Part shown: in pieces, positions 1-64,000 of the stretch
Numbering within the stretch: position 1 is the first letter of the stretch
Layout: the number at the start of each line of letters is the position of its first letter
Source: Solibacillus silvestris
GTDB taxonomy: Bacteria > Bacillota > Bacilli > Bacillales_A > Planococcaceae
NCBI GenBank assembly: GCA_001586195.1
Contig: CP014609.1
Coordinates: forward strand, 718,001 to 782,000
Direction: 5' to 3'
DNA: 64,000 nt
Position numbers and translations under genes: made by a program
The notes under the pieces: generated by a model
The model's input: the letters and a program-made list of their open reading frames with translations, nothing else
Database searches by the model: none
Told to the model about the DNA's origin: nothing

Positions 1-1366
1 TGAGCTTTTAACAGGTGAATTGCCATTTTCAGGGGAATCTGCTGTATCTATTGCGTTAAAGCATCTGCAGGCGGAAACACCTTCCGTACGTGAATTTGAT
101 GCAAGCATTCCGCAAAGCGTGGAAAATATTGTATTAAAGGCAACAGCAAAAGATCAAAATCACCGTTATAGCAATGCAGAAGAGATGGAAGAAGATTTAA
201 ATACATGTTTATCATTACAACGGGTGAATGAACCTAAATTTATGCCGCCGGTTGATAATGGCGCGACAAAGCTAATGCCGATTATAAAAGATCCGAAGCC
301 TGTACCTGTCCCGGTTCAGGAGCCATCTACCGGCATTACGGAACAGACAGTCCGGATCGATTCAAAACCGCCTGCAGAGGAAGAACCGAAGCCGTTAAAG
401 CCAAAAAAGAAAAAGAAAAAATGGCCGCTTATCGTTGGTCTATTAGTTCTTTTAGCAATTGGTGCAGTAGTAGCAGCTGTTCTTTTAACTCCAAATAGAG
501 TAGTCATAGAAGATGTGACAGATATGACGGTTGAAGAAGCGATTCGAATTTTAGAAGAGCAAGGTTTCGTTATTGGCGAACAAGAGGAACGCAACAATGA
601 AGAAATTGAATCCGGAAATATCATTGAAACGAATCCGCAAGCAGGTCGGGAACGTGATAAAGGCACTACGGTGGATTTAATCGTCAGTATCGGTAAGGAA
701 TTGACAAAGATGGAGGATTTCGTCGGTAAACAGCGTGATGAAGTAATCGATGAGTTAGAAGAATATAATAGCTATGATTTTAGAGAGGAATATTCTTCTG
801 AGCATGCAGCGGGTGAGATTATCGGTCAAACACCGGAAGCCGGAGAGGAAATTCACGTCAATGAGACAGATGTTGTATTAACAGTTAGTAGAGGACAGGA
901 ACAAGTAACGGTGCGGGACTTGATGGCGTTTAATGATGCAAACCGTTCAGAATATGAAAAAAGCTCAGGTTTTAAAGTGAATGTAACTGGTGAAGAATAT
1001 TCGGATAAACCGGCAGGTGAAGTAATCAGTCAAACACCAAAAGCAGGCACGAAGCTTGAAAAAGGTGGCACAATTAATGTCGTCATCTCGAAAGGACCAA
1101 AAGCAAAACAGGAAAAGTTCTATACAAAAACAATTGAAATTCCGTACGAGCCTTTTGAAGAAGGGATCGAGCAAGAGGTCTCCATTTACATTCAGGACAA
1201 AACACGTACAATGGCAGAGCCTGTAGAAAAGTTAACAATTAATGAAGATACTTTATATACAATTAAGCTGGTCATCGTTGAAGGGGACAAAGCAGCCTAT
1301 CAGATTGTACGGGATAACAATGTAATCGAAAATAAAACAATTACGTATGAAGAATTGGCGGAATAA
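1..1366 (+). CDS. prkC: Serine/threonine protein kinase PrkC, 3-prime part
   Basis: The gene enters from the left edge; the frame is already open at base 2, so the start lies outside the window. The visible part begins in the kinase C-lobe (ELLTGELPFSGESA) and continues through a basic, Pro-rich juxtamembrane stretch, a Lys run and one transmembrane helix at about 422-493. Three extracellular PASTA repeats follow (about 500-690, 700-900 and 905-1110) and then a C-terminal extracellular segment. PrkC-type kinases sense muropeptides through PASTA domains and phosphorylate cytoplasmic targets, including at spore germination. The downstream rsgA-rpe-thiN order matches the B. subtilis prpC-prkC-rsgA cluster. 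The stop is 11 nt before rsgA, so co-transcription is likely. Confidence 0.95.
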   Translation, partial: ELLTGELPFSGESAVSIALKHLQAETPSVREFDASIPQSVENIVLKATAKDQNHRYSNAEEMEEDLNTCLSLQRVNEPKFMPPVDNGATKLMPIIKDPKPVPVPVQEPSTGITEQTVRIDSKPPAEEEPKPLKPKKKKKKWPLIVGLLVLLAIGAVVAAVLLTPNRVVIEDVTDMTVEEAIRILEEQGFVIGEQEERNNEEIESGNIIETNPQAGRERDKGTTVDLIVSIGKELTKMEDFVGKQRDEVIDELEEYNSYDFREEYSSEHAAGEIIGQTPEAGEEIHVNETDVVLTVSRGQEQVTVRDLMAFNDANRSEYEKSSGFKVNVTGEEYSDKPAGEVISQTPKAGTKLEKGGTINVVISKGPKAKQEKFYTKTIEIPYEPFEEGIEQEVSIYIQDKTRTMAEPVEKLTINEDTLYTIKLVIVEGDKAAYQIVRDNNVIENKTITYEELAE

Positions 1367-1377
1367 GGAGGAATTGG

Positions 1378-2259
1378 ATGGCGCAAGCCCAAATTCGAAA
1401 AGCATTAAGCGGTTATTATTATGTTGAAAAAGACGGCAATTTAATTCAATGTCGCGCTCGTGGGATTTTCCGTAATCGCGGAGAATCACCACTAGTCGGC
1501 GATTTTGTGGAATATTCCTATGATGGGGAATCGGATGGTTCCATCGATAAAATACTGGAACGTCACAACGAACTCGTCCGACCACCGATTGCGAATGTGG
1601 ATCAGGCATTACTTGTGTTTTCCGCAAAAGAACCGGATTTTAATACAGTACTGCTCGACCGTTTTTTAGTCGTGCTCGAGTCGTTCCATGTTCAGCCGAT
1701 CATTATTTTAACGAAGATGGATTTATTAAATGATGCAGAACGTGCACATTTACAAACATACATTGACGACTATAAAGAAATCGGCTATGACATTATCGAA
1801 ACATACATTGATGATCCAACATTGCTGGAGAAAATTGAACCATACTTGCAAGAAAAAACATCGGTGCTTGCTGGCCAGTCAGGTGTAGGGAAGTCAACAT
1901 TATTAAATACATTGCTTCCTGAGCTTGATTTAAAAACAGGTATTATTTCAAAAAGTTTAGGGCGCGGGAAACATACAACTCGCCACGTCGAGCTGATTGA
2001 AGTATGCGGCGGACTATTGGCGGACACACCAGGCTTTAGTTCTTTTGATTTTGAAATGATAGAAAAAGAAGAGCTGACATCCTGTTTGCCAGAGTTCGAA
2101 CGTATTAGCGAGAATTGTAAGTTCCGTGGTTGTCTGCATATAAAAGAACCGAAATGTGCGGTAAAACAGGCAGTAGAAACGGGAGAAATCCGTTCGTACC
2201 GCTATGAGCATTATGAACAAATCTTACAAGAAATTATTGACCGAAAGCCGAGGTATTAG
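1378..2259 (+). CDS. rsgA: Ribosome small-subunit GTPase RsgA (YloQ/CpgA)
   Basis: 293 residues, the usual family length. The GTPase motifs are circularly permuted: the G4-like LTKMDLL comes first (about residue 103), then the P-loop GQSGVGKSTLLN (about 162-173), a TTRH switch and DTPGF. The C-terminus has the zinc-binding pattern C-x5-H-x5-C within KFRGCLHIKEPKC. RsgA checks late 30S maturation in the cytoplasm and releases from the subunit on GTP hydrolysis. The ATG follows AAGGAGG at 1365-1371 with good spacing. It sits between prkC and rpe as in B. subtilis, and is a known type of PrkC-linked gene. Confidence 0.97.
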   Translation: MAQAQIRKALSGYYYVEKDGNLIQCRARGIFRNRGESPLVGDFVEYSYDGESDGSIDKILERHNELVRPPIANVDQALLVFSAKEPDFNTVLLDRFLVVLESFHVQPIIILTKMDLLNDAERAHLQTYIDDYKEIGYDIIETYIDDPTLLEKIEPYLQEKTSVLAGQSGVGKSTLLNTLLPELDLKTGIISKSLGRGKHTTRHVELIEVCGGLLADTPGFSSFDFEMIEKEELTSCLPEFERISENCKFRGCLHIKEPKCAVKQAVETGEIRSYRYEHYEQILQEIIDRKPRY

Positions 2260-2261
2260 AC

Positions 2262-2927
2262 ATGATTAAAATTGCACCATCAATTTTAGCAGCAGACTTT
2301 GCAAAGCTGGGACAAGAAGTAAAAGAAGTAGAAGCAGCAGGAGCCGAATTGATTCATATCGATGTAATGGACGGTCATTTCGTACCGAATATTTCATTTG
2401 GTGCAATTGCATTAGAAGCCATTCGTCCTCTTTCTACATTACCGATGGACGTACATTTAATGATTGAAAATCCGGACCAGTATATTGAACAGTTTGCGAA
2501 AGCGGGTGCAGATTATATTACGGTACATGTTGAAGCATGCCGCCATCTGCACCGTACGATTCAGTTAATTCGTTCACACGGTGTGAAACCGGGTGTTGTA
2601 TTAAATCCGCATACGCCGATTGAAACAATACAGCATATTTTGGAAGATGTTGATATGGTGCTGTTTATGACGGTAAACCCTGGCTTTGGCGGACAAAAGT
2701 TCATTGAATCGGTTGTGCCGAAAGTGGAAGCATTATCGGAAATTATTAAAGAACGTGGCTTGAATATCGAAATTGAAATTGATGGCGGAATTAACGCTGA
2801 AACAATCGTACCTTGTGCAAAAGCAGGTGCAACGGTTTTTGTTGCTGGTTCAGCTATTTACAGTAAAGAAGATCGCGCACAAGCTTTACAGGAAATTAAA
2901 CAAGCAGGATTAGCGGCAATTCAATGA
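2262..2927 (+). CDS. rpe: Ribulose-phosphate 3-epimerase
   Basis: 221-residue TIM barrel that interconverts ribulose 5-phosphate and xylulose 5-phosphate in the pentose phosphate pathway. Visible family motifs are KIAPSILAADF at the N-terminus, HIDVMDGHFVPN (metal ligands His and Asp), MTVNPGFGGQ and the phosphate-binding EIDGGIN and VAGSAI loops. The ATG lies 2 nt after the rsgA stop and the 3-prime end overlaps thiN by 4 nt, so translation coupling in an rsgA-rpe-thiN transcript is likely. Nothing looks truncated. Confidence 0.97.
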   Translation: MIKIAPSILAADFAKLGQEVKEVEAAGAELIHIDVMDGHFVPNISFGAIALEAIRPLSTLPMDVHLMIENPDQYIEQFAKAGADYITVHVEACRHLHRTIQLIRSHGVKPGVVLNPHTPIETIQHILEDVDMVLFMTVNPGFGGQKFIESVVPKVEALSEIIKERGLNIEIEIDGGINAETIVPCAKAGATVFVAGSAIYSKEDRAQALQEIKQAGLAAIQ

Positions 2928-3553
2928 TTGTAGCAATCTGCTCAGGCGGCCCCGTTCATGAGGTCGCCTTTTCTTTAACACCGGATGTCTGGATTGGAGT
3001 CGACCGGGGGGCATTATATTTAGTGGACAAAGGCATACAGCCACATAGTATTGTCGGTGATTTTGATTCCATTACAGCGGAGGAATTTGCGCGGATTTCC
3101 GAAGCTGTAGACCATGTTGAACAATTTCAGGCAGAAAAAGATGAGACGGATACAGACTTAGCCTTGCAGAAGGCACTCACATATGAGCCGCAGGAAGTCT
3201 TTTTAACGGGTGTTACAGGCGGGCGTTTAGATCATTACGAAGCGACATTACGGTCTGTATTTCTCATGCAGCAGCAGCATCCTCATATTACTTTTAAAAT
3301 CGTTAATTCTCATAATATCATTCAATTTTTACTGCCGGGTACACATATTTTGACAGAAGACTATTATTCTTACGTATCGTTTTTTGCCTATGGAAAGACT
3401 CTGCGAAACGTGACGTTGCGTAGTGTTAAATATGAGACGACAGATGAAGTGATTGAACAGGGGACAACACGTTTCACAAGCAATGAAATAATAGGTACAG
3501 GGTCTATTTCATTTAGGGAAGGCATATGTTTAATGATAAAGAGTAAAGATTAA
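2924..3553 (+). CDS. thiN: Thiamine pyrophosphokinase
   Basis: 209 residues, the ThiN/YloS family, which transfers pyrophosphate from ATP to thiamine to make thiamine diphosphate. The N-terminal catalytic part shows GVDRGALYLVDKGI, VGDFDSIT and EKDETDTDLALQKAL, the acidic metal and ATP site. TGVTGGRLDH follows, and the C-terminal part forms the thiamine-binding beta sandwich. The start ATG overlaps the rpe stop (ATGA), giving translational coupling. The position after rpe and before spoVM matches the B. subtilis order. Confidence 0.95.
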   Translation: MIVAICSGGPVHEVAFSLTPDVWIGVDRGALYLVDKGIQPHSIVGDFDSITAEEFARISEAVDHVEQFQAEKDETDTDLALQKALTYEPQEVFLTGVTGGRLDHYEATLRSVFLMQQQHPHITFKIVNSHNIIQFLLPGTHILTEDYYSYVSFFAYGKTLRNVTLRSVKYETTDEVIEQGTTRFTSNEIIGTGSISFREGICLMIKSKD

Positions 3554-3565
3554 GGAGGAACAACA

Positions 3566-3658
3566 CTGAAAGTATATACATTCCAAATGCCAAAATGGTT
3601 AAGCGGTGTGGCAAGAGGCTGCGTGAAGTTGTTTCGTAGAGATAAAAAAGAAAAATAA
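3566..3658 (+). CDS. spoVM: Stage V sporulation protein M (SpoVM), CTG start
   Basis: A 30-codon frame 12 nt after thiN. Read from CTG at 3566 it begins (M)KVYTFQMPKWLSG and aligns with the 26-residue B. subtilis SpoVM from memory: Pro9, Arg17, Phe23, Arg24 and Asp26 all match, followed by a basic tail. SpoVM is the amphipathic helix that recognises the convex forespore membrane and anchors SpoIVA to start coat assembly. TAAGGAGGAA at 3551-3560 places a strong ribosome site 5-7 nt before CTG. No ATG, GTG or TTG lies at that place in frame; the internal ATG at 3587 would remove the N-terminal 7 residues. The location between thiN and rpmB is the syntenic one. Identity is well supported; the CTG start is inferred. 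Confidence 0.88.
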   Translation: MKVYTFQMPKWLSGVARGCVKLFRRDKKEK

Positions 3659-3669
3659 AGATCCTGTCT

Positions 3670-3703
3670 ACAGCTCATAGCGATTATGGGCTGTATTTTT
3701 TCT
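3670..3703 (+). terminator. Rho-independent terminator after spoVM
   Basis: Inverted repeat ACAGCTCATA / TATGGGCTGT (10 bp with one mismatch, loop GCGAT) followed by ATTTTTTCT. It closes the prkC to spoVM transcript. Confidence 0.85.
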
Positions 3704-3768
3704 GTTGTTAAGGAAATTATATACTATCGCACTATGGATAACCTGGAAACAAGTTTTTGTCCCCGTCC

Positions 3769-3940
3769 AGGCTAAAGCGCCAACTCCTCGGCCATTTCAG
3801 TCCTTCCGTGCAAAAGTGGTGAACCGTTTACTTTTGCGTCGGGCCTTCCAATGTCTGAGGCTCACACGATGTGAGCCATTGGGGGCATGCCACAAGGACG
3901 TGGCGTTATACCCCCTCGGAGTTGAACGGGCGCTTTAGCG
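3769..3940. repeat. Highly structured intergenic element (four-helix fold)
   Basis: Between the spoVM and rpmB terminators lies about 170 nt of GC-rich sequence with nested perfect inverted repeats. The outer stem pairs GCTAAAGCGC plus CAACTCC (3771-3787) with GGAGTTG and GCGCTTTAGC (3918-3924, 3930-3939), with a 5-nt bulge. Inside are GCAAAAGT/ACTTTTGC (3810-3817, 3830-3837), CCAATG/CATTGG capped by GGCTCACA/TGTGAGCC (3859-3866, 3870-3877), and GCCAC/GTGGC (3889-3893, 3900-3904). The fold works on either strand. Its reverse complement shares the GAACAAAAGC and GCCACGTCC modules with the short repeats at 9.9, 16.1 and 37.2 kb, so it looks like a longer, inverted relative. A 77-codon open frame across it is not a credible gene. 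Confidence 0.7.
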
Positions 3941-3958
3941 CTTTTGTTCATTTTTTGC

Positions 3959-3994
3959 AAAAAAATAGAGTACCAGCAAATTGCTGATACTCTA
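3959..3994 (-). terminator. Rho-independent terminator of rpmB (minus strand)
   Basis: The stem TAGAGTACCAGCAA / TTGCTGATACTCTA (3966-3994, one mismatch) is followed, reading on the minus strand, by a run of Ts (plus-strand A run 3959-3965). It sits 8 nt beyond the rpmB stop. Confidence 0.85.
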
Positions 3995-4001
3995 TACGCG
4001 A

Positions 4002-4190
4002 TTATACGCGCTCGATTTTACCTGATTTTAAAGCACGAGCAGAAACCCATACACGTTTTGGCTTACCGTCAACTAAGATACGAACTTTTTGAAGGTTAGC
4101 ACCCCAAGTACGTTTGTTAGCGTTCATAGCGTGTGAACGGTTGTTGCCTGTACGAGCTTTACGGCCAGTAATTACGCATTGTTTTGGCAT
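4002..4190 (-). CDS. rpmB: 50S ribosomal protein L28
   Basis: 62 residues on the minus strand, exactly the bL28 size and pattern: [19 protein letters not shown] at the N-terminus and [20 protein letters not shown] near the end. It is a basic structural protein of the large subunit near the E site. A single N-terminal Cys and no C-x2-C pairs suggest the zinc-free form. The AGGAGG on the minus strand (plus 4199-4204) precedes ATG. It is transcribed opposite to its neighbours and flanked by its own promoter and terminator, as in B. subtilis. Confidence 0.97.
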
Positions 4191-4216
4191 TGTAAAATTC
4201 CTCCTTACAGCTGAAT

Positions 4217-4277
4217 CTGAAATCTTTATTTCAGTTCGTTATTTCACATACCATAATAATTTAACATACAGAGTCAA
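4217..4277 (-). promoter_or_regulatory. rpmB promoter and 5-prime UTR hairpin
   Basis: Read on the minus strand, TTGACT (plus 4272-4277), a 16-nt spacer and TATGGT (plus 4250-4255) form a plausible sigma-A promoter. Between it and the ribosome site is a perfect 7-bp hairpin CTGAAAT/ATTTCAG (4217-4223, 4228-4234). The hairpin may be a leader element for L28 control; its function is unproven. Confidence 0.5.
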
Positions 4278-4405
4278 TGAGTGCAAGACATTTTACATAA
4301 CCTTTCAAGAAAAAAACCTTTACACCCCATTTTGCTTAATCGGGATTAAAAACTTCCTGGAAAAGGTAATGTACTATATAAACTAATTATTTGGGGGAAA
4401 TATTT

Positions 4406-5299
4406 ATGAAAAAGTGTATGGTCATCATCAACCCATCTTCAGGGAAAGAAAAAGCAAGTGAGTATGAAAAGAAAATTATCGGACAATTACATAATTATGA
4501 AGTCATTGTAAAAGAAACAGCAGGTGAGAAGGATGCAACCCGCTTTGCTAAAATGGCATGTGATGAGCAATATGATGCGGTCATTTTAGTCGGCGGAGAC
4601 GGTACATTAAATGAAGGGATCAACGGAATTGCCGAACAGCCTCACCGCCCTGTTGTGGGAGTTGTTCCGTTAGGTACAGTCAATGATTTTGCGCGTGCAT
4701 TGGACATATCGCTTGATCCTGATGAGGCGATCGCGTTACTTGGCGGAAAAACAACAAAAGCGGACATCGGGAAAGTGAACGATCATTATTTCACGAATGT
4801 CATTGCAATCGGATTATTGGCAGAAGCGGTTGGTGACGTGTCGGTAGAGCAAAAAACATCTCTTGGATCGCTCGCCTATTTATTTGAAGGAGTGAAAGCG
4901 GCCATTCAAAATGACTCCTACGAAATGGAAGTAACGGCAGATGGACAAACGTATAAAGAAAATATGATGCTCTTCATATGTGTATTAACCGATTCAGTCG
5001 GAAGCTTCCGTCAACTAAATGAAGATGCCGATAAATCAGACGGCCTCTTGCACGGGTTTATTATTAAAAGTACGAGCACACTACAAGTAGTAGGGACAGC
5101 TAAAAATTTGCTTACAGGCAATTATGAGGACGATGACAATATTATTAAATTGAATGCACGTGAAATGCATATAAAAGCGACTGAAGCATTTCCGCTGAAT
5201 GTTGACGGAGACTTAATCAGCCAACTTCCAGCAAAAATATCCATTTTGCATAATCATATCGAATTTTTCGCGGTTAATAGTGGGACACGGCCAAAATAG
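4406..5299 (+). CDS. DagK/YegS-type lipid kinase
   Basis: 297 residues from ATG 4406, chosen because GGGGGAAA (4393-4400) is about 6 nt upstream; an in-frame TTG at 4391 would overlap that site. The N-terminal catalytic domain has the diacylglycerol and sphingosine kinase hallmarks: INPSSGK, GGDGTLNEGINGI (about residues 63-75) and PLGTVNDFARAL. A C-terminal beta-rich domain follows with the NVDGD motif. Family members are soluble enzymes that phosphorylate diacylglycerol or related lipids at the membrane face. B. subtilis has no lipid kinase at this place, so it is an extra gene between rpmB and the asp23 gene. The exact substrate is not deducible. Confidence 0.85.
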   Translation: MKKCMVIINPSSGKEKASEYEKKIIGQLHNYEVIVKETAGEKDATRFAKMACDEQYDAVILVGGDGTLNEGINGIAEQPHRPVVGVVPLGTVNDFARALDISLDPDEAIALLGGKTTKADIGKVNDHYFTNVIAIGLLAEAVGDVSVEQKTSLGSLAYLFEGVKAAIQNDSYEMEVTADGQTYKENMMLFICVLTDSVGSFRQLNEDADKSDGLLHGFIIKSTSTLQVVGTAKNLLTGNYEDDDNIIKLNAREMHIKATEAFPLNVDGDLISQLPAKISILHNHIEFFAVNSGTRPK

Positions 5300-5333
5300 G
5301 TACGTAATAAATAGTCGGTTGGCAGCTAAGCAC

Positions 5334-5455
5334 ATGGAACAGAAGGCGGCGACTCCTGCGGGATAAGCGTGACGGTGCGATATACCGCAAGAGCGTAGCG
5401 GTGAGGAATGGCCCACGCCCGCGGAAAGCGTCAGCCTGTAGTGGAATGTGCGGAT
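5334..5455. repeat. Bacillaceae-type dispersed palindromic repeat, family A copy 1
   Basis: GC-rich block in an AT-rich gap. It contains GGCGGCGACTCCTGCGGGA, GCGTGAC, a centre with CCGC/GCGG pairing, then CCACGCCCGCGGAAAGCG and GCCTGTAGTGG. CTGCGGG plus GCGTG pairs with CACGC plus CCGCGG, making a long imperfect hairpin. I recognise the pattern as a common non-coding repeat of Bacillaceae and Planococcaceae genomes. A second, interrupted copy is at 16015-16190. Confidence 0.75.
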
Positions 5456-5773
5456 AAACATATATTTTGGTATTGAGCTAAAATAGTCAGTGATATGTTT
5501 CAAAAATGCTTCCTTGTATAACAACTGAAAATTGTCGAATACTCTAAATAGGTTGTGAAAAAAATATATGATGTTGTTTTGCATTCAGTGGGGATAAAGA
5601 ACTTAACTGATTGAAATTTCAATTTATTGAAAGATTAAAAATAAAGAGATTCTTAATAAAGAGAAATTCAAAAAAACGACTTCAGGCTAGACGTAGATGA
5701 ACGTTTTCTTTTATAATCGACTTTTGTGTAGTACAATATAAATTAGTCAAATAGAGCCAAGGGGGCATTCACT
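5456..5773 (+). promoter_or_regulatory. AT-rich upstream region of the asp23 gene with a Spo0A-box match
   Basis: The gap holds no gene. TGTCGAA at 5533-5539 matches the Spo0A (0A) box core TGNCGAA. A perfect 12-bp palindrome TTGAAATTTCAA is at 5611-5622. TATAAT (5712-5717) and TACAAT (5732-5737) are possible -10 boxes, but I find no matching -35 at 17 nt. AAGGGGGC precedes the ATG at 5774. Confidence 0.4.
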
Positions 5774-6136
5774 ATGTCAGTAGAATTAAATAACGAATTC
5801 GGTCATATTGATATATCCAATGATGTTATTGCTCAAATTGCTGGTGGAGCAGCGATTGAATGCTATGGCATTGTAGGCATGGCATCAAAACATCAGATTC
5901 GTGATGGATTAACAGATATTTTACGAAAAGAGAATTTTGCAAAAGGTGTGCTCATTCGCCAAGAAGGTGATGACTTACATATTGATATGTACATTATTGT
6001 AAGCTATGGTACGAAAATTTCTGAAATCGCTTATCAAGTACAATCCAAAGTAAAATATACAGTAAATAAAACATTAGGTATGAGCGTTAAATCAGTTAAT
6101 ATTTTTGTTCAAGGCGTTCGTGTTGCGAACGTGTAA
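5774..6136 (+). CDS. Asp23/Gls24 family protein (YloU)
   Basis: 120 residues, the Asp23 (DUF322) family size. Visible features are DVIAQIAGGAAIECYGIVGMASK at the N-terminus and the VNIFVQGVRV ending typical of the family. Members are small cytoplasmic or membrane-associated proteins linked to envelope stress and, in this neighbourhood, to fatty acid kinase. It lies 18 nt before fakA with a strong AGGAGG between them, the same pair as B. subtilis yloU-yloV. Biochemical role is unknown. Confidence 0.9.
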   Translation: MSVELNNEFGHIDISNDVIAQIAGGAAIECYGIVGMASKHQIRDGLTDILRKENFAKGVLIRQEGDDLHIDMYIIVSYGTKISEIAYQVQSKVKYTVNKTLGMSVKSVNIFVQGVRVANV

Positions 6137-6154
6137 GAGGAGGAAATGAATCGA

Positions 6155-7801
6155 ATGAAGTCTTTAGACGGAATTAAATTTGCTGAAATGGTACAAATGG
6201 GTGCACATCACCTATACCAAAATGCAGCATATGTAGATTCGCTAAATGTATTCCCTGTGCCGGATGGTGATACAGGGACAAATATGAATTTATCAATGAC
6301 ATCTGGTGCAGATGAAACAGAAGCCAATGTAAGTGCACATATCGGTAAAACAGCTCAGGCTTTATCAAAAGGCTTACTAATGGGCGCACGCGGAAATTCA
6401 GGCGTAATTTTATCGCAGTTATTCCGCGGGTTCGGTAAAGCGATTGAAAAAGAAGCTGAAATCGATGCAAAAGGCTTAGCGAACGCATTCCAGGCTGGCG
6501 TAGATACTGCCTATAAAGCCGTTATGAAACCAGTGGAAGGGACAATCTTAACGGTTGCTCGTGAAGCGGCGGCAAAAGGTGTGGAAGTTGCGGAAACAGA
6601 AGAAGATATGATTGTCTTGATGGAAGCGTTTATCGAGGAAGCAAAACAATCATTAAACCGTACGCCGGATCTTTTACCTGTATTAAAAGAAGTAGGCGTT
6701 GTCGATAGTGGCGGCCAAGGTTTACTGTTCATTTATGAAGGATTCCTTGCTTCTATGAAAGGCGAGCCATTACCGGAAAAAAATGAATCTTCATTGGATG
6801 ATTTAATTAGTGCAGAACATCACCGTGTACAAGACTTCATGGACACATCTGACATTGAATTTGGATACTGTACAGAAATCATGGTGCGTTTCGAAGAAGA
6901 CAAAGCGCCTTTTGATGAAGAGGAGTTCCGCCAAGAGTTGAATCCGATGGGCGACTCATTACTGGTCATCTCGGACGATGAAATTGCAAAAGTACATATA
7001 CACTCGGAAACTCCAGGTGCCGTACTTGCAGCGGGTCAAAAATATGGTAGCTTAATTAAAATTAAAGTAGACAACATGCGTGAACAGCATTCTGCGATTG
7101 TCAACGATGCACCACAAGCACCTGCGAAACAGCAAAAAACAAAAGTACCATATGCGATTGTAACGATTGCAATGGGTGAAGGTGTATCCAATCTTTTACG
7201 CTCGATCGGTGCTTCTTATGTAATTGAAGGCGGACAGACGATGAACCCTTCTACAGAAGATATCGTAAAAGCGGTAAAAGAAATTGGTGCAGAGCGAGTA
7301 CTAATTTTACCGAACAACAAAAATATCATTATGGCGGCAGAGCAAGCAGCTGAACTTCTGGAAATTGAAGCAGCGGTTGTGCCGACAAAAACGATCCCTC
7401 AAGGAATGGCAGCTATTTTAGCATATAATCCTGCCGAGTCAGTTGAAACGAATAAGGCGAACATGACACAAGGCTTTGCACATGTAAAGACTGGTCAAGT
7501 AACATTTGCCGTGCGTGATACATCGATCGACGGTGTTGAAATCCGTAAAGATGATTATATGGCATTAGCTGAAGGTAAAATTATTTTATCGACTCCTGAA
7601 ATGATGGATGCAGCTAAAAAAGTGCTTGAAGGATTGATGGATGAAGATTCAGAAATCATCACAATCATTTATGGTGAAGATGCAACAGCTGAACAAGCCG
7701 AAGAATTACAAAACTTTATCGAAGAAAATTATCCGGATGCTGAAGTGGAAATTGTTGAAGGTAAACAATCCCTTTATCCGTTCATTTTATCTGTAGAATA
7801 A
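6155..7801 (+). CDS. fakA: Fatty acid kinase catalytic subunit FakA (YloV)
   Basis: 548 residues. The N-terminal DhaL-type domain carries the nucleotide and Mg site NVFPVPDGDTGTNMNLSM and the GARGNSGVILSQLFRG loop (together about residues 27-95). GVVDSGGQGL follows, then a middle linker and the DAK1-like C-terminal region ending near SLYPFILSVE. FakA phosphorylates fatty acids presented by FakB proteins, feeding exogenous fatty acids to PlsX/PlsY. Two in-frame ATGs exist: at 6146 GAGGAGG would be only 2 nt away, so 6155 (11 nt) is preferred, although the choice is not certain. Coupled to the upstream asp23 gene. Confidence 0.92.
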   Translation: MKSLDGIKFAEMVQMGAHHLYQNAAYVDSLNVFPVPDGDTGTNMNLSMTSGADETEANVSAHIGKTAQALSKGLLMGARGNSGVILSQLFRGFGKAIEKEAEIDAKGLANAFQAGVDTAYKAVMKPVEGTILTVAREAAAKGVEVAETEEDMIVLMEAFIEEAKQSLNRTPDLLPVLKEVGVVDSGGQGLLFIYEGFLASMKGEPLPEKNESSLDDLISAEHHRVQDFMDTSDIEFGYCTEIMVRFEEDKAPFDEEEFRQELNPMGDSLLVISDDEIAKVHIHSETPGAVLAAGQKYGSLIKIKVDNMREQHSAIVNDAPQAPAKQQKTKVPYAIVTIAMGEGVSNLLRSIGASYVIEGGQTMNPSTEDIVKAVKEIGAERVLILPNNKNIIMAAEQAAELLEIEAAVVPTKTIPQGMAAILAYNPAESVETNKANMTQGFAHVKTGQVTFAVRDTSIDGVEIRKDDYMALAEGKIILSTPEMMDAAKKVLEGLMDEDSEIITIIYGEDATAEQAEELQNFIEENYPDAEVEIVEGKQSLYPFILSVE

Positions 7802-7810
7802 AATAAATAG

Positions 7811-7857
7811 TGAAAGCAGTGTGTACTTTCAAGTATGCACTGCTTTCATTATGTTTA
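7811..7857 (+). terminator. Terminator after fakA
   Basis: A long stem GAAAGCAGTGTGTACTT / AAGTATGCACTGCTTTC (17 bp with mismatches near the loop) lies 10 nt after the stop and is followed by a weak T-rich tract ATTATGTTT. Confidence 0.7.
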
Positions 7858-7942
7858 AGTGTCTTAAGCGGGCGCTTCGGTAATAAACCCAAAATTTGCG
7901 GTATTTACAGTAGTGAGACCTAATCGGTGGGAAATAAGGGGA

Positions 7943-8050
7943 ATGATTCTATTGATTTATCCATTTAACCGCTTAATTGTCAGCGTTAACTTATGGAGTT
8001 TAATCCTCATTATGGTTATTATTCTGTTTTTACAACAAGAAGTTTGTTAA
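7943..8050 (+). CDS. Possible 35-residue single-span membrane peptide
   Basis: Small frame in the 313-nt gap between fakA and sdaAB. From ATG 7943 it encodes a short head with NRL, then the hydrophobic run LWSLILIMVIILFL, ending QQEVC. That is one clear membrane helix. AAGGGG (7936-7941) is only 1 nt from this ATG; an in-frame TTG at 7952 has 10-nt spacing and may be the real start. I recognise no family. It precedes the likely sdaAB promoter. Chance alone could give such a frame in AT-rich DNA, so the call is tentative. Confidence 0.3.
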   Translation: MILLIYPFNRLIVSVNLWSLILIMVIILFLQQEVC

Positions 8051-8072
8051 TTGCAGAAAAAATGAGTACACT
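8044..8072 (+). promoter_or_regulatory. Candidate sigma-A promoter for sdaAB
   Basis: TTGTTA at 8044-8049, a 17-nt spacer and TACACT at 8067-8072, about 43 nt upstream of the sdaAB ATG. It is a moderate match only. Confidence 0.4.
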
Positions 8073-8114
8073 AGGAGTAAATGAAAGTATAAAAGAATAT
8101 GGGGGGATAACTTT

Positions 8115-8777
8115 ATGAAATTTACTTCGGTTTTTGATATTATTGGACCTGTTATGATTGGTCCGTCCTCTTCACATACAGCAGGGGCAGCACGTATTGG
8201 ACGTGTTGCACGCGATTTGTTTGGACGTCAGCCGAAATGGGCGAAAATTTATTTATACGGTTCTTTTGCCGAAACATACCGCGGTCATGGTACGGATGTG
8301 GCGATTATAGGTGGATTACTAGATTATGATACGGATGATGAACGTATTAAAACTTCTTTTGCTGAAGCGGAAAAAGCAGGCTTACAGTTTGAGTTTATTC
8401 CTGAAACAGCCAATAAAGAGCATCCGAATACTGCGCGCATTTTAATGGGCGATGATGAATCGGAAATGAGCGTTGAAGGTATTTCAATTGGTGGCGGTAA
8501 AATTGAGATTAGCGAAGTAAATGGCTTTAAGCTGCGTCTGACAGGCGGGATGCCGGCAATTCTGGTTGTGCATGATGACCGTGCTGGTTGTATTGCAAAC
8601 GTGGCGAACTGTTTGGCCATGCATGATGTCAATATTGGACATATGGAAGTATCGCGTATTGAACGTGGATTAACGGCTTTAATGGTAATTGAAGTCGATC
8701 AAAATATAGATAAGCGTCTGTTAGAGCAAATCTCATATATTCCACATATTACGAAGGTATCGAAAATTAATAACTAG
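8115..8777 (+). CDS. sdaAB: L-serine dehydratase, beta subunit
   Basis: 220 residues. The N-terminal SDH_beta domain shows FDIIGPVMIGPSSSHTAGAARIGR. The C-terminal third (about residues 145-220) is an ACT domain beginning MPAILVVHDDRAGCIANVANCLA. With SdaAA it forms the two-subunit iron-sulfur serine dehydratase that makes pyruvate and ammonia from L-serine. SD GGGGG precedes ATG 8115. The alpha subunit starts 11 nt downstream, so the two are co-transcribed. Confidence 0.96.
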   Translation: MKFTSVFDIIGPVMIGPSSSHTAGAARIGRVARDLFGRQPKWAKIYLYGSFAETYRGHGTDVAIIGGLLDYDTDDERIKTSFAEAEKAGLQFEFIPETANKEHPNTARILMGDDESEMSVEGISIGGGKIEISEVNGFKLRLTGGMPAILVVHDDRAGCIANVANCLAMHDVNIGHMEVSRIERGLTALMVIEVDQNIDKRLLEQISYIPHITKVSKINN

Positions 8778-8788
8778 GGGTGACAAAT

Positions 8789-9709
8789 ATGGATGTTTTA
8801 TTCCGCAGTGTTCGAGAGTTAGTGGAGTTGGCTGAGAGAGAAGGAAAGCTTATTTCCGAGTTAATGATTGAGCAGGAAATGTTAATTACAGGTCGCTCTC
8901 GTGAAGATATTTTTAAACAGATGGACCGCAACTTAACGATTATGGAAGAAGCAGTAGAGCGCGGCTTAAAAGGTGTACAATCCGTAACAGGTTTAACTGG
9001 TGGCGATGCTGTGCTCATTCAAAATTATATTAAAAAAGGCAATACATTAGCCGGAGACCTTTTACTTGATGCTGTCAGCAAAGCTGTTGCAACAAATGAA
9101 GTGAATGCGGCAATGGGTACAATTTGTGCGACTCCAACAGCAGGTTCAGCGGGAGTAGTTCCGGGGACATTATTTGCAGTTCAAAATAAATTAAATCCGA
9201 CACGTGAACAAATGATTCGCTATTTATTCACTTCGGGAGCATTTGGATTTATCGTTGCGAACAATGCTTCGATTTCAGGTGCAGAAGGCGGCTGTCAGGC
9301 AGAAGTCGGCAGTGCATCGGCAATGGCGGCGGCAGCGATTGTAGAAATGGCTGGCGGAACAGCGCAGCAAAGTTCGGAAGCATTTGCGATCACGCTGAAA
9401 AATATGCTCGGATTAGTATGTGACCCGGTTGCAGGCTTAGTGGAAGTACCTTGTGTTAAACGTAATGCAATGGGTGCATCCAACTCATTAGTCGCAGCGG
9501 ATATGGCATTGGCAGGTGTGACAAGCCGCATTCCATGTGATGAGGTAATCGGCGCAATGTACCGAATCGGTCAGGCAATGAGCCCGAACTTGAAAGAAAC
9601 AGCGCGAGGCGGTTTAGCCGCAACACCAACGGGCAAAGCGATTACCCATGCAATCTTTGAAGGCGGAGACCTGAAAAGCCTGCTCAAATCTCGTGTAGGC
9701 AGTAACTAA
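8789..9709 (+). CDS. sdaAA: L-serine dehydratase, alpha subunit
   Basis: 306 residues from ATG 8789; the in-frame GTG at 8780 lies inside the ribosome site AGGGGTGA and adds only three residues. The sequence keeps the catalytic pattern NAAMGTICATPTAGSAG, NNASISGAEGGCQAE and GLVCDPVAGLVEVPCVKRN, whose cysteines ligate the [4Fe-4S] cluster that activates serine. It pairs with SdaAB just upstream. A strong terminator follows about 80 nt downstream. Confidence 0.96.
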   Translation: MDVLFRSVRELVELAEREGKLISELMIEQEMLITGRSREDIFKQMDRNLTIMEEAVERGLKGVQSVTGLTGGDAVLIQNYIKKGNTLAGDLLLDAVSKAVATNEVNAAMGTICATPTAGSAGVVPGTLFAVQNKLNPTREQMIRYLFTSGAFGFIVANNASISGAEGGCQAEVGSASAMAAAAIVEMAGGTAQQSSEAFAITLKNMLGLVCDPVAGLVEVPCVKRNAMGASNSLVAADMALAGVTSRIPCDEVIGAMYRIGQAMSPNLKETARGGLAATPTGKAITHAIFEGGDLKSLLKSRVGSN

Positions 9710-9786
9710 CGTTTGTTTATTAATATAATAATTTAATAAGGAAATTATCTCTTTGTTATAATATTGCATTGAATTAATAAAAAATT

Positions 9787-9813
9787 GAACACAAATTTTT
9801 GTGTTCTTTTTTT
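9787..9813 (+). terminator. Rho-independent terminator after sdaAA
   Basis: GAACACAAA / TTTGTGTTC stem (9 bp) followed by seven Ts. A textbook intrinsic terminator, about 78 nt after the sdaAA stop. Confidence 0.92.
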
Positions 9814-9904
9814 AGTTTATGAGAGAACATATGCACCCATTTTATGATATTGTTAAACTATAAAGTGAAACTTCAATCAGGTGTGTCATACCCCACTGAT
9901 TATA

Positions 9905-10006
9905 AGGAACACAAGCTAAAATCGTCACGTCCTGTGACAACGCTTGTGTGACCAACATCGTGTCGGCCCGAACCAATCGGGCATTTACTACCCGTTAATG
10001 CGGGAT
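9905..10006 (+). repeat. Structured short repeat, family B copy 1, in the recG 5-prime region
   Basis: Outer stem ACACAAGC/GCTTGTGT (9909-9916, 9942-9949) encloses the hairpin GTCAC-GTCCT-GTGAC (9924-9938). A second hairpin CCAAC-ATCGT-GTCGG (9952-9966) follows with one mismatch. Two more small hairpins, GCCCG/CGGGC and CCCG/CGGG, run on to about 10006, just before the recG ribosome site. The copies at 16.1 and 37.2 kb share the core and show compensating changes in the stems. The rest of the 9710-10033 gap contains only the terminator and AT-rich sequence. Confidence 0.75.
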
Positions 10007-10033
10007 AAATAATTCGTAAAGGAAGTGTCGACA

Positions 10034-12073
10034 ATGATTCATGAGCCAGTTTCACAATTAAAGGGAATCGGAAAAGAAACAGCCGAAAATTTAATGAAAA
10101 TTGGCATCGAGACAATCCATGACTTGATTTGGACATTTCCATACCGCCATGAAGATTTTCGATTAAAAGATTTAACTGAAACACCGCATAATGAGCGTGT
10201 AACGATTGAAGCACGTGTCGAAAGTGAACCGACCGTATTATTTTTAGGGAAAAATAAATCCCGACTACAATTTACGGCTCTTGCAGGAAGACATTTAATT
10301 AAAGTTGTGTTTTTCAATCAAAATTATTTGCGGCAAAAAATTTCAACTGGCGGCATCATAACCGTTACCGGTAAATGGGATCGCGGACGTCAAGTTATTG
10401 TCGGATCGTCCGTGACATTCGGACCGAAAACAGAACAAGTGGATTTTGAGCCTGTTTATAGTTTAAAGGGGAATATTCAGCAAAAGCGCTTCCGTAAATA
10501 TATGCGCCAGGCGTTGGATACTGTGAAGGAAGAACTGCCTGAAACATTGCCAAATTATCTGCGTGAAAGCTATCAGTTAGTTAATATTCAAGAAGCGCTC
10601 GAAGGGGTGCATTTTCCGCTAAATGCAGATCATGCAAAACAGGCCCGTCGCCGTTTCGTATATGAGGAATTACTGCAGTTCCAGCTGCGTATTCAAGCCC
10701 TAAGAAAAGCAAATAAGGAAAATGAGAAAGGAATTTCCGTTCGCTTTGATCTGGAAAAATTAAAAGCATTTATAACGACATTGCCATATGAGCTTACAGG
10801 TGCCCAAAAGCGGGTTGTCAATGAAATTTGCAAAGATTTGTTATTGCCGCAACGTATGAATCGTCTGCTTCAAGGGGATGTAGGATCTGGAAAGACTGTC
10901 GTGGCAGCGATCGGACTATATGCAGCTGTAACGGCAGGATATCAAGGGGCTCTAATGGCGCCGACCGAAATTTTAGCAGAGCAACATGCAGAAAACCTGC
11001 ATATGTGGTTTGATCCAATTGGCGTTAAGATAGCATTATTATCGGGCTCGACAAAGACAAAGGCACGCCGTGAATTATTGGCACAACTTGCAGCAGGAGA
11101 AATCGATATTCTTATTGGGACACATGCACTCATTCAGCCGGATGTTGAATTCAAGAAGCTAGGATTTGTCATAACGGATGAACAGCATCGTTTTGGTGTA
11201 GAACAACGTCGTGTACTGCGTGAAAAAGGCGAAAATCCGGATGTACTGTTCATGACCGCAACACCTATTCCGCGTACATTAGCCATTACAGCTTTTGGTG
11301 AGATGGATGTTTCGATTATTGATGAGTTGCCTGCCGGGCGTAAAGAGATTGAAACGCATTGGCTGAAAAAAGAACAGCTGAACAGTGTGCTGATGCGCAT
11401 GACCCAAGAACTTGAAGCAGGCCGCCAAGCGTATGTCATTGCGCCATTAATCGAAGAGTCCGATAAACTGGATGTGCAAAATGCAGTGGAAGCTTACGAA
11501 CAATTGAAGGCGTATTTCGGCACCCGTTTTGAAATCGGCCTGATGCATGGTCGACTGCATTCTGACGAAAAAGATGCGGTCATGCGAGCATTTAGTGATG
11601 GGGAAATTCATGTGCTTGTATCGACAACTGTTGTCGAAGTTGGGGTAAACGTACCAAACGCGACATTCATGACAATTTATGATGCCGAGCGTTTTGGTTT
11701 GGCGCAGCTTCACCAGCTGCGTGGACGTGTTGGTCGTGGAGAACATCAATCCTATTGTGTGCTGATTGCCGATCCGAAAACAGATGAAGGAAAAGAACGT
11801 ATGATGAGTATGACCGAGACGAATGATGGTTTCCGCCTAGCTGAAAAAGATTTGGAGCTGCGAGGATCAGGGGATTTCTTCGGAAAACGGCAAAGCGGGT
11901 TGCCGGAATTTAAATTGGCCGACCTTGTCCATGATTACCGGGCTCTTGAAACGGCAAGACAGGATGCCGAGAAAATGCTCTATGATGAAGCATTCTGGAA
12001 AGATCAGGAATATGAATTTTTACGAGAAGATTTAACGGCTTCTGGAGTTATGCAAGGAGAACGAATCGATTAA
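10034..12073 (+). CDS. recG: ATP-dependent DNA helicase RecG
   Basis: 679 residues from ATG 10034, with AAGGAAG (10019-10024) about 9 nt upstream; an in-frame GTG at 10025 has no room for a ribosome site. The N-terminal OB-fold wedge domain comes first (about residues 1-240). Then come Walker A GDVGSGKT (about 280-287), the GTHALIQ motif, the DEQH box, FMTATPIPRTLA, and the C-terminal helicase lobe with HQLRGRVGRG. The TRG-like end FFGKRQSGLPEFK is intact. RecG remodels stalled replication forks and Holliday junctions. Length and order match B. subtilis. Confidence 0.97.
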   Translation: MIHEPVSQLKGIGKETAENLMKIGIETIHDLIWTFPYRHEDFRLKDLTETPHNERVTIEARVESEPTVLFLGKNKSRLQFTALAGRHLIKVVFFNQNYLRQKISTGGIITVTGKWDRGRQVIVGSSVTFGPKTEQVDFEPVYSLKGNIQQKRFRKYMRQALDTVKEELPETLPNYLRESYQLVNIQEALEGVHFPLNADHAKQARRRFVYEELLQFQLRIQALRKANKENEKGISVRFDLEKLKAFITTLPYELTGAQKRVVNEICKDLLLPQRMNRLLQGDVGSGKTVVAAIGLYAAVTAGYQGALMAPTEILAEQHAENLHMWFDPIGVKIALLSGSTKTKARRELLAQLAAGEIDILIGTHALIQPDVEFKKLGFVITDEQHRFGVEQRRVLREKGENPDVLFMTATPIPRTLAITAFGEMDVSIIDELPAGRKEIETHWLKKEQLNSVLMRMTQELEAGRQAYVIAPLIEESDKLDVQNAVEAYEQLKAYFGTRFEIGLMHGRLHSDEKDAVMRAFSDGEIHVLVSTTVVEVGVNVPNATFMTIYDAERFGLAQLHQLRGRVGRGEHQSYCVLIADPKTDEGKERMMSMTETNDGFRLAEKDLELRGSGDFFGKRQSGLPEFKLADLVHDYRALETARQDAEKMLYDEAFWKDQEYEFLREDLTASGVMQGERID

Positions 12074-12141
12074 ACGGTTAGAACCTGTAATTGGTGGAAA
12101 ACTATTTAGGCTACTTAAAAATGCTGAAAAGAGGTAATAAG

Positions 12142-12561
12142 ATGGGAAACATGTATCCGTATTTTGTGTTAAATGGACGAGCAAAAGAGGCAGTAGTGTT
12201 ATATGCAGAACTGTTTAATGCCAAAAGTGTAACGATTTCAACATTTGGAGAATTACCGCCAAATCCTGAACACCCTATTCCGCCAGAAGCAAAAGATTTG
12301 GTCATGAATGCACAAATTGAACTGGAGGAAGGTCAGATGATGTTTTCCGATACGTATCCGGGCTCTCCGCAAGTGACGGTAGGGGACAATATCAGTATTG
12401 CCTATACGTCAAAAGACGAGCAGGAAATCCGATTTATTTTCGATGGTTTAAAAGAAGGCGGAAAGATCGTAATGGAGTTACAGGAGACCTTTTGGAGCAA
12501 GTGCTATGGGCAAGTAACAGATAAGTTTGGTGTGCTGTGGCAGCTAAGCTTGGAAGCTTAA
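12142..12561 (+). CDS. VOC-fold (PhnB/glyoxalase-like) protein
   Basis: 139 residues from ATG 12142, preceded by AAAGAGGT; an in-frame TTG at 12091 lacks a ribosome site. It begins MYPYFVLNGRAKEAVVLY and ends QVTDKFGVLWQLSL, the pattern of PhnB/3-demethylubiquinone-methyltransferase-like members of the vicinal oxygen chelate superfamily. Such small proteins bind diverse ligands or confer drug or toxin tolerance, but the ligand here is unknown. It is an extra gene between recG and fapR, which are adjacent in B. subtilis. It ends in its own terminator. Confidence 0.8.
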   Translation: MGNMYPYFVLNGRAKEAVVLYAELFNAKSVTISTFGELPPNPEHPIPPEAKDLVMNAQIELEEGQMMFSDTYPGSPQVTVGDNISIAYTSKDEQEIRFIFDGLKEGGKIVMELQETFWSKCYGQVTDKFGVLWQLSLEA

Positions 12562-12570
12562 GATTTCAAG

Positions 12571-12603
12571 GACGCAACAAAAAGTTGTTGCGTTCTATTT
12601 TTT
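12571..12603 (+). terminator. Rho-independent terminator after the VOC gene
   Basis: ACGCAACAA / TTGTTGCGT stem with an AAAG loop and the T-rich tail CTATTTTTT. It separates recG and VOC transcription from the fapR operon. Confidence 0.88.
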
Positions 12604-12614
12604 ATACATGTATA

Positions 12615-12643
12615 TTGATATTAGTACCAAGTGCTAATACTAA
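12615..12643 (+). promoter_or_regulatory. fapR operon promoter with FapR operator
   Basis: TTGATA (12615-12620), 17 nt, TACTAA (12638-12643) can serve as promoter. ATTAGTACCAAGTGCTAAT at 12620-12638 differs at two positions from the B. subtilis FapR consensus that I recall (ATTAGTACCTAGTACTAAT). It fills the -35 to -10 spacer. Binding there would block RNA polymerase, giving autoregulation relieved by malonyl-CoA. Confidence 0.85.
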
Positions 12644-12677
12644 TCTTTTAGAAAATTAAAGGTAGGTAACAAATACG

Positions 12678-13250
12678 ATGAAGCGTTCCAAAAAAGAGCG
12701 ACAGTCGTTATTGACTGAACAGATCGCAGACAATCCTTTCGTGACAGATGAACAATTAGCAGCTGAATTTAATGTGAGCGTTCAAACAATTCGATTGGAT
12801 CGCATGGAACTCGCTATTCCGGAATTGCGTGAACGTATTAAAGATGTTGCTGCTAAAAAATATGATGAAGTAAAATCGTTGCCACTTGATGAGGTCATCG
12901 GTGAAATTATTGATATAGAGCTGGATAATCGGGCAATTTCAATATTTGATGTTGGAGAAGAACATGTTTTCCAGCGCAACGGCATAGCGCGCGGTCACCA
13001 TTTATTTGCACAGGCCAATTCTTTGGCGGTTGCAGTAATTGATGATGAGCTTGCCCTTACTGTAAAATCAAATGTAGCTTTCGTAAAGCCGGTTCGTGCA
13101 GGCAATCGTGTCGTAACGAAGGCTGTTGTAAAAGGGAAAAACCCTGATAAAAACCGTACATTTATCGAAGTGACTTCTTCCGTTGATAATGAAGTAGTTT
13201 TCAAGGGAGAGTTTGAAATGTATCGGATGAAAGGTGAAGAAACAACATGA
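12678..13250 (+). CDS. fapR: Fatty acid and phospholipid biosynthesis repressor FapR
   Basis: 190 residues. The N-terminal helix-turn-helix (about residues 1-55; [32 protein letters not shown] split across two helices) is followed by a hotdog-fold effector domain with the malonyl-CoA site region [22 protein letters not shown]. FapR represses the fap regulon until malonyl-CoA binds. It heads fapR-plsX-fabD-fabG and has its own operator upstream. Its TGA overlaps the plsX ATG. Confidence 0.97.
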
Positions 13251-14242
13251 AAATAGCAGTAGATGGTATGGGCGGAGATAACGCACCACAGGCAATCATA
13301 GAAGGAGTCTTTATTGCGCTTGAAGATTTTCCGAAATTAACGATTGATCTATATGGCGATGAACAGAAAATGGCGCCATATTTAAAAAATCACGAACGCT
13401 TAACGGTTATTCATTGTAGTGAAGTTGTAGAGGCAGAGGACGATCCGGCACGCGCAGTACGCCGCAAAAAAGATTCTTCAATGGCTCGTATGCTGGATGC
13501 AGTTGCTGAAGGAAAGGCGGACGCTTGTTTATCGGCAGGGAATACTGGTGCCTTAATGGCAGGCGGACTTTTCAAAGTAGGACGTATTGATGGAGTAGCG
13601 CGTCCTGCATTAGCAACAACTTTACCGACAATTAATGGCGACGGCTTCCTTATGCTTGATTTAGGTGCCAATGCAGATGCAAAACCTGAAAACTTATTAC
13701 AGTACGCAATTATGGGAGATATTTATGTGAAGCAAGTTCGCGGTCAAAAAGCACCTCGAATTGGATTATTAAATATCGGTACTGAAGATAAAAAAGGGAA
13801 TGAATTAACTAAAGCGTCATTTACATTATTAAAAGAAGCGGACTTTAACTTTGAAGGCAATGTAGAAGCACGAGAATTGCTGAATGGGGTCGCTGATGTG
13901 GTCGTAACGGACGGGTTTACAGGCAATATGGTGCTGAAAACAATCGAAGGTACGGCAGGCACGGTATTCAAAATGTTGAAGGAAGCGTTATTTGCTACGA
14001 CAAAAACGAAAATTGCTGCTGCATTAGTAAAGAATGATTTAAAACAGCTAAAAGGTAAAATGGACTATACAGAATACGGTGGGGCGGCTTTATTCGGCCT
14101 GAAAGCACCTGTTATTAAAGCACATGGTTCATCGAATGCACGTGCGATTTACAGTGCGATTCGTCAAGCGACAATTATGGTAGAGCATAAAGTATGCGAA
14201 ACAATTGCCGAAAAAATCGAGCAATTGCCAAAGCCAGAATAA
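13247..14242 (+). CDS. plsX: Phosphate acyltransferase PlsX
   Basis: 331 residues. Motifs include [13 protein letters not shown] at the N-terminus, [28 protein letters not shown] and [13 protein letters not shown]. PlsX converts acyl-ACP and phosphate to acyl-phosphate, the donor for PlsY in phosphatidic acid synthesis, and works peripherally at the membrane. The start overlaps fapR by 4 nt and fabD follows 25 nt downstream. It can also accept acyl-phosphate made by FakA, encoded 6 kb upstream. Confidence 0.97.
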
Positions 14243-14267
14243 GCGTATTTACAAAGGGGATTATCAA

Positions 14268-15221
14268 ATGACAAAAATTGCTTTTATTTTTCCAGGACAA
14301 GGTTCACAAACTGTAGGGATGGGTGCGGAGTTTGTTGCGAATGATGAAGTAAGCAAACAGTATTATAAACGAGCGGACGAAGTGTTAAACCTTCCATTGT
14401 CGGACTATATGTTAAACGGTCCACAAGAAACATTGACACTGACATACCATGCTCAGCCGGCTTTATTGACATCAGGGGTGATGATCGCAAATAAGCTGAT
14501 TGAAGCTGGTATTGCACCGCAATATACTGCGGGACATTCATTAGGAGAGTACAGTGCATTTGTCATTTCAGGAGTAATTGATTTTGAAGATGCAGTTCAA
14601 ACGGTTCATAGACGGGGTGTATTTATGGACGAGGCAGTACCTGCAGGTCAAGGAGCAATGGCAGCTATATTGGCGTTAGATGGAGAAAAACTAGACGCCA
14701 TTTGCCAGCAAGTATCCGCTGAAGGAGAAGTCGTTCAAGTAGCGAACTTCAACTGTCCGGGCCAAATTGTGATTTCAGGGACGAAACAAGGTGTTGACGA
14801 AGCATGTAAAAGAGCGAAGGAAGCAGGAGCAAAACGAGCTTTACCATTAGTCGTAAGCGGTCCTTTCCATAGTTCATTAATGCAGGAAGCGGCACATAAT
14901 TTAAAGAATACGGTAGCAAATTTACCATTACAGGAACCAAACATTCCGGTAATGAGCAATGTGACTTCAGAGCTCTTAACAACTGTTGAAGCGATTAAAG
15001 AAGAAATGGTAGCCCAAGTAACAAGCTCAGTACAATGGCAACAAAACATTGAAAAGCTTATTGCTGAAGGGGTAACGGTCTTTATCGAGTGCGGACCAGG
15101 AAAAGTATTATCAGGCTTAGTGAAAAAAATTGACCGCAATGTACAAACATACTGTGTATATGATGAGGCGAGTTTGACACAAGTTGTTGAGGCATCAAAG
15201 GAGTGGAAACAATGGGTTTAA
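14268..15221 (+). CDS. fabD: Malonyl-CoA:ACP transacylase
   Basis: 317 residues from ATG 14268, with AAAGGGGA at 14253-14260; an in-frame TTG at 14205 lies inside plsX and is rejected. The N-terminus FIFPGQGSQ and the nucleophile elbow GHSLGEYSA (about residue 90) are diagnostic, and the later FHSSLM carries the catalytic His. FabD loads malonyl groups on ACP for chain elongation. The last codons overlap the start of fabG by 10 nt. Confidence 0.97.
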
Positions 15222-15958
15222 CAGGGAAATGTGCTGTCGTAACAGGGGCATCCCGTGGCATTGGTCGCGCGATCGCATTACAATTGGCAAGTGAAGGGGC
15301 AAAAGTCGTTGTCAATTATAGCGGGAGCGAGCAAAAGGCGCAGGAAGTTGTAGAAGAAATTAAAGCAAATGGCGGCGAAGCAATTGCCGTACAGGCGAAT
15401 GTGGCAGATACGGATTCTGTACAGAATTTAATGAAAACAGCGCTTGATACGTATGGTTCGATCGACATTTTAGTAAACAATGCGGGCATCACTCGCGATA
15501 ATTTATTAATGCGTATGAAAGATGACGAATGGGATGATGTCATCAATACGAATTTAAAAGGTGTTTTCCTATGTACAAAAGCTGTTACGCGTCAAATGAT
15601 GAAACAGCGTGCAGGTCGCATCATTAATATTTCTTCAATCGTTGGGGTTGCCGGAAATGCTGGACAGGCTAATTATGTAGCGGCAAAAGCGGGTGTGATC
15701 GGTCTGACGAAAACAACTGCACAGGAGCTTGCGTCTCGTAATATTTTAGTCAATGCAATTGCACCAGGTTTTATTACAACGGAAATGACAGAAGGCTTAC
15801 CGGAGGATTTAAAAGAAGGTATGCTAAAACAAATTCCGTTGGCAAAACTAGGTCAACCGGAAGATATCGCAAAAGCTGTCGTATTTTTCGCATCAGACAG
15901 TTCCAACTACATTACAGGCCAAACGCTCCAAATAGACGGCGGCATGGTAATGGCTTAA
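15212..15958 (+). CDS. fabG: 3-oxoacyl-ACP reductase FabG
   Basis: 248-residue short-chain dehydrogenase from ATG 15212, after AAAGGAG (15197-15203); the in-frame GTG at 15203 is part of that site. TGASRGIG binds NADPH, NNAG follows, and the catalytic Ser-Tyr-Lys is seen in NISSIVG and NYVAAKAG. It reduces 3-oxoacyl-ACP in each elongation cycle. In B. subtilis acpP follows directly; here about 300 nt of structured repeats separate them. Confidence 0.96.
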
Positions 15959-16014
15959 TATTATTTAAATATATAAGCTGTAGGCTGTAAATATTTATGG
16001 AAGACTTAGCGAAA

Positions 16015-16190
16015 TGAGCTCGAGTGTAGCTGACGGCTAAGCCTTTCGCTACAAGCGAGCTTCCTGCGGGATAAGCGTGATGCCTGAGACAAGGAACAAA
16101 AGCTAAGAGCGCCACGTCCTGTGGCAACGCTTTTGTGACCAACATCGTGTTGGCCTCACGCCCGTGGAAAGCGAGCTCTAATTTCGCTTG
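16015..16190. repeat. Family A repeat copy 2, interrupted by family B
   Basis: The left half contains AGCTTCCTGCGGGATAAGCG and the right half CACGCCCGTGGAAAGCGAGC, matching both sides of the family A copy at 5.3 kb. GCGTGA/TCACGC pair across the gap. The centre of the element is occupied by a full family B unit (16091-16156). CAAGCGA/TCGCTTG at the edges add an outer stem. The block sits between fabG and acpP inside an otherwise conserved lipid operon. Confidence 0.7.
16091..16156 (+). repeat. Structured short repeat, family B copy 2 (nested)
   Basis: Outer stem ACAAAAGC/GCTTTTGT (16096-16103, 16129-16136) encloses the hairpin GCCAC-GTCCT-GTGGC (16111-16125), followed by the perfect hairpin CCAAC-ATCGT-GTTGG (16139-16153). 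Compared with copy 1, the outer stem changes C-G to A-T and the inner hairpin T-A to C-G, keeping pairing each time. Confidence 0.8.
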
Positions 16191-16255
16191 TTAGTAGTAG
16201 AAAGCATTGTTAGTGATATTATTAAAGTAGCATGCATTGAGGGGAGGTGACTGAT

Positions 16256-16492
16256 TTGTCTACAGTATTTGAGCGTGTTTCAAAAGTAGTCGTTGACCGT
16301 TTAGGCGTTGACGAAAGCGAAGTGAAATTAGAAGCATCATTCCGTGAGGATTTAGGTGCAGATTCATTAGACGTTGTTGAGTTAGTAATGGAACTTGAAG
16401 ATGAGTTCGATATGGAAATTTCTGATGAAGATGCAGAAAAAATTGCAACAGTTGGTAATGCAATTTCATACATCGAAAGCAAAATTAGCTAA
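16256..16492 (+). CDS. acpP: Acyl carrier protein, TTG start
   Basis: 78-residue ACP with the phosphopantetheine site [13 protein letters not shown] (Ser at about 37) and the acidic stretch [15 protein letters not shown]. It carries acyl chains in fatty acid and phospholipid synthesis. The start is set at TTG 16256: GGGGAGGTG (16241-16248) sits about 8 nt upstream and the length then matches B. subtilis AcpP. The GTG at 16247 is inside the ribosome site. Confidence 0.96.
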
Positions 16493-16509
16493 TTCATTTA
16501 TAAAACACC

Positions 16510-16551
16510 AGGCTGTACTAAGTCACAACGACTTTTGTACAGCCTTTTTTG
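16510..16551 (+). terminator. Rho-independent terminator after acpP
   Basis: AGGCTGTAC / GTACAGCCT stem, extended inward by AAGTC/GACTT with mispairs, followed by TTTTTT. Confidence 0.9.
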
Positions 16552-16619
16552 CGTCTGAAAATTTTGTTAAATTGCCATTTCTATTGGGCTGAATAAATAT
16601 AGTGAAATTTGATAGGTTT

Positions 16620-16650
16620 TTGACTGATACCCTTTGCACAATGCTATAGA
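16620..16650 (+). promoter_or_regulatory. Candidate promoter for rnc-smc-ftsY
   Basis: TTGACT (16620-16625) and TATAGA (16645-16650) with a TG extension before the -10; the spacer is 19 nt, longer than ideal. About 46 nt before the rnc ATG. Confidence 0.5.
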
Positions 16651-16695
16651 ACAAGGTAAACTAAACGATAGAAACTAGAAGGAAGGCAGAATTAC

Positions 16696-17457
16696 ATGAC
16701 CTATAGAAAAAAAGGGAACAACCAGAAACCCGGTGTACTCCCTGAAAAAGTAAAATCACAATTTGAAATTTTAGAAAACGAAATGAACATTCATTTCCAG
16801 AATAAAGATTTATTATATCAAGCATTTACACATTCATCTTATGTGAATGAGCATCGCCGCAAATTATTTACGGACAACGAGCGATTGGAATTTTTAGGGG
16901 ACGCTGTATTAGAGTTATCTGTATCAAAATATTTATTTGAAAAATTTCCGCATATGAGCGAAGGGGAACTTACGAAATTACGTGCATCAATCGTATGTGA
17001 GCCATCACTAGTTGTTTTTGCGAACGAATTGAACTTCGGACAATTTGTATTACTAGGTAAAGGCGAAGAATTAACAGGTGGTCGTGAACGTCCGGCATTG
17101 CTTGCTGACGTATTTGAATCATTTGTCGGAGCCCTTTATTTAGATCAAGGTTTAGAAGTTGTTGTCGCATTTTTAGAACGTGTCGTATTCCCTAAAGTTG
17201 AAGTCGGTGCTTTTTCGCATGTGATGGATTTTAAAAGTCAATTACAAGAAATTATTCAACAAACAAATAACGGCCTTTTAAATTACGAAATAGTTGATGA
17301 AAAGGGTCCAGCACATAATCGAACTTTCGTTTCACGCGTATTGTTAAACAGCCAAGAGTTAGGTATTGGCCGAGGAAAATCAAAGAAAGAGGCTGAGCAG
17401 CAAGCAGCGCAAAGTGCCATGCTAATGCTTAAGCAGTCAAAGCAAGAGGAGGAATAA
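16696..17457 (+). CDS. rnc: Ribonuclease III
   Basis: 253 residues. The catalytic signature [17 protein letters not shown] is at about residues 60-76, with further acidic residues in [19 protein letters not shown]. The C-terminal double-stranded RNA-binding domain starts near [11 protein letters not shown] and ends [18 protein letters not shown]. It processes rRNA precursors and structured RNAs; the hairpin repeats in this window would be candidate substrates. It precedes smc by 1 nt after the stop, as in B. subtilis. Confidence 0.97.
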
Positions 17458-17458
17458 C

Positions 17459-20400
17459 ATGTTCCTTAAAAGACTCGAAGTAGTAGGCTTTAAATCATTT
17501 GCCGAACGAATCGGGATCGATTTTGTACCTGGTGTTACTGCAGTTGTAGGACCAAATGGTAGTGGGAAAAGTAATGTAACAGATGCAATCCGGTGGGTAT
17601 TAGGAGAGCAGTCTGCCAAAAGCCTGCGTGGAGCCAAAATGGAAGACGTTATTTTTGCAGGAAGTGAATCGAGAAGAGCACTGAACTTTGCGGAAGTTAC
17701 ACTTGTTTTAGATAATACAGATGAACAAGTAGCAATACCTTATACAGAGGTAAGTGTGACAAGACGTGTCTATCGTTCGGGCGAGAGTGAATATTTATTG
17801 AATAACCAGCAGTGTCGCCTGAAGGATATTACAGACTTGTTTATGGATTCGGGGCTTGGGAAAGAAGCCTTTTCAATTATTTCCCAAGGACGAGTTGATG
17901 AAATTTTAAACAGCCGTCCAGATGACCGCCGCAGTATTTTTGAAGAGGCTGCAGGTGTTTTAAAATATAAGCTGCGCAAGAAAAAAGCGGAGCATAAACT
18001 TGTTGAAACAGATGAAAATCTAAATCGGGTTCTCGATATTTTGCATGAAATCGACCAGCGCCTGGAGCCATTGAAAATTCAGGCTTCCAGTGCGAAAGAT
18101 TATGTGCGGATGACAGAAGAACTGAAAGATTTTGATATAGCATTAATGGTTCATGATATCCATACAAGCGGAAAAGTGTTACAAGGCTATACCGAAGAGC
18201 AGCGCAAATTAACAGCAACCGAAAAAGAACAAGCAACGGAAATTGCGACAGTTGAACAGCAATTGCGCAAAATGCGTACGGAGTTAAAAGCGATTGATGA
18301 AGTGCTGGATAGTTCTCAAGAGCAGCTTGTCGAAGCGAGCGCAGAAGTAGAACGTTGGGAAGGGCGTAAAGCGCTATTTAACGAAAAGCGTTCAAATGCC
18401 GAAAAACAAATTCAGCAACTACGTGATAGCTTAACGGAAGCATCCAATACGGTAAAAGATCTGCAAGAGGCTGAACGGGAAAAACGCGGTCAGTTTACGG
18501 AAAAGCAAAAAATCGTAACTGAAATTCGTTCAACGTTAAAGCAAGTAGAGCAAGCTTTAACACGCTCTGCTTCGGAAATCGAACAAGAAATTGAAGATGC
18601 GAAAAATACGTATATTAACTTGCTGAACGAAGAAGCGACAGTAAAAAATGAATTAAAGCATATCGACCAGCAACTTTCGCAGGAACAGGCATCTGTTGAG
18701 CGAATGACAGGTCGTTCATCAGAAATTCAAAAAGAACTGACTGAAGCACTCGTTGCAAAAGAAGTGACAGAACGTGCGCTGGAACAGGCAGAACAGTCTG
18801 TGAAAGAGCAGCTTGGTCATTTTGATGTCATGCAGCTTCAGTTAAAATCAGCGACTGCCGATTTAGATGAAAAGCAAGCATTATTGTATAAAGCTTATCA
18901 GCATCATCAGCAATTAAAGGCACGTAAAGAAACATTGGCTGAACTTGAGGCTGATTTTTCAGGCTTCTTCCATGGTGTTAAGGAAGTCCTTTTAGCGCGG
19001 GATCGTAAAGAACTGCAAGGGATTGAAGGTGCGGTTGCCGAGCTGATTCAAGTCGAGGCGAAATACTCACAGGCAATTGAAACAGCATTAGGCGCAGCTT
19101 CACAGCATATTGTGACTGATAATGAACAACATGCCCAAAAAGCAATTGGCTGGTTGAAGCAAAAACGTGCAGGCCGTGCAACGTTTTTACCGAAAACAGT
19201 CATGCGCTCTCGGAAGATTCATGCACAGCAATTAAGTGATATTCAATCACATCCTGCATATGTTGCTTTAGCATATGAACTAGTGAATTATTCACAGGAA
19301 AATACTACAATTATTGAGAACCTTTTAGGTAATGTACTAGTTGCATCTTCTTTAGAAGGCGCGAGTCAAATTGCCCGTTTATGCGGATTTAAGTACCGGG
19401 TTGTTACACTTGAAGGAGACATCGTGAATGCTGGTGGTTCCTTAACCGGTGGTGCCGTAAAACAGCAAAGTTCATTGTTCTCGCGAAAAGCCGAACTCGA
19501 CAAACTCGTATCAACATTAGGGGAAATGGAAACAACAATCCATTCTGCAGAGCATACGGTAGCGACGAAGAAAGAACAGATTGCAGCATTACGACATTCA
19601 TTGGAAGAGATGAAGCTGCAAGGTGAATCATTGCGTGAACAAGAGCAAATCCACCGTGCGAAGCTTATGGAGCTCGATATGATTGTAAAGAACCTGCAGA
19701 CGACTGTAACGATTACGCAGTCGGAGCAAACTTCATTATCGACACGTAAAGAATCTTTAAATGAACAACAGGCAGCTGCACAATCACGATTAGCCGAATT
19801 AAGTAAAGAATTACAGGAAATTCAGCAAACGGTTGATGAACTGACACTTGCTAAGGCACAGAGTGAAACACAAAAAGATGTGCTGCGTGAACAGTTAGCC
19901 CAACAAAGATCTGAGCTTGCTGTTGCACAAGAACAATTAACGCAAGTACAGGCATCGATTGCAGGAATTGAACTGAATTTGTCAAAAGCACAGGCAAATG
20001 TCGAAAAAATTTCCCGGGAAATCGACTGGGTGGAATCTGAAGATGGCTTAAACGGGCCATCTGCAGAAGAATTGGCCCAAACAATTGTCGAATGGACGGA
20101 GAAAAAAGACGCGTTAACAGAAATTATTCAAAAGAACCGAACAATGCGTTCTACTTTGCATGAGCAAGTTACGGAAAATGAAATCCACTTGCAGGAAATA
20201 CAACGAGTACACAAAAGCTATGTCGATGCTTTGCGTGCATTGGAGCTGAAATGCAGCCGAATTGAATTTGAAATGAATAGTTTGCAAGAGCAGTTGCTCG
20301 AGCAATATGAACTTGATATTTTATCTGCTCAAGAAGAAGCAATCGGCATAGAGGACGAAGAACAAGTTCGCCGGAAAGTAAAGCTGTTGAAGCAATCGAT

Positions 20401-21040
20401 CGAGGAACTAGGTCCAGTCAATTTAACATCGATTGAAGAATATGAGCGTGTTCAGGAACGCTATACATTTTTAAGTGAACAACGCGAAGATTTGGTCGCT
20501 GCAAAAGATACGCTGCACAAAGCAATCGGCGAGATGGATGAAGAAATGACAGAACGTTTCAGTGAAACATTTAAACAAATTCGCAAGCAATTCGTCATTT
20601 CCTTTAGAGAGCTGTTTGGTGGCGGTACAGCTGATCTGGTGCTGTTGGATCCTAATAATATGTTAGAGACAGGCATTGAAATTATTGCCCAGCCTCCAGG
20701 GAAGAAACTACAAAGCTTAAGTCTGCTTTCCGGCGGAGAACGAGCATTAACGGCTATTGCTTTATTGTTTGCGATTTTAAATACGCGACCCGTACCATTC
20801 TGTATTTTGGATGAGGTTGAAGCAGCATTGGATGAATCGAATGTTGTGCGTTATAGTGAATATTTACGTAAATTTAGTGAGCATACTCAATTCATCGTCA
20901 TTACGCACCGTAAAGGCACGATGGAAGGGGCAGATGTTCTGTATGGTATTACAATGCAAGAGTCAGGTGTATCGAAACTTGTATCCGTAAAACTGGAAGA
21001 ACATGCTGAATTAGTAGCGCAAGGGAGTGGCGGAAGATGA
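17459..21040 (+). CDS. smc: Chromosome partition protein SMC
   Basis: 1193 residues, full length. Walker A GPNGSGKSN is near residue 32. Long coiled coils flank the hinge (about residues 498-680, beginning DFSGFFHGVKEVLL and including NAGGSLTGGAV). The C-terminal head has the signature LSGGERALTAIALLFAIL (about 1088-1105) and Walker B CILDEVEAALDE. SMC dimers with ScpA and ScpB load at parS and extrude DNA loops to segregate the chromosome. Coupled to ftsY by a 4-nt overlap. Confidence 0.98.
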   Translation: MFLKRLEVVGFKSFAERIGIDFVPGVTAVVGPNGSGKSNVTDAIRWVLGEQSAKSLRGAKMEDVIFAGSESRRALNFAEVTLVLDNTDEQVAIPYTEVSVTRRVYRSGESEYLLNNQQCRLKDITDLFMDSGLGKEAFSIISQGRVDEILNSRPDDRRSIFEEAAGVLKYKLRKKKAEHKLVETDENLNRVLDILHEIDQRLEPLKIQASSAKDYVRMTEELKDFDIALMVHDIHTSGKVLQGYTEEQRKLTATEKEQATEIATVEQQLRKMRTELKAIDEVLDSSQEQLVEASAEVERWEGRKALFNEKRSNAEKQIQQLRDSLTEASNTVKDLQEAEREKRGQFTEKQKIVTEIRSTLKQVEQALTRSASEIEQEIEDAKNTYINLLNEEATVKNELKHIDQQLSQEQASVERMTGRSSEIQKELTEALVAKEVTERALEQAEQSVKEQLGHFDVMQLQLKSATADLDEKQALLYKAYQHHQQLKARKETLAELEADFSGFFHGVKEVLLARDRKELQGIEGAVAELIQVEAKYSQAIETALGAASQHIVTDNEQHAQKAIGWLKQKRAGRATFLPKTVMRSRKIHAQQLSDIQSHPAYVALAYELVNYSQENTTIIENLLGNVLVASSLEGASQIARLCGFKYRVVTLEGDIVNAGGSLTGGAVKQQSSLFSRKAELDKLVSTLGEMETTIHSAEHTVATKKEQIAALRHSLEEMKLQGESLREQEQIHRAKLMELDMIVKNLQTTVTITQSEQTSLSTRKESLNEQQAAAQSRLAELSKELQEIQQTVDELTLAKAQSETQKDVLREQLAQQRSELAVAQEQLTQVQASIAGIELNLSKAQANVEKISREIDWVESEDGLNGPSAEELAQTIVEWTEKKDALTEIIQKNRTMRSTLHEQVTENEIHLQEIQRVHKSYVDALRALELKCSRIEFEMNSLQEQLLEQYELDILSAQEEAIGIEDEEQVRRKVKLLKQSIEELGPVNLTSIEEYERVQERYTFLSEQREDLVAAKDTLHKAIGEMDEEMTERFSETFKQIRKQFVISFRELFGGGTADLVLLDPNNMLETGIEIIAQPPGKKLQSLSLLSGGERALTAIALLFAILNTRPVPFCILDEVEAALDESNVVRYSEYLRKFSEHTQFIVITHRKGTMEGADVLYGITMQESGVSKLVSVKLEEHAELVAQGSGGR

Positions 21041-22281
21041 GTTTTTTTAAGCGACTGAAAGAAAAACTGGCAGGTAATAGTGAACAACAAGAACAACATG
21101 ATCAACAGGTGGATTTGTTACCGCTTGACGAACAAGTACAGGAAGAAAATCGATTAATTGAAACTGTCGAGGAAGAAGATCCTAATTCTGAACAAATTGT
21201 TGAAAAAGAACAGGAAGAAACAATTGAACAGCCGGCAATTGAAGAAATTCAACCTGTTGAAGAGGAGATATCGAATCAATCGGACACTGATGTTGTGGAA
21301 CAACCTCAAAAAGAGTCTGCCTGGTCGATTACACAAAAGTTTAAAGCAGGATTAGAAAAAACACGTAATTCTTTCACTTCTAAAGTAAATGATTTAGTTG
21401 CACGTTACCGTAAAGTGGATGAAGATTTCTTTGAAGAACTTGAAGATGTATTGCTGCAAGCGGATGTAGGCTTTGAGACCGTGATGGAATTAATGGATAA
21501 ATTACGTTTTGAAGTACAGCGTCAAAACATTAAAGATACAAATGGAATTCAAGCGATTATATCTGAAAAGCTTGTTGAAATTTATGAATCTGGCGAAGAA
21601 AATTTAACAGAATTAAATATTCAGCAGAGCGGAGATTTAACGGTTATTTTATTTGTTGGTGTAAATGGTGTCGGTAAGACAACGACAATCGGTAAATTGG
21701 CCCACCGTTTAAAATCAGAAGGGAAATCAGTGATGCTGGCAGCGGGTGATACTTTCCGTGCCGGTGCCATTGAGCAGCTGCAAGTATGGGGTGACCGTGT
21801 CGGTGTAGAAGTCATAGCACAGTCAGAAGGTTCCGATCCGGCAGCAGTAATGTATGATGCCATTCGTGCAGCCAAAAACCGAGGTGTCGATATTTTAATT
21901 TGCGATACAGCCGGCCGTCTGCAAAACAAAGTCAACTTAATGAACGAACTTGAAAAAGTGCACCGTGTAATTTCTCGTGAAATTCCGGATGCACCGCATG
22001 AAGTATTGCTCGCATTGGATGCGACAACAGGCCAAAATGCGCTTGTTCAGGCTCAAATGTTCAAAGAGGCAACAAATGTAACTGGTATTGTTTTAACAAA
22101 ACTGGATGGTACGGCAAAAGGCGGTATTGTATTGGCAATTCGCAATAAACTGCGCATCCCGGTGAAATTTGTAGGACTTGGTGAAAAAATGGACGATCTG
22201 CAGCCATTCGACGCAGAACGTTATGTATACGGTTTATTTGCCGAGGGACTTGAAAAAGAACTTAAAAAATCAGAAGAGTAA
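21037..22281 (+). CDS. ftsY: Signal recognition particle receptor FtsY
   Basis: 414 residues. The N-terminal ~95 residues are strongly acidic (Glu and Gln rich), the membrane and translocon interaction region. The NG domain follows: GVNGVGKTTTIGKLA (about 208-222), DTFRAGA, DTAGRLQNK, TKLDGTAKGG and the closing GLGEKMDDLQPF. It docks the Ffh-ribosome complex at SecYEG. In B. subtilis ylxM-ffh follow at once; here 8.6 kb of hexuronate genes intervene before them. Confidence 0.97.
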   Translation: MSFFKRLKEKLAGNSEQQEQHDQQVDLLPLDEQVQEENRLIETVEEEDPNSEQIVEKEQEETIEQPAIEEIQPVEEEISNQSDTDVVEQPQKESAWSITQKFKAGLEKTRNSFTSKVNDLVARYRKVDEDFFEELEDVLLQADVGFETVMELMDKLRFEVQRQNIKDTNGIQAIISEKLVEIYESGEENLTELNIQQSGDLTVILFVGVNGVGKTTTIGKLAHRLKSEGKSVMLAAGDTFRAGAIEQLQVWGDRVGVEVIAQSEGSDPAAVMYDAIRAAKNRGVDILICDTAGRLQNKVNLMNELEKVHRVISREIPDAPHEVLLALDATTGQNALVQAQMFKEATNVTGIVLTKLDGTAKGGIVLAIRNKLRIPVKFVGLGEKMDDLQPFDAERYVYGLFAEGLEKELKKSEE

Positions 22282-22296
22282 TGATTTATTATATTC

Positions 22297-22335
22297 AAAA
22301 AGCAATTCGTATTCATTTTGCGAATTGCTTTTTTG
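22297..22335 (+). terminator. Rho-independent terminator after ftsY
   Basis: AAAAAGCAATTCG / CGAATTGCTTTTTT inverted repeat with a terminal T run; it isolates rnc-smc-ftsY from the hexuronate genes. Confidence 0.9.
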
Positions 22336-22419
22336 TTGAGAAATGAGTCAATCGACTGATTTTTCTTTTAATTCTAAATTGAGGGGTTGCATTTCGTATT
22401 ATCTTTTGACATGATAAAC

Positions 22420-22441
22420 TTTACCAAAACGTTTTAGTAAA
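22420..22441 (+). promoter_or_regulatory. LacI-type operator upstream of the regulator gene
   Basis: A 22-bp near-perfect palindrome centred on AACGTT with core CCAAAACGTTTTAG (22424-22437). It lies just downstream of a TTGACA box (22406-22411) and 21 nt before the lacI-family ATG. The same core recurs before dctP, so the regulator probably controls itself and the operon. Confidence 0.75.
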
Positions 22442-22462
22442 CTTTTACAAAAGGAGTCAAAA

Positions 22463-23449
22463 ATGAAAAAAGTAACAATTGCCGACGTTGCTAAGGAAGC
22501 AAATGTTTCGGTCAGTACCGTTTCACAATTTATGAATCAGCGCTATGAGTACATGAGTGTTGAAACACGGGCAAAAATCCAGTTAGCCGTTGAAAAACTG
22601 CGCTATCGACCAAATATTTTAGCACGAAGCCTGAAAAACAAAGGCACACAAACAATAGGGATTATAGTTGCCAATATTATGTACACGTTTACTACGCATA
22701 TCGTCCATCATTTAGAGCGTCAGTTTCAGCAACACGGTTTTCAAGTCATTGTGTGCAATGCAAATGATAACCCGCAACTGGAACGTGAACATATTGATTT
22801 GCTGCTCGCAAAGCAGGTAGAAGGATTTATTCTTTTCCCTACAGGCAACAACAAAGATTTGTATGACTATTTATATAACAGTAATATACCGGTTGTATTT
22901 TTAGATCGTATGATTGCCAATGTGAAAATTCCAAGTGTTCTATTGAATAATGAAAAAGCAATCGATCTGGCAGTTGGGGAACTGTTAAATAAGGGGTATA
23001 GCAATTTAGCTATTGTGGCAGGCTCGATCGAACAAAATATTACGCCACGTGTCGAAAGGCTAGAAGGTTTCCGCAAGGCATTGAATAATAGGGGGATAGC
23101 TTATGGAGAACACCAAATAATTGCTACTTCAGCAGAAAAACTGCCTGAACAGTTCAATCATTTGCTTACAGAAGTCAACCTCGACGGTATCATTGCCGGA
23201 AATGACCGCATGCTGCTTGCAATTTTACATTATTTAAAAGAACATGCTCCGGATTTTTTAGCGAAAATCGGTATTGCTGTAATTGACGAAATGCCATTAG
23301 CTAAATTTATGTCTACAAAATTGACAACGATTGAACAGCCAACAGAAGAAATGGCCAAACAAGCCGTTCATTTGTTTCTCCAAATCAAAAAAAGCGGCTA
23401 CACAGAAGAATTATTATCCGCATACCGTTTTGATCCCATTTTAGTATAA
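22463..23449 (+). CDS. LacI-family regulator (KdgR/ExuR-like)
   Basis: 328 residues. The N-terminal helix-turn-helix and hinge are typical: VTIADVAKEANVSVSTVSQ (about residues 4-22) and RPNILARSLK. A periplasmic-binding-type effector domain follows (TQTIGIIVANI onward). From memory the closest B. subtilis relatives are KdgR and ExuR, regulators of hexuronate and KDG catabolism. The location directly before a TRAP-uxaCBA operon and the shared AACGTT operators support a repressor induced by a hexuronate or KDG. The ligand is not proven. Confidence 0.88.
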   Translation: MKKVTIADVAKEANVSVSTVSQFMNQRYEYMSVETRAKIQLAVEKLRYRPNILARSLKNKGTQTIGIIVANIMYTFTTHIVHHLERQFQQHGFQVIVCNANDNPQLEREHIDLLLAKQVEGFILFPTGNNKDLYDYLYNSNIPVVFLDRMIANVKIPSVLLNNEKAIDLAVGELLNKGYSNLAIVAGSIEQNITPRVERLEGFRKALNNRGIAYGEHQIIATSAEKLPEQFNHLLTEVNLDGIIAGNDRMLLAILHYLKEHAPDFLAKIGIAVIDEMPLAKFMSTKLTTIEQPTEEMAKQAVHLFLQIKKSGYTEELLSAYRFDPILV

Positions 23450-23468
23450 AAATGATAACGATTGAGGA

Positions 23469-23525
23469 ACTGTATAAGAACAGGTCCTCTTAAATTATAG
23501 AATATTATTTTAAGAATAATATTCT
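23469..23525. other. Two inverted repeats after the regulator gene
   Basis: GAGGAACTGT / ACAGGTCCTC (one mismatch) is a weak terminator candidate for the regulator, lacking a strong T run. It is followed by AGAATATTAT / ATAATATTCT (23499-23508 and 23516-23525), a perfect 10-bp inverted repeat with a 7-nt spacer, about 20 nt upstream of the dctP promoter; it could be an upstream protein-binding site. Confidence 0.45.
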
Positions 23526-23543
23526 AAAAATTAAGAATAGTCC

Positions 23544-23572
23544 TTGCAAATGTTTGAAAGATAATTTATTAT
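23544..23572 (+). promoter_or_regulatory. Promoter of the TRAP-uxaCBA operon
   Basis: TTGCAA (23544-23549), 17-nt spacer, TATTAT (23567-23572), consistent with sigma-A. The predicted start, near 23579, coincides with the operator pair immediately downstream. Confidence 0.7.
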
Positions 23573-23577
23573 TTTTT

Positions 23578-23605
23578 AATAAAACGTTTTACTAAATCGT
23601 TTTAG
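23578..23605 (+). promoter_or_regulatory. Tandem LacI-type operators before dctP
   Basis: AAAACGTTTT (23581-23590) and CTAAATCGTTTTAG (23592-23605) are two adjacent palindromes of the same type as the operator before the regulator gene. They cover the predicted transcription start, a good position for repression. Confidence 0.72.
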
Positions 23606-23610
23606 CTAAA

Positions 23611-23624
23611 TGTAAACGCATACA
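23611..23624 (+). promoter_or_regulatory. CcpA cre site before dctP
   Basis: TGTAAACGCATACA fits every position of the cre consensus TGNAARCGNWWWCA. It lies downstream of the operon promoter and overlaps the approach to the dctP ribosome site. This predicts carbon catabolite repression of hexuronate use. Confidence 0.8.
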
Positions 23625-23634
23625 AGGGGGAGAA

Positions 23635-24618
23635 ATGATGAAAACAAAAGGGGTTTTAATGCTATTACTTGCATTAACAATATTTTTAACTGCTTGTAAT
23701 TCTTCAGAAGAAGCACAAACAATCATTTTAGCCGAGAACCAGGTAGATGATTATCCTACTTCAGTCGGCGATTATGAATTTGCGAGATTAATTGAAGAAA
23801 AAACAAATGGACGTTATAAAGTGGAAGTTTACACAGGAGGACAGCTTGGTGACGAAAAGAGTGCCATTGAATTAATGCAGGTTGGGGCAATTGAACTGGC
23901 GCGAGTTAATGGCAGTCCTTTAATGGAATTCTCGGAGTCATTAGGTGTTTTATCCTTACCATACTTGTTTTCAGATGATGAACATAAGTGGGAAGTATTG
24001 AATGGTGATATCGGCGAGACATTATTAGATGGATTAAGCGAATCAAATTTACAAGGTCTGGCTTTTTACGATTCCGGAAATCGTCATTTCTATAATGCAA
24101 TCCGGGAAGTAAAATCACCGGAAGATTTAGCGGGGCTAAAAATAAGAGTTCAGCAATCAAGTTTAAATATTGACATGGTTGAGGCATTAGGAGCATCTGC
24201 CACAGCAATGTCCTATGGTGAAGTATATTCGGCTATTCAAACAGGGGTAATTGATGGGGCTGAAAACAACTTCCCGAGTTACTACACGACGAATCATTTC
24301 GAAGTGGCCAAGTACATAACGATGGATGGACATTCTGGTGTACCCGAAGTTTTGACGGCTTCGAAAGCATTCTGGGATACGTTATCCGATGAAGATAAGG
24401 AAATCTTTAAGGAAGCGGCGCTGGAATCACAAGTAGTGCAACGAAAAGCGTGGGCAGAGTTGGAAGAAGAGTCTTTGCGTGAAGCAAAAAATGCCGGAAA
24501 TACAGTTACTGTCATCGATGATGTCACACCTTGGCAAGAAGCTGTTCAACCGATCTACACAAAATACGGCGAGCAATTTAAAGAGAATTTAGAGAAGATT
24601 CAATCATTAGTTAAGTAA
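23635..24618 (+). CDS. TRAP transporter solute-binding protein (DctP family)
   Basis: 327 residues with a lipoprotein signal: a hydrophobic helix and lipobox LTAC, Cys21 (Cys20 if the second of two ATGs is used). The mature part follows the DctP pattern, with ELMQVGAIELARVNGSPL, GLKIRVQQSS (the substrate carboxylate Arg) and EVYSAIQTGVIDGAENN. It captures an organic acid outside the membrane for the DctQM permease downstream. Context with uxaCBA suggests galacturonate or glucuronate as substrate, an inference from position. Confidence 0.92.
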   Translation: MMKTKGVLMLLLALTIFLTACNSSEEAQTIILAENQVDDYPTSVGDYEFARLIEEKTNGRYKVEVYTGGQLGDEKSAIELMQVGAIELARVNGSPLMEFSESLGVLSLPYLFSDDEHKWEVLNGDIGETLLDGLSESNLQGLAFYDSGNRHFYNAIREVKSPEDLAGLKIRVQQSSLNIDMVEALGASATAMSYGEVYSAIQTGVIDGAENNFPSYYTTNHFEVAKYITMDGHSGVPEVLTASKAFWDTLSDEDKEIFKEAALESQVVQRKAWAELEEESLREAKNAGNTVTVIDDVTPWQEAVQPIYTKYGEQFKENLEKIQSLVK

Positions 24619-24639
24619 AACAAAGGGGAGGGCAAACGA

Positions 24640-25155
24640 GTGGTTACTATAAAAAAAGCAAAAAGTATTTTAGACCGCAGTCTTGATTATCTGTTAGGAA
24701 CAATGATTGTTGCAATGACACTAATCATCATTTATCAAATATTCACACGTAACTTTTTAGATTTCACACCGAGATGGACGGAAGAGTTGGCATTGCTTTT
24801 ACTGATTTGGATTGCCTTTATCGGAATTGCTATTGGTTTTAGAGACAACTTACATATTGGAGTAGGGGTTTTTGTAGGCTTGATGCCAAAGAACATTCAA
24901 AAGAAAATTGATCTCATTACAAAAGTTTTAGTGATCGCCATGAGTATTATTTTTATTTACTACGGCTTCCGTTTTACATTTTTAATGCACGGATCGCTAA
25001 TGGCTGGTACAGGATTACCGCAAAGTTTTCTATACAGTGCAATTCCTGTCAGTGGTATTTTAACGTTCATTTATGGGGTTGAAATGTTCTTTAAAGATGC
25101 GATTCATGAAGATTTTGATGACGATGCCAAAGAAGCGATGGAGGCGGCTAAATAA
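24640..25155 (+). CDS. TRAP transporter small permease (DctQ family)
   Basis: 171 residues from GTG 24640, preceded by AAAGGGGAGG. Four hydrophobic segments are visible, starting near YLLGTMIVAMTLIIIYQIF, with the family motif RWTEELALLLLIWIAFIGIAIGFR. It bridges the binding protein and the large permease. Its stop overlaps the dctM start by 1 nt (TAATG), typical of coupled TRAP subunits. Confidence 0.9.
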   Translation: MVTIKKAKSILDRSLDYLLGTMIVAMTLIIIYQIFTRNFLDFTPRWTEELALLLLIWIAFIGIAIGFRDNLHIGVGVFVGLMPKNIQKKIDLITKVLVIAMSIIFIYYGFRFTFLMHGSLMAGTGLPQSFLYSAIPVSGILTFIYGVEMFFKDAIHEDFDDDAKEAMEAAK

Positions 25156-26435
25156 TGGGGATTGGGATTTTACTTGCAGTATTTGTAGTGTTATTACTTT
25201 TACGAGTGCCGGTTGCACTTTGTCTGGCTGTATCGTCATTTGTCACTACGATTTACTTAGGGATTGATTTAGCAGCTATTGTACAGCGAATGGTAAGTGG
25301 ATTGAATAGTTTTTCGCTTATTGCGATTCCATTTTTCATTTTAGCTGGTGAAATTATGAATGAAGGCGGTATCTCACGTCGTTTAATTAATCTAGCGAAC
25401 GTTATTGTCGGTAAAGTACGCGGCGGTTTAGCAATGGTAAACGTTTTATCTTCAACGTTTTTTGGAGGTATTTCCGGTTCGGCTGTAGCGGACGTTTCAT
25501 CAATTGGTTCTGTCTTAATTCCGATGATGAAAAAGCAAAAATATGATGCGGAATATTCCGTTGCCGTTACAATTTCAAGTGCTGCACAAGGGGTTTTAAT
25601 TCCGCCAAGTCATAATATGATTATTTATTCTACTGCTGCCGGTGGTGTATCGGTTGGTGCATTGTTTATGGGGGGAATAGTTCCTGGTATTGCATTAGGG
25701 TTAATTTTAATGATCTTTGCGTATACGATTGCAGTAAAACGTAATTACCCGAAAGGTGAACCGATTAAGCGTGAAGAAGTTCCGAAAATTGTACGTGAAG
25801 GATTATTAGGATTGTTTACAGCGGTCATTATTATTGGTGGGATTTTATCCGGTGTTTTCACAGCGACTGAATCTGCGGCAATCGGTGCATTATATGCGTT
25901 TATTATTTCGTTCTTCGTTTATAAAGACGTGCCGCTATCGGCAATGGGGAACATTTTAAAACGTACAGTAAAAACATTATCGATGGTACTGTTTTTAATT
26001 GCTGCTTCTTCGGCATTCGGCTGGTTACTTGCATTTCTAAAAGTACCCGCAATGGTAACAGAAACGTTATTGGCTGTTTCGCCGAATGATTTTGTAACAT
26101 TATTAATTATTAATATCATTTTACTAGTATTAGGGATGTTCATGGACATGGCACCGTTAATTTTAATTGCAACACCAATTTTATTACCTGTAGCGCTTGA
26201 AGCAGGTATGGATCCGGTTCAATTTGGTGTTGTATTAATTCTGAACTTAGCGATCGGTCTTGTAACACCGCCAGTTGGTACGTGTCTGTTTGTCGGATGT
26301 GCGATCGGAAAAATACCGATTGAAAAAGCGACAAAGGGAATGCTTCCATTCTATGGTGCAATGATTGTTATACTACTATTAATAACGTTTGTTCCAGACA
26401 TTACGTTAAAACTTCCGGAATTACTATTAAAGTAA
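25155..26435 (+). CDS. TRAP transporter large permease (DctM family)
   Basis: 426 residues, mostly transmembrane (about 12 segments). Family signatures include IPFFILAGEIMNEGGISRRL, FFGGISGSAVADVSSIGSVL, PPSHNMIIYS and LAIGLVTPPVGTCLFVG. This is the sodium-driven translocation subunit of the ion transporter superfamily. uxaC follows 12 nt downstream, so uptake and catabolism share one transcript. Confidence 0.94.
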   Translation: MGIGILLAVFVVLLLLRVPVALCLAVSSFVTTIYLGIDLAAIVQRMVSGLNSFSLIAIPFFILAGEIMNEGGISRRLINLANVIVGKVRGGLAMVNVLSSTFFGGISGSAVADVSSIGSVLIPMMKKQKYDAEYSVAVTISSAAQGVLIPPSHNMIIYSTAAGGVSVGALFMGGIVPGIALGLILMIFAYTIAVKRNYPKGEPIKREEVPKIVREGLLGLFTAVIIIGGILSGVFTATESAAIGALYAFIISFFVYKDVPLSAMGNILKRTVKTLSMVLFLIAASSAFGWLLAFLKVPAMVTETLLAVSPNDFVTLLIINIILLVLGMFMDMAPLILIATPILLPVALEAGMDPVQFGVVLILNLAIGLVTPPVGTCLFVGCAIGKIPIEKATKGMLPFYGAMIVILLLITFVPDITLKLPELLLK

Positions 26436-26447
26436 GGGGACTAGAAT

Positions 26448-27842
26448 ATGGCAAAAACATTTTTGGATGACTCATTTCTATTGAACAATAAAGTAGCGGA
26501 AAAGTTGTATTTCGACTATGCAAAAGATTTACCGATTATCGATTACCACTGTCATTTAAGTCCTCAGGAAATTTATGAGGATAAGCAATTTAAAAATATA
26601 ACAGAGGCTTGGTTGTACGGTGATCATTATAAATGGCGTGCGATGCGCGCAAATGGAGTTCCAGAGCATCTTGTAACAGGTGATGCAGATGATTATGAGC
26701 GTTTTGAAGCATGGGCAAAAACCGTTCCGTATACAATTGGCAACCCTTTATATCAGTGGACACATTTAGAACTGCGCCGATTCTTTAATGAAGAAACTTT
26801 ATTAAATGAAAAAACAGCACGCGCTATTTGGGATAATATAAATGAACAATTACCTCAAAAGACAGCTCGTCAGTTAATTTTGGACTCAAAAGTAGAAGTG
26901 ATCTGCACTACAGATGATCCGATTGACTCACTTGAATATCATATCGCACTTCAAAAAGATGAGCAGTTTAACGTGAAAGTACTGCCGAGTTTCAGACCGG
27001 ATAAAGCATTGGAAATCAATAAGCCGACATTTGCGGCTTGGATTGGATCATTATCGGAAGTTGTCGGCGAAACAATCGAATCTTATGAACAATTAAAAGA
27101 AGCTCTTGCAAAACGAATTCAGTTTTTTGATGAAGTCGGTGGTAAAGTGTCAGACCATGCATTGGATACGATTTATTATGCAGAAGCGACAGAACAAGAA
27201 GTGAGTGCTATTTTTGAAAAGGGGCTTGCGGGGGAACAAGTATCGCTGGAAGAAGAAGCAAAATATAAAACAGCATTACTGATCTTTTTAGGGAAACAGT
27301 ACGCTTCTTACAATTGGGCGATGCAATATCATATTTCGGCACACCGTAATAACAATACACGTCAGTTCAATAATTTAGGGCCGGATACAGGGTATGACAG
27401 CATTAATGACGGACCGATCGCAGTACCGTTGACGCGGTTATTGGATGCGCTTGCACTTGAAGATGCATTACCAAAAACGATTGTTTATTCATTAAATCCG
27501 AAAGACTACTATGTTATTGCAAGTATAGTCGGAAGCTTCCAGGAAAAAGTGCCTGGGAAAATCCAATTCGGTACGGCTTGGTGGTTTAATGACCAAAAAG
27601 AAGGAATGCTTGATCAGATGAAGGCACTTGCGAGCATCGGGATTTTCAGCCGCTTTATCGGAATGCTGACTGATTCGCGTAGTTTCCTGTCCTACACACG
27701 TCACGAATATTTTAGACGTTTAGTATGTAATCTCATTGGAGAATGGGTGGAAAATGGAGAATTCCCTGAAGATTACGAGCTTCTTGGAACAATCGTACAA
27801 GATATTTGCTTTTACAATGCAAAAAATTACTTTAACTTTTAA
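26448..27842 (+). CDS. uxaC: Uronate isomerase UxaC
   Basis: 464 residues, amidohydrolase superfamily. The metal-binding start DYHCHLSPQEI (about residues 25-35), ICTTDDP, and the C-terminal LTDSRSFLSYTRHEYFRR are diagnostic. It isomerises galacturonate to tagaturonate and glucuronate to fructuronate, the first cytoplasmic step. It precedes uxaB by 16 nt with a GAGGTGG site. No frame damage. Confidence 0.95.
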   Translation: MAKTFLDDSFLLNNKVAEKLYFDYAKDLPIIDYHCHLSPQEIYEDKQFKNITEAWLYGDHYKWRAMRANGVPEHLVTGDADDYERFEAWAKTVPYTIGNPLYQWTHLELRRFFNEETLLNEKTARAIWDNINEQLPQKTARQLILDSKVEVICTTDDPIDSLEYHIALQKDEQFNVKVLPSFRPDKALEINKPTFAAWIGSLSEVVGETIESYEQLKEALAKRIQFFDEVGGKVSDHALDTIYYAEATEQEVSAIFEKGLAGEQVSLEEEAKYKTALLIFLGKQYASYNWAMQYHISAHRNNNTRQFNNLGPDTGYDSINDGPIAVPLTRLLDALALEDALPKTIVYSLNPKDYYVIASIVGSFQEKVPGKIQFGTAWWFNDQKEGMLDQMKALASIGIFSRFIGMLTDSRSFLSYTRHEYFRRLVCNLIGEWVENGEFPEDYELLGTIVQDICFYNAKNYFNF

Positions 27843-27858
27843 ATGAGGTGGATGAAGC

Positions 27859-29274
27859 ATGCAACAGTTATCTAACGAAGTGTATACTCGAAAAACAGCT
27901 GTCGTAGAGCGTATTGTCCAATTCGGCACGGGGAATTTTCTCCGTGCTTTTGTTGATTGGCTCATACATGAAGCGAATTTACAGCAGCAACAGGATTTAG
28001 GAATTGTTATTGTCCAGTCGACATCAGGAAGTACATCAGAAGTGATCAATGCGCAAGATGGTCTATACACACTTGTTACGCAAGGGATTCAAAATGGTCA
28101 GCAAGTCAATTATGAACAAGTGATTGAAAGTGTGACACGCAGTATTTCATTGCAAAACCAGTATGAAGAATATATGAAGCTCGCGGTTTCGGAAGACCTC
28201 CAATATGTTGTATCCAATACAACGGAGGCAGGAATTGTATATGAGCAGCTTCCATTTGATGCACAGCCATCAACAAATTTTGTGGCCAATGTGACGCACT
28301 TTTTATGGAAACGCTATGAAACATTTGGAGCGGATCCGTCAAAAGGGCTGATCTTTTTACCGTGCGAATTAATTGAACAGAACGGTACCGCTTTAAAAAA
28401 CGGGATTGTAAGCTATGCAAATGCATGGGATTTAGGGCAGAGCTTCATCGATTGGGTGACAGGTGCCAATACGTTCTGCAACACACTTGTTGACCGAATC
28501 GTACCCGGATTCCCGAAAAGCCAATATGAAGAATTGACGTTGAAGCTTGGTTATGAGGATAAATTACTCGTTGCTGCAGAACCGTATTATATTTGGGTAA
28601 TAGAAAATGAAGAAGCGCTTCATTCTTTTCCGTTAGTTAATAATCAATTTGAAGTAAAGCTTGTAGACGACTTGAGTTACTACCGGGAGCGTAAAGTGAA
28701 AATGCTCAATGGTGCACACTCTGCCTTAACACCGCTTGCTATTTTGCTGGATACAGATACAGTCGGGCAAGTGATGGAACACTCTAGATTAAGACCTTTC
28801 GTTCAACGTTTACTTGTACAGGAAGTGATTCCTACGATTAATGGCGACAAAGAACAGTTAATGACATATCAACAGGCGATATTAGAACGCTTTGAAAATC
28901 CGTTTATTGCACATTACGTAAAAAGTATTGCACTTAATGCGCTTGCCAAGTTTAAAACTAGAAATATCCCATCGCTACTGGCGTATTATAAGCAATATGC
29001 AACACTTCCAAAACATTTAACAACAGCATTGGCTGCGTGGATATACTTATATCAAACTCCAGAAGTATTTTCACCGCAAGATGCTCCGGAAGCGATCGAG
29101 CAAATTAAGGCAAAGCCATTAGCGGGTGTACTGAGTAATGAAAATCTTTGGGGGATAGATTTAACAACGATTCCGCAACTTGAACAATTTGTCGGGCAGG
29201 CAATTACGGCGTTTAAAGAGAGCCAAACAGCACAGTTCATTGCGGAATTGGAAGAGGAGGCACTAGGATTATGA
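27859..29274 (+). CDS. uxaB: Tagaturonate reductase (altronate oxidoreductase) UxaB
   Basis: 471 residues, polyol-specific long-chain dehydrogenase family. The N-terminal NAD loop is IVQFGTGNFLRAFVDW, and the catalytic region KVKMLNGAHSALTPLA carries the family Lys, Asn and His. It reduces tagaturonate to altronate using NADH. The related fructuronate reductase UxuB is possible, but pairing with uxaA makes UxaB the better call. Its stop overlaps uxaA by 4 nt. Confidence 0.92.
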   Translation: MQQLSNEVYTRKTAVVERIVQFGTGNFLRAFVDWLIHEANLQQQQDLGIVIVQSTSGSTSEVINAQDGLYTLVTQGIQNGQQVNYEQVIESVTRSISLQNQYEEYMKLAVSEDLQYVVSNTTEAGIVYEQLPFDAQPSTNFVANVTHFLWKRYETFGADPSKGLIFLPCELIEQNGTALKNGIVSYANAWDLGQSFIDWVTGANTFCNTLVDRIVPGFPKSQYEELTLKLGYEDKLLVAAEPYYIWVIENEEALHSFPLVNNQFEVKLVDDLSYYRERKVKMLNGAHSALTPLAILLDTDTVGQVMEHSRLRPFVQRLLVQEVIPTINGDKEQLMTYQQAILERFENPFIAHYVKSIALNALAKFKTRNIPSLLAYYKQYATLPKHLTTALAAWIYLYQTPEVFSPQDAPEAIEQIKAKPLAGVLSNENLWGIDLTTIPQLEQFVGQAITAFKESQTAQFIAELEEEALGL

Positions 29275-30764
29275 AAGAAACGATTGTCATTCATTCGTCT
29301 GATAATGTTGCGGTCGCTTTACGTTCCTTTGAAGCGGGTGAACCATTTTCGATCGGCCAAGAGAAGATTAATCTAGAGCAGGAAGTTCCTAGAGGGCATA
29401 AAATTGCCACACGTAACATTCAAAAAGGGGAACATATTATAAAGTACGGCTATCCGATTGGGCATGCTACTGAAGACATTGCAAAAGGAACGGTCGTCCA
29501 CACGCATAATGTAAAAACAAATTTGCAGGACATCATTAACTACAATTACGACAAGAAAGATATTTCATTGAACTATCCGCAACGTAATTTAACATTTAAA
29601 GGGTACCGACGTAGCAATGGTGAAGTCGGTATACGAAATGAACTATGGATCATACCCTCAGTCGGATGTGTGAATGGTATTGCGGACATGATCATTCGTG
29701 AATTTGAGCAACGGGTAGGAAGTATTGCGCCTTTTGAATCCACGCTTGTATTAAAGCATAATTTTGGTTGTTCGCAATTAGGTGATGACCATGAAAATAC
29801 ACGTACTATTTTACTGGATGCTGTTAACCATCCGAATGCTGCAGCTGTGCTTGTATTAGGGCTGGGCTGCGAGAATAATACAATTGAACAGATGAAGCAG
29901 GAACTTGGCGATTACGATACGTCCCGTGTGAAATTTGTCGTGTCCCAGCAAGTTGATGATGAGGTTGAAGCTAGTGTAGAAGCGCTTGTAGCACTACATG
30001 AGGCAGTCCGCAATGATCGACGAGAAGATATTCCGATCAGTGAATTGCGTATCGGACTGAAATGTGGCGGTTCAGACGGCTTATCTGGCATTACGGCGAA
30101 TCCTCTTCTAGGGCGTTTCTCCGACTTTTTAGTATCCCAGGGCGGTACAACGGTGCTGACGGAAGTGCCGGAAATGTTTGGAGCGGAAACGATTTTAATG
30201 AACCGCGCACAAGATGAGGAAACATTCGGGAAGATTGTTTCGCTTATTAATGACTTTAAGCAGTACTTTATCGACTATAATCAGCCGATCTATGAAAATC
30301 CTTCACCAGGCAATAAGGCAGGCGGAATCACTACGCTTGAAGACAAGTCGTTAGGCTGTACGCAAAAAGCGGGCAGTGCTGAAATTGTCGATGTTTTAAA
30401 ATACGGAGAGCGGTTAAAAAAGCGCGGGTTGAATTTATTGAGTGCGCCGGGAAATGATCTTGTTGCATGTACAGCGCTTGCATCTGCAGGTTGTCAATTA
30501 GTGTTGTTTACTACAGGACGCGGTACGCCATTCGGCTCATTTGTACCTACGATGAAAATATCCACAAACAGCGCTATTTATGAACAGAAAAAGCATTGGA
30601 TTGATTTCAATGCAGGGCAAATACTAGAAGATGGCGTAGACGAAGATGCGGTTTTGGAAGAATTTATTCAATATATTATTGCTGTTGCTAGTGGCAAGCA
30701 ATTAAACCATGAACGAATGAATTTCAAAGAAATGGCTATTTTTAAAACAGGTGTTACCCTGTAG
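29271..30764 (+). CDS. uxaA: Altronate dehydratase UxaA
   Basis: 497 residues. An N-terminal SAF-type domain (about 1-95, containing GHKIATRNIQKGEHIIKYG) is followed by the large dehydratase domain with GYRRSNGEVGIRNE, LKHNFGCSQLGDD, LKCGGSDGLSGITANPLLG and KSLGCTQKAGSAEI. It dehydrates D-altronate to 2-keto-3-deoxygluconate. No kdgK or kdgA follows, so later steps must be encoded elsewhere. Translation is coupled to uxaB. Confidence 0.95.
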   Translation: MKETIVIHSSDNVAVALRSFEAGEPFSIGQEKINLEQEVPRGHKIATRNIQKGEHIIKYGYPIGHATEDIAKGTVVHTHNVKTNLQDIINYNYDKKDISLNYPQRNLTFKGYRRSNGEVGIRNELWIIPSVGCVNGIADMIIREFEQRVGSIAPFESTLVLKHNFGCSQLGDDHENTRTILLDAVNHPNAAAVLVLGLGCENNTIEQMKQELGDYDTSRVKFVVSQQVDDEVEASVEALVALHEAVRNDRREDIPISELRIGLKCGGSDGLSGITANPLLGRFSDFLVSQGGTTVLTEVPEMFGAETILMNRAQDEETFGKIVSLINDFKQYFIDYNQPIYENPSPGNKAGGITTLEDKSLGCTQKAGSAEIVDVLKYGERLKKRGLNLLSAPGNDLVACTALASAGCQLVLFTTGRGTPFGSFVPTMKISTNSAIYEQKKHWIDFNAGQILEDGVDEDAVLEEFIQYIIAVASGKQLNHERMNFKEMAIFKTGVTL

Positions 30765-30805
30765 AAAATTTGGTCCGGTTTATCATATTCTTCCTATTAT
30801 ATAAG

Positions 30806-30851
30806 AAATGGCGATGCTCTCTTTTTCGTGAAGGAGCATCGTCATTTTTTT
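30806..30851 (+). terminator. Rho-independent terminator after uxaA
   Basis: AATGGCGATGCTC / GAGCATCGTCATT stem (one mismatch) and a T run. It closes the hexuronate operon before the ylxM promoter. Confidence 0.92.
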
Positions 30852-30904
30852 GAAATCGTTTATTAATGAAAAGAAAAGGTTCTTCAATGGACAAGGGGAT
30901 TACC

Positions 30905-30933
30905 TTGACAGTAACTGCCCACAAGATTATGAT
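30905..30933 (+). promoter_or_regulatory. Sigma-A promoter for ylxM-ffh
   Basis: TTGACA (30905-30910), exactly 17 nt, TATGAT (30928-30933); the start would be near 30940, 26 nt before the ylxM ATG. It allows ylxM-ffh expression independent of ftsY. Confidence 0.85.
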
Positions 30934-30965
30934 AAGATAGACAAATTATGATTGGAGAGATAAAA

Positions 30966-31301
30966 ATGCTACTTGAAAAAACAACACGCATGAACTTTCT
31001 CTTCGACTTTTATCAAGCGTTATTAACTGATAAACAGCGCAGCTACATGGAACTATATTACTTGGACGATCACTCGTTAGGAGAAATCGCCGAAAGTTAT
31101 AATATTTCACGCCAAGCTGTTTACGATAATATTCGCCGTACTGAGGCGATGCTTGAAGAATATGAAGAAAAACTAAATTTATTCGAAAAGTTTCAACAAC
31201 GTCAAATCGTGTTAAAACAATTGACGAATGCGATCATGGATGAGGCTTCTACGACAGAGGCGAAACTAGCATTGGTTGAACAACTGAAGGAATCGGATTA
31301 G
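30966..31301 (+). CDS. ylxM: SRP-associated helix-turn-helix protein YlxM
   Basis: 111 residues from ATG 30966 (site TTGGAGAG at 30952-30959); the in-frame ATG at 30948 lies before that site. [20 protein letters not shown] and [29 protein letters not shown] form a sigma-70 region-4-like helix-turn-helix. YlxM binds the SRP RNA/Ffh complex and modulates it in Gram-positive bacteria. It stands 12 nt before ffh. Confidence 0.93.
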
Positions 31302-31313
31302 GGGGCGAACGAG

Positions 31314-32672
31314 TTGGCTTTTGAAGGTTTAGCAGAGCGACTCCAAGGTACGATCCAAAAGATTAAAGGTAAAGGGAAAGTAACGGAACAAGACGTTAAA
31401 GAAATGATGCGTGAAGTCCGATTTGCCTTAATCGAAGCGGACGTAAACTTAAAAGTAGTAAAAGAATTCGTTAAAAAAGTTAGTGAGCGTGCAGTCGGCG
31501 TCGACGTCATGAAATCATTAACACCTGGTCAGCAAGTCATTAAAATTGTTCAGGATGAATTGAAGAATTTAATGGGCGGCGAACAAAGTCCGATTAAATT
31601 CAGCAACCGTCCGCCTACTGTCATTATGATGGTTGGTTTACAAGGTGCAGGTAAGACGACAACTACAGGTAAATTGGCGAATGTATTACGTAAAAAATAT
31701 AATAAAAAACCATTACTCGTTGCAGCAGATATATACCGTCCAGCGGCTGTAGAGCAATTACAGACATTAGGGAAACAGTTATCACTGCCGGTGTTCTCAC
31801 TTGGTACAGATGTTTCACCTGTTGAAATTGCACGTCAGGCAATCGAGCATGCAAAAGAAGAGCATTTGGATGTTGTATTAATCGATACAGCCGGTCGTCT
31901 TCATATTGATGAAGAACTGATGCAGGAACTGAAAGACATTCGCGGTTTAAAAGAGCCGGATGAAGTATTTTTAGTTGTTGATGCCATGACAGGTCAAGAT
32001 GCTGTAAATGTTGCGCAAAGCTTTAACGAAACTGTCGGCATTACGGGCGTTGTCTTAACAAAATTAGACGGTGATACTCGTGGTGGTGCGGCACTGTCGA
32101 TTCGCTCGGTTACAGAGAAACCGATTAAATTTGTCGGTATGGGCGAAAAGATGGATGCACTGGAACCTTTCCATCCGGAGCGTATGGCTTCACGTATTTT
32201 AGGGATGGGCGATGTCCTGTCACTGATCGAAAAAGCACAAGCAAACGTTGATATGGAAAAGGCAAAAGAGCTGGAAGAAAAGTTCATGACACAGAGCTTT
32301 ACATTTGATGACTTTATCGAACAACTCCAAGCTGTGAAAAAAATGGGACCACTTGATGAATTATTGAAAATGATTCCGGGTGCAAACAAAATGAAGGGCC
32401 TTGACAATGTCAAAGTCGATGAAAAGCAGATGGGACGCATCGAAGCAATTATCTATTCGATGACACCAAATGAAAAAACAAACCCTGAAATTATTTCGGC
32501 GAGCCGTAAAAAGCGTATTGCCACTGGTTCGGGGACGACAATTCAAGAAGTAAACCGCTTATTGAAGCAGTTTGAAGAAATGAAAAAAATGATGAAACAG
32601 ATGACGGGCATGGCTCAGGGTAAAGGTAAAAAGAAGATGAAAATGCCTGGTTTTGATTCATTATTTAAATAA
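31314..32672 (+). CDS. ffh: Signal recognition particle protein Ffh, TTG start
   Basis: 452 residues. N domain at the start (AFEGLAERLQGTIQKI), P-loop GLQGAGKTTTTGKLA (about residue 109), DTAGRLHIDEEL, TKLDGDTRGGAA, and a Met-rich M domain at the C-terminus with MKKMMKQM. Ffh binds signal peptides and SRP RNA and targets ribosomes to FtsY. TTG 31314 is chosen since AGGGGGCG (31300-31307) is about 6-8 nt away and the protein then aligns with B. subtilis Ffh from residue 1. Confidence 0.97.
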   Translation: MAFEGLAERLQGTIQKIKGKGKVTEQDVKEMMREVRFALIEADVNLKVVKEFVKKVSERAVGVDVMKSLTPGQQVIKIVQDELKNLMGGEQSPIKFSNRPPTVIMMVGLQGAGKTTTTGKLANVLRKKYNKKPLLVAADIYRPAAVEQLQTLGKQLSLPVFSLGTDVSPVEIARQAIEHAKEEHLDVVLIDTAGRLHIDEELMQELKDIRGLKEPDEVFLVVDAMTGQDAVNVAQSFNETVGITGVVLTKLDGDTRGGAALSIRSVTEKPIKFVGMGEKMDALEPFHPERMASRILGMGDVLSLIEKAQANVDMEKAKELEEKFMTQSFTFDDFIEQLQAVKKMGPLDELLKMIPGANKMKGLDNVKVDEKQMGRIEAIIYSMTPNEKTNPEIISASRKKRIATGSGTTIQEVNRLLKQFEEMKKMMKQMTGMAQGKGKKKMKMPGFDSLFK

Positions 32673-32697
32673 AAAATAAGGTGTTAAGAAAAAACAC

Positions 32698-32726
32698 TTT
32701 ACAAACCATCAAGACATTGCTAATAT
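32698..32726 (+). promoter_or_regulatory. Candidate promoter for rpsP-khpA
   Basis: TTTACA (32698-32703), 17 nt, TAATAT (32721-32726), with TATAAT overlapping at 32724-32729. A weak hairpin GTGTT/AACAC lies just upstream in the ffh-rpsP gap. Confidence 0.5.
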
Positions 32727-32764
32727 AATATCTTGTGTGAAACTTATTCGGAGGTGCTATTAAA

Positions 32765-33037
32765 ATGGCAGTTAAAATTCGCTTAAAACGTATGGGAGCT
32801 AAAAAATCTCCTTTCTATCGTATCGTAGTTGCAGACGCTCGTTCACCACGTGATGGCCGTCAAATCGAAACAGTAGGTACTTACAACCCACTTACAGTTC
32901 CAGCTACAGTACAAATCGATGAAGAGAAAGCTCTTAAATGGTTAACTGATGGTGCAAAACCATCTGATACTGTACGTAACCTGTTCTCAGAACAAGGTAT
33001 CATGGAAAAATTCCATAACGCTAAATACAGCAAATAA
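32765..33037 (+). CDS. rpsP: 30S ribosomal protein S16
   Basis: 90 residues, bS16: [40 protein letters not shown] is split across the first half and is unmistakable. It is an early assembly protein of the small subunit. GGAGGTG precedes ATG. khpA follows 27 nt after the stop behind another GGAGGTGG. Confidence 0.98.
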
Positions 33038-33064
33038 TTCAATGATTAATTCGGAGGTGGCATT

Positions 33065-33298
33065 ATGCAGCAGCTGATTGAAGCAATTGTGAAACCGTTA
33101 GTCGATTATCCGGAAGACGTTCGTATTGAGACGGACGAAACTTCCAATCGAGTTGTTTATAAACTTTTTGTTCATCCAGAGGATCGAGGGAAAGTGATAG
33201 GCAAGCAAGGACGTGTTGCGAAGGCAATTCGTACGATTGTGTACTCAGCAGCGGGCGGCCACCAGAAGAAAAAGACGTATGTCGATATATTGGATTAG
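33065..33298 (+). CDS. khpA: KH-domain RNA-binding protein KhpA (YlqC)
   Basis: 77 residues, a single type II KH domain with the GxxG loop VIGKQGRVAKAIRTIV (about residues 45-60). KhpA partners with KhpB in firmicutes to bind small and messenger RNAs and affects cell length and division. It is co-transcribed with rpsP. In B. subtilis ylqD follows; that gene is absent here. Confidence 0.95.
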   Translation: MQQLIEAIVKPLVDYPEDVRIETDETSNRVVYKLFVHPEDRGKVIGKQGRVAKAIRTIVYSAAGGHQKKKTYVDILD

Positions 33299-33301
33299 TA
33301 A

Positions 33302-33338
33302 AAGAAGGGTGGCATTTTGCTAACCCTTCTTTTTTTGT
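33302..33338 (+). terminator. Rho-independent terminator after khpA
   Basis: AAGAAGGGT / ACCCTTCTT perfect 9-bp stem with TTTTTT tail. Confidence 0.93.
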
Positions 33339-33354
33339 TATGATAATGTTGTTT

Positions 33355-33485
33355 TCCGTTACGGTAGGAGTTTATTGCGGTTGCCATAGAAGCATTGTGC
33401 ATGTGCTCCTGTCGCTCCGCTTTCGTCGCAAAGTAACATTCAAATCAAAAGGCATTTGAATGTTACTTCGCCGCCTTCACTCCAA
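33355..33485. repeat. Intergenic palindromic element between khpA and rimM
   Basis: The region lacks a gene. It contains a perfect 15-bp inverted repeat AAGTAACATTCAAAT / ATTTGAATGTTACTT (33431-33445 and 33454-33468, 8-nt loop), extended with GC pairs to about 18 bp. It is preceded by CTCCTGTCGCTCCGCTTTCG, a phrase resembling dispersed Bacillaceae repeats. No T run follows, so it is not a normal terminator. ylqD would be expected at this place. Confidence 0.65.
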
Positions 33486-33542
33486 ACAACGGTGTATATA
33501 AAAGTTATGTGGTAACAAATTATTATAAAAGGTGGAATATAC

Positions 33543-34064
33543 ATGGAATGGTTTAATGTAGGACGTATTGTAAATACACATGGTATTCGCGGAGAACTGC
33601 GAATTTTATCGACGACGGACTTTGAAGAAGAACGTTTTGCGGTCGGTTCTAAACTTGCGGCATTCAAAAAAGATGATAAAAAACCGACTTGGGTAACGAT
33701 CAGTTCATCAAGACGCCATAAAAACTTTATATTGGTGACATTTGAAGGAATGGAAAACATTAATTTAGTGGAACCATTTAAAGAAGGTCTTTTAAAAGTG
33801 TCAATGGATCAATTAGCGGAAGATGAGCTTGAAGATAATGAATACTATCACTTTGAAATTAAAGATTGTGAAGTGTTTTCGGAAGAGGGCGAACTGATCG
33901 GCGTTGTTACTGATATTTTAGAGACAGGCGCAAACGACGTATGGGAAGTTAAAGCGCAAAATGGTAAGAAACACTACATTCCTTACATTGAAGATATCGT
34001 AAAAGATATTGATGTCGATGAAAAGAAAATCATTATTCATGTAATGGAAGGTTTGCTGGAATGA
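33543..34064 (+). CDS. rimM: Ribosome maturation factor RimM
   Basis: 173 residues. N-terminal RimM barrel with [18 protein letters not shown], and a C-terminal PRC-barrel with [29 protein letters not shown]. RimM binds S19 and promotes 30S head maturation. The stop overlaps the trmD ATG by 4 nt, the standard rimM-trmD pair. Confidence 0.97.
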
Positions 34065-34789
34065 AGATTCACGTATTAAGTTTATTTCCCGATATGTTCA
34101 CAGGTGTGTTTGGCGCATCAATTTTAAAAAAGGCTCAGGAAAAAGGTGCAGTCGAGCTCGCAGTAACCGATATCCGGGAGTACAGTGTAAATAAGCACAA
34201 ACAAGTGGATGATTACCCATACGGCGGCGGTGCGGGAATGGTATTAAAGCCGGAGCCGATGTTCAATGCGGTTGAAGCCATTACAGAAGGCCGCAAACCG
34301 CGTGTTATACTCATGTGTCCACAAGGCGAGCGCTTCACGCAGAAGAAGGCGGAGGAGCTTGCACTGGAAGATGATTTAGTATTCCTTTGCGGCCATTATG
34401 AAGGATATGATGAGCGAATCCGGGAACATCTTGTAACAGATGAGATTTCAATCGGCGACTTTGTTTTAACTGGCGGCGAGCTTCCTGCGATGACGGTAAT
34501 CGATGCGGTTGTACGTTTATTGCCGGGTGTATTAGGGCAGGAAGATTCACATATTCAGGATTCATTTTCAACAGGGTTATTAGAGCATCCTCATTATACG
34601 CGTCCAGCTGATTTTAGAGGGATGAAAGTGCCGGATATACTGTTATCAGGTAATCACGCAAAAATCGAAGCGTGGCGTGAGGAACAGTCCTTTAAGCGTA
34701 CGTTAGAGCGTAGACCGGATTTATTGGAAGCACTTGAATTAACGGACAAGCAAATAAAAATAATTGAAAAAATTAAGAGTGAAATGTAA
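34061..34789 (+). CDS. trmD: tRNA (guanine-37-N1) methyltransferase TrmD
   Basis: 242 residues, SPOUT fold with the trefoil-knot SAM site. Visible motifs are [54 protein letters not shown] and [10 protein letters not shown]. It methylates G37 of tRNAs reading CNN and GGG-type codons, preventing +1 frameshifts. Coupled to rimM; rplS follows behind its own promoter and leader. Confidence 0.98.
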
Positions 34790-34800
34790 AGCAAAACTAC

Positions 34801-34829
34801 TTGCAAGCCTAAAATAATTATGGTAAGAT
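34801..34829 (+). promoter_or_regulatory. Promoter of rplS
   Basis: TTGCAA (34801-34806), 17-nt spacer, TAAGAT (34824-34829). The predicted start, about 34836, coincides with the first base of the leader hairpin. Confidence 0.65.
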
Positions 34830-34835
34830 TCATTT

Positions 34836-34912
34836 TGTGCTTCAATGTAAGCACTGAATTACGGTGTTCCGCTGTGGCTTAAATTAGCGTGCATGAGCAT
34901 CTGTCTAAGGAG
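34836..34912 (+). ncRNA. Ribosomal protein L19 leader
   Basis: The 5-prime UTR starts with the hairpin GTGCTT/AAGCAC (34837-34842, 34849-34854), then ATTACGGTGTTCCGCTG and GCGTGCATGAGCATCTGTC before AAGGAGAG. I recognise this as resembling the L19 leader family of Bacillales, thought to let L19 repress its own synthesis. A covariance-model search would settle it. Confidence 0.65.
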
Positions 34913-34920
34913 AGAAAACA

Positions 34921-35265
34921 ATGTCAAACATTATTACAGAGATCACTAAAGATCAATTACGTTCAGACTTACCTACATTCAAACCAGGTGACACAGTTAA
35001 GGTACACGTTAAAATCGTTGAGGGTACTCGTGAACGTATCCAATTATTCGAAGGTGTAGTTATTAAACGTCGTGGTGGCGGAATTAGCGAAACTTTCACA
35101 GTACGTAAAATTTCTTACGGTGTTGGTGTAGAGCGTACTTTCCCAGTACACACTCCAAAAATCGCTAAGTTAGAAGTAGTACGTAAAGGTAAAGTACGTC
35201 GTGCTAAACTTTACTACCTACGTAACTTACGTGGTAAAGCTGCTCGTATTAAAGAAATTCGATAA
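34921..35265 (+). CDS. rplS: 50S ribosomal protein L19
   Basis: 114 residues, bL19. [48 protein letters not shown] and [20 protein letters not shown] are family landmarks. It sits at the subunit interface. The gene has its own promoter, leader and terminator, as in B. subtilis. Confidence 0.98.
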
Positions 35266-35276
35266 GAACTTTTTAG

Positions 35277-35310
35277 AAGGGGGCTTGTATATACAAGTCC
35301 CTTTCTTTCT
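35277..35310 (+). terminator. Rho-independent terminator after rplS
   Basis: Palindrome GGGCTTGT ATAT ACAAGTCCC flanked by AAGG and CTTTCTTTCTTT; a T-rich tail follows. Confidence 0.85.
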
Positions 35311-35389
35311 TTAAATAAAAAAATGTGTATTAACATGTGATTTTGACAATAAACTATAGATAATCTGATGCAATATTTAGATTAGATTT

Positions 35390-35418
35390 TTGCTTGATAT
35401 ACATATTTCGTATACAAT
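35390..35418 (+). promoter_or_regulatory. Candidate promoter for the signal peptidase gene
   Basis: TTGCTT (35390-35395), 17 nt, TACAAT (35413-35418), 28 nt before the GTG start. Confidence 0.55.
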
Positions 35419-35446
35419 AAATGTGATGAGCAAGGGGGATAGCTAC

Positions 35447-36010
35447 GTGGAAAAAACTGAAAAAGAAAAAAATGAGCTTTGGGAATGGACGAAAGCTCTA
35501 CTGATTGCGTTTGCGATTGCCGCATTTATTCGTTACTTTTTATTTACACCGATTGTAGTAGACGGGGATTCAATGATGCCTACCCTTGAAAATGGTGATC
35601 GCATGATCGTCAACAAATTCAGCTATAAAATCGGCGAACCTGACCGTTTTGATATCGTCGTATTCCACGCACCAGAACAAAAGGACTATATTAAACGTGT
35701 CATCGGTGTTCCAGGGGACTTTGTAGAATATAAGGATGATCAATTATACATTAATGGGGAACCGATCGACGAACCGTATTTGGACGCATATAAAGCCGAA
35801 ATTAGCGAAGGCAACCTAACAGGCGACTTCTCGCTGAAAGATATCGATCCGTCACTGGATGTGATTCCGGAAGGCTACGTATTCGTAATGGGCGATAACC
35901 GTCGCTTCAGTAAAGACAGCCGCCATATCGGCATTGTCGACCAGAAAGAAATTATCGGTAATACGAATATCATTTTCTGGCCGTTAAACGAAATTGAAAT
36001 CGTAAAGTAA
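35447..36010 (+). CDS. Type I signal peptidase
   Basis: 187 residues from GTG 35447, with AAGGGGGAT (35432-35440) 6 nt before it; in-frame ATG 35426 precedes that site. A short cytoplasmic head, one transmembrane helix (about 17-34), then the catalytic Ser42 in DGDSMMPTL and Lys83 in YIKRVIGVPGD. The box MGDNRRFSKDSRHIG near the end completes the SipS/LepB family. It cleaves signal peptides outside the membrane. The gene stands between rplS and rbgA, a place where B. subtilis has none. Confidence 0.93.
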   Translation: MEKTEKEKNELWEWTKALLIAFAIAAFIRYFLFTPIVVDGDSMMPTLENGDRMIVNKFSYKIGEPDRFDIVVFHAPEQKDYIKRVIGVPGDFVEYKDDQLYINGEPIDEPYLDAYKAEISEGNLTGDFSLKDIDPSLDVIPEGYVFVMGDNRRFSKDSRHIGIVDQKEIIGNTNIIFWPLNEIEIVK

Positions 36011-36034
36011 TATTTATTATCGTAAATATTGTCT

Positions 36035-36069
36035 AAAATGAGGGGGCAGTTTAAACTCCTCATTTTTTT
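36035..36069 (+). terminator. Rho-independent terminator after the signal peptidase gene
   Basis: AAAATGAGG / CCTCATTTT stem with TTT tail. Confidence 0.9.
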
Positions 36070-36110
36070 GTTGAAAATAGAAGTATGTAATTTACAGGAG
36101 GTTATACATT

Positions 36111-37064
36111 ATGACAATTCAATGGTTTCCAGGACATATGGCAAAGGCACGCCGCCAAGTATCGGAAAGTTTAAAGCTTGTCGATATCGTTTTTGAACTT
36201 GTCGATGCACGTCTACCATTATCTTCACGTAATCCGATGATCGATGAAGTCATCCATCAAAAACCGCGTCTGCTCATTTTAAATAAACAAGATATGGCCG
36301 ATGAACAGGAAACACGCCGCTGGATTCAATATTTTGCCGACAGAGGCTTTAAAGCAGTAGCAATCAACTCGTTGGAAGGGAAAGGCTTGCAGGCGGTTAC
36401 AAAGGCTGCTCAGGAGATTTTGGCGGATAAATGGGAGCGCATGAAATCAAAAGGAATGAAGCCGCGTGCGATCCGCGCCATGATTGTCGGTATTCCGAAC
36501 GTCGGGAAATCCACTTTAATCAACCGTTTAGCGAAGAAAAACTTAGCGAAAACAGGAAATATGCCAGGTGTTACGAAAGCACAGCAATGGATTAAAGTCG
36601 GTAAAGAAATAGAACTTCTGGATACACCAGGTATCTTATGGCCGAAGTTTGAAGATCAGGAAGTCGGCTACAAGCTCGCATTAACGGGTGCGATTAAAGA
36701 TACGATTATGAATATGGAAGACTTGGCTGTATACGGCTTACGTTTTTTAGAAACGCACTATCCAACGCGCATGGAAGAACGCTATAAAATTTCATCTGTA
36801 TCCGAAGAGCTTGTTGAAACATTCGATGCAATCGGGAAATTACGCCGTGTATTTGGACAAGGCGGAGAGATTGACTATGATCAGGTGTCCGTATTAATTG
36901 TACGCGACATTCGTGAACAGAATCTTGGGAAACTCACATTTGACTTTGTTTCCGAGCAACTTGAAAAAGAGCAACTGGAAGAAGCGATTGCCCTGGAAAA
37001 CGAAGAACGCCGGAAAAAAACTGCTGCGCTAAATCGCCAGAAAAAGCAAGAAAACAACGGATAA
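36111..37064 (+). CDS. rbgA: Ribosome biogenesis GTPase RbgA (YlqF)
   Basis: 317 residues, circularly permuted GTPase: G4 LNKQDM (about residue 60) precedes P-loop [12 protein letters not shown] (about 126-137), G2 PGVTK and G3 DTPGILWP. The N-terminus [14 protein letters not shown] is the YlqF signature. The protein guides a late step of 50S assembly with uL6 and bL36-type proteins. AGGAGG precedes ATG 36111. Terminators on both sides suggest its own transcript. Confidence 0.97.
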
Positions 37065-37083
37065 AGTGGGATAATAGACAGGC

Positions 37084-37120
37084 AAAACCTTTTTCATTTA
37101 TTTGAGAAAGGTTTTTTCTT
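37084..37120 (+). terminator. Rho-independent terminator after rbgA
   Basis: AAAACCTTTTTC / GAGAAAGGTTTT stem, followed by TTCTTTT. Confidence 0.9.
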
Positions 37121-37199
37121 TTATAATAAGAACAATAGACGATATAACAAGTAAGAATGATAGAAAGTAAAATTATATAAAAAGCAAAGTGGATTGAAA

Positions 37200-37278
37200 T
37201 GGAGGAGTATGGAACGAAACTAAAACTGTCACGTCCTGTGACAACGCTTTCGTGACCAACATTGTGTTAGCCTCCGGA
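37200..37278 (+). repeat. Structured short repeat, family B copy 3
   Basis: Outer stem ACGAAA/TTTCGT (37214-37219, 37248-37253), inner hairpin GTCAC-GTCCT-GTGAC (37228-37242), then CCAAC-ATTGT-GTTAG (37256-37270) with one mismatch. GGAGG at the left edge pairs with CCTCC at the right edge. Relative to copies 1 and 2, an outer pair changes from A-T to G-C. The copy lies in the rbgA-rnhB gap, about 55 nt before rnhB; the remainder of the gap is AT-rich with no gene. Confidence 0.75.
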
Positions 37279-37332
37279 ATGAAAATCGACGATATATTAA
37301 GAAATCGGAATTAATAGATTTGAGGGCATTAT

Positions 37333-38106
37333 ATGAAAACAATTAAAGAGATTACAGAAGCATTGAAAACAGCAGCACAAATTGAGCCATGGATGGATTT
37401 TATAGTAAAGGATGAACGATCAGGCGTTCAAAAAGCATGGTTACAATTTCAAAAGCGTCTTGAGAAGATTGAGGCACTCCAACAAGCGCATAATGAGAAA
37501 CTGCAATTTGACGCAAGCTATTTACCATATGAACATGCCTATATTGCAGGTACAGATGAAGCCGGGCGCGGACCACTGGCAGGGCCTGTCGTAACTGCGG
37601 CTGTTATATTGCCGAACCACTGCCAGGAACTCCTTGGTGTAAACGATTCCAAACAATTGTCAAAGGAAAAACGCAATCAATTTGCTGAACGGATTAAAAA
37701 ACATGCATTGTATTATGCAGTTCATTTTCAAAGTGCCGAAGAAATTGACCGCCTTAACATTTATGAAGCAACACGACAGTCCATGTTAAAAAGTATTGAA
37801 GCACTTGAAGTCACACCAAATTACATATTGGCCGATGCGATGACTCTTTCAACATCAATTCCGCAAGCTTCCATCATAAAGGGGGATGCCCGCAGCCTGG
37901 CAATCGCAGCGGCATCCATTTTAGCAAAAACGGCACGTGATGATTATATGGAGAAGCTGGACCTTGAATTTCCGCAATATGGTTTTGCCCAGCATGCAGG
38001 TTATGGAACAAAGCAGCACTTGGAAGCGATCGCGCAATATGGACCGACATTACATCATCGAAAAACATTCGAACCGATAAAATCCATACTTCAAAGAAGG
38101 GAGTAA
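37333..38106 (+). CDS. rnhB: Ribonuclease HII
   Basis: 257 residues. An N-terminal helical extension (about 1-70) as in B. subtilis RnhB precedes the catalytic domain, which starts AGTDEAGRGPLAGPVVTAAVIL with the first catalytic Asp-Glu. ILADAMTL and DARSLAIAAASILAKTARD carry further acidic residues and substrate contacts. It removes single ribonucleotides and RNA primers from DNA. ylqG follows after 4 nt. Confidence 0.96.
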   Translation: MKTIKEITEALKTAAQIEPWMDFIVKDERSGVQKAWLQFQKRLEKIEALQQAHNEKLQFDASYLPYEHAYIAGTDEAGRGPLAGPVVTAAVILPNHCQELLGVNDSKQLSKEKRNQFAERIKKHALYYAVHFQSAEEIDRLNIYEATRQSMLKSIEALEVTPNYILADAMTLSTSIPQASIIKGDARSLAIAAASILAKTARDDYMEKLDLEFPQYGFAQHAGYGTKQHLEAIAQYGPTLHHRKTFEPIKSILQRRE

Positions 38107-38110
38107 CGGC

Positions 38111-40033
38111 ATGAACTTCTCAACGTTTAATGCAGTCCAAACAAATACTTCGCAGCAAGTATCAGCAAATCAGCCATTATCGCTAAGGCAAGATCAAGTA
38201 TTTCATGGGACGATAAAGCAGCTCTACCCAAATCAGATGGCGGAAGTCCAAGTGGGCAATCAAAAGCTCATGGCGAAGCTGGAAGTTCCATTAAAGCTTG
38301 GCGATGCACACTTTTTTCAGGTAACAGCGACAAATCCCCAAACAGAATTAAAAGTCATTACCGGGCCGATGTCACAATCGATGACTTCCGGCCAGCAAAT
38401 GTCCCAGCTGCTTGAGACGATGAATTTGCCGAAATCGAATGAAATGCAGCAAGTACTTTCACATTTTATGAAAGCCCAGCTGCCACTTGCGAAAGAACAG
38501 CTGCTTGCAGCGGAAAGCTGGATGAAAAACTTGCCCGCAGGAGTGGATAAGAATAATGCACTTCAGGCACTACAGCGTATGGTGGAGCTGAAAATGCCTT
38601 TCACAAATACCGTATTTCAAGCATTGACTCAAGGGATTAAAACAGATGGTATGTCGGCAAATTTAGCGAATTTAGCGCAGCTCTTGGCAAATCAGTCTGG
38701 AGGGAATGAAGCGATTAAATCGTCACTTCTACAGCATATTGATCAGCTGGCAAAGCCGTTAAACAATGAAACAGGCGGTATTCTCCTTGCACGGGCGACC
38801 CAAAATTTAATGGATAATAATTTGCCGATTGCATCAAAACTTCAGACGCTGACAGTATTAAAAGAAGCCGGAATTTTACCGCAAAATGCTACTTTGCAAA
38901 ATTGGCAAACGGTAAACCAGCAAGGAAGCCAACAATCTGTGAATCAAGTACAGACAACAGCAACACCGCTATTTAAAGAAGCGGGTCAAATGCTGCAGCA
39001 GCTCGGGCAAACAAGCTCTGAACAGATAAAACCGATGTTAGAGCAAGTAAGAGCCTGGATTAATAATGAAAGCTTATTATCGTCAACACAAAAGCAGCAG
39101 CTACAGCAATTATTAACGCGTTTTGAGCAAATTCCGGCTTCGAAGCAAGCAGTGGAAGCATTGGTAAATCAACTACGGCAGCAATTGACAAACGCATACA
39201 GTGAAAATGTGACACCGCGATTGTTTATGCAAAATGATCAAGGATTAACCGCCAAGGATCAATTGTTTACGTTACTGAAGCCGGATGCGAATTTACCGGT
39301 TGCAGAGCAGCTGTTACGGAATTTAGTGAAAGTGACGGCTGATAGTCCACAGCCGGTCATGCAAAGTGCTCTTACGCAAGCAGAAGGTCAAGTACAGGCG
39401 GCAGTTGATGGTCGTGCGATGGAACAGGCAATAAAAACCGTTTTAAAGGGGCTCGGTGTCAGCTATGAGGCGACACTTGCAAATAAGGCAGGGGATATTC
39501 AGGGCATTGCCCAGCAGATAAAACCGCAATTATTGGCGCTTCTTCAAGATGTCCAAACACCCGCTGCAATAAAAGATGCCGCTGAAATGGTGATGGCCAG
39601 ACTAAATGGTATGCAGCTCACTTCAGGGGAAAATGGACATCAGCATCAGCTTGTCATGCAAGTGCCGCTAAATTTTTTCGGCAAGAAAATGGATGCGACA
39701 TTGCAATGGAATGGTCGAATGAAGGAAGATGGTAAAATCGATGCCAATTTTGCACGTATTCTATTCTATTTAAATATGGAAACATTGCAGCAGACGGTAA
39801 TCGATATGCAAGTACAAAACCGTGTTGTCACGATTAATATATATAATGATATGCCGAATTTGGATTCGTTGGCGACATCGCTGAAAGGCACATTAAAGTC
39901 GGGATTGCTGGAAAAAGAATATACATTATCGGGACTGTTTATCAAACCTTTTGCAGACCAAGGAGAAAAAACTGTCACAAAACTGTCAAATCAGCGAGAA
40001 GACGAGCAGGGTGGTGTCGATATACGCGTATGA
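38111..40033 (+). CDS. ylqG: FliK-like Gln-rich protein YlqG
   Basis: 640 residues, no signal peptide or membrane helix. The first ~75 residues form a small beta-rich domain (VFHGTIKQLYPNQMAEVQVGN). A long Gln, Leu and Ala rich helical middle follows (about 95-500). The C-terminal ~120 residues resemble the FliK hook-length-control C domain: ILFYLNMETLQQTVIDMQVQ and LDSLATSLKGTLKSGLL. The B. subtilis homologue is uncharacterised. Its stop overlaps ylqH, which resembles the FlhB C-domain, so the pair may mimic the FliK-FlhB export switch. The function is inference. Confidence 0.8.
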   Translation: MNFSTFNAVQTNTSQQVSANQPLSLRQDQVFHGTIKQLYPNQMAEVQVGNQKLMAKLEVPLKLGDAHFFQVTATNPQTELKVITGPMSQSMTSGQQMSQLLETMNLPKSNEMQQVLSHFMKAQLPLAKEQLLAAESWMKNLPAGVDKNNALQALQRMVELKMPFTNTVFQALTQGIKTDGMSANLANLAQLLANQSGGNEAIKSSLLQHIDQLAKPLNNETGGILLARATQNLMDNNLPIASKLQTLTVLKEAGILPQNATLQNWQTVNQQGSQQSVNQVQTTATPLFKEAGQMLQQLGQTSSEQIKPMLEQVRAWINNESLLSSTQKQQLQQLLTRFEQIPASKQAVEALVNQLRQQLTNAYSENVTPRLFMQNDQGLTAKDQLFTLLKPDANLPVAEQLLRNLVKVTADSPQPVMQSALTQAEGQVQAAVDGRAMEQAIKTVLKGLGVSYEATLANKAGDIQGIAQQIKPQLLALLQDVQTPAAIKDAAEMVMARLNGMQLTSGENGHQHQLVMQVPLNFFGKKMDATLQWNGRMKEDGKIDANFARILFYLNMETLQQTVIDMQVQNRVVTINIYNDMPNLDSLATSLKGTLKSGLLEKEYTLSGLFIKPFADQGEKTVTKLSNQREDEQGGVDIRV

Positions 40034-40323
40034 CCGAAAAAAAATATATAAGAAAAGAAGCAATCGCCCTGTCCTATGATCCGCAAAAAGGCAGTGGTCC
40101 GACAATCGTTGCAAAAGGGAAAGGGAAAATTGCGGAAAATATATTAGAAAAAGCAGCGATGCATGAAGTACCCGTTTATGAAGACCCAAACTTAGTCGAG
40201 CTGTTAGGCCAGCTTGATTTGAACACATCGATACCGGAAGAACTTTACCAGGCGGTTGCAGAAGTTTTTGCTTTTATTTATCATTTGGATGAAAAGCAGA
40301 GGTTAACTTTTAAAAATAAATAG
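40030..40323 (+). CDS. ylqH: FlhB C-domain-like protein YlqH
   Basis: 97 residues resembling the cytoplasmic C-terminal domain of the type III export switch protein FlhB: EAIALSYDPQKGSGPTIVAKGKG, KAAMHEVPVYEDPNLVELLGQLDL and IPEELYQAVAEVFAFIY. There is no membrane part and the NPTH self-cleavage site is not present; the sequence begins at the strand after it. Start ATG overlaps the ylqG stop (ATGA). No essential role is known; with ylqG it may act on flagellar export. Confidence 0.88.
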   Translation: MTEKKYIRKEAIALSYDPQKGSGPTIVAKGKGKIAENILEKAAMHEVPVYEDPNLVELLGQLDLNTSIPEELYQAVAEVFAFIYHLDEKQRLTFKNK

Positions 40324-40400
40324 TCGATGTTTTTTATTTTTATGTAGAGTATATCTTTCGGAAAATTAGAAAATATCTAGACAAAGAATATTTTGACATA

Positions 40401-40461
40401 AAGCAATCTAAAAATTGCTTGTGTGACAAATATAGACATTGTCTGAATAATTGTATAAAAT
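40401..40461 (+). promoter_or_regulatory. sucCD promoter region
   Basis: TAGACA (40433-40438), 17 nt, TAAAAT (40456-40461) is the best sigma-A candidate, about 50 nt before the sucC ATG. Upstream is the hairpin AAGCAAT/ATTGCTT (40401-40407, 40414-40420) without a T run. No consensus cre box is visible here. Confidence 0.5.
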
Positions 40462-40510
40462 AGATTATGTTAGTAGAATAATTTCCAAATGTCCGATGGG
40501 AGGATGTATC

Positions 40511-41692
40511 ATGAATATCCATGAGTATCAAGGGAAAGAGATATTAAGACAATACGGTGTAGCGGTTCCAAGAGGAAGTGTCGCGTTTTCACCAGACGAA
40601 GCAGTAAAAGCAGCAAAAGAGCTAGGATCTAACGTAACAGTAGTGAAAGCACAAATTCATGCAGGGGGCCGCGGTAAAGCGGGTGGCGTTAAAATTGCAA
40701 AAAACCTGGATGAAGTTCGTTCTTTCTCTAAAGAATTATTAGGGAAAATTTTAGTAACTCACCAGACAGGTCCAGACGGTAAAGAAGTAAAGCGTCTTTA
40801 TATAGAAGAAGGTTCGGACATTAAAAAAGAGTATTACTTAAGTTTAGTATTAGACCGTGCAACTTCTAGAGTAGTAATGATGGGTTCTGAAGAGGGCGGT
40901 ATGGATATTGAAGAGGTAGCCGAGACGAATCCGGAAAAAATCTTCAAAGAAGTGATTGATCCGGTAACAGGCCTGAATGCTTTCCAGGCACGCCGTATGG
41001 CATTCAATATGAATATTCCTGCTAAGTTAGTAAATAAAGCAGTAGGATTAATGCTTGGTATTTACAAAGCATTTATCGATAAAGATGCATCAACAGTAGA
41101 AATCAACCCGCTAGTTGTAACTGGTGATGACCAGGTAGTGGCACTTGATGCAAAATTCAACTTTGATGCAAACGCATTATACCGTCACAAAGATATCGTA
41201 GAATTACGCGATTTCGATGAAGAAGATCCAAAAGAAATTGAAGCATCTAAATATGATTTAAGTTATATTTCGTTAGACGGCAATATCGGATGTATGGTAA
41301 ATGGTGCAGGTCTTGCCATGGCGACGATGGATACGATTAGTTACTACGGCGGATCACCCGCAAACTTCCTTGACGTTGGGGGCGGTGCTACAGCCGAAAA
41401 AGTAACAGAAGCTTTTAAAATCATTTTATCAGACAAAAATGTTAAAGGAATTTTCGTTAACATCTTTGGTGGAATCATGAAATGCGACATCATTGCAAAA
41501 GGTGTTATTACGGCTGCAAAAGAAGTTGGTTTAGCGGTTCCGTTAGTAGTACGTTTAGAAGGGACAAACGTAGAGCTAGGTAAAAAGTTGTTAAATGAAT
41601 CTGGTTTAAACATTGTGGCAGCTGACTCAATGTCAGACGGCGCTCAAAAAATCGTGAAATTAGTTGAAGCTGAAGGCGGGGTAACGGCATGA
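40511..41692 (+). CDS. sucC: Succinyl-CoA synthetase, beta subunit
   Basis: 393 residues from ATG 40511, after GGGAGGATG; an upstream in-frame ATG-less extension to 40451 is rejected. ATP-grasp fold: [31 protein letters not shown], and [13 protein letters not shown] with FLDVGGGA in the C-terminal CoA-ligase domain. With SucD it makes succinate and a nucleoside triphosphate in the TCA cycle. Overlaps sucD by 4 nt. Confidence 0.97.
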
Positions 41693-42591
41693 GTGTGTTC
41701 ATTAATAAAGAAACAAAAGTAATCGTACAAGGGATTACTGGGGAAACAGCCCTTTTCCATACAAAACAAATGCTTGAATACGGAACAAAAATCGTTGCAG
41801 GGGTAACACCAGGTAAAGGCGGTCTTGAAATCGAAGGTGTTCCTGTATTCAATACAGTACAAGAAGCAGTCGATGCGACAGGTGCCAATGTATCCGTTAT
41901 TTACGTACCGGCACCATTTGCAGCAGATGCAATTATCGAAGCAGTGGATGCGGACCTGGATATGGCGATTTGTATTACAGAACATATACCGGTACTTGAT
42001 ATGGTAAAAGTAAAGCGCTATATGGAAGGCAAGAAGACACGTTTAGTTGGTCCAAACTGTCCGGGTGTCATTACTGCTGATGAATGTAAAATTGGTATCA
42101 TGCCGGGTTACATTCATACAAAAGGACATGTAGGTGTTGTTTCACGTTCTGGTACTTTAACTTATGAAGCGGTACACCAGCTGTCTCAGGCAGGAATTGG
42201 TCAAACAACAGCGGTAGGAATCGGGGGCGACCCGGTAAATGGGACAAACTTTATCGACTGCTTAAAAGCATTCAACGAAGACCCGGAAACTTATGCGGTT
42301 GTCATGATTGGAGAAATCGGTGGTACAGCGGAAGAAGAAGCTGCTGAATGGATTCAGGAAAACATGAACAAACCGGTAGTAGGTTTTATCGGTGGTCAAA
42401 CAGCACCTCCAGGAAAGCGTATGGGTCACGCAGGTGCCATTATTTCCGGCGGTAAAGGAACAGCTGCAGAGAAAATCAAAGCAATGAATGCAGCAGGTAT
42501 TGAAGTAGCTCCGACGCCTTCTGTAATCGGTGAAACACTGATTAAAGTAATCAAAGAAAAAGGCTTGTACGAAGCTTGTAAAACACATTAA
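41689..42591 (+). CDS. sucD: Succinyl-CoA synthetase, alpha subunit
   Basis: 300 residues. CoA-binding Rossmann start [25 protein letters not shown], the phosphohistidine loop [18 protein letters not shown] (about residue 246), and GPNCPGVI. It forms the phosphohistidine intermediate of the TCA-cycle enzyme with SucC. A strong terminator follows. Confidence 0.98.
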
Positions 42592-42595
42592 AATG

Positions 42596-42630
42596 AAAGA
42601 TGTAGCGGTCGCCTCGCTACATCTTTTTCG
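42596..42630 (+). terminator. Rho-independent terminator after sucD
   Basis: AAGATGTAGCG / CGCTACATCTT stem with TTT tail. Confidence 0.93.
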
Positions 42631-42765
42631 TATGTCTCCGTACATTAGGTTGCGTGGACGGGTTAATAGCCTGTATTCATTGGCAATACTATGTTTTACA
42701 CGATGCTTACCTCACACTTAAAACTGCGGTCATCTGAATTTCTTCTATTAAAAAGGAGTGTTGAT

Positions 42766-43659
42766 ATGACCAATCCAGCAAATGAACAATTATTGAAACT
42801 GCATTATATTCTTCCTCTCTCCTGGGAAAAAGTCCGAAATTTAATGAAAATTACAGATGATTTCGACGAAATACTGCATATTTCGCCAAAATTTTTAGCG
42901 AGCCAGCTAAATATAAGAGAAGAAAAAGCCGCACAGCTCATAAAACATTATAAAGAGCTCATACAAAGGTCGATGGCAATATATTATGACCAACATAATA
43001 TTACGCCCATTCCTTATACGGACCCTTTATATCCGGAACGCTTAAAACAGCTGTACGATGCACCTGCTGTTGTATATGCGAAAGGTGATGTTCAGCTGCT
43101 GAACAGACCAAAAATGATGGCGGTCATCGGTTCGAGAGCAGCGACTAGCTATAGTGAAAACGTATTGAAATCCATTCTTCCCCCATTAATTCGTGAGCAA
43201 TATATCATAGTGAGCGGTCTTGCAAAAGGTGCCGACCGACTTGCACATGAAGCAACAATCCGATATGGTGGAAAGACGATAGGTGTTTTAGGCCATGGCT
43301 TATTCCATAGCTACCCACCACAAAATAAAGAGCTGAATGCATATATGGCAAGTGAGCATTTACTCATAACAGAATATCCACCCTATGTAGGTGTGCAAAA
43401 ATGGCATTTCCCTGCACGAAACCGGATTATTAGCGGATTGTGTGAAGCACTGGTCGTAACGGAAGCCGCACTCAAAAGCGGGACACTTATCACAACAGAG
43501 CTTGCTCTTGAGCAAGGAAAAGATGTTTTTGCAGTGCCGGGAAATATTTTTAGCGAGCAGTCACGAGGGACAAATAAATTAATAAAAGAAGGTGCAATTC
43601 CAGTGTGGGATGGCTTTCAAATCTTAGAGGAAATCCAATTGTTTTCAAATTCGCGTTGA
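42766..43659 (+). CDS. dprA: DNA processing protein DprA (Smf)
   Basis: 297 residues from ATG 42766; AAAAGGAGTG (42751-42760) sets this start, and the in-frame upstream ATGs have no such site. An N-terminal helical region is followed by the Rossmann-like core: VIGSRAATSYSENV, IVSGLAKGADRLAHEAT, PARNRIISGL, SGTLITTELALEQGKDVFAVPG and GTNKLIKEGA. DprA loads RecA on incoming single strands during transformation. The C-terminal winged helix found in longer homologues seems absent. Confidence 0.95.
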   Translation: MTNPANEQLLKLHYILPLSWEKVRNLMKITDDFDEILHISPKFLASQLNIREEKAAQLIKHYKELIQRSMAIYYDQHNITPIPYTDPLYPERLKQLYDAPAVVYAKGDVQLLNRPKMMAVIGSRAATSYSENVLKSILPPLIREQYIIVSGLAKGADRLAHEATIRYGGKTIGVLGHGLFHSYPPQNKELNAYMASEHLLITEYPPYVGVQKWHFPARNRIISGLCEALVVTEAALKSGTLITTELALEQGKDVFAVPGNIFSEQSRGTNKLIKEGAIPVWDGFQILEEIQLFSNSR

Positions 43660-43784
43660 AAAAAAGTTGCAATATTAGCCAATCTGTTATACATTTTGCA
43701 ACAGGAAAAGCTTTGACATACATGGACAGCTTCATGTGCGTGAATATAAGAAAAATAACTATACCTCTATAAGGAGGACAACAG

Positions 43785-45869
43785 ATGGCAGATTATTTAG
43801 TAATTGTTGAATCACCTGCAAAGGCGAAAACAATTGAACGATATTTAGGAAAAAAATATAAAGTAAAAGCTTCGATTGGACATGTACGTGATTTACCACG
43901 TAGTCAAATGGGAATCGATACCGAAAATAATTATGATCCAAAATATATTACGATTCGCGGTAAAGGTCCGGTACTTCAGGAACTGAAAACAGCAGCAAAA
44001 AAAGTGAAAAAGATTTATCTCGCAGCCGATCCAGACCGTGAAGGGGAAGCGATCGCATGGCATTTAGCCACTGCTTTGAACATTGATATTAATTCGGATT
44101 GCCGCGTCGTATTTAACGAGATTACGAAAGAAGCAATTTTAGAGAGCTTCAAGCACCCGCGCCCGATTAATATGGATTTAGTCGATGCACAGCAAGCTCG
44201 TCGTATTTTAGACCGTCTAGTAGGCTACAATATTAGCCCGATCCTTTGGAAAAAAGTAAAGAAAGGCTTATCGGCAGGACGTGTACAATCCGTTTCATTG
44301 CGTTTGATTATTGACCGCGAAAATGAAATCAAAAGCTTTGAGCCTGAAGAATATTGGTCGATCGATGCAAGTTTCGAAAAAAACAAAAAGCAATTCGATG
44401 CGTTTTATTACGGAAACGGTAAAGAAAAAGTTAAATTAACAAATGAACAACAAGTTAAAGATATATTAAAAGGTATAAAAGGCTCAGAATTTGAAGTAAT
44501 GAATGTTGTAAAAAGAGAACGGAAACGCAATGCTTCTCCAGCCTTTACGACTTCTTCACTCCAACAGGAAGCCGCACGTAAATTAAACTTCCGCGCCAAG
44601 AAGACAATGATGCTTGCCCAGCAGCTTTATGAAGGTATCGAGCTAAGCAAAAAAGAAGGTGCAGTCGGATTAATTACGTATATGCGTACTGACTCGACTC
44701 GTATTTCCGATACGGCAAAAACAGAGGCTAAGTCGTATATCGAAACAAAATACGGCAAAGATTTCATTGCCGGAGAACAAAAACAGGCAAAAGCGAAGGC
44801 AAATGCACAGGATGCCCATGAAGCGATCCGTCCAACAAGTGCGATGCGTACACCAGAGGAGCTTAAGGCGATTTTAAGCCGTGACCAGCTGCGACTGTAT
44901 CGTTTAATTTGGGAACGCTTTATCGCGAGTCAAATGTCTCCAGCTGTACTCGATACTGTAACAGTTGATTTGCAAAACAATGACGTATTATTCCGTGCGA
45001 ACGGATCTCAAGTGAAATTTGCCGGATTTATGAAACTTTATATTGAGGGTACAGACGATCAGGAAGAAGAAACGAATAAGCTTTTACCTGAAATGGAAAT
45101 CGGCGATAAAGTGAAATCACTTGAAATCGAACCGAAACAGCATTTCACTCAGCCACCTCCTCGCTATTCGGAGGCGCGTCTAGTAAAGACATTGGAAGAG
45201 CTAGGTATAGGTCGTCCATCGACATATGCCCCTACACTGGATACAATCCAAAAGCGCGGCTATGTTCAGCTTGATGCAAAACGCTTTGTACCAACAGAAC
45301 TTGGAGAAATCGTTCATCAAGCAACATTGGAATTTTTCCCGGAAATCATCAACATTGAATTTACCGCACAGATGGAGCAAAATCTGGATGAAATTGAAGA
45401 AGGCATTACACAATGGGTAAATGTCATCGATGAATTTTACAAAGACTTTGAACCGCGGGTAAAATATGCGGATGAAGTGATGGAAAAAATCGAAATTAAA
45501 GATGAGCCTGCTGGTGAAGACTGTGAAAAGTGCGGTGCGCCAATGGTATTCAAGCTTGGACGTTACGGGAAATTTATGGCTTGTTCCAACTTCCCGGATT
45601 GCCGCAATACAAAAGCGATTGTAAAACCGATCGACGTTAAATGTCCTTCATGTGAGACAGGTGAAATTGTCGAGCGTAAATCCAAAACAAAGCGCATTTT
45701 TTACGGATGCAATCAGTATCCGGAATGTGACTTCGTATCATGGGATAAGCCGATTAGTAGACCTTGTCCGAAATGTAGTGCATTATTAGTAGAGAAGAAA
45801 TTGAAAAAAGGTGTTCAGATTCAGTGTACTAACAGTGAATGTGATTATGAAGAAACACCGTCACAATAA
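43785..45869 (+). CDS. topA: DNA topoisomerase I
   Basis: 694 residues. Toprim domain at the N-terminus ([34 protein letters not shown]), active-site Tyr299 in [13 protein letters not shown], and [12 protein letters not shown]. Three C-terminal zinc fingers are visible, with CEKCGAP, CPSCETG and CPKCSALL each followed by a second Cys pair. The enzyme relaxes negative supercoils. AAGGAGG precedes ATG. trmFO follows after 18 nt. Confidence 0.98.
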
Positions 45870-45887
45870 AATGAAGAGGTAACAAAA

Positions 45888-47201
45888 ATGACACAACAAG
45901 TAGTAAATGTAATTGGTGCAGGTTTAGCCGGTTCAGAAGCAGCTTGGCAGATTGCAAAGCGCGGTGTGAAGGTACGTTTATATGAAATGCGACCAGTAAA
46001 ACAAACACCGGCACATCATACAGATAAATTCGCAGAGCTTGTATGCTCAAACTCTTTACGTGCAAACGGACTGACAAATGCTGTCGGTGTAATTAAAGAG
46101 GAAATGCGTAAATTGGACTCTGTTATTATTGCAGCAGCAGACAATAGTTCTGTACCTGCCGGCGGTGCGTTAGCCGTTGACCGTCATGAATTTGCAGGAA
46201 TCGTAACAGAAAAGGTGAAAAACCACCCGTTAATCGAGGTAATCAATGAAGAGGTAACTGAAATTCCAGAAGGCATTACAGTAATCGCAACAGGTCCATT
46301 AACTTCTGAAGCATTGGCAAAACAAATCCAAGGCCTAACAGGGGAAGACTATTTGTACTTCTATGATGCTGCAGCACCGATCATTGAGAAAGATTCGATC
46401 AATATGGATAAAGTGTACTTGAAATCACGCTATGACAAAGGTGAAGCGGCATACTTGAACTGTCCGATGACGAAAGAAGAATTTGATGCTTTCCGTGAAG
46501 CACTTATTACAGCAGAATGTGCACCGCTAAAAGAATTCGAAAAAGAAAAATATTTCGAAGGGTGTATGCCAATTGAAGTAATGGCCGCACGCGGTGAAAA
46601 AACGATGACATTCGGACCGATGAAACCGGTTGGTCTGGAAGATCCGAAAACGGATAAGCGTCCATATGCTGTAGTTCAGTTACGACAAGATGATGCAGCG
46701 GGGACACTTTATAATTTAGTAGGTTTCCAAACACATTTAAAATGGCCGGAACAAAAACGTGTATTCTCGATGATTCCGGGTTTAGAAAATTTGGAAATTG
46801 TACGCTACGGCGTAATGCACCGTAATACATTCATCAATTCTCCAAAAGTGCTGACACAGACATATCAGTTGAAAGCGCGTCCAAACCTTTTCTTCGCTGG
46901 TCAGATGACAGGTGTTGAAGGTTATGTAGAATCTGCCGGCAGTGGTCTGATTGCCGGAATTAATGCAGCTCGCATGGCGTTAGGTCAAGAGTTACTTTAC
47001 TTCCCGCATGAAACAGCATTAGGTGCAATGGCTCGATACATTACTCATACAGATGCGAAAAACTTCCAGCCGATGAACGTGAACTTCGGGATTTTCCCGG
47101 AATTTGGTGAACGCATTAAATCAAAGCCTGAGCGTGCTGAACGCCATGCTAACCGCGCATTAGAATCAATTCAGAATTTTATTAATAATCAGGCAATTTA
47201 A
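45888..47201 (+). CDS. trmFO: Folate-dependent tRNA (uracil-54) methyltransferase TrmFO
   Basis: 437 residues, former Gid. The FAD-binding start [42 protein letters not shown], and the C-terminal [20 protein letters not shown] are diagnostic. It makes ribothymidine at tRNA position 54 with methylene-THF and FADH2. It lies between topA and xerC as in B. subtilis; a terminator-like hairpin follows. Confidence 0.97.
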
Positions 47202-47206
47202 TTGCG

Positions 47207-47245
47207 TAAAGCCCTTAAAGATTGTTATACTTTAGGGGCTTTTAA
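47207..47245 (+). terminator. Terminator after trmFO
   Basis: AAAGCCCTTAAAG / CTTTAGGGGCTTT stem with one mismatch; the T-rich tail TTAATTTT is modest. Confidence 0.75.
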
Positions 47246-47289
47246 TTTTGCGGTGATTTTTTGTAAATGACTATAAAAATAAGAATTGC

Positions 47290-47383
47290 TTGACATGATA
47301 TTGCGAAATTTGTCGAATAATACAAAGAAGTTGAATAACTCCAGCAAATTTTACTTGAAAAGTATTCATAATAGGTATAGTGT
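47290..47383 (+). promoter_or_regulatory. Upstream region of xerC-hslVU-codY with a Spo0A box
   Basis: TTGACA at 47290-47295 has no clean -10 at 17 nt. TGTCGAA at 47311-47317, 15 nt downstream of it, matches the Spo0A box core. A second set, TTGAAA (47355-47360) and TATAGT (47376-47381), is spaced 15 nt. The remaining sequence to the xerC start is AT-rich with no gene. Confidence 0.4.
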
Positions 47384-47469
47384 CAATATGTGTGTTTTTT
47401 TAGTAGGAAAATGAACATATTTATTCATACAACATCATTTCTCTTTTGCAATAACAGGGGGTATACACG

Positions 47470-48369
47470 ATGGATGAAAATTTGCAAAGTCAGCTTAATC
47501 AATTTATTCGCTACGTGCAACTAGAAAAAAACTTTTCCCTACATACTGTTCGCGAATATACTTCTGATTTAGAAGAATTTTTTGCATTTTTGCACGCTGA
47601 GGGTATCCAAAAAATTGCAGAAGTTGAGTATATCCATGCACGTCTATATGTAACAAAGCTTTATGATGAACAAAAAGCAAGAACTTCAATTTCCAGGAAA
47701 ATCTCATCGATCCGTTCTTTTTTCCGTTTTTTAAATCGAGAACAGAATATTGATGATGCTCCGTTTCGTTCACTTTATCATCCGAAAAAGGAAGAGCGAT
47801 TACCGAGCTTTTTTTATGAGGAAGAATTGAAGGAACTATTCGAGAAAAATGAAGGCGATGAGCCGATTCAAATTCGTAATATGGCGCTGTTGGAACTTCT
47901 TTATGCGACTGGAATGCGTGTGAGCGAGTGTGTCAGTTTGGAACTGACGGATATCGATTTTCATTACAATATCGTCCGTGTAATGGGAAAAGGCCGGAAA
48001 GAGCGAATTATTCCGTTCGGTCAATATGCGCATGATGCACTTATACGTTATATAGAACAAGTCCGTCCGACATTAATGAAGAAGGAAAATCATCAGAAAG
48101 TTTTTGTCAATATGCGAGGTGGCGAACTTACTACCCGTGGTGTGCGTTATATATTAAGTGAGATGATTGACAATGCCAGTATGCATACGAAAATTTATCC
48201 ACATATGTTGCGACATACATTTGCTACGCATTTATTGAATAATGGGGCAGATATGCGTACAGTCCAGGAATTGCTTGGGCACGCCAATTTATCTTCAACT
48301 CAAATTTATACTCATGTAACGAAGGAAGCTTTAAGAAAGACATATATGAATAGTCATCCGCGAGCATAG
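47470..48369 (+). CDS. xerC: Tyrosine recombinase XerC (CodV)
   Basis: 299 residues. N-terminal SAM-like DNA-binding domain (FSLHTVREYTSDLEEF), then the catalytic domain with Arg in ATGMRVSECVSLEL, Lys in VMGKGRKERIIPF, HMLRHTFATHLL, GHANLSSTQIYTH and the nucleophile Tyr at about residue 280. XerC with XerD resolves chromosome dimers at dif. ATG follows ACAGGGGG. First gene of the codV-hslV-hslU-codY operon. Confidence 0.96.
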   Translation: MDENLQSQLNQFIRYVQLEKNFSLHTVREYTSDLEEFFAFLHAEGIQKIAEVEYIHARLYVTKLYDEQKARTSISRKISSIRSFFRFLNREQNIDDAPFRSLYHPKKEERLPSFFYEEELKELFEKNEGDEPIQIRNMALLELLYATGMRVSECVSLELTDIDFHYNIVRVMGKGRKERIIPFGQYAHDALIRYIEQVRPTLMKKENHQKVFVNMRGGELTTRGVRYILSEMIDNASMHTKIYPHMLRHTFATHLLNNGADMRTVQELLGHANLSSTQIYTHVTKEALRKTYMNSHPRA

Positions 48370-48387
48370 TTAAGGAGGAAATAAAGA

Positions 48388-48930
48388 ATGGGTCAAATTC
48401 ATGCGACAACGATTTTCGCTATTCATCACAACGGTGAATGCGCAATGGCTGGTGATGGACAGGTGACATTGGGAAATGCAGTTGTAATGAAGCATACGGC
48501 ACGTAAGGTCAGACGTCTGTTTAATGGGAAAGTACTGGCAGGCTTCGCAGGTTCTGTTGCGGACGCTTTTACATTATTCGAAATGTTTGAGGCAAAACTG
48601 AATGAATATAATGGTAACCTGCAAAGAGCTTCAGTAGAGGTAGCGAAGCAATGGCGAGGAGATAAAATGCTCCGTCAACTGGAAGCGATGCTGCTTGTAA
48701 TGGATAAATCAACATTGCTCCTTGTTTCAGGTACTGGTGAAGTCATTGAGCCGGACGATGGCATTTTAGCAATTGGGTCAGGTGGAAACTATGCATTATC
48801 AGCTGGCAGAGCATTAAAAAAACATGCGGGCGATCATTTATCGGCAAAAGAAATCGCAGAGGCTGCGCTGACGACCGCTGCGGATATTTGTGTGTTTACA
48901 AACCATAATATTATCTTGGAGGTATTATAA
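48388..48930 (+). CDS. hslV: ATP-dependent protease peptidase subunit HslV (ClpQ)
   Basis: 180 residues. It begins [16 protein letters not shown] and continues with [22 protein letters not shown] and [17 protein letters not shown]. subtilis ClpQ (MSSFHATT by memory) is reported to use an N-terminal Ser; here residue 2 is Gly and the first hydroxyl is Thr7. The E. coli type nucleophile aligns with Thr7, so a 6-residue propeptide would need removal. It forms the chamber capped by HslU. Confidence 0.96.
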
Positions 48931-50321
48931 TGACTGTGATCAATTTAACACCAAGACAAATTACGGAACAATTAAACCGGCATATTGTTGGCCAGGAAAC
49001 AGCAAAACGTGCAGTTGCAGTTGCGTTGCGTAACCGGTACCGCCGCTCTTTATTAAGCGAAGAATTAAAAACAGAAGTTATACCGAAAAATATTTTAATG
49101 ATTGGACCTACCGGGGTAGGTAAAACAGAAATTGCACGCAGAATCGCAAAACTGACGAATGCTCCGTTTATTAAAGTGGAAGCGACAAAGTTCACGGAAG
49201 TTGGTTATGTTGGGCGTGATGTCGAATCAATGGTACGCGATTTGGTAGAAGCTTCTCGTCGACTAGTGAAGGACGAAATGTTCGAAAGAGTAAAGGATCA
49301 GGCGGAGCGCAATGCGAATGATATACTCGTTAAACTGCTTGTACCTTCTAAAGTGAAAGAAAAGCTTACGCAAAATCCTTTTGAAATGCTGTTCGGACAA
49401 AAAGAGTCATCTCAAGAAGATACAGCAAATCAGGATGAACCGGAAATTCGTACACGACGTGCGCAAATTACCCAAGATTTAAAAGACGGTAAATTAGAAG
49501 AGCAATGGGTAACAATAGAAGTAACGGAAAATGCCCCATCTCTTTTTGATGCAATGCCTGGTATGAATATGGATAATGCAAACGGTATGCAAGATATGCT
49601 ATCTAATTTAATGCCGAAAAAGACAAAAAAACGCAAAGTCCAAGTAAAGGATGCGCGTCGTTTATTAACACAAGAAGAAGCAAACAAGCTGATCGATACG
49701 GATGCATTGTCTAGTGAGGCGATCCAGCGTGCAGAACAGGCTGGTATTATTTTTATTGATGAAATCGATAAAATTGCAAGCAAAGGTTCTTCGTCGGCGG
49801 AAGTATCCCGTGAAGGCGTTCAGCGTGACATATTACCGATTGTGGAAGGATCCACAGTTACGACAAAATACGGCACTGTAAAAACGGATTATATGCTCTT
49901 TATTGCAGCAGGTGCTTTCCATATATCGAAACCGAGCGATCTTATTCCAGAATTGCAAGGACGATTCCCGATTCGCGTCGAACTCGAAAAGTTAACGAAA
50001 GATGATTTTGTTCGTATTTTAAAAGAACCAGATCAATCGTTAATATTGCAGTATAAAGCATTGCTTGAAACAGAAGGTGTTACGCTTAACTTTACGGACG
50101 AAGCGATAGAACGTATTGCGGAAATTGCAACAGAAGTAAATCAGGAGACAGATAACATTGGTGCACGCCGACTTCACACCATTTTAGAACGCTTGCTTGA
50201 GGAACTTTCCTTTGAAGCTTCGGAAATTGCACCCGCTCATATCGACATTACACCGAACTATGTCGATCAAAAATTGGCGAATATAGTAAAAAACAAAGAT
50301 TTATCGCAATTTATTCTTTAA
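48930..50321 (+). CDS. hslU: HslUV protease ATPase subunit HslU (ClpY)
   Basis: 463-residue AAA+ unfoldase. The start [17 protein letters not shown], Walker [15 protein letters not shown] (about residue 57), the pore loop region [15 protein letters not shown], the I domain in the middle (about 110-240), Walker [13 protein letters not shown], and the C-terminal DLSQFIL tail that docks into HslV. It starts 1 nt inside the hslV stop. Complete and ordinary. Confidence 0.98.
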
Positions 50322-50409
50322 GTATAAGTTGAATTAGTATCTTTAAATTGTAAAAACCTTTAGAATATTAAGTGAATTAAAACGAAACGTTCCGTAGGAG
50401 GAAACAGAA

Positions 50410-51189
50410 ATGAATTTATTAACAAAAACACGAAAAATCAACGCAATGTTACAAGCATCTGCTGGTAAACCAGTTAACTTTAAAGAGATGGCCAATACTT
50501 TAGGCGATATTATCGAAAGTAACGTCTTTATCGTAAGCCGTAAAGGTAAGTTGCTTGGCATTTCAATTCACCAACAAATCGAGAATGAGCGCATCAAGAA
50601 AATGTTCGAAGAGCGCCAATTCCCTGAAGAATATACACAAAACTTATTTAATATTACAGAAACTTCTTCCAATTTAGATATTAACAATGAACATACTGCA
50701 TTCCCAGTGGAAAATAAAGACCTATTTGCATCTGGTTTAACAACAATTGTTCCAATTATCGGTGGCGGTGAGCGTTTAGGTACGTTAATGTTAGCGCGTA
50801 TTAGCGATCAATTTGAAGATGATGATCTTATTTTAGCTGAATACGGTGCAACAGTAGTTGGTATGGAAATTTTACGTGAAAAATCAGAAGAAATTGAAGA
50901 AGAAGCACGTTCAAAAGCAGTTGTCCAAATGGCAATCAATTCATTATCATATTCTGAGCTTGAAGCAATCGAGCATATTTTTGAAGAATTAGATGGCAAC
51001 GAAGGCTTACTAGTTGCTTCGAAAATTGCTGACCGTGTTGGTATTACACGTTCGGTTATCGTAAACGCATTACGTAAACTGGAGTCTGCTGGTGTTATTG
51101 AATCACGTTCATTAGGTATGAAAGGAACATATATTAAAGTATTAAACGATAAGTTCCTGAACGCTTTAGCAGAAATTAAAATGAAATAA
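50410..51189 (+). CDS. codY: GTP- and branched-chain amino acid-sensing regulator CodY
   Basis: 259 residues. N-terminal GAF domain for Ile/Leu/Val ([22 protein letters not shown] split at its start, and [12 protein letters not shown]), a helical linker, and the winged helix [33 protein letters not shown] (helices about 203-236). CodY represses stationary-phase genes while nutrients are ample, including motility genes in B. subtilis. It ends in a strong terminator directly before the flagellar operon region. Confidence 0.98.
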
Positions 51190-51204
51190 GAGATATTCAC
51201 ACAC

Positions 51205-51234
51205 AGCAAGGAGGTTTTCCTCCTTGCTTTTTTT
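51205..51234 (+). terminator. Rho-independent terminator after codY
   Basis: AGCAAGGAGG TTTT CCTCCTTGCT, a perfect 10-bp stem, followed by a run of Ts. Confidence 0.96.
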
Positions 51235-51277
51235 ATTTATTTTTTTATTTATTTTTAATTAAGAAAATGCAGAATAT

Positions 51278-51594
51278 TGTCGAATAAAAAGAGTTTGAAC
51301 GAGTATTTTTCTAGAATTTAATATATAATTAGGTATATCGTCTTTATTAAAATTAAAAAATAAATATCTTTTAGACCTAAATGGTGATAGAATCCATATG
51401 ACAAACGATTTGTTACAAATTTATGAAATGTATATATATAAATATTAATATAAAGGGATTTAATGTATGATGTTTAAGGAATTAAATAGTATTTCTTCCA
51501 GATTGAAAATCTATATTAAAAATTTATATAATAACTTTCTGTCACCTATAATGTTTACGTAGGTCTAAATAATAGTATAAAATGAAATGTCGAA
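51278..51594 (+). promoter_or_regulatory. Upstream fla/che promoter with two Spo0A boxes
   Basis: The 530-nt AT-rich gap before flgB has no gene. TTTACG (51554-51559), 16 nt, TATAAA (51576-51581) is a candidate sigma-A promoter. TGTCGAA at 51588-51594 matches the Spo0A box core and falls on the predicted start site; a second TGTCGAA is at 51278-51284. No sigma-D type promoter (TAAA with GCCGATAT) was found. Confidence 0.45.
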
Positions 51595-51680
51595 AAATAT
51601 TTGAACTAATATATAGTTAACTGTTATTTTTTAAACATAAAAATAGTTCCTTGTGACTATTCGAAAGGGACTAAAGTCGA

Positions 51681-51709
51681 TAGACACTAAGGTTTAATAT
51701 AATTACAAT
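51681..51709 (+). promoter_or_regulatory. Proximal fla/che promoter candidate
   Basis: TAGACA (51681-51686), 17 nt, TACAAT (51704-51709), about 57 nt before the flgB start. Confidence 0.5.
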
Positions 51710-51765
51710 TGTATTATTAAGTTTCTGTGCGCAAATTTTAGCGAAATATGAATGAGGTGAGAAAT

Positions 51766-52158
51766 TTGGATTTATTTGGCGGGACGATAAGTAGCCTGGA
51801 AAAGGGACTTTCCTATGCAACATTGAAAAATAAAGCAATTACACAAAATATAGCGAATGTTGACACACCAAACTATAAAACAAAAGAAGTAAGCTTCAAA
51901 GACGTATTAAATGATGCAAAGCAAGCCACGATTCCTGCGTATCGCACAGATGCGAGGCATTTTGATTTTAAAATTAATATTGGAAGCAGCGGTGTGTATT
52001 CAAATGAAAACTTCCGCAGCAGAGCAAATGGAAATGCTGTAAACATGGATGCTGAACAAGCAAAGCTGGCTGAAAACACCATCTACTATAATGCGCTTAT
52101 AGATCGTGTCAGCAGTAAATTTTCAACATTGAATAATGTTGTTAAAGGAGGAAGATAG
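51766..52158 (+). CDS. flgB: Flagellar basal-body rod protein FlgB, TTG start
   Basis: 130 residues. TTG 51766 is chosen because TGAGGTGA (51753-51760) is 5 nt upstream and the product then begins like B. subtilis FlgB (LFxGTI). ATG 51748 precedes the site. The rod motif ITQNIANVDTPNYKTKEVSF is near the N-terminus, and the C-terminal helix YYNALIDRVSSKFSTLNNVVK closes the fold. Proximal rod subunit exported by the flagellar type III system. First gene of the operon. Confidence 0.95.
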   Translation: MDLFGGTISSLEKGLSYATLKNKAITQNIANVDTPNYKTKEVSFKDVLNDAKQATIPAYRTDARHFDFKINIGSSGVYSNENFRSRANGNAVNMDAEQAKLAENTIYYNALIDRVSSKFSTLNNVVKGGR

Positions 52159-52160
52159 CG

Positions 52161-52625
52161 ATGTCGATTTTTCATAGTATGAATACGACAGCTTCTGCAT
52201 TAACGACACAGCGATTACGAATGGATGTAATTTCCTCCAACATTGCCAATGTCGATACAACGCGAGCGAAGCAAGTAAATGGAGAATGGGAGCCATACCG
52301 GAAAAAATCTGTCACATTAAAAGAGCAGGAAGGCCAATTTTCTAACTTTTTAAATATGGCAATCGGAAAAACGAAAAAAAACGGTGTCGGTAACGGTGTT
52401 AAAGTAAGTTCTATTAAAGAAGATACGGAAACCCCTTTTAAATTGATGTATGATCCATCACATCCCGATGCGAATGCAGAAGGGTATGTCCAAATGTCGA
52501 ATGTTGACGTATTAAAAGAAATGGTTGATCTGATTTCGGCGAGCCGCTCTTATGAAGCCAATATTACTGCTTTTAATGCAAATAAGAACATGTTGACAAA
52601 AGCATTAGAAATCGGGAAAGGGTGA
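52161..52625 (+). CDS. flgC: Flagellar basal-body rod protein FlgC
   Basis: 154 residues. N-terminal SIFHSMNTTASALTTQRLRM and ISSNIANVDTTR are typical of axial proteins, and the C-terminus has NVDVLKEMVDLISASRSYEANITAFNANK in two parts. It forms the proximal rod with FlgB and FlgF/G-type proteins. It begins 2 nt after flgB and ends 7 nt before fliE. Confidence 0.97.
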   Translation: MSIFHSMNTTASALTTQRLRMDVISSNIANVDTTRAKQVNGEWEPYRKKSVTLKEQEGQFSNFLNMAIGKTKKNGVGNGVKVSSIKEDTETPFKLMYDPSHPDANAEGYVQMSNVDVLKEMVDLISASRSYEANITAFNANKNMLTKALEIGKG

Positions 52626-52632
52626 TATTTAA

Positions 52633-52941
52633 ATGGCAATTAATCCAATATCGTTCATGTCTCCTGCACAATCTGTGAATGAAGTAAATGTTCAGAATCA
52701 ACTGACTCCTGCAAATGCCCAACAGCAATTTGCGGATACATTAAAAGAAGCGATTGCAAGTGTCACTGAACATCAAAAAACATCGGATACAATGACTCAA
52801 AAATTAATTAACGGTGGAGATGTTGATTTATTTGAAGTGATGATTGCTGCACAAAAAGCAAGTGTTACTTTAAACACAACAATTGAAGTTCGTAATAAAG
52901 CTGTGGAAGCTTATCAAGAAATTATGCGTATGAGTGTGTAA
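52633..52941 (+). CDS. fliE: Flagellar hook-basal body protein FliE
   Basis: 102 residues. The C-terminal half has the family pattern: INGGDVDLFEVMIAAQKASV, then VRNKAVEAYQEIMRMSV. It joins the MS ring to the rod. The N-terminal ~35 residues are poorly ordered and low in charge. Placement between flgC and fliF is standard. Confidence 0.95.
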   Translation: MAINPISFMSPAQSVNEVNVQNQLTPANAQQQFADTLKEAIASVTEHQKTSDTMTQKLINGGDVDLFEVMIAAQKASVTLNTTIEVRNKAVEAYQEIMRMSV

Positions 52942-52998
52942 TGATTTGAAAAACGACTGACGAATTGTTGGGCATTCACTTTAAGCGGAGGATTCATA

Positions 52999-54594
52999 AT
53001 GAATGAACGACTTACAAAAATTAAAAGCGACTCAACCGGTTTCTGGCAAAGTCGTACAAAAAATCAAAAAGGCGCACTAATCGGGGCGTTTGTTGCTGTC
53101 ATTGCGATTGCAGCTGCAATTACGTATTTCTCAACACGTACGACAATGGCTCAGTTATTTCCTGAGATGTCTCAAGCTGAAGTAGGAAGAATTACGGAAG
53201 TTCTTGCTTCACAAGGTGTCAAGTACGAAGTGACAAATGGCGGGACAGTAATTTTAGTACCGGAAAATCAAGTACAGGACTTACAAGTGTCATTAGCAGC
53301 CCAGGGTTATCCTGATTCTGGGGAAATTGACACGTCTTTTTTTACTTCTAACGCAGGCTTTGGGATGACAGACAATGAATTTAACGTAATTAAACAAGCG
53401 ACGATCGAAACGGATCTGGCTAATTTAGTTCGGAAATTCGAAGGAGTAAAAGATGCAAGTGTCATGATTACTTTACCTGAAGAAGGTGTCTTTCTTAAAG
53501 ATGCCAAAGGTGAAGCACAGGCTGCAATTGTATTGGATACAGCACCTGGACATAAGTTCTCAGACGACCAAATTAAAGGGTTATTTAATTTAGTATCGAT
53601 GAGTATACCGAATTTACCTAAAGAAAATATCACGATCATGAATCAGTATTCTGAATATTATGATCTGGCTTCAGCAGAAAATGGAGACGGCGGAATCGAT
53701 TCAGTTACTGGACAAATGGAAGTGAAAAAAACAATTGAGCGTGATTTGCAGCGCCAAGTGCAGCAAATGCTCGGTACGTTAATCGGTCCGGATAAAGTTG
53801 TAGTAAATGTATCGGCCGATATTGACTTTAAAAAAGAAAATCGCGAAGAAAACCTGGTCCGACCTGTTGATGAGGAGAATATGGAGGGTATTGAAATAAG
53901 TGCCCAACGTATTACAGAAACTTACTCGGGCGGTGCTGCTGGAGCTGCAGAAGGTACGACTGAAGCAGGAAGTGTAACAGATAACTTTGTGGATTATGTA
54001 GAAGGAACAAACGGTGACGGCGATTATGAACGAGTAGAAGAGACAATTAACAATGATGTTAACCGCATTCGCCGTGAGATACAGGAAAGTCCTTACAAAA
54101 TTCGTAATTTGGGTATTCAAGTAATGGTAGACCCTCCAAATACAGAAGAGGGGTTCGATCAAGGTGTTCGAACAGATATTGAACAAATTTTATCGACAAT
54201 AGTCCGTACTTCGATTGATCAAGAAGCTGCCGGTAATCTGACAGACGAAGATATTGCAAATCGCATTGTCGTATCTGTACAGCAATTCCAAGGAAATGAT
54301 ACAGCGGAAGATCAGCCGCAGTCAGTTATTCCATGGTGGGTATGGGTAATTGGCGGTATATTAGTTGTTGCAATTATATTATTGGTTATTAATGTTCTGC
54401 GTGCACGTCGACGTAAACAAGATGAAGAAGAGCTGGAAATTTTAGAACAGCAACAGCAATTAATCGAAATAGAAGATATTTCCGAAGAAAAAGAAACTGA
54501 AGCGACTGTACGCCGTAAGCAATTAGAGAAAATGGCTAAAGATAAGCCTGAAGATTTTGCGAAACTATTGCGTAGCTGGATTGCTGAAGACTAA
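52999..54594 (+). CDS. fliF: Flagellar MS-ring protein FliF
   Basis: 531 residues. Two membrane helices: near residues 30-48 (GALIGAFVAVIAIAAAITYF) and 435-457 (VWVIGGILVVAIILLVINVL). Between them are the ring-building domains, with the Gly/Ala-rich loop GGAAGAAEGTTEAG. The cytoplasmic C-terminus ends AKLLRSWIAED, which binds FliG. It nucleates the basal body. AGCGGAGG precedes ATG. Confidence 0.97.
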   Translation: MNERLTKIKSDSTGFWQSRTKNQKGALIGAFVAVIAIAAAITYFSTRTTMAQLFPEMSQAEVGRITEVLASQGVKYEVTNGGTVILVPENQVQDLQVSLAAQGYPDSGEIDTSFFTSNAGFGMTDNEFNVIKQATIETDLANLVRKFEGVKDASVMITLPEEGVFLKDAKGEAQAAIVLDTAPGHKFSDDQIKGLFNLVSMSIPNLPKENITIMNQYSEYYDLASAENGDGGIDSVTGQMEVKKTIERDLQRQVQQMLGTLIGPDKVVVNVSADIDFKKENREENLVRPVDEENMEGIEISAQRITETYSGGAAGAAEGTTEAGSVTDNFVDYVEGTNGDGDYERVEETINNDVNRIRREIQESPYKIRNLGIQVMVDPPNTEEGFDQGVRTDIEQILSTIVRTSIDQEAAGNLTDEDIANRIVVSVQQFQGNDTAEDQPQSVIPWWVWVIGGILVVAIILLVINVLRARRRKQDEEELEILEQQQQLIEIEDISEEKETEATVRRKQLEKMAKDKPEDFAKLLRSWIAED

Positions 54595-54608
54595 TAGGAG
54601 GTTCCGCT

Positions 54609-55622
54609 GTGTCCAAGAAAGATAAAGACCTATCAGGAAAGCAAAAGGCTGCTTTACTGTTAATTTCTCTAGGACCGGAAGTTTCGGCTTCTGTATATAA
54701 GCATTTAAGTGAAGAGGAAATTGAACGTCTGACACTGGAAATTTCAGGTGTTAAAAGAGTGGAATCGACTGTCAAAGAAGAAATTATAGAAGAATTTCAT
54801 CAAATTGCACTCGCGCAGGATTATATTACGCAGGGCGGTATAGGGTATGCGAAGACGGTACTGGAAAAAGCATTAGGTGCTGAACAGGCACAGGCGATAC
54901 TGAATCGTTTAACTTCTTCATTACAAGTAAGACCATTTGATTTTGCCAGAAAAGCAGATCCGGCACAAATATTCAATTTTATCCAAAATGAACATCCCCA
55001 AACAATTGCCCTTATTCTATCTTATTTAGAACCAGGGCAAGCGGGAGTTATTCTTTCTTCGTTACCACAGGAAGTACAAGCGGATATTGCAAAGCGTATT
55101 GCAATTATGGAATCGACGTCTCCGGAAGTCATTAGTGAAATTGAATCCGTATTAGAGCGAAAACTATCATCTACGGTTACGCAGGATTACACAGAAACAG
55201 GCGGTGTAGATGCGGTCGTGGAAGTATTGAATGGTGTGGACCGTCAAACTGAGAAAACGATTCTTGATGCACTTGAAATTCAAGATCCGGAACTAGCCGA
55301 AGAAATTAAAAAGCGCATGTTTGTGTTTGAAGATATCGTTACACTCGATAATCGTTCAATCCAGCGTGTTATTCGTGACTGTGAAAACGAAGACTTATTA
55401 TTATCGATGAAAGTTTCGTCAGAAGAAGTAAAAGAGATTATTTTCCGCAATATGTCCCAACGTATGGCGGACACATTCCGTGAAGAAATGGATATTATGG
55501 GACCAGTTCGCTTGCGTGATGTAGAAGAAGCACAGTCCCGAATTGTAGCAGTTATCCGACGTTTAGAAGATGCAGGTGAAATTATAATTGCACGTGGCGG
55601 AGGAGATGATGTAATTGTCTAA
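54609..55622 (+). CDS. fliG: Flagellar motor switch protein FliG
   Basis: 337 residues from GTG 54609 after TAGGAGG. KQKAALLLISLGPEVSASVYKHL at the N-terminus, the EHPQT motif in QNEHPQTIALIL (about residue 126), and the C-terminal torque domain with DDIVTLDNRSIQ-like FEDIVTLDNRSIQRV and charged residues. It couples the C-ring to stator motion. It overlaps fliH by 8 nt. Confidence 0.97.
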   Translation: MSKKDKDLSGKQKAALLLISLGPEVSASVYKHLSEEEIERLTLEISGVKRVESTVKEEIIEEFHQIALAQDYITQGGIGYAKTVLEKALGAEQAQAILNRLTSSLQVRPFDFARKADPAQIFNFIQNEHPQTIALILSYLEPGQAGVILSSLPQEVQADIAKRIAIMESTSPEVISEIESVLERKLSSTVTQDYTETGGVDAVVEVLNGVDRQTEKTILDALEIQDPELAEEIKKRMFVFEDIVTLDNRSIQRVIRDCENEDLLLSMKVSSEEVKEIIFRNMSQRMADTFREEMDIMGPVRLRDVEEAQSRIVAVIRRLEDAGEIIIARGGGDDVIV

Positions 55623-56412
55623 AATCATCCGTTCAACAAATGCACAGCAACCCGAAGATTCATCAATAGTTGAAATTAAACTTCAAAATTTCTTCGAGCC
55701 GATTCATTATGGGGAAACGGAAGATGAACGTATAGAGGAATTGTCACAACAAAAAACAATAGACATTGAAGCTGAACGTCAGCAAATGCTGGAACAGGCA
55801 AATGATGAAATCGAACAGCAAAAAGCCCAATTTGAGCAATATCGAAAAGAGCAGCTTGCGGAAATTGAAGCGTTAAAGCAATCGTGGGAAGAAGAAAAAG
55901 TCATTCTTCAGCAGGAAGCTTATGAAGGCGGTTTTGCGCAAGGGTATGAGGATGGCGTACAAAAGGCAAATGCAACGATGCAACAGTCGTTACAAACGGC
56001 AAATGAGACGATGGCAAATGCACAAAAAAATGCAGCTTCCTATATTGAGTCACAGGAGGCAGTCCTTTTGGAACTGGCATTAACAGCTGCAGAACGCATC
56101 ATTCATACAACACTTGACCGTGACGATGAAATATTCGTTTCCATTGTACGACGTGGTTTAAAAGAAGCACGTGAAATGAAGGAAATTAAATTATATGTTT
56201 CGCCAAAATATCATCCGATTGTAACAGAGCAACAAAAGGAATTAGCGGAAATGTTTCCTGTAAATGTTCCGTTTATGGTATTTGTCAATGAAGATTTACT
56301 AGATTCGGAAAGTTATATCGAAACAAATCATGGACGCATCGTCGTTTCAATAGATGAACAGTTGCAGGAGCTTCGCAGACAGTTATACGAACTAATCGAA
56401 AGTAAGGAATGA
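55615..56412 (+). CDS. fliH: Flagellar assembly protein FliH, TTG start
   Basis: 265 residues from TTG 55615 inside the end of fliG, with GGCGGAGGAG upstream. A long charged, Gln/Glu-rich coiled coil (about 40-120) contains the GxxxG-like GGFAQGYEDG. The C-terminal domain includes LTAAERIIHTTLDRDDEIF and SEIETNHGRIVVSIDEQL-like SYIETNHGRIVVSID. It is the stator of the export ATPase FliI. Confidence 0.92.
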   Translation: MSKIIRSTNAQQPEDSSIVEIKLQNFFEPIHYGETEDERIEELSQQKTIDIEAERQQMLEQANDEIEQQKAQFEQYRKEQLAEIEALKQSWEEEKVILQQEAYEGGFAQGYEDGVQKANATMQQSLQTANETMANAQKNAASYIESQEAVLLELALTAAERIIHTTLDRDDEIFVSIVRRGLKEAREMKEIKLYVSPKYHPIVTEQQKELAEMFPVNVPFMVFVNEDLLDSESYIETNHGRIVVSIDEQLQELRRQLYELIESKE

Positions 56413-56417
56413 TAAGG

Positions 56418-57743
56418 ATGAAAATGGCTCAATTAGTTGAACAAATTCCTAATCTTAATACATTTAAAAAGTATGGTAGAGTGACGAGAGTTGTCGGCTT
56501 GATGATTGAGTCCCAAGGTCCTGAAAGTTCCATCGGTGACGTATGTAAAATCCATATTCAAACATCGAAAAATGGTCCGCAAGTTATGCTGGCGGAGGTA
56601 GTAGGTTTTAAAGATGAGATTGTGATTTTAATGCCATACTCTTCGCTGAAGGAAATTTCGATTGGCTGTCTTGTAGAGGGGACAGGTTCACCGCTGGAAG
56701 TGAAAGTAGGTCCTGAACTGATTGGGAAAGTTCTTGATGCGATGGGTAACCCGTTTGATGGACAACCATTGCCAAAAGGATTAATGACAGTACCAACGGA
56801 AAAAGAGCCGCCAAATCCTTTAAGTCGTCCGCCGATTAACGAACAGTTAGAGGTCGGGGTAAAGGCGATTGACGGAATGCTTACAGTTGGCAGCGGTCAG
56901 CGTGTAGGTATATTTGCAGGATCGGGCGTCGGAAAAAGTACATTGCTAGGTATGATTGCCCGAAACACGGAAGCAGATATCAATGTCATTGCGCTTGTAG
57001 GAGAACGTGGACGTGAAGTACGGGAGTTTATCGAACGGGATTTAGGTCCAGAAGGGTTACAAAGGTCGGTTGTTGTAGCTGCTACCAGTGATCAGCCCGC
57101 ATTAATGCGGATTAAAGCTGCATTTACCGCCACAGCCATTGCAGAATATTTTAGGGATCGCGGAAAGAACGTCATGTTAATGATGGATTCCGTAACACGT
57201 GTTGCGATGGCACAGCGCGAAATTGGACTGGCAATCGGTGAACCGCCTGCTACAAGAGGTTATACACCATCTGTTTTTGCAATATTACCAACATTATTGG
57301 AACGGTCAGGTACGAATATAAATGGGACAATTACCGCATTTTATACAGTACTAGTTGACGGTGATGATATGAATGAACCAATTGCAGATGCGGTCCGGGG
57401 GATTTTGGACGGTCATATTGTACTGGACCGGAATCTTGCCAATAAAGGCCAGTATCCTGCGATTAACGTATTAAAAAGTGTAAGTCGTTTAATGAATCAT
57501 ATTGCACAGCCTGAACATGTGCGTGCAGCGAGCCGATTGCGGGAATTATACTACAGCTATTCAAAATCGGAGGACCTCATCAATATCGGGGCCTATAAGC
57601 GCGGCACATCAAAAGAAATCGACGAAGCAATTATGTATGAGCCGCTCATTACGGAATTTTTAAAGCAAGGGTATAAAGATAAAATTTCGATCGATCAAAC
57701 AGTCAATGAAATTATCGCATTATCGAATGGTGGTGCCCGTTAA
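56418..57743 (+). CDS. fliI: Flagellum-specific export ATPase FliI
   Basis: 441 residues from ATG 56418, which gives the B. subtilis-like N-terminus; ATG 56409 and 56424 are in-frame alternatives. VGLMIESQGPESSIGDVC, Walker A FAGSGVGKSTLLG (about 168-180), GERGREVREFIE, Walker B VMLMMDSVTRVAMAQREIGLA and the family loop GEPPATRGYTPSVFA. It is the hexameric ATPase that energises export of rod, hook and filament proteins. Confidence 0.97.
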   Translation: MKMAQLVEQIPNLNTFKKYGRVTRVVGLMIESQGPESSIGDVCKIHIQTSKNGPQVMLAEVVGFKDEIVILMPYSSLKEISIGCLVEGTGSPLEVKVGPELIGKVLDAMGNPFDGQPLPKGLMTVPTEKEPPNPLSRPPINEQLEVGVKAIDGMLTVGSGQRVGIFAGSGVGKSTLLGMIARNTEADINVIALVGERGREVREFIERDLGPEGLQRSVVVAATSDQPALMRIKAAFTATAIAEYFRDRGKNVMLMMDSVTRVAMAQREIGLAIGEPPATRGYTPSVFAILPTLLERSGTNINGTITAFYTVLVDGDDMNEPIADAVRGILDGHIVLDRNLANKGQYPAINVLKSVSRLMNHIAQPEHVRAASRLRELYYSYSKSEDLINIGAYKRGTSKEIDEAIMYEPLITEFLKQGYKDKISIDQTVNEIIALSNGGAR

Positions 57744-57745
57744 CT

Positions 57746-58192
57746 ATGAAATACAATTATCGTTTTGAAAAAATTCTTGTTGTAAAAGATCAGGAAAAAA
57801 CGGAATCGGAACTGGCTTTTAAAGAATCCGTGCAAGTGTTTGAGGAAATTGCTACAAAGCTGTATGACCTGTTAAAGAAAAAAGAAGATTTAATCGAATA
57901 TCAGCAGGAACGGTTAAAAATAGGATCATCGATTGATGAAATTAACCATTATTCGAAATTTATCGATAGTATGGAAAAAACAATCGAGGATGCACAGCAA
58001 AAAGTAATACAGGCACGGGCAAAAATGAATTGGCATGAGCAAAAATTATTGGAAAAAAGTTTGGAAGTACGCAAATATGAAAAAATGCGTGAAAGAGATC
58101 ATGAAAGATTTATAGAAGATCAACTTCATATAGAAGCAATACAGCTGGATGAGCTTTCAACAATTGCGTATTACAAGAAGGAAATCAGGTGA
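57746..58192 (+). CDS. fliJ: Flagellar export chaperone FliJ
   Basis: 148 residues, an almost continuous coiled coil rich in Lys, Glu and Gln (YRFEKILVVKDQEKTESELAF at the start). The sequence is not strongly diagnostic, but size, coiled coil and position between fliI and ylxF fix the call. It acts as the stalk of the FliI ring and cycles chaperones. Confidence 0.9.
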   Translation: MKYNYRFEKILVVKDQEKTESELAFKESVQVFEEIATKLYDLLKKKEDLIEYQQERLKIGSSIDEINHYSKFIDSMEKTIEDAQQKVIQARAKMNWHEQKLLEKSLEVRKYEKMRERDHERFIEDQLHIEAIQLDELSTIAYYKKEIR

Positions 58193-58196
58193 TTCC

Positions 58197-58811
58197 GTGG
58201 CAAAAAAAATAAAAAATACGATGGAACAAGTGGAAGAAATGGAGTTGGAAAGCCAATCTCCAGGTTTTTTCAAAAAGTTTTTCTACCTATTTTTAATCCC
58301 GTTCATGTTTCTCATCGCAATTTTATTGATTATTTCAACTATGACGGAATATAACGTGTTTAAAATAGCGGATGAGGCAATTGAGAAAATCCCCTTTATC
58401 AGCTCGGATGAAAAAGATGGAGTAGTAGAAAACAGCTCACTAAATGAACAAAAAGTAGTAGAGCTGCAAGCGGAAATTCAAGAGAAGGAAGCGCAAATTT
58501 CCCAGCTGCAAACACAAATTGACGCATCAGCGACTGAAAAGGAAGAGCTTTTAATCGAACAGGAGCGATTGCTGTTTGAAATTGAAAAACTTCAGCGCGA
58601 TCAGGAAGAGACGAAAAAAGAATTCAAAGAGATTCTGTCTACTTTCGAAAAAATGTCTGCTAGAAAAGCAGCTCCTATACTTGTTGAAATGAGTGATACA
58701 GAAAGCGTGCGTATTCTGTCGGAGATGAAACCCGATACATTATCAGCTATTTTCGCAAAAATGGAGCCGGCAGATGCTGCCCGCTATACAGAGCTTTTAT
58801 CACAGCAATAG
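58197..58811 (+). CDS. ylxF: Flagellar operon membrane protein YlxF (MgtE-N/MotE-like)
   Basis: 204 residues from GTG 58197 behind AGGTGA. One membrane helix (about residues 31-50: FLIPFMFLIAILLIIST), then a coiled coil (about 82-145) and a C-terminal helical domain KAAPILVEMSDTESVRILSEM and MEPADAARYTELL that resembles the MgtE N domain. Its layout is like MotE, which chaperones stator protein MotC in alphaproteobacteria. The Bacillus role is unclear. Confidence 0.88.
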   Translation: MAKKIKNTMEQVEEMELESQSPGFFKKFFYLFLIPFMFLIAILLIISTMTEYNVFKIADEAIEKIPFISSDEKDGVVENSSLNEQKVVELQAEIQEKEAQISQLQTQIDASATEKEELLIEQERLLFEIEKLQRDQEETKKEFKEILSTFEKMSARKAAPILVEMSDTESVRILSEMKPDTLSAIFAKMEPADAARYTELLSQQ

Positions 58812-58837
58812 TCCTTGAATGAAGGGAGGTGTAGTAA

Positions 58838-60085
58838 ATGAATATCGCAATGTTACAAACAGTAAAAATGCCGAAGCAAGATTTCCAGCCAAACATAGTG
58901 AAATCAGAAAAGCCGGATTCAAAAGCATTTGGAAGTGTGTTTAATTCGATGATTACAAAGTCATCTGCTCCAACTGCCAAGCAACCGGAAATGGCAAAAC
59001 CGCCGCTAGCTGAAAGTATTTCCGGAATTTTAGAAGAGGACTCACTGGAAAGTTTACTTGAACAATTAGGTGTTGAAATGGATGAGACGGGATTATTTGC
59101 ATTAGTAGGTGAAGAAAGTACACCAATCGCATTGGACGAACTAATGACTTTAGATAACTTAACGGAGCTTTTAGGAATAACAAAAGCGGAATTGAGTCAA
59201 ATTATTGAACAGTTATTAGGCGATGCAAAGCAAGAAATTACGGATATTTGGTCTCTTATCGAGCAGGCACCGAATATTTTAAATGAAGTATTGGCAGCTG
59301 TGCAGAAGCCTGAACAAAACAATGTGCAACCAAAAGAATTGCAGCAAATTGTTCAGCTGTTAAAGTTAGCTCAATTGGCCGGAAGTAAAGTCGATACTGT
59401 CTATCAACAGGAAATCCAATTAGCCAGTTTAAAAGATGCATTACTGGCATTGGCAAATGAAGCTCAGAAATCAGCAGGGACAGAGCAGAGTACTGTAAAA
59501 ACTACAACTTTCCAACAAGTAGTACAGCAAGGTCAACAGTCTTCACTAAACCAGCAGACGACCGTAAAAGTTGAAACGGATACGCAAACAGCCGGTCATA
59601 TACAGCAGCAAGTGACACAGACAAAAACCGTGACTGTTACATTACCCGCTGAAAAGCCGGCACAGTCGGATGCATTAATAAAAGAAATTCAAAACTTGAT
59701 CAATCGCAGCCAGCTTTCAGGACAGCCAGGTAATATGAAATTATTCCTGAAACTGTTTCCGGAAAACCTCGGTCAAATTCGCATTGAACTAGTTCAAAAA
59801 GATGGAGTTATGACTGCCCGATTATTGGCAACGACAGCGATGGGGAAAGAATTACTGGAAAATAATATTAACCAGTTAAAAGCCGGTTTCGTCGCTCAGA
59901 ATATTCAAATGGAACGAATCGATGTTGCACAGTCTTTACAGGATGCCGATCGAAATGCGCGTGATCAAAACTTCTTTAATAATTTCTTCCGTCAAAAAGA
60001 TGAAGAAAAACAAGAAAATAATGAAGATACCCTAGATGAAGAAAGTCTATCGTTTAAAGATCTATTAAGTGAGGAGGTAGAATAA
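58838..60085 (+). CDS. fliK: Flagellar hook-length control protein FliK
   Basis: 415 residues. A long Gln- and Thr-rich N-terminal and middle region (ruler part, about 1-290) precedes the FliK C domain: MKLFLKLFPENLGQIRIELV, GKELLENNINQLKAGFVAQNI (about 305-365). A charged tail follows. FliK is secreted to measure the hook and switches FlhB specificity. Gap of 0 nt to flgD. Confidence 0.94.
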   Translation: MNIAMLQTVKMPKQDFQPNIVKSEKPDSKAFGSVFNSMITKSSAPTAKQPEMAKPPLAESISGILEEDSLESLLEQLGVEMDETGLFALVGEESTPIALDELMTLDNLTELLGITKAELSQIIEQLLGDAKQEITDIWSLIEQAPNILNEVLAAVQKPEQNNVQPKELQQIVQLLKLAQLAGSKVDTVYQQEIQLASLKDALLALANEAQKSAGTEQSTVKTTTFQQVVQQGQQSSLNQQTTVKVETDTQTAGHIQQQVTQTKTVTVTLPAEKPAQSDALIKEIQNLINRSQLSGQPGNMKLFLKLFPENLGQIRIELVQKDGVMTARLLATTAMGKELLENNINQLKAGFVAQNIQMERIDVAQSLQDADRNARDQNFFNNFFRQKDEEKQENNEDTLDEESLSFKDLLSEEVE

Positions 60086-60781
60086 GTGGCAAACCCAATT
60101 TCAAATGATTATTATTTACCGGCAAATAATGCAAATTTCAAAGTAACGGATAAACAGGATAACGGGGCGCTCGGAAAAGATGCGTTTCTAAAAATATTAA
60201 TTACCCAATTGCAAAATCAGGATCCAACAAGCCCAATGGATGACAAAGAATTCATTTCTCAGATGGCACAATTTTCATCGCTGGAACAAATGCAGAATAT
60301 GACAAAAGCGATGGAGAATTTACTTCAATCACAGCAACAGTCACAATTGATGAGTTATACAACATTTGTAGGCAAAGAAGTGAAGTGGCATGAGATTACA
60401 GATAAAGTGGATGCAGATAATAAGCCGATCTACAACGAAGGAACAGACACTATTAAGGAATTGAAATTTGTTGATGGTGAGGCCGTGTTTGTACTGGCTG
60501 ATGGCAAGGAAATTAAACCAGGCAATATTTCATCGATTCTTGGTAGTACGAGTGAGACACAGCCTTCAGTTCCAACAGGAAATCCATTAGCAGAAGCAAG
60601 CAAGCTGATCGGACAGACCATTCAATATAAAAATGGAGATCAGGTCGTTGAGGCGATCATTGAAGCAATTAAAACAAATAATGTGAATATCGAATACATT
60701 TTAAATGATGGTTCCCGTTTGACGAAAGACCAATTTACGGTAAGTTCTCAAACAGCCCAAAATGAAAATGTAACAGAATAA
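60086..60781 (+). CDS. flgD: Hook-cap protein FlgD
   Basis: 231 residues from GTG 60086 with GAGGAGGTAG upstream. The conserved N-terminal export and capping segment GKDAFLKILITQLQNQDPTSPMDDKEFISQMAQFSSLEQM runs over about residues 30-70. The C-terminal half carries a bacterial-type Ig/tudor-like region that is poorly conserved. It is the scaffold on which the hook is polymerised. Confidence 0.95.
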   Translation: MANPISNDYYLPANNANFKVTDKQDNGALGKDAFLKILITQLQNQDPTSPMDDKEFISQMAQFSSLEQMQNMTKAMENLLQSQQQSQLMSYTTFVGKEVKWHEITDKVDADNKPIYNEGTDTIKELKFVDGEAVFVLADGKEIKPGNISSILGSTSETQPSVPTGNPLAEASKLIGQTIQYKNGDQVVEAIIEAIKTNNVNIEYILNDGSRLTKDQFTVSSQTAQNENVTE

Positions 60782-60793
60782 GGGGTGGGGCTG

Positions 60794-61168
60794 ATGAATC
60801 GAGTCAATGTTCAACATATCCCATACCATCCACCGATTAAGCCATTAGTAAAGCAAAATACAGACCAAGTTTCAAAGCAGTCCTTTATGGATCATTTAAA
60901 ACAGGCGACCGGTGAAGAATTAAAAATAAGCAAGCATGCTTCAGAACGATTGAATGAACGAAATATTTCTATAACTGATCGTGAATGGCAGCAAATTTCA
61001 GAAAAAGTATTTGAGGCAAAAAATAAAGGTGTGAAGCAGCCATTAGTCCTGTTAGATCAGGCAGCATTAATTGTAAGTGCAAAAAATGCGACGGTTATTA
61101 CGGCATTGGATCGAAATGAAGCAAAACAGCAACTCTTTACCAATATTGATGGAACAATCCTTTTATAG
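60794..61168 (+). CDS. Flagellar operon protein of the TIGR02530 type
   Basis: 124 residues from ATG 60794 (site AAGGGGTGGGG). The part KISKHASERLNERNISI and the end FTNIDGTILL match the pattern I remember for a small protein encoded between flgD and the hook gene in many firmicutes and clostridia. Function is unknown; no membrane helix is seen. I recall no counterpart in B. subtilis at this site. Confidence 0.8.
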   Translation: MNRVNVQHIPYHPPIKPLVKQNTDQVSKQSFMDHLKQATGEELKISKHASERLNERNISITDREWQQISEKVFEAKNKGVKQPLVLLDQAALIVSAKNATVITALDRNEAKQQLFTNIDGTILL

Positions 61169-61265
61169 GCCGGACCTTCAGAAGTAAGGAAGCCTACAGT
61201 CGTTGAATGATTGAGACGGCTTAACTAAAAAACAGATGTGAAAAACGAAGGGAGAACGACATTTT

Positions 61266-62246
61266 ATGTTACGTTCAATGTATTCAGGTATATCAGGTTT
61301 AAAAAACTTCCAGACAAAATTAGACGTGATTGGGAATAACATCGCAAACGTTAATACGTACGGGTATAAGAAAGAGCGTACTATTTTTAAAGATTTAATT
61401 TCGCAAACACAATCAGGTGCTTCTGGTCCATCAGCAACTCGTGGTGGAGTAAATGCAATTCAAGTAGGCTTAGGATCTCAGTTAGCTGCAATTGATACTA
61501 TTCATAATGCAGGGTCTATGCAAACTACTGGCCGAACATTGGATTTAGCGATTTCGGGAGATGGGTTCTTTATGGTGGCAGATTCTGTAGAAATGACTCC
61601 TGGAGTAGATGGAGAAATCGATGAAATTACAGGTTTGACAAACACAGCCTATACACGTGCCGGGAATTTTTATATGGATAAAAATGGTTATTTAGTCAAT
61701 GGTGATGGAAAATATTTGGTAGGATTTGCGAATGAAAATATCGCTGAATACGATTCTATTGATGATCCGGAAGGGTGGCTCTCTAACTTTGATGATGAAA
61801 AGGCTGCAACAGTCGGTGATATTGAAGCAGGTGCAAACCTATTAGAAGCGGGTGCTTTACCAGATGGTACAAATCCTATCCGAATACCAACTACAGCTCA
61901 ATCTATGAGTATTTCTCAAGATGGGACAATTTCATTTGTGGATGCTGCTGGTAAATTACAATATGCCGGCACCTTGATTTTATCTAAATTCCCTAATGCT
62001 AGTGGTTTAGAGAAAACTGGGTCAAACTACTTCCAAGTTACGCAAAACTCTGGAGAAGCTTATGCACATTTTGGTACAGTGGATGGCCTAGGTTCAATTA
62101 ACTCAGGCTTCATGGAAATGTCCAACGTGGATCTTTCTGAAGAATTCACAGAGATGATTGTTGCACAGCGTGGGTTCCAGGCAAACTCTCGTATTATAAC
62201 AACGTCAGATGAAATTTTACAAGAGTTAGTTAACTTAAAACGATAG
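61266..62246 (+). CDS. flgE: Flagellar hook protein FlgE (FlgG in older Bacillus naming)
   Basis: 326 residues. The N-terminal axial motif MLRSMYSGISGLKNFQTKLDVIGNNIANVNTYGYK (in two helices), the mid-region DLAISGDGFFMVADS, and the C-terminal FTEMIVAQRGFQANSRIITTSDEILQELVNL helix are those of the hook/rod family. The central part is longer than B. subtilis FlgE (264 by memory), with an acidic surface insertion about residues 150-205. SD AAGGGAGAACG is 5-prime of ATG 61266. Confidence 0.94.
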   Translation: MLRSMYSGISGLKNFQTKLDVIGNNIANVNTYGYKKERTIFKDLISQTQSGASGPSATRGGVNAIQVGLGSQLAAIDTIHNAGSMQTTGRTLDLAISGDGFFMVADSVEMTPGVDGEIDEITGLTNTAYTRAGNFYMDKNGYLVNGDGKYLVGFANENIAEYDSIDDPEGWLSNFDDEKAATVGDIEAGANLLEAGALPDGTNPIRIPTTAQSMSISQDGTISFVDAAGKLQYAGTLILSKFPNASGLEKTGSNYFQVTQNSGEAYAHFGTVDGLGSINSGFMEMSNVDLSEEFTEMIVAQRGFQANSRIITTSDEILQELVNLKR

Positions 62247-62284
62247 TTTAAGTTCATTAGAAATTCATTGAAAAATTCATTATA

Positions 62285-62332
62285 GAAGGGGGGCGGGCCG
62301 GCTCTCAAGTCAGGTCCGGCCCTATTTCAATG
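62285..62332 (+). promoter_or_regulatory. Hairpin-spaced ribosome binding site of swrD
   Basis: GAAGGGGGG (62285-62293) is the only strong Shine-Dalgarno before the swrD ATG (62330) but is 36 nt away. Between them lies the GC-rich stem GGGCCGG/CCGGCCC (62295-62301, 62316-62322, 14-nt loop). If it folds, the site is left 1 nt from the stem and the ATG 7 nt from the other side, giving a normal effective spacing of about 8 nt. Confidence 0.6.
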
Positions 62333-62551
62333 ATCGAGGTGACTCGCCTTAACGGTAAAGCATTTACTTTAAATGCTTTATACATAGAAACAGTTGAAGC
62401 ATTTCCGGACACCCAAATTACGCTGACGACTGGACGTAAATTCATTGTGTTAGAGACTGAAGAACAGGTGCGGCAAAAGGTGAAGACATTCTATCAGCAT
62501 GTCCAAGTATTATCTAACCCGCATCTTAGAGGTGAAGAAGATGAAGAATAA
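62330..62551 (+). CDS. swrD: Swarming motility protein SwrD (FlbD)
   Basis: 73 residues, FlbD family: MIEVTRLNGKAFTLNALYIETVE and TQITLTTGRKFIVLETEEQV. In B. subtilis the homologue raises flagellar torque for swarming. It starts 83 nt after flgE. No ribosome site is seen within 20 nt of ATG 62330; the upstream hairpin may supply one. The last 11 nt overlap fliL. Confidence 0.95.
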   Translation: MIEVTRLNGKAFTLNALYIETVEAFPDTQITLTTGRKFIVLETEEQVRQKVKTFYQHVQVLSNPHLRGEEDEE

Positions 62552-62966
62552 TAAATTACTGACAATTATGCTAATTATATTAGTGACGATTACATTATTC
62601 GGTGTTATTGTCGTTGTGTTATTGACACAGCTCAACAAAGAGAAGCCGGATGGTCCAACGATTGATGAAATCATCGAGTCATCGGTAGACATTCCTGAGA
62701 TTACGACGAACTTAGCAGATGGAAGCTTTGTCCGAATTACATTGAAAATTCAGGCATCAGATAAAAAGGCTGGTGAAGAGTTGTTTAAACGAGATTTCCA
62801 AGTGAAAAATATCGTAATTCAGGAACTTTCTGAAATGGAAGAAGAAGCTTTAGAAGGTAAGCAAGGGAAAATTACATTCCAAGATGCAATTAAATCTCAA
62901 TTGAATGAGTTAATGCAAGAAGGGGAAGTTACGCAAGTGTATATTACTTCATACGTACTTCAGTAA
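62541..62966 (+). CDS. fliL: Flagellar basal body-associated protein FliL
   Basis: 141 residues from ATG 62541, with AGAGGTGAAG in the end of swrD as the ribosome site. One N-terminal membrane helix (about residues 5-28, LLTIMLIILVTITLFGVIVV) and an extracellular stomatin-like domain ending QVYITSYVLQ. It surrounds the stator at the motor and supports torque. Translation is coupled to swrD. Confidence 0.93.
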   Translation: MKNNKLLTIMLIILVTITLFGVIVVVLLTQLNKEKPDGPTIDEIIESSVDIPEITTNLADGSFVRITLKIQASDKKAGEELFKRDFQVKNIVIQELSEMEEEALEGKQGKITFQDAIKSQLNELMQEGEVTQVYITSYVLQ

Positions 62967-63008
62967 TCAGTACTACACAATTTTAATTTTTGAAATGGAG
63001 GTGGGCAA

Positions 63009-64000
63009 ATGGCAGGAGATATAATGTCGCAATCCGAAATCGATGCGCTCTTATCAGCGATATCGACCGGAGAGATGTCTGCAGAAGACATTAAAAAAGA
63101 AGATGAGACACGAAAAGTAAAAGTATATGACTTTAAGCGGGCTCTGCGCTTCTCAAAAGACCAAATCCGAAGTTTGACCCGTATACATGAAAACTTTGCG
63201 CGACTGTTAACAACTTTCTTTTCTGCACAGTTAAGAAGCTATGTCCAAATTACAGTTGCATCTGTTGACCAAATTCCGTTTGAAGAATTTGTTCGTTCCA
63301 TCCCAAACATGACATTGATCAATGTATTTGAGGTTCCGCCTTTGGATGGCAATATTTTAATGGAGATTAACCCGAACATCGCCTATTCGATGCTAGACCG
63401 CTTGATGGGCGGAGCAGGGGGAAGTCATAGCAATGTTGATAATTTAACTGAAATCGAAACGAAAATCATGACGAATTTATTTGAGCGTTCTTTTGATAAT
63501 TTGCGTGAAGCATGGGAAAATGTTGCGGAAATCGATCCGATGCTTGTGGAATTGGAAGTAAATCCACAGTTTTTACAGATGATTTCTCCAAATGAGACCG
63601 TTGTTGTCATTTCATTTAATACAATCATCGGAGATACGACAGGGATGATCAATATTTGTATCCCGCATGTTGTATTAGAGCCGATCGTTCCAAATTTATC
63701 TGTTCGCTACTGGATGCAGACGAATACGAAGGAAATTTCACCGGAACAAACGAAAATGCTTGAAACTCGTGTGAAACAAGCTAAATTACCCGTAATTGCA
63801 GAGTTAGGAACGACGGATATTACGATTGAAGATTTCCTGACAATGGCTGTCGGTGATGTCATTCCGTTAAATCAAAAAATTGAAAATCCGTTAACACTAA
63901 AAGTCGGCAGTTTACCGAAATTTACTGTTCAGCCAGGGAAATTGAATAATAAAATGGCTGTTCAAATTATCGACCCTTTGAAAGGAGGAGACGAAGATGA
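63009..64000 (+). CDS. fliM: Flagellar motor switch protein FliM, 3-prime end beyond window
   Basis: 330 complete codons visible from ATG 63009, with no stop before the edge. The start AGDIMSQSEIDALLSAIS is the CheY-binding segment, followed by YDFKRALRFSKDQIRSL, the middle domain GGAGGSH and ERSFDNLREAW, and a C-terminal SpoA-like domain LTLKVGSLPKFTVQPG. GGAGGTGG precedes the ATG. Near its end AAAGGAGGAG (63981-63990) is followed by ATG at 63997, the probable start of overlapping fliY. Confidence 0.96.
   Translation, partial: MAGDIMSQSEIDALLSAISTGEMSAEDIKKEDETRKVKVYDFKRALRFSKDQIRSLTRIHENFARLLTTFFSAQLRSYVQITVASVDQIPFEEFVRSIPNMTLINVFEVPPLDGNILMEINPNIAYSMLDRLMGGAGGSHSNVDNLTEIETKIMTNLFERSFDNLREAWENVAEIDPMLVELEVNPQFLQMISPNETVVVISFNTIIGDTTGMINICIPHVVLEPIVPNLSVRYWMQTNTKEISPEQTKMLETRVKQAKLPVIAELGTTDITIEDFLTMAVGDVIPLNQKIENPLTLKVGSLPKFTVQPGKLNNKMAVQIIDPLKGGDED
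63997..64000 (+). CDS. fliY: Probable start codon of fliY at window edge
   Basis: ATG at 63997-63999, 6 nt after AAAGGAGGAG, in a different frame from fliM. In B. subtilis fliY follows and overlaps fliM. Only the first codon is visible, so identity rests on synteny. Confidence 0.4.

Follow-up and report, generated by a model that had tools for sequence, protein, structure and literature searches.

Are the paired stems of three short repeats in a bacterial chromosome a sign of selection on an RNA, or are they kept for the sake of the DNA itself? The question arises from a window of 64,000 nucleotides of Solibacillus silvestris (contig CP014609.1, positions 718,001 to 782,000), the whole stretch of DNA analysed here, in which a first-pass annotation had described three copies of a structured element and read their compensated base changes as selection on an RNA (or single-stranded DNA) fold, with a mobile palindromic unit and a small RNA among the possible roles. 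That interpretation, taken overall, is partly supported: the compensated pairing is real, whereas the pattern of base changes does not support an RNA fold, and the element is probably a hairpin module of DNA.

The Three Window Copies

All three repeats match the Rfam family RF01690 (Bacillaceae-1, hereafter B1) above its gathering score of 35; the matches cover the whole model (positions 1–67) and are the sole above-threshold Rfam matches in the window. The repeats are members of this already known family, whose catalogue entry has the same stems and loops. The repeats first placed at 9905–9970, 16091–16156, and 37211–37270 are thus real, with coordinates that were about 4 nt off. The copies and their surroundings are as follows (G and L numbers denote genomes and loci).

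9900–9966, plus strand: B1 copy 1 (75.2 bits, cmscan), outer-stem arm ACACAAGC, within a class III host repeat according to the class III alignment.
9865–10009, plus strand: class III host repeat of copy 1, upstream of recG, preceded by ATAAA (9860–9864), with the start GTGAAACTTC and the end CCCGTTAATGCGGGATAAA.
16087–16153, plus strand: B1 copy 2 (78.5 bits, cmscan), outer-stem arm ACAAAAGC, the tip of a long nested hairpin in the fabG–acpP gap.
16008–16189, plus strand: outer host repeat of copy 2, common to G010, where it has another tip.
37205–37270, plus strand: B1 copy 3 (50.1 bits, cmscan), in the ylqF–rnhB gap.
37189–37290, plus strand: outer stem around copy 3, arms GTGGATTGAAATGGAGG...CCTCCGGAATGAAAATCGAC; the matching outer stem of G005 and G014 encloses another hairpin.

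The compensated pairs described earlier can be read from the sequences: in copies 1, 2, and 3, the third outer-stem pair is A-T, A-T, and G-C, the fourth is C-G, A-T, and A-T, and the second pair of the inner hairpin is T-A, C-G, and T-A, while all copies have the same orientation relative to the downstream gene (recG, acpP, and rnhB). The hairpin said to follow is mismatched in two of the three copies, with one A.C in copy 1 and one C.A in copy 3; the latter copy, of 66 nt, is also short of one position in its 5′ outer arm. The RNA fold of positions 15998–16195, i.e., the host repeat of copy 2, reaches −75.1 kcal/mol (z −3.48). B1 folded alone as RNA is weakly special on the plus strand (z −1.5, −1.5, and −0.8 for copies 1–3) and more so on the minus strand (z −4.6, −2.7, and −2.4). 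The reverse strand of copy 2 (window 16131–16108, minus) displays a terminator-like pattern, a hairpin and then CTTAGCTTTT, and this could make antisense insertion into operons unfavourable.

Covariation and Strand Preference

The covariation of B1 is real. Among 57 distinct gap-free copies, 97.6% of the aligned cells are paired, double changes occur at 16 of the 17 pairs and in 184 cells (shuffled mean 58; none of 500 shuffles as high), and the score for covariation reaches 0.495, compared with 0.151 after shuffling and no more than 0.099 with the partner slid. Non-random, compensated pairing, as claimed from the three window copies, therefore persists far above both controls, and the copies added here, in which a loss of covariation was looked for, have kept it.

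The strand on which the pairing acts was approached through wobble pairs. A transition in a Watson-Crick pair yields G-U, or A-C as seen from the complementary strand, and an RNA made from one strand is expected to keep the former and lose the latter. The 1,802 cells of 106 distinct Solibacillus copies (from 133, after removal of 11 that were not 67 nt long and merging of identical ones) comprise 1,744 Watson-Crick pairs, 15 G-U, 21 A-C, and 22 others. The tRNA control from rRNA-operon loci of the genus, in which acceptor and T stems were taken by position from the 45 of 54 tRNAs that end in CCA, gave 492 Watson-Crick pairs, 46 G-U, 0 A-C, and 2 others; an alternative count over all 54 tRNAs, possibly shaped by the pairing rule built into the program and therefore not relied on, gave 66 G-U and 0 A-C. 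Since G-U is no commoner than A-C in B1, unlike in tRNA stems, the data lend no support to the proposed selection for an RNA fold. The folding energies also speak against it: of 100 copies, 95 form the more stable RNA on the reverse strand.

Under DNA parameters, the two strands differ little in mean fold energy (−14.0 vs. −14.5 kcal/mol); even so, 72 of 100 copies are more stable on the reverse strand, which counts against a DNA hairpin module, as does the strong conservation of the loop bases and of parts of AAGGA, CTAA, and AAC, which resembles a bound RNA. A binding protein that rejected G-U would make the wobble test blind. According to a passage in PMC4333381, the discoverers of Bacillaceae-1 were not confident of its strand.

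Host Repeats and Module Slots

Comparison of flanks revealed one B1 core in differing surroundings, each class having its own outer-stem arm. Class I has the arm ACAAAAGC and lies inside repeats whose arms are TTGATTGGAATGGAGG / GGAATGGAAATCAA, two slots within one composite repeat of G011 make up classes II and V, and class III lies inside an ATAAA-bounded repeat; class IV and a 23S–5S spacer class are further settings. Occupancy is optional: B1 exceeds the gathering score in 11 of 30 class II/V repeats, taken from 15 genomes, and was recognised by a motif test in 8 of 30 class III repeats. Slot 2 of G011 contains a bare tip, B1 in direct orientation, or B1 inverted (five loci, judged by eye), and this occurrence of both orientations within one slot of one host repeat is likewise at odds with selection on an RNA fold. 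Singlets, direct doublets, and inverted doublets of B1 all occur.

ATAAA precedes the class III host repeat and also forms its end; because this motif contains TAA, B1-less class III repeats often start at the upstream gene's stop codon. Outside the window, at G000:C1:1189659-1190059, four class III right ends lie about 126 nt apart in what is apparently an ATAAA-bounded tandem array, and at L278 the end of one class III copy is the start of another.

Presence and Absence at Fixed Loci

At the three window sites, the B1 copy of S. silvestris was found at its place in none of the readable relatives (13, 15, and 3 of 15 relatives at sites 1, 2, and 3; the gene in this comparison is sdaAA). In the gap upstream of recG, G006 and G010 lack the class III repeat, and in G005 and G009 another repeat with B1 lies at a different place of the gap; in the fabG–acpP gap, the tips differ within an outer repeat common to S. 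silvestris and G010, and in the ylqF–rnhB gap, S. silvestris has B1 where G005 and G014 have the other hairpin. Inside that hairpin, a module of about 38 nt, AAATTTATTTTGCGACGAAAGCGAAGCGACAGGAGCAC, is present in G005 and absent in G014 (L189 vs. L193).

At three orthologous loci with flanks 87–95% identical, the same host repeat occurs with and without B1: S. silvestris against G005 and G006, S. silvestris against G014, and S. silvestris together with G005, which share one B1 copy, against G010. The pair with G014 (L372 vs. L378) displays a clean insertion of about 60 nt in the apical loop, where TGAG and TAA flank it, and no target-site duplication was found in this single clean case; of the features expected of MITEs, B1 thus has presence/absence at orthologous sites but, in this case, no target-site duplication. 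About 7 nt are replaced in class III, and L357 (G006) resembles B1 with an internal deletion.

Abundance and Distribution

The S. silvestris chromosome (3.99 Mb) contains 39 copies of B1, and the counts in 16 Solibacillus genomes, with up to 150 candidates scored in each, are 39, 101, 93, 8, 8, 28, 18, 103, 13, 27, 42, 107, 3, 7, 19, and 16 (range 3–107). B1 was found in 191 of 250 genomes sampled from the order, all matches listed belonging to one family and positive and negative genomes standing side by side within one genus, and in 67 of 299 genomes and 32 of 119 genera of the class; with 19 and 16 candidates scored per genome in the order and class samples, respectively, copies per genome are lower bounds. 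The range of copy numbers, the optional occupancy, and the presence/absence at orthologous loci lend support to the mobile palindromic unit that had been named as one option. Searches of plasmids and phages found no B1 match; the class III sequence matched four plasmid records (two of Peribacillus, one of Pseudalkalibacillus, and one of Klebsiella), none of the B. cereus group. PMC9029176 places RF01690 among the most abundant sRNA families that lack an assigned function, and BSGatlas counts eight Bacillaceae-1 structures for B. subtilis. Known context for B1, by description only, also includes the family Bhal-1 of B. halodurans (74 bp) and a single rRNA-located cluster group of B. subtilis, both reported in a repeat screen (PMC2267715).

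Stable-RNA Operons and a Possible RNA Element

As an alternative, B1 could be a genuine RNA element of stable-RNA operons, i.e., a processing mark, insulator, or antitermination-like signal in rRNA/tRNA precursors, which repeats captured since insertion into operons was then harmless; we regard this as a possibility to be taken seriously, although its probability falls clearly below even. Bacillaceae-1 sometimes lies beside rRNA operons. In S. silvestris, one copy was located by cmscan between 23S and 5S, no rRNA or tRNA was found within 1.5 kb on each side of the other 38, and one copy follows the SRP RNA by about 145 nt. In the 26 readable of 29 Solibacillus 23S–5S spacers, which were picked by similarity to a B1-bearing spacer and in which B1 was recognised by eye (by cmscan for the S. 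silvestris copy), B1 is present in six, all sense, as an RNA element would have it; the other 20 are without B1, several of them bare at 65–73 nt, which argues against such an element. A second inserted hairpin, GGGTTTCAAGACAC...GTGTATTGGAAGCC, occurs in the 23S–5S spacers of a number of operons (e.g., L321 and L305), and in S. silvestris (L302) and G010 (L303 and L318) its inner part is cut to a few bases beside B1.

The placement of B1 in other families of the class also favours the RNA element. Nine of 15 best-hit loci, which are the best or tied-best listed matches of 14 of the 50 other-family genomes with matches, lie in rRNA/tRNA operons; so do all five further loci (of 20), which were chosen for B1 near a contig end and kept out of this rate. 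The last B1 base lies directly before the 5S model, one base ahead of it, at L382, L383, L398, and L399, and B1 touches the start of the 16S model in the identical copies of one genome (L389 and L390), follows the 23S end at L392, lies between tRNAs at L393, L395 (two copies), and L399 (two copies), and precedes a tRNA at L401. At L385, L387, L394, L396, L397, and L400, neither rRNA nor tRNA was found. At L399 and L395, at least two B1 copies with different arms occupy one tRNA cluster, between consecutive tRNA genes. A role in RNA processing would equally explain copies that are flush with mature rRNA/tRNA ends and mostly sense, and this counts against a DNA hairpin module. The three copies upstream of 16S at L386, L388, and L391 are antisense, the other operon copies being sense, and they tell against an RNA element, as do the inverted copies of slot 2. 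Neither does the wobble test favour it: 14 copies that are sense in stable-RNA operons of other families, with widely different arms, show no G-U excess (226 Watson-Crick, 2 G-U, 3 A-C, and 7 others; one duplicate was removed, and stems were picked by Watson-Crick number, which lowers G-U and A-C equally).

A sense bias between co-directional genes, 63:8 in total for Solibacillus (S. silvestris 16:4, G011 34:3, and other loci of the genus 13:1), might also be expected of an RNA element; in named contigs of several genera (61 loci), the ratio is 9:7, without bias. The set comprised 39 of 39 copies of S. silvestris, 70 of 107 of G011, 24 of 26 other genus loci, and 61 of 78 pattern loci, from which 17 near locus ends were excluded and which include some Solibacillus contigs; none of the 194 copies lies inside a called gene. 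A B1-specific sense bias was dropped since B1-less class III repeats are likewise biased (six ++ vs. zero −−). The bias therefore stems at least partly from the hosts and their targets, and is no proof of a B1 RNA. Replication strand was rejected as its cause: because leading:lagging counts outside co-directional gaps are 8:11 in S. silvestris and 21:12 in G011, with origin positions inferred from synteny, the bias seems to follow gene direction, the replication test being weak with six lagging-strand gene gaps in all (three sense and three antisense).

A Probable DNA Hairpin Module and Its Alternatives

We propose that B1 is, on balance, a non-autonomous nested DNA hairpin module of about 60–70 nt. 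It sits at the tips or in inner slots of various hairpin repeats, is modular and optional in the two host repeats that were counted, takes both orientations in one slot, is present or absent at fixed loci, pairs exactly without strand preference, and is placed at the edges of stable-RNA genes. Such a module would have been captured rarely into each host repeat, at hairpin tips, and would then have spread by movement of the host repeats, while copies that share arms may have exchanged tips through recombination or gene conversion. The equal treatment of both strands suggests that the pairing is kept at the DNA level, in an extruded or single-stranded hairpin or through arm-to-arm correction. 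Further points count against the module: neither a mobilising enzyme nor a target duplication was found for B1, and within one host family gene conversion explains the pairs with and without B1, the element itself not moving.

In integron attC sites, the sequences of the hairpin arms are free so long as they match. By analogy, B1 may be a structure-specific recombination substrate, its arms free if exactly matched and its single-stranded DNA read by an enzyme that would place B1 at hairpin tips and at tRNA/rRNA gene edges; we consider this unlikely.

A REP/BIME-type repeat moved by a Y1 (IS200/RAYT) transposase is a very improbable explanation. It is consistent with the palindromic sequence, with the singlets and the direct and inverted doublets, with the ATAAA that precedes and ends the class III host repeat, and with a Y1 gene in 9 of 16 genomes; however, the gene is absent from the other seven, including G000, G001, G002, and G007 (39, 101, 93, and 103 copies), and the sole Y1 gene of G011 (107 copies) is interrupted by a stop. 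The absence from these four many-copy genomes led us to reject Y1 as the present mover, past activity being possible. A link to TnpB was rejected as well, since none of 20 TnpB loci has the B1 core or class II/III end motifs, a class I-like motif occurring at one.

Least credible of all is the hypothesis, raised in a passage of PMC4333381, that CsrA is bound by the reverse complement of B1, as an sRNA or sponge: the better RNA fold is that of the reverse strand, AGGA loops are possible there, and csrA is present in 16 of 16 genomes, but GGA occurs in both reverse-strand loops in 11 of the 106 distinct Solibacillus copies and in neither in 21, the window copies lack it in the second loop (ATCGT, ATCGT, and ATTGT), and in stable-RNA operons the opposite strand is transcribed, three copies excepted.

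Known Systems and Implications

The nearest known systems are the bcr repeats and the pneumococcal BOX with its optional boxB. As described in portions of PMC3446304 and PMC6542083, bcr1–bcr18 of the Bacillus cereus group are structured repeats of 100–400 bp, often in UTRs and operon gaps, bcr1 averaging 39 per genome, and their mobility is linked to a TTTAT motif. This motif is the reverse complement of the ATAAA at the ends of the class III hosts of B1, the likeness to bcr being one of description and not of compared consensus sequences. BOX of Streptococcus pneumoniae is modular, with an optional internal boxB, strain-variable length, and nested repeats (PMC3049150, in part); boxB forms tandem arrays in one repeat family, whereas B1 occupies several host repeats as well as rRNA/tRNA operons. 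RF01690 itself is catalogued as an sRNA gene and marked as not cis-regulatory (Weinberg et al. 2010, PMC2864571); the copies analysed here, in contrast, form a swappable module that occurs many times within other repeats and bears no RNA-strand signature. Searches of openly accessible literature turned up no description of RF01690 as a mobile element.

The catalogue label "small RNA" may mislead. If B1 is a DNA hairpin module, the sRNA annotation and the CsrA hypothesis for RF01690 mislead, and covariation alone would be insufficient proof of an RNA; were B1 a recombination substrate, RF01690 would be a mobile DNA element and no RNA family. The asymmetry of G-U against A-C is a cheap test that is applicable to other repeat-built RNA families. 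Should B1 function as RNA instead, that function could be tested directly, given its position flush against 5S, 16S, and tRNA genes.
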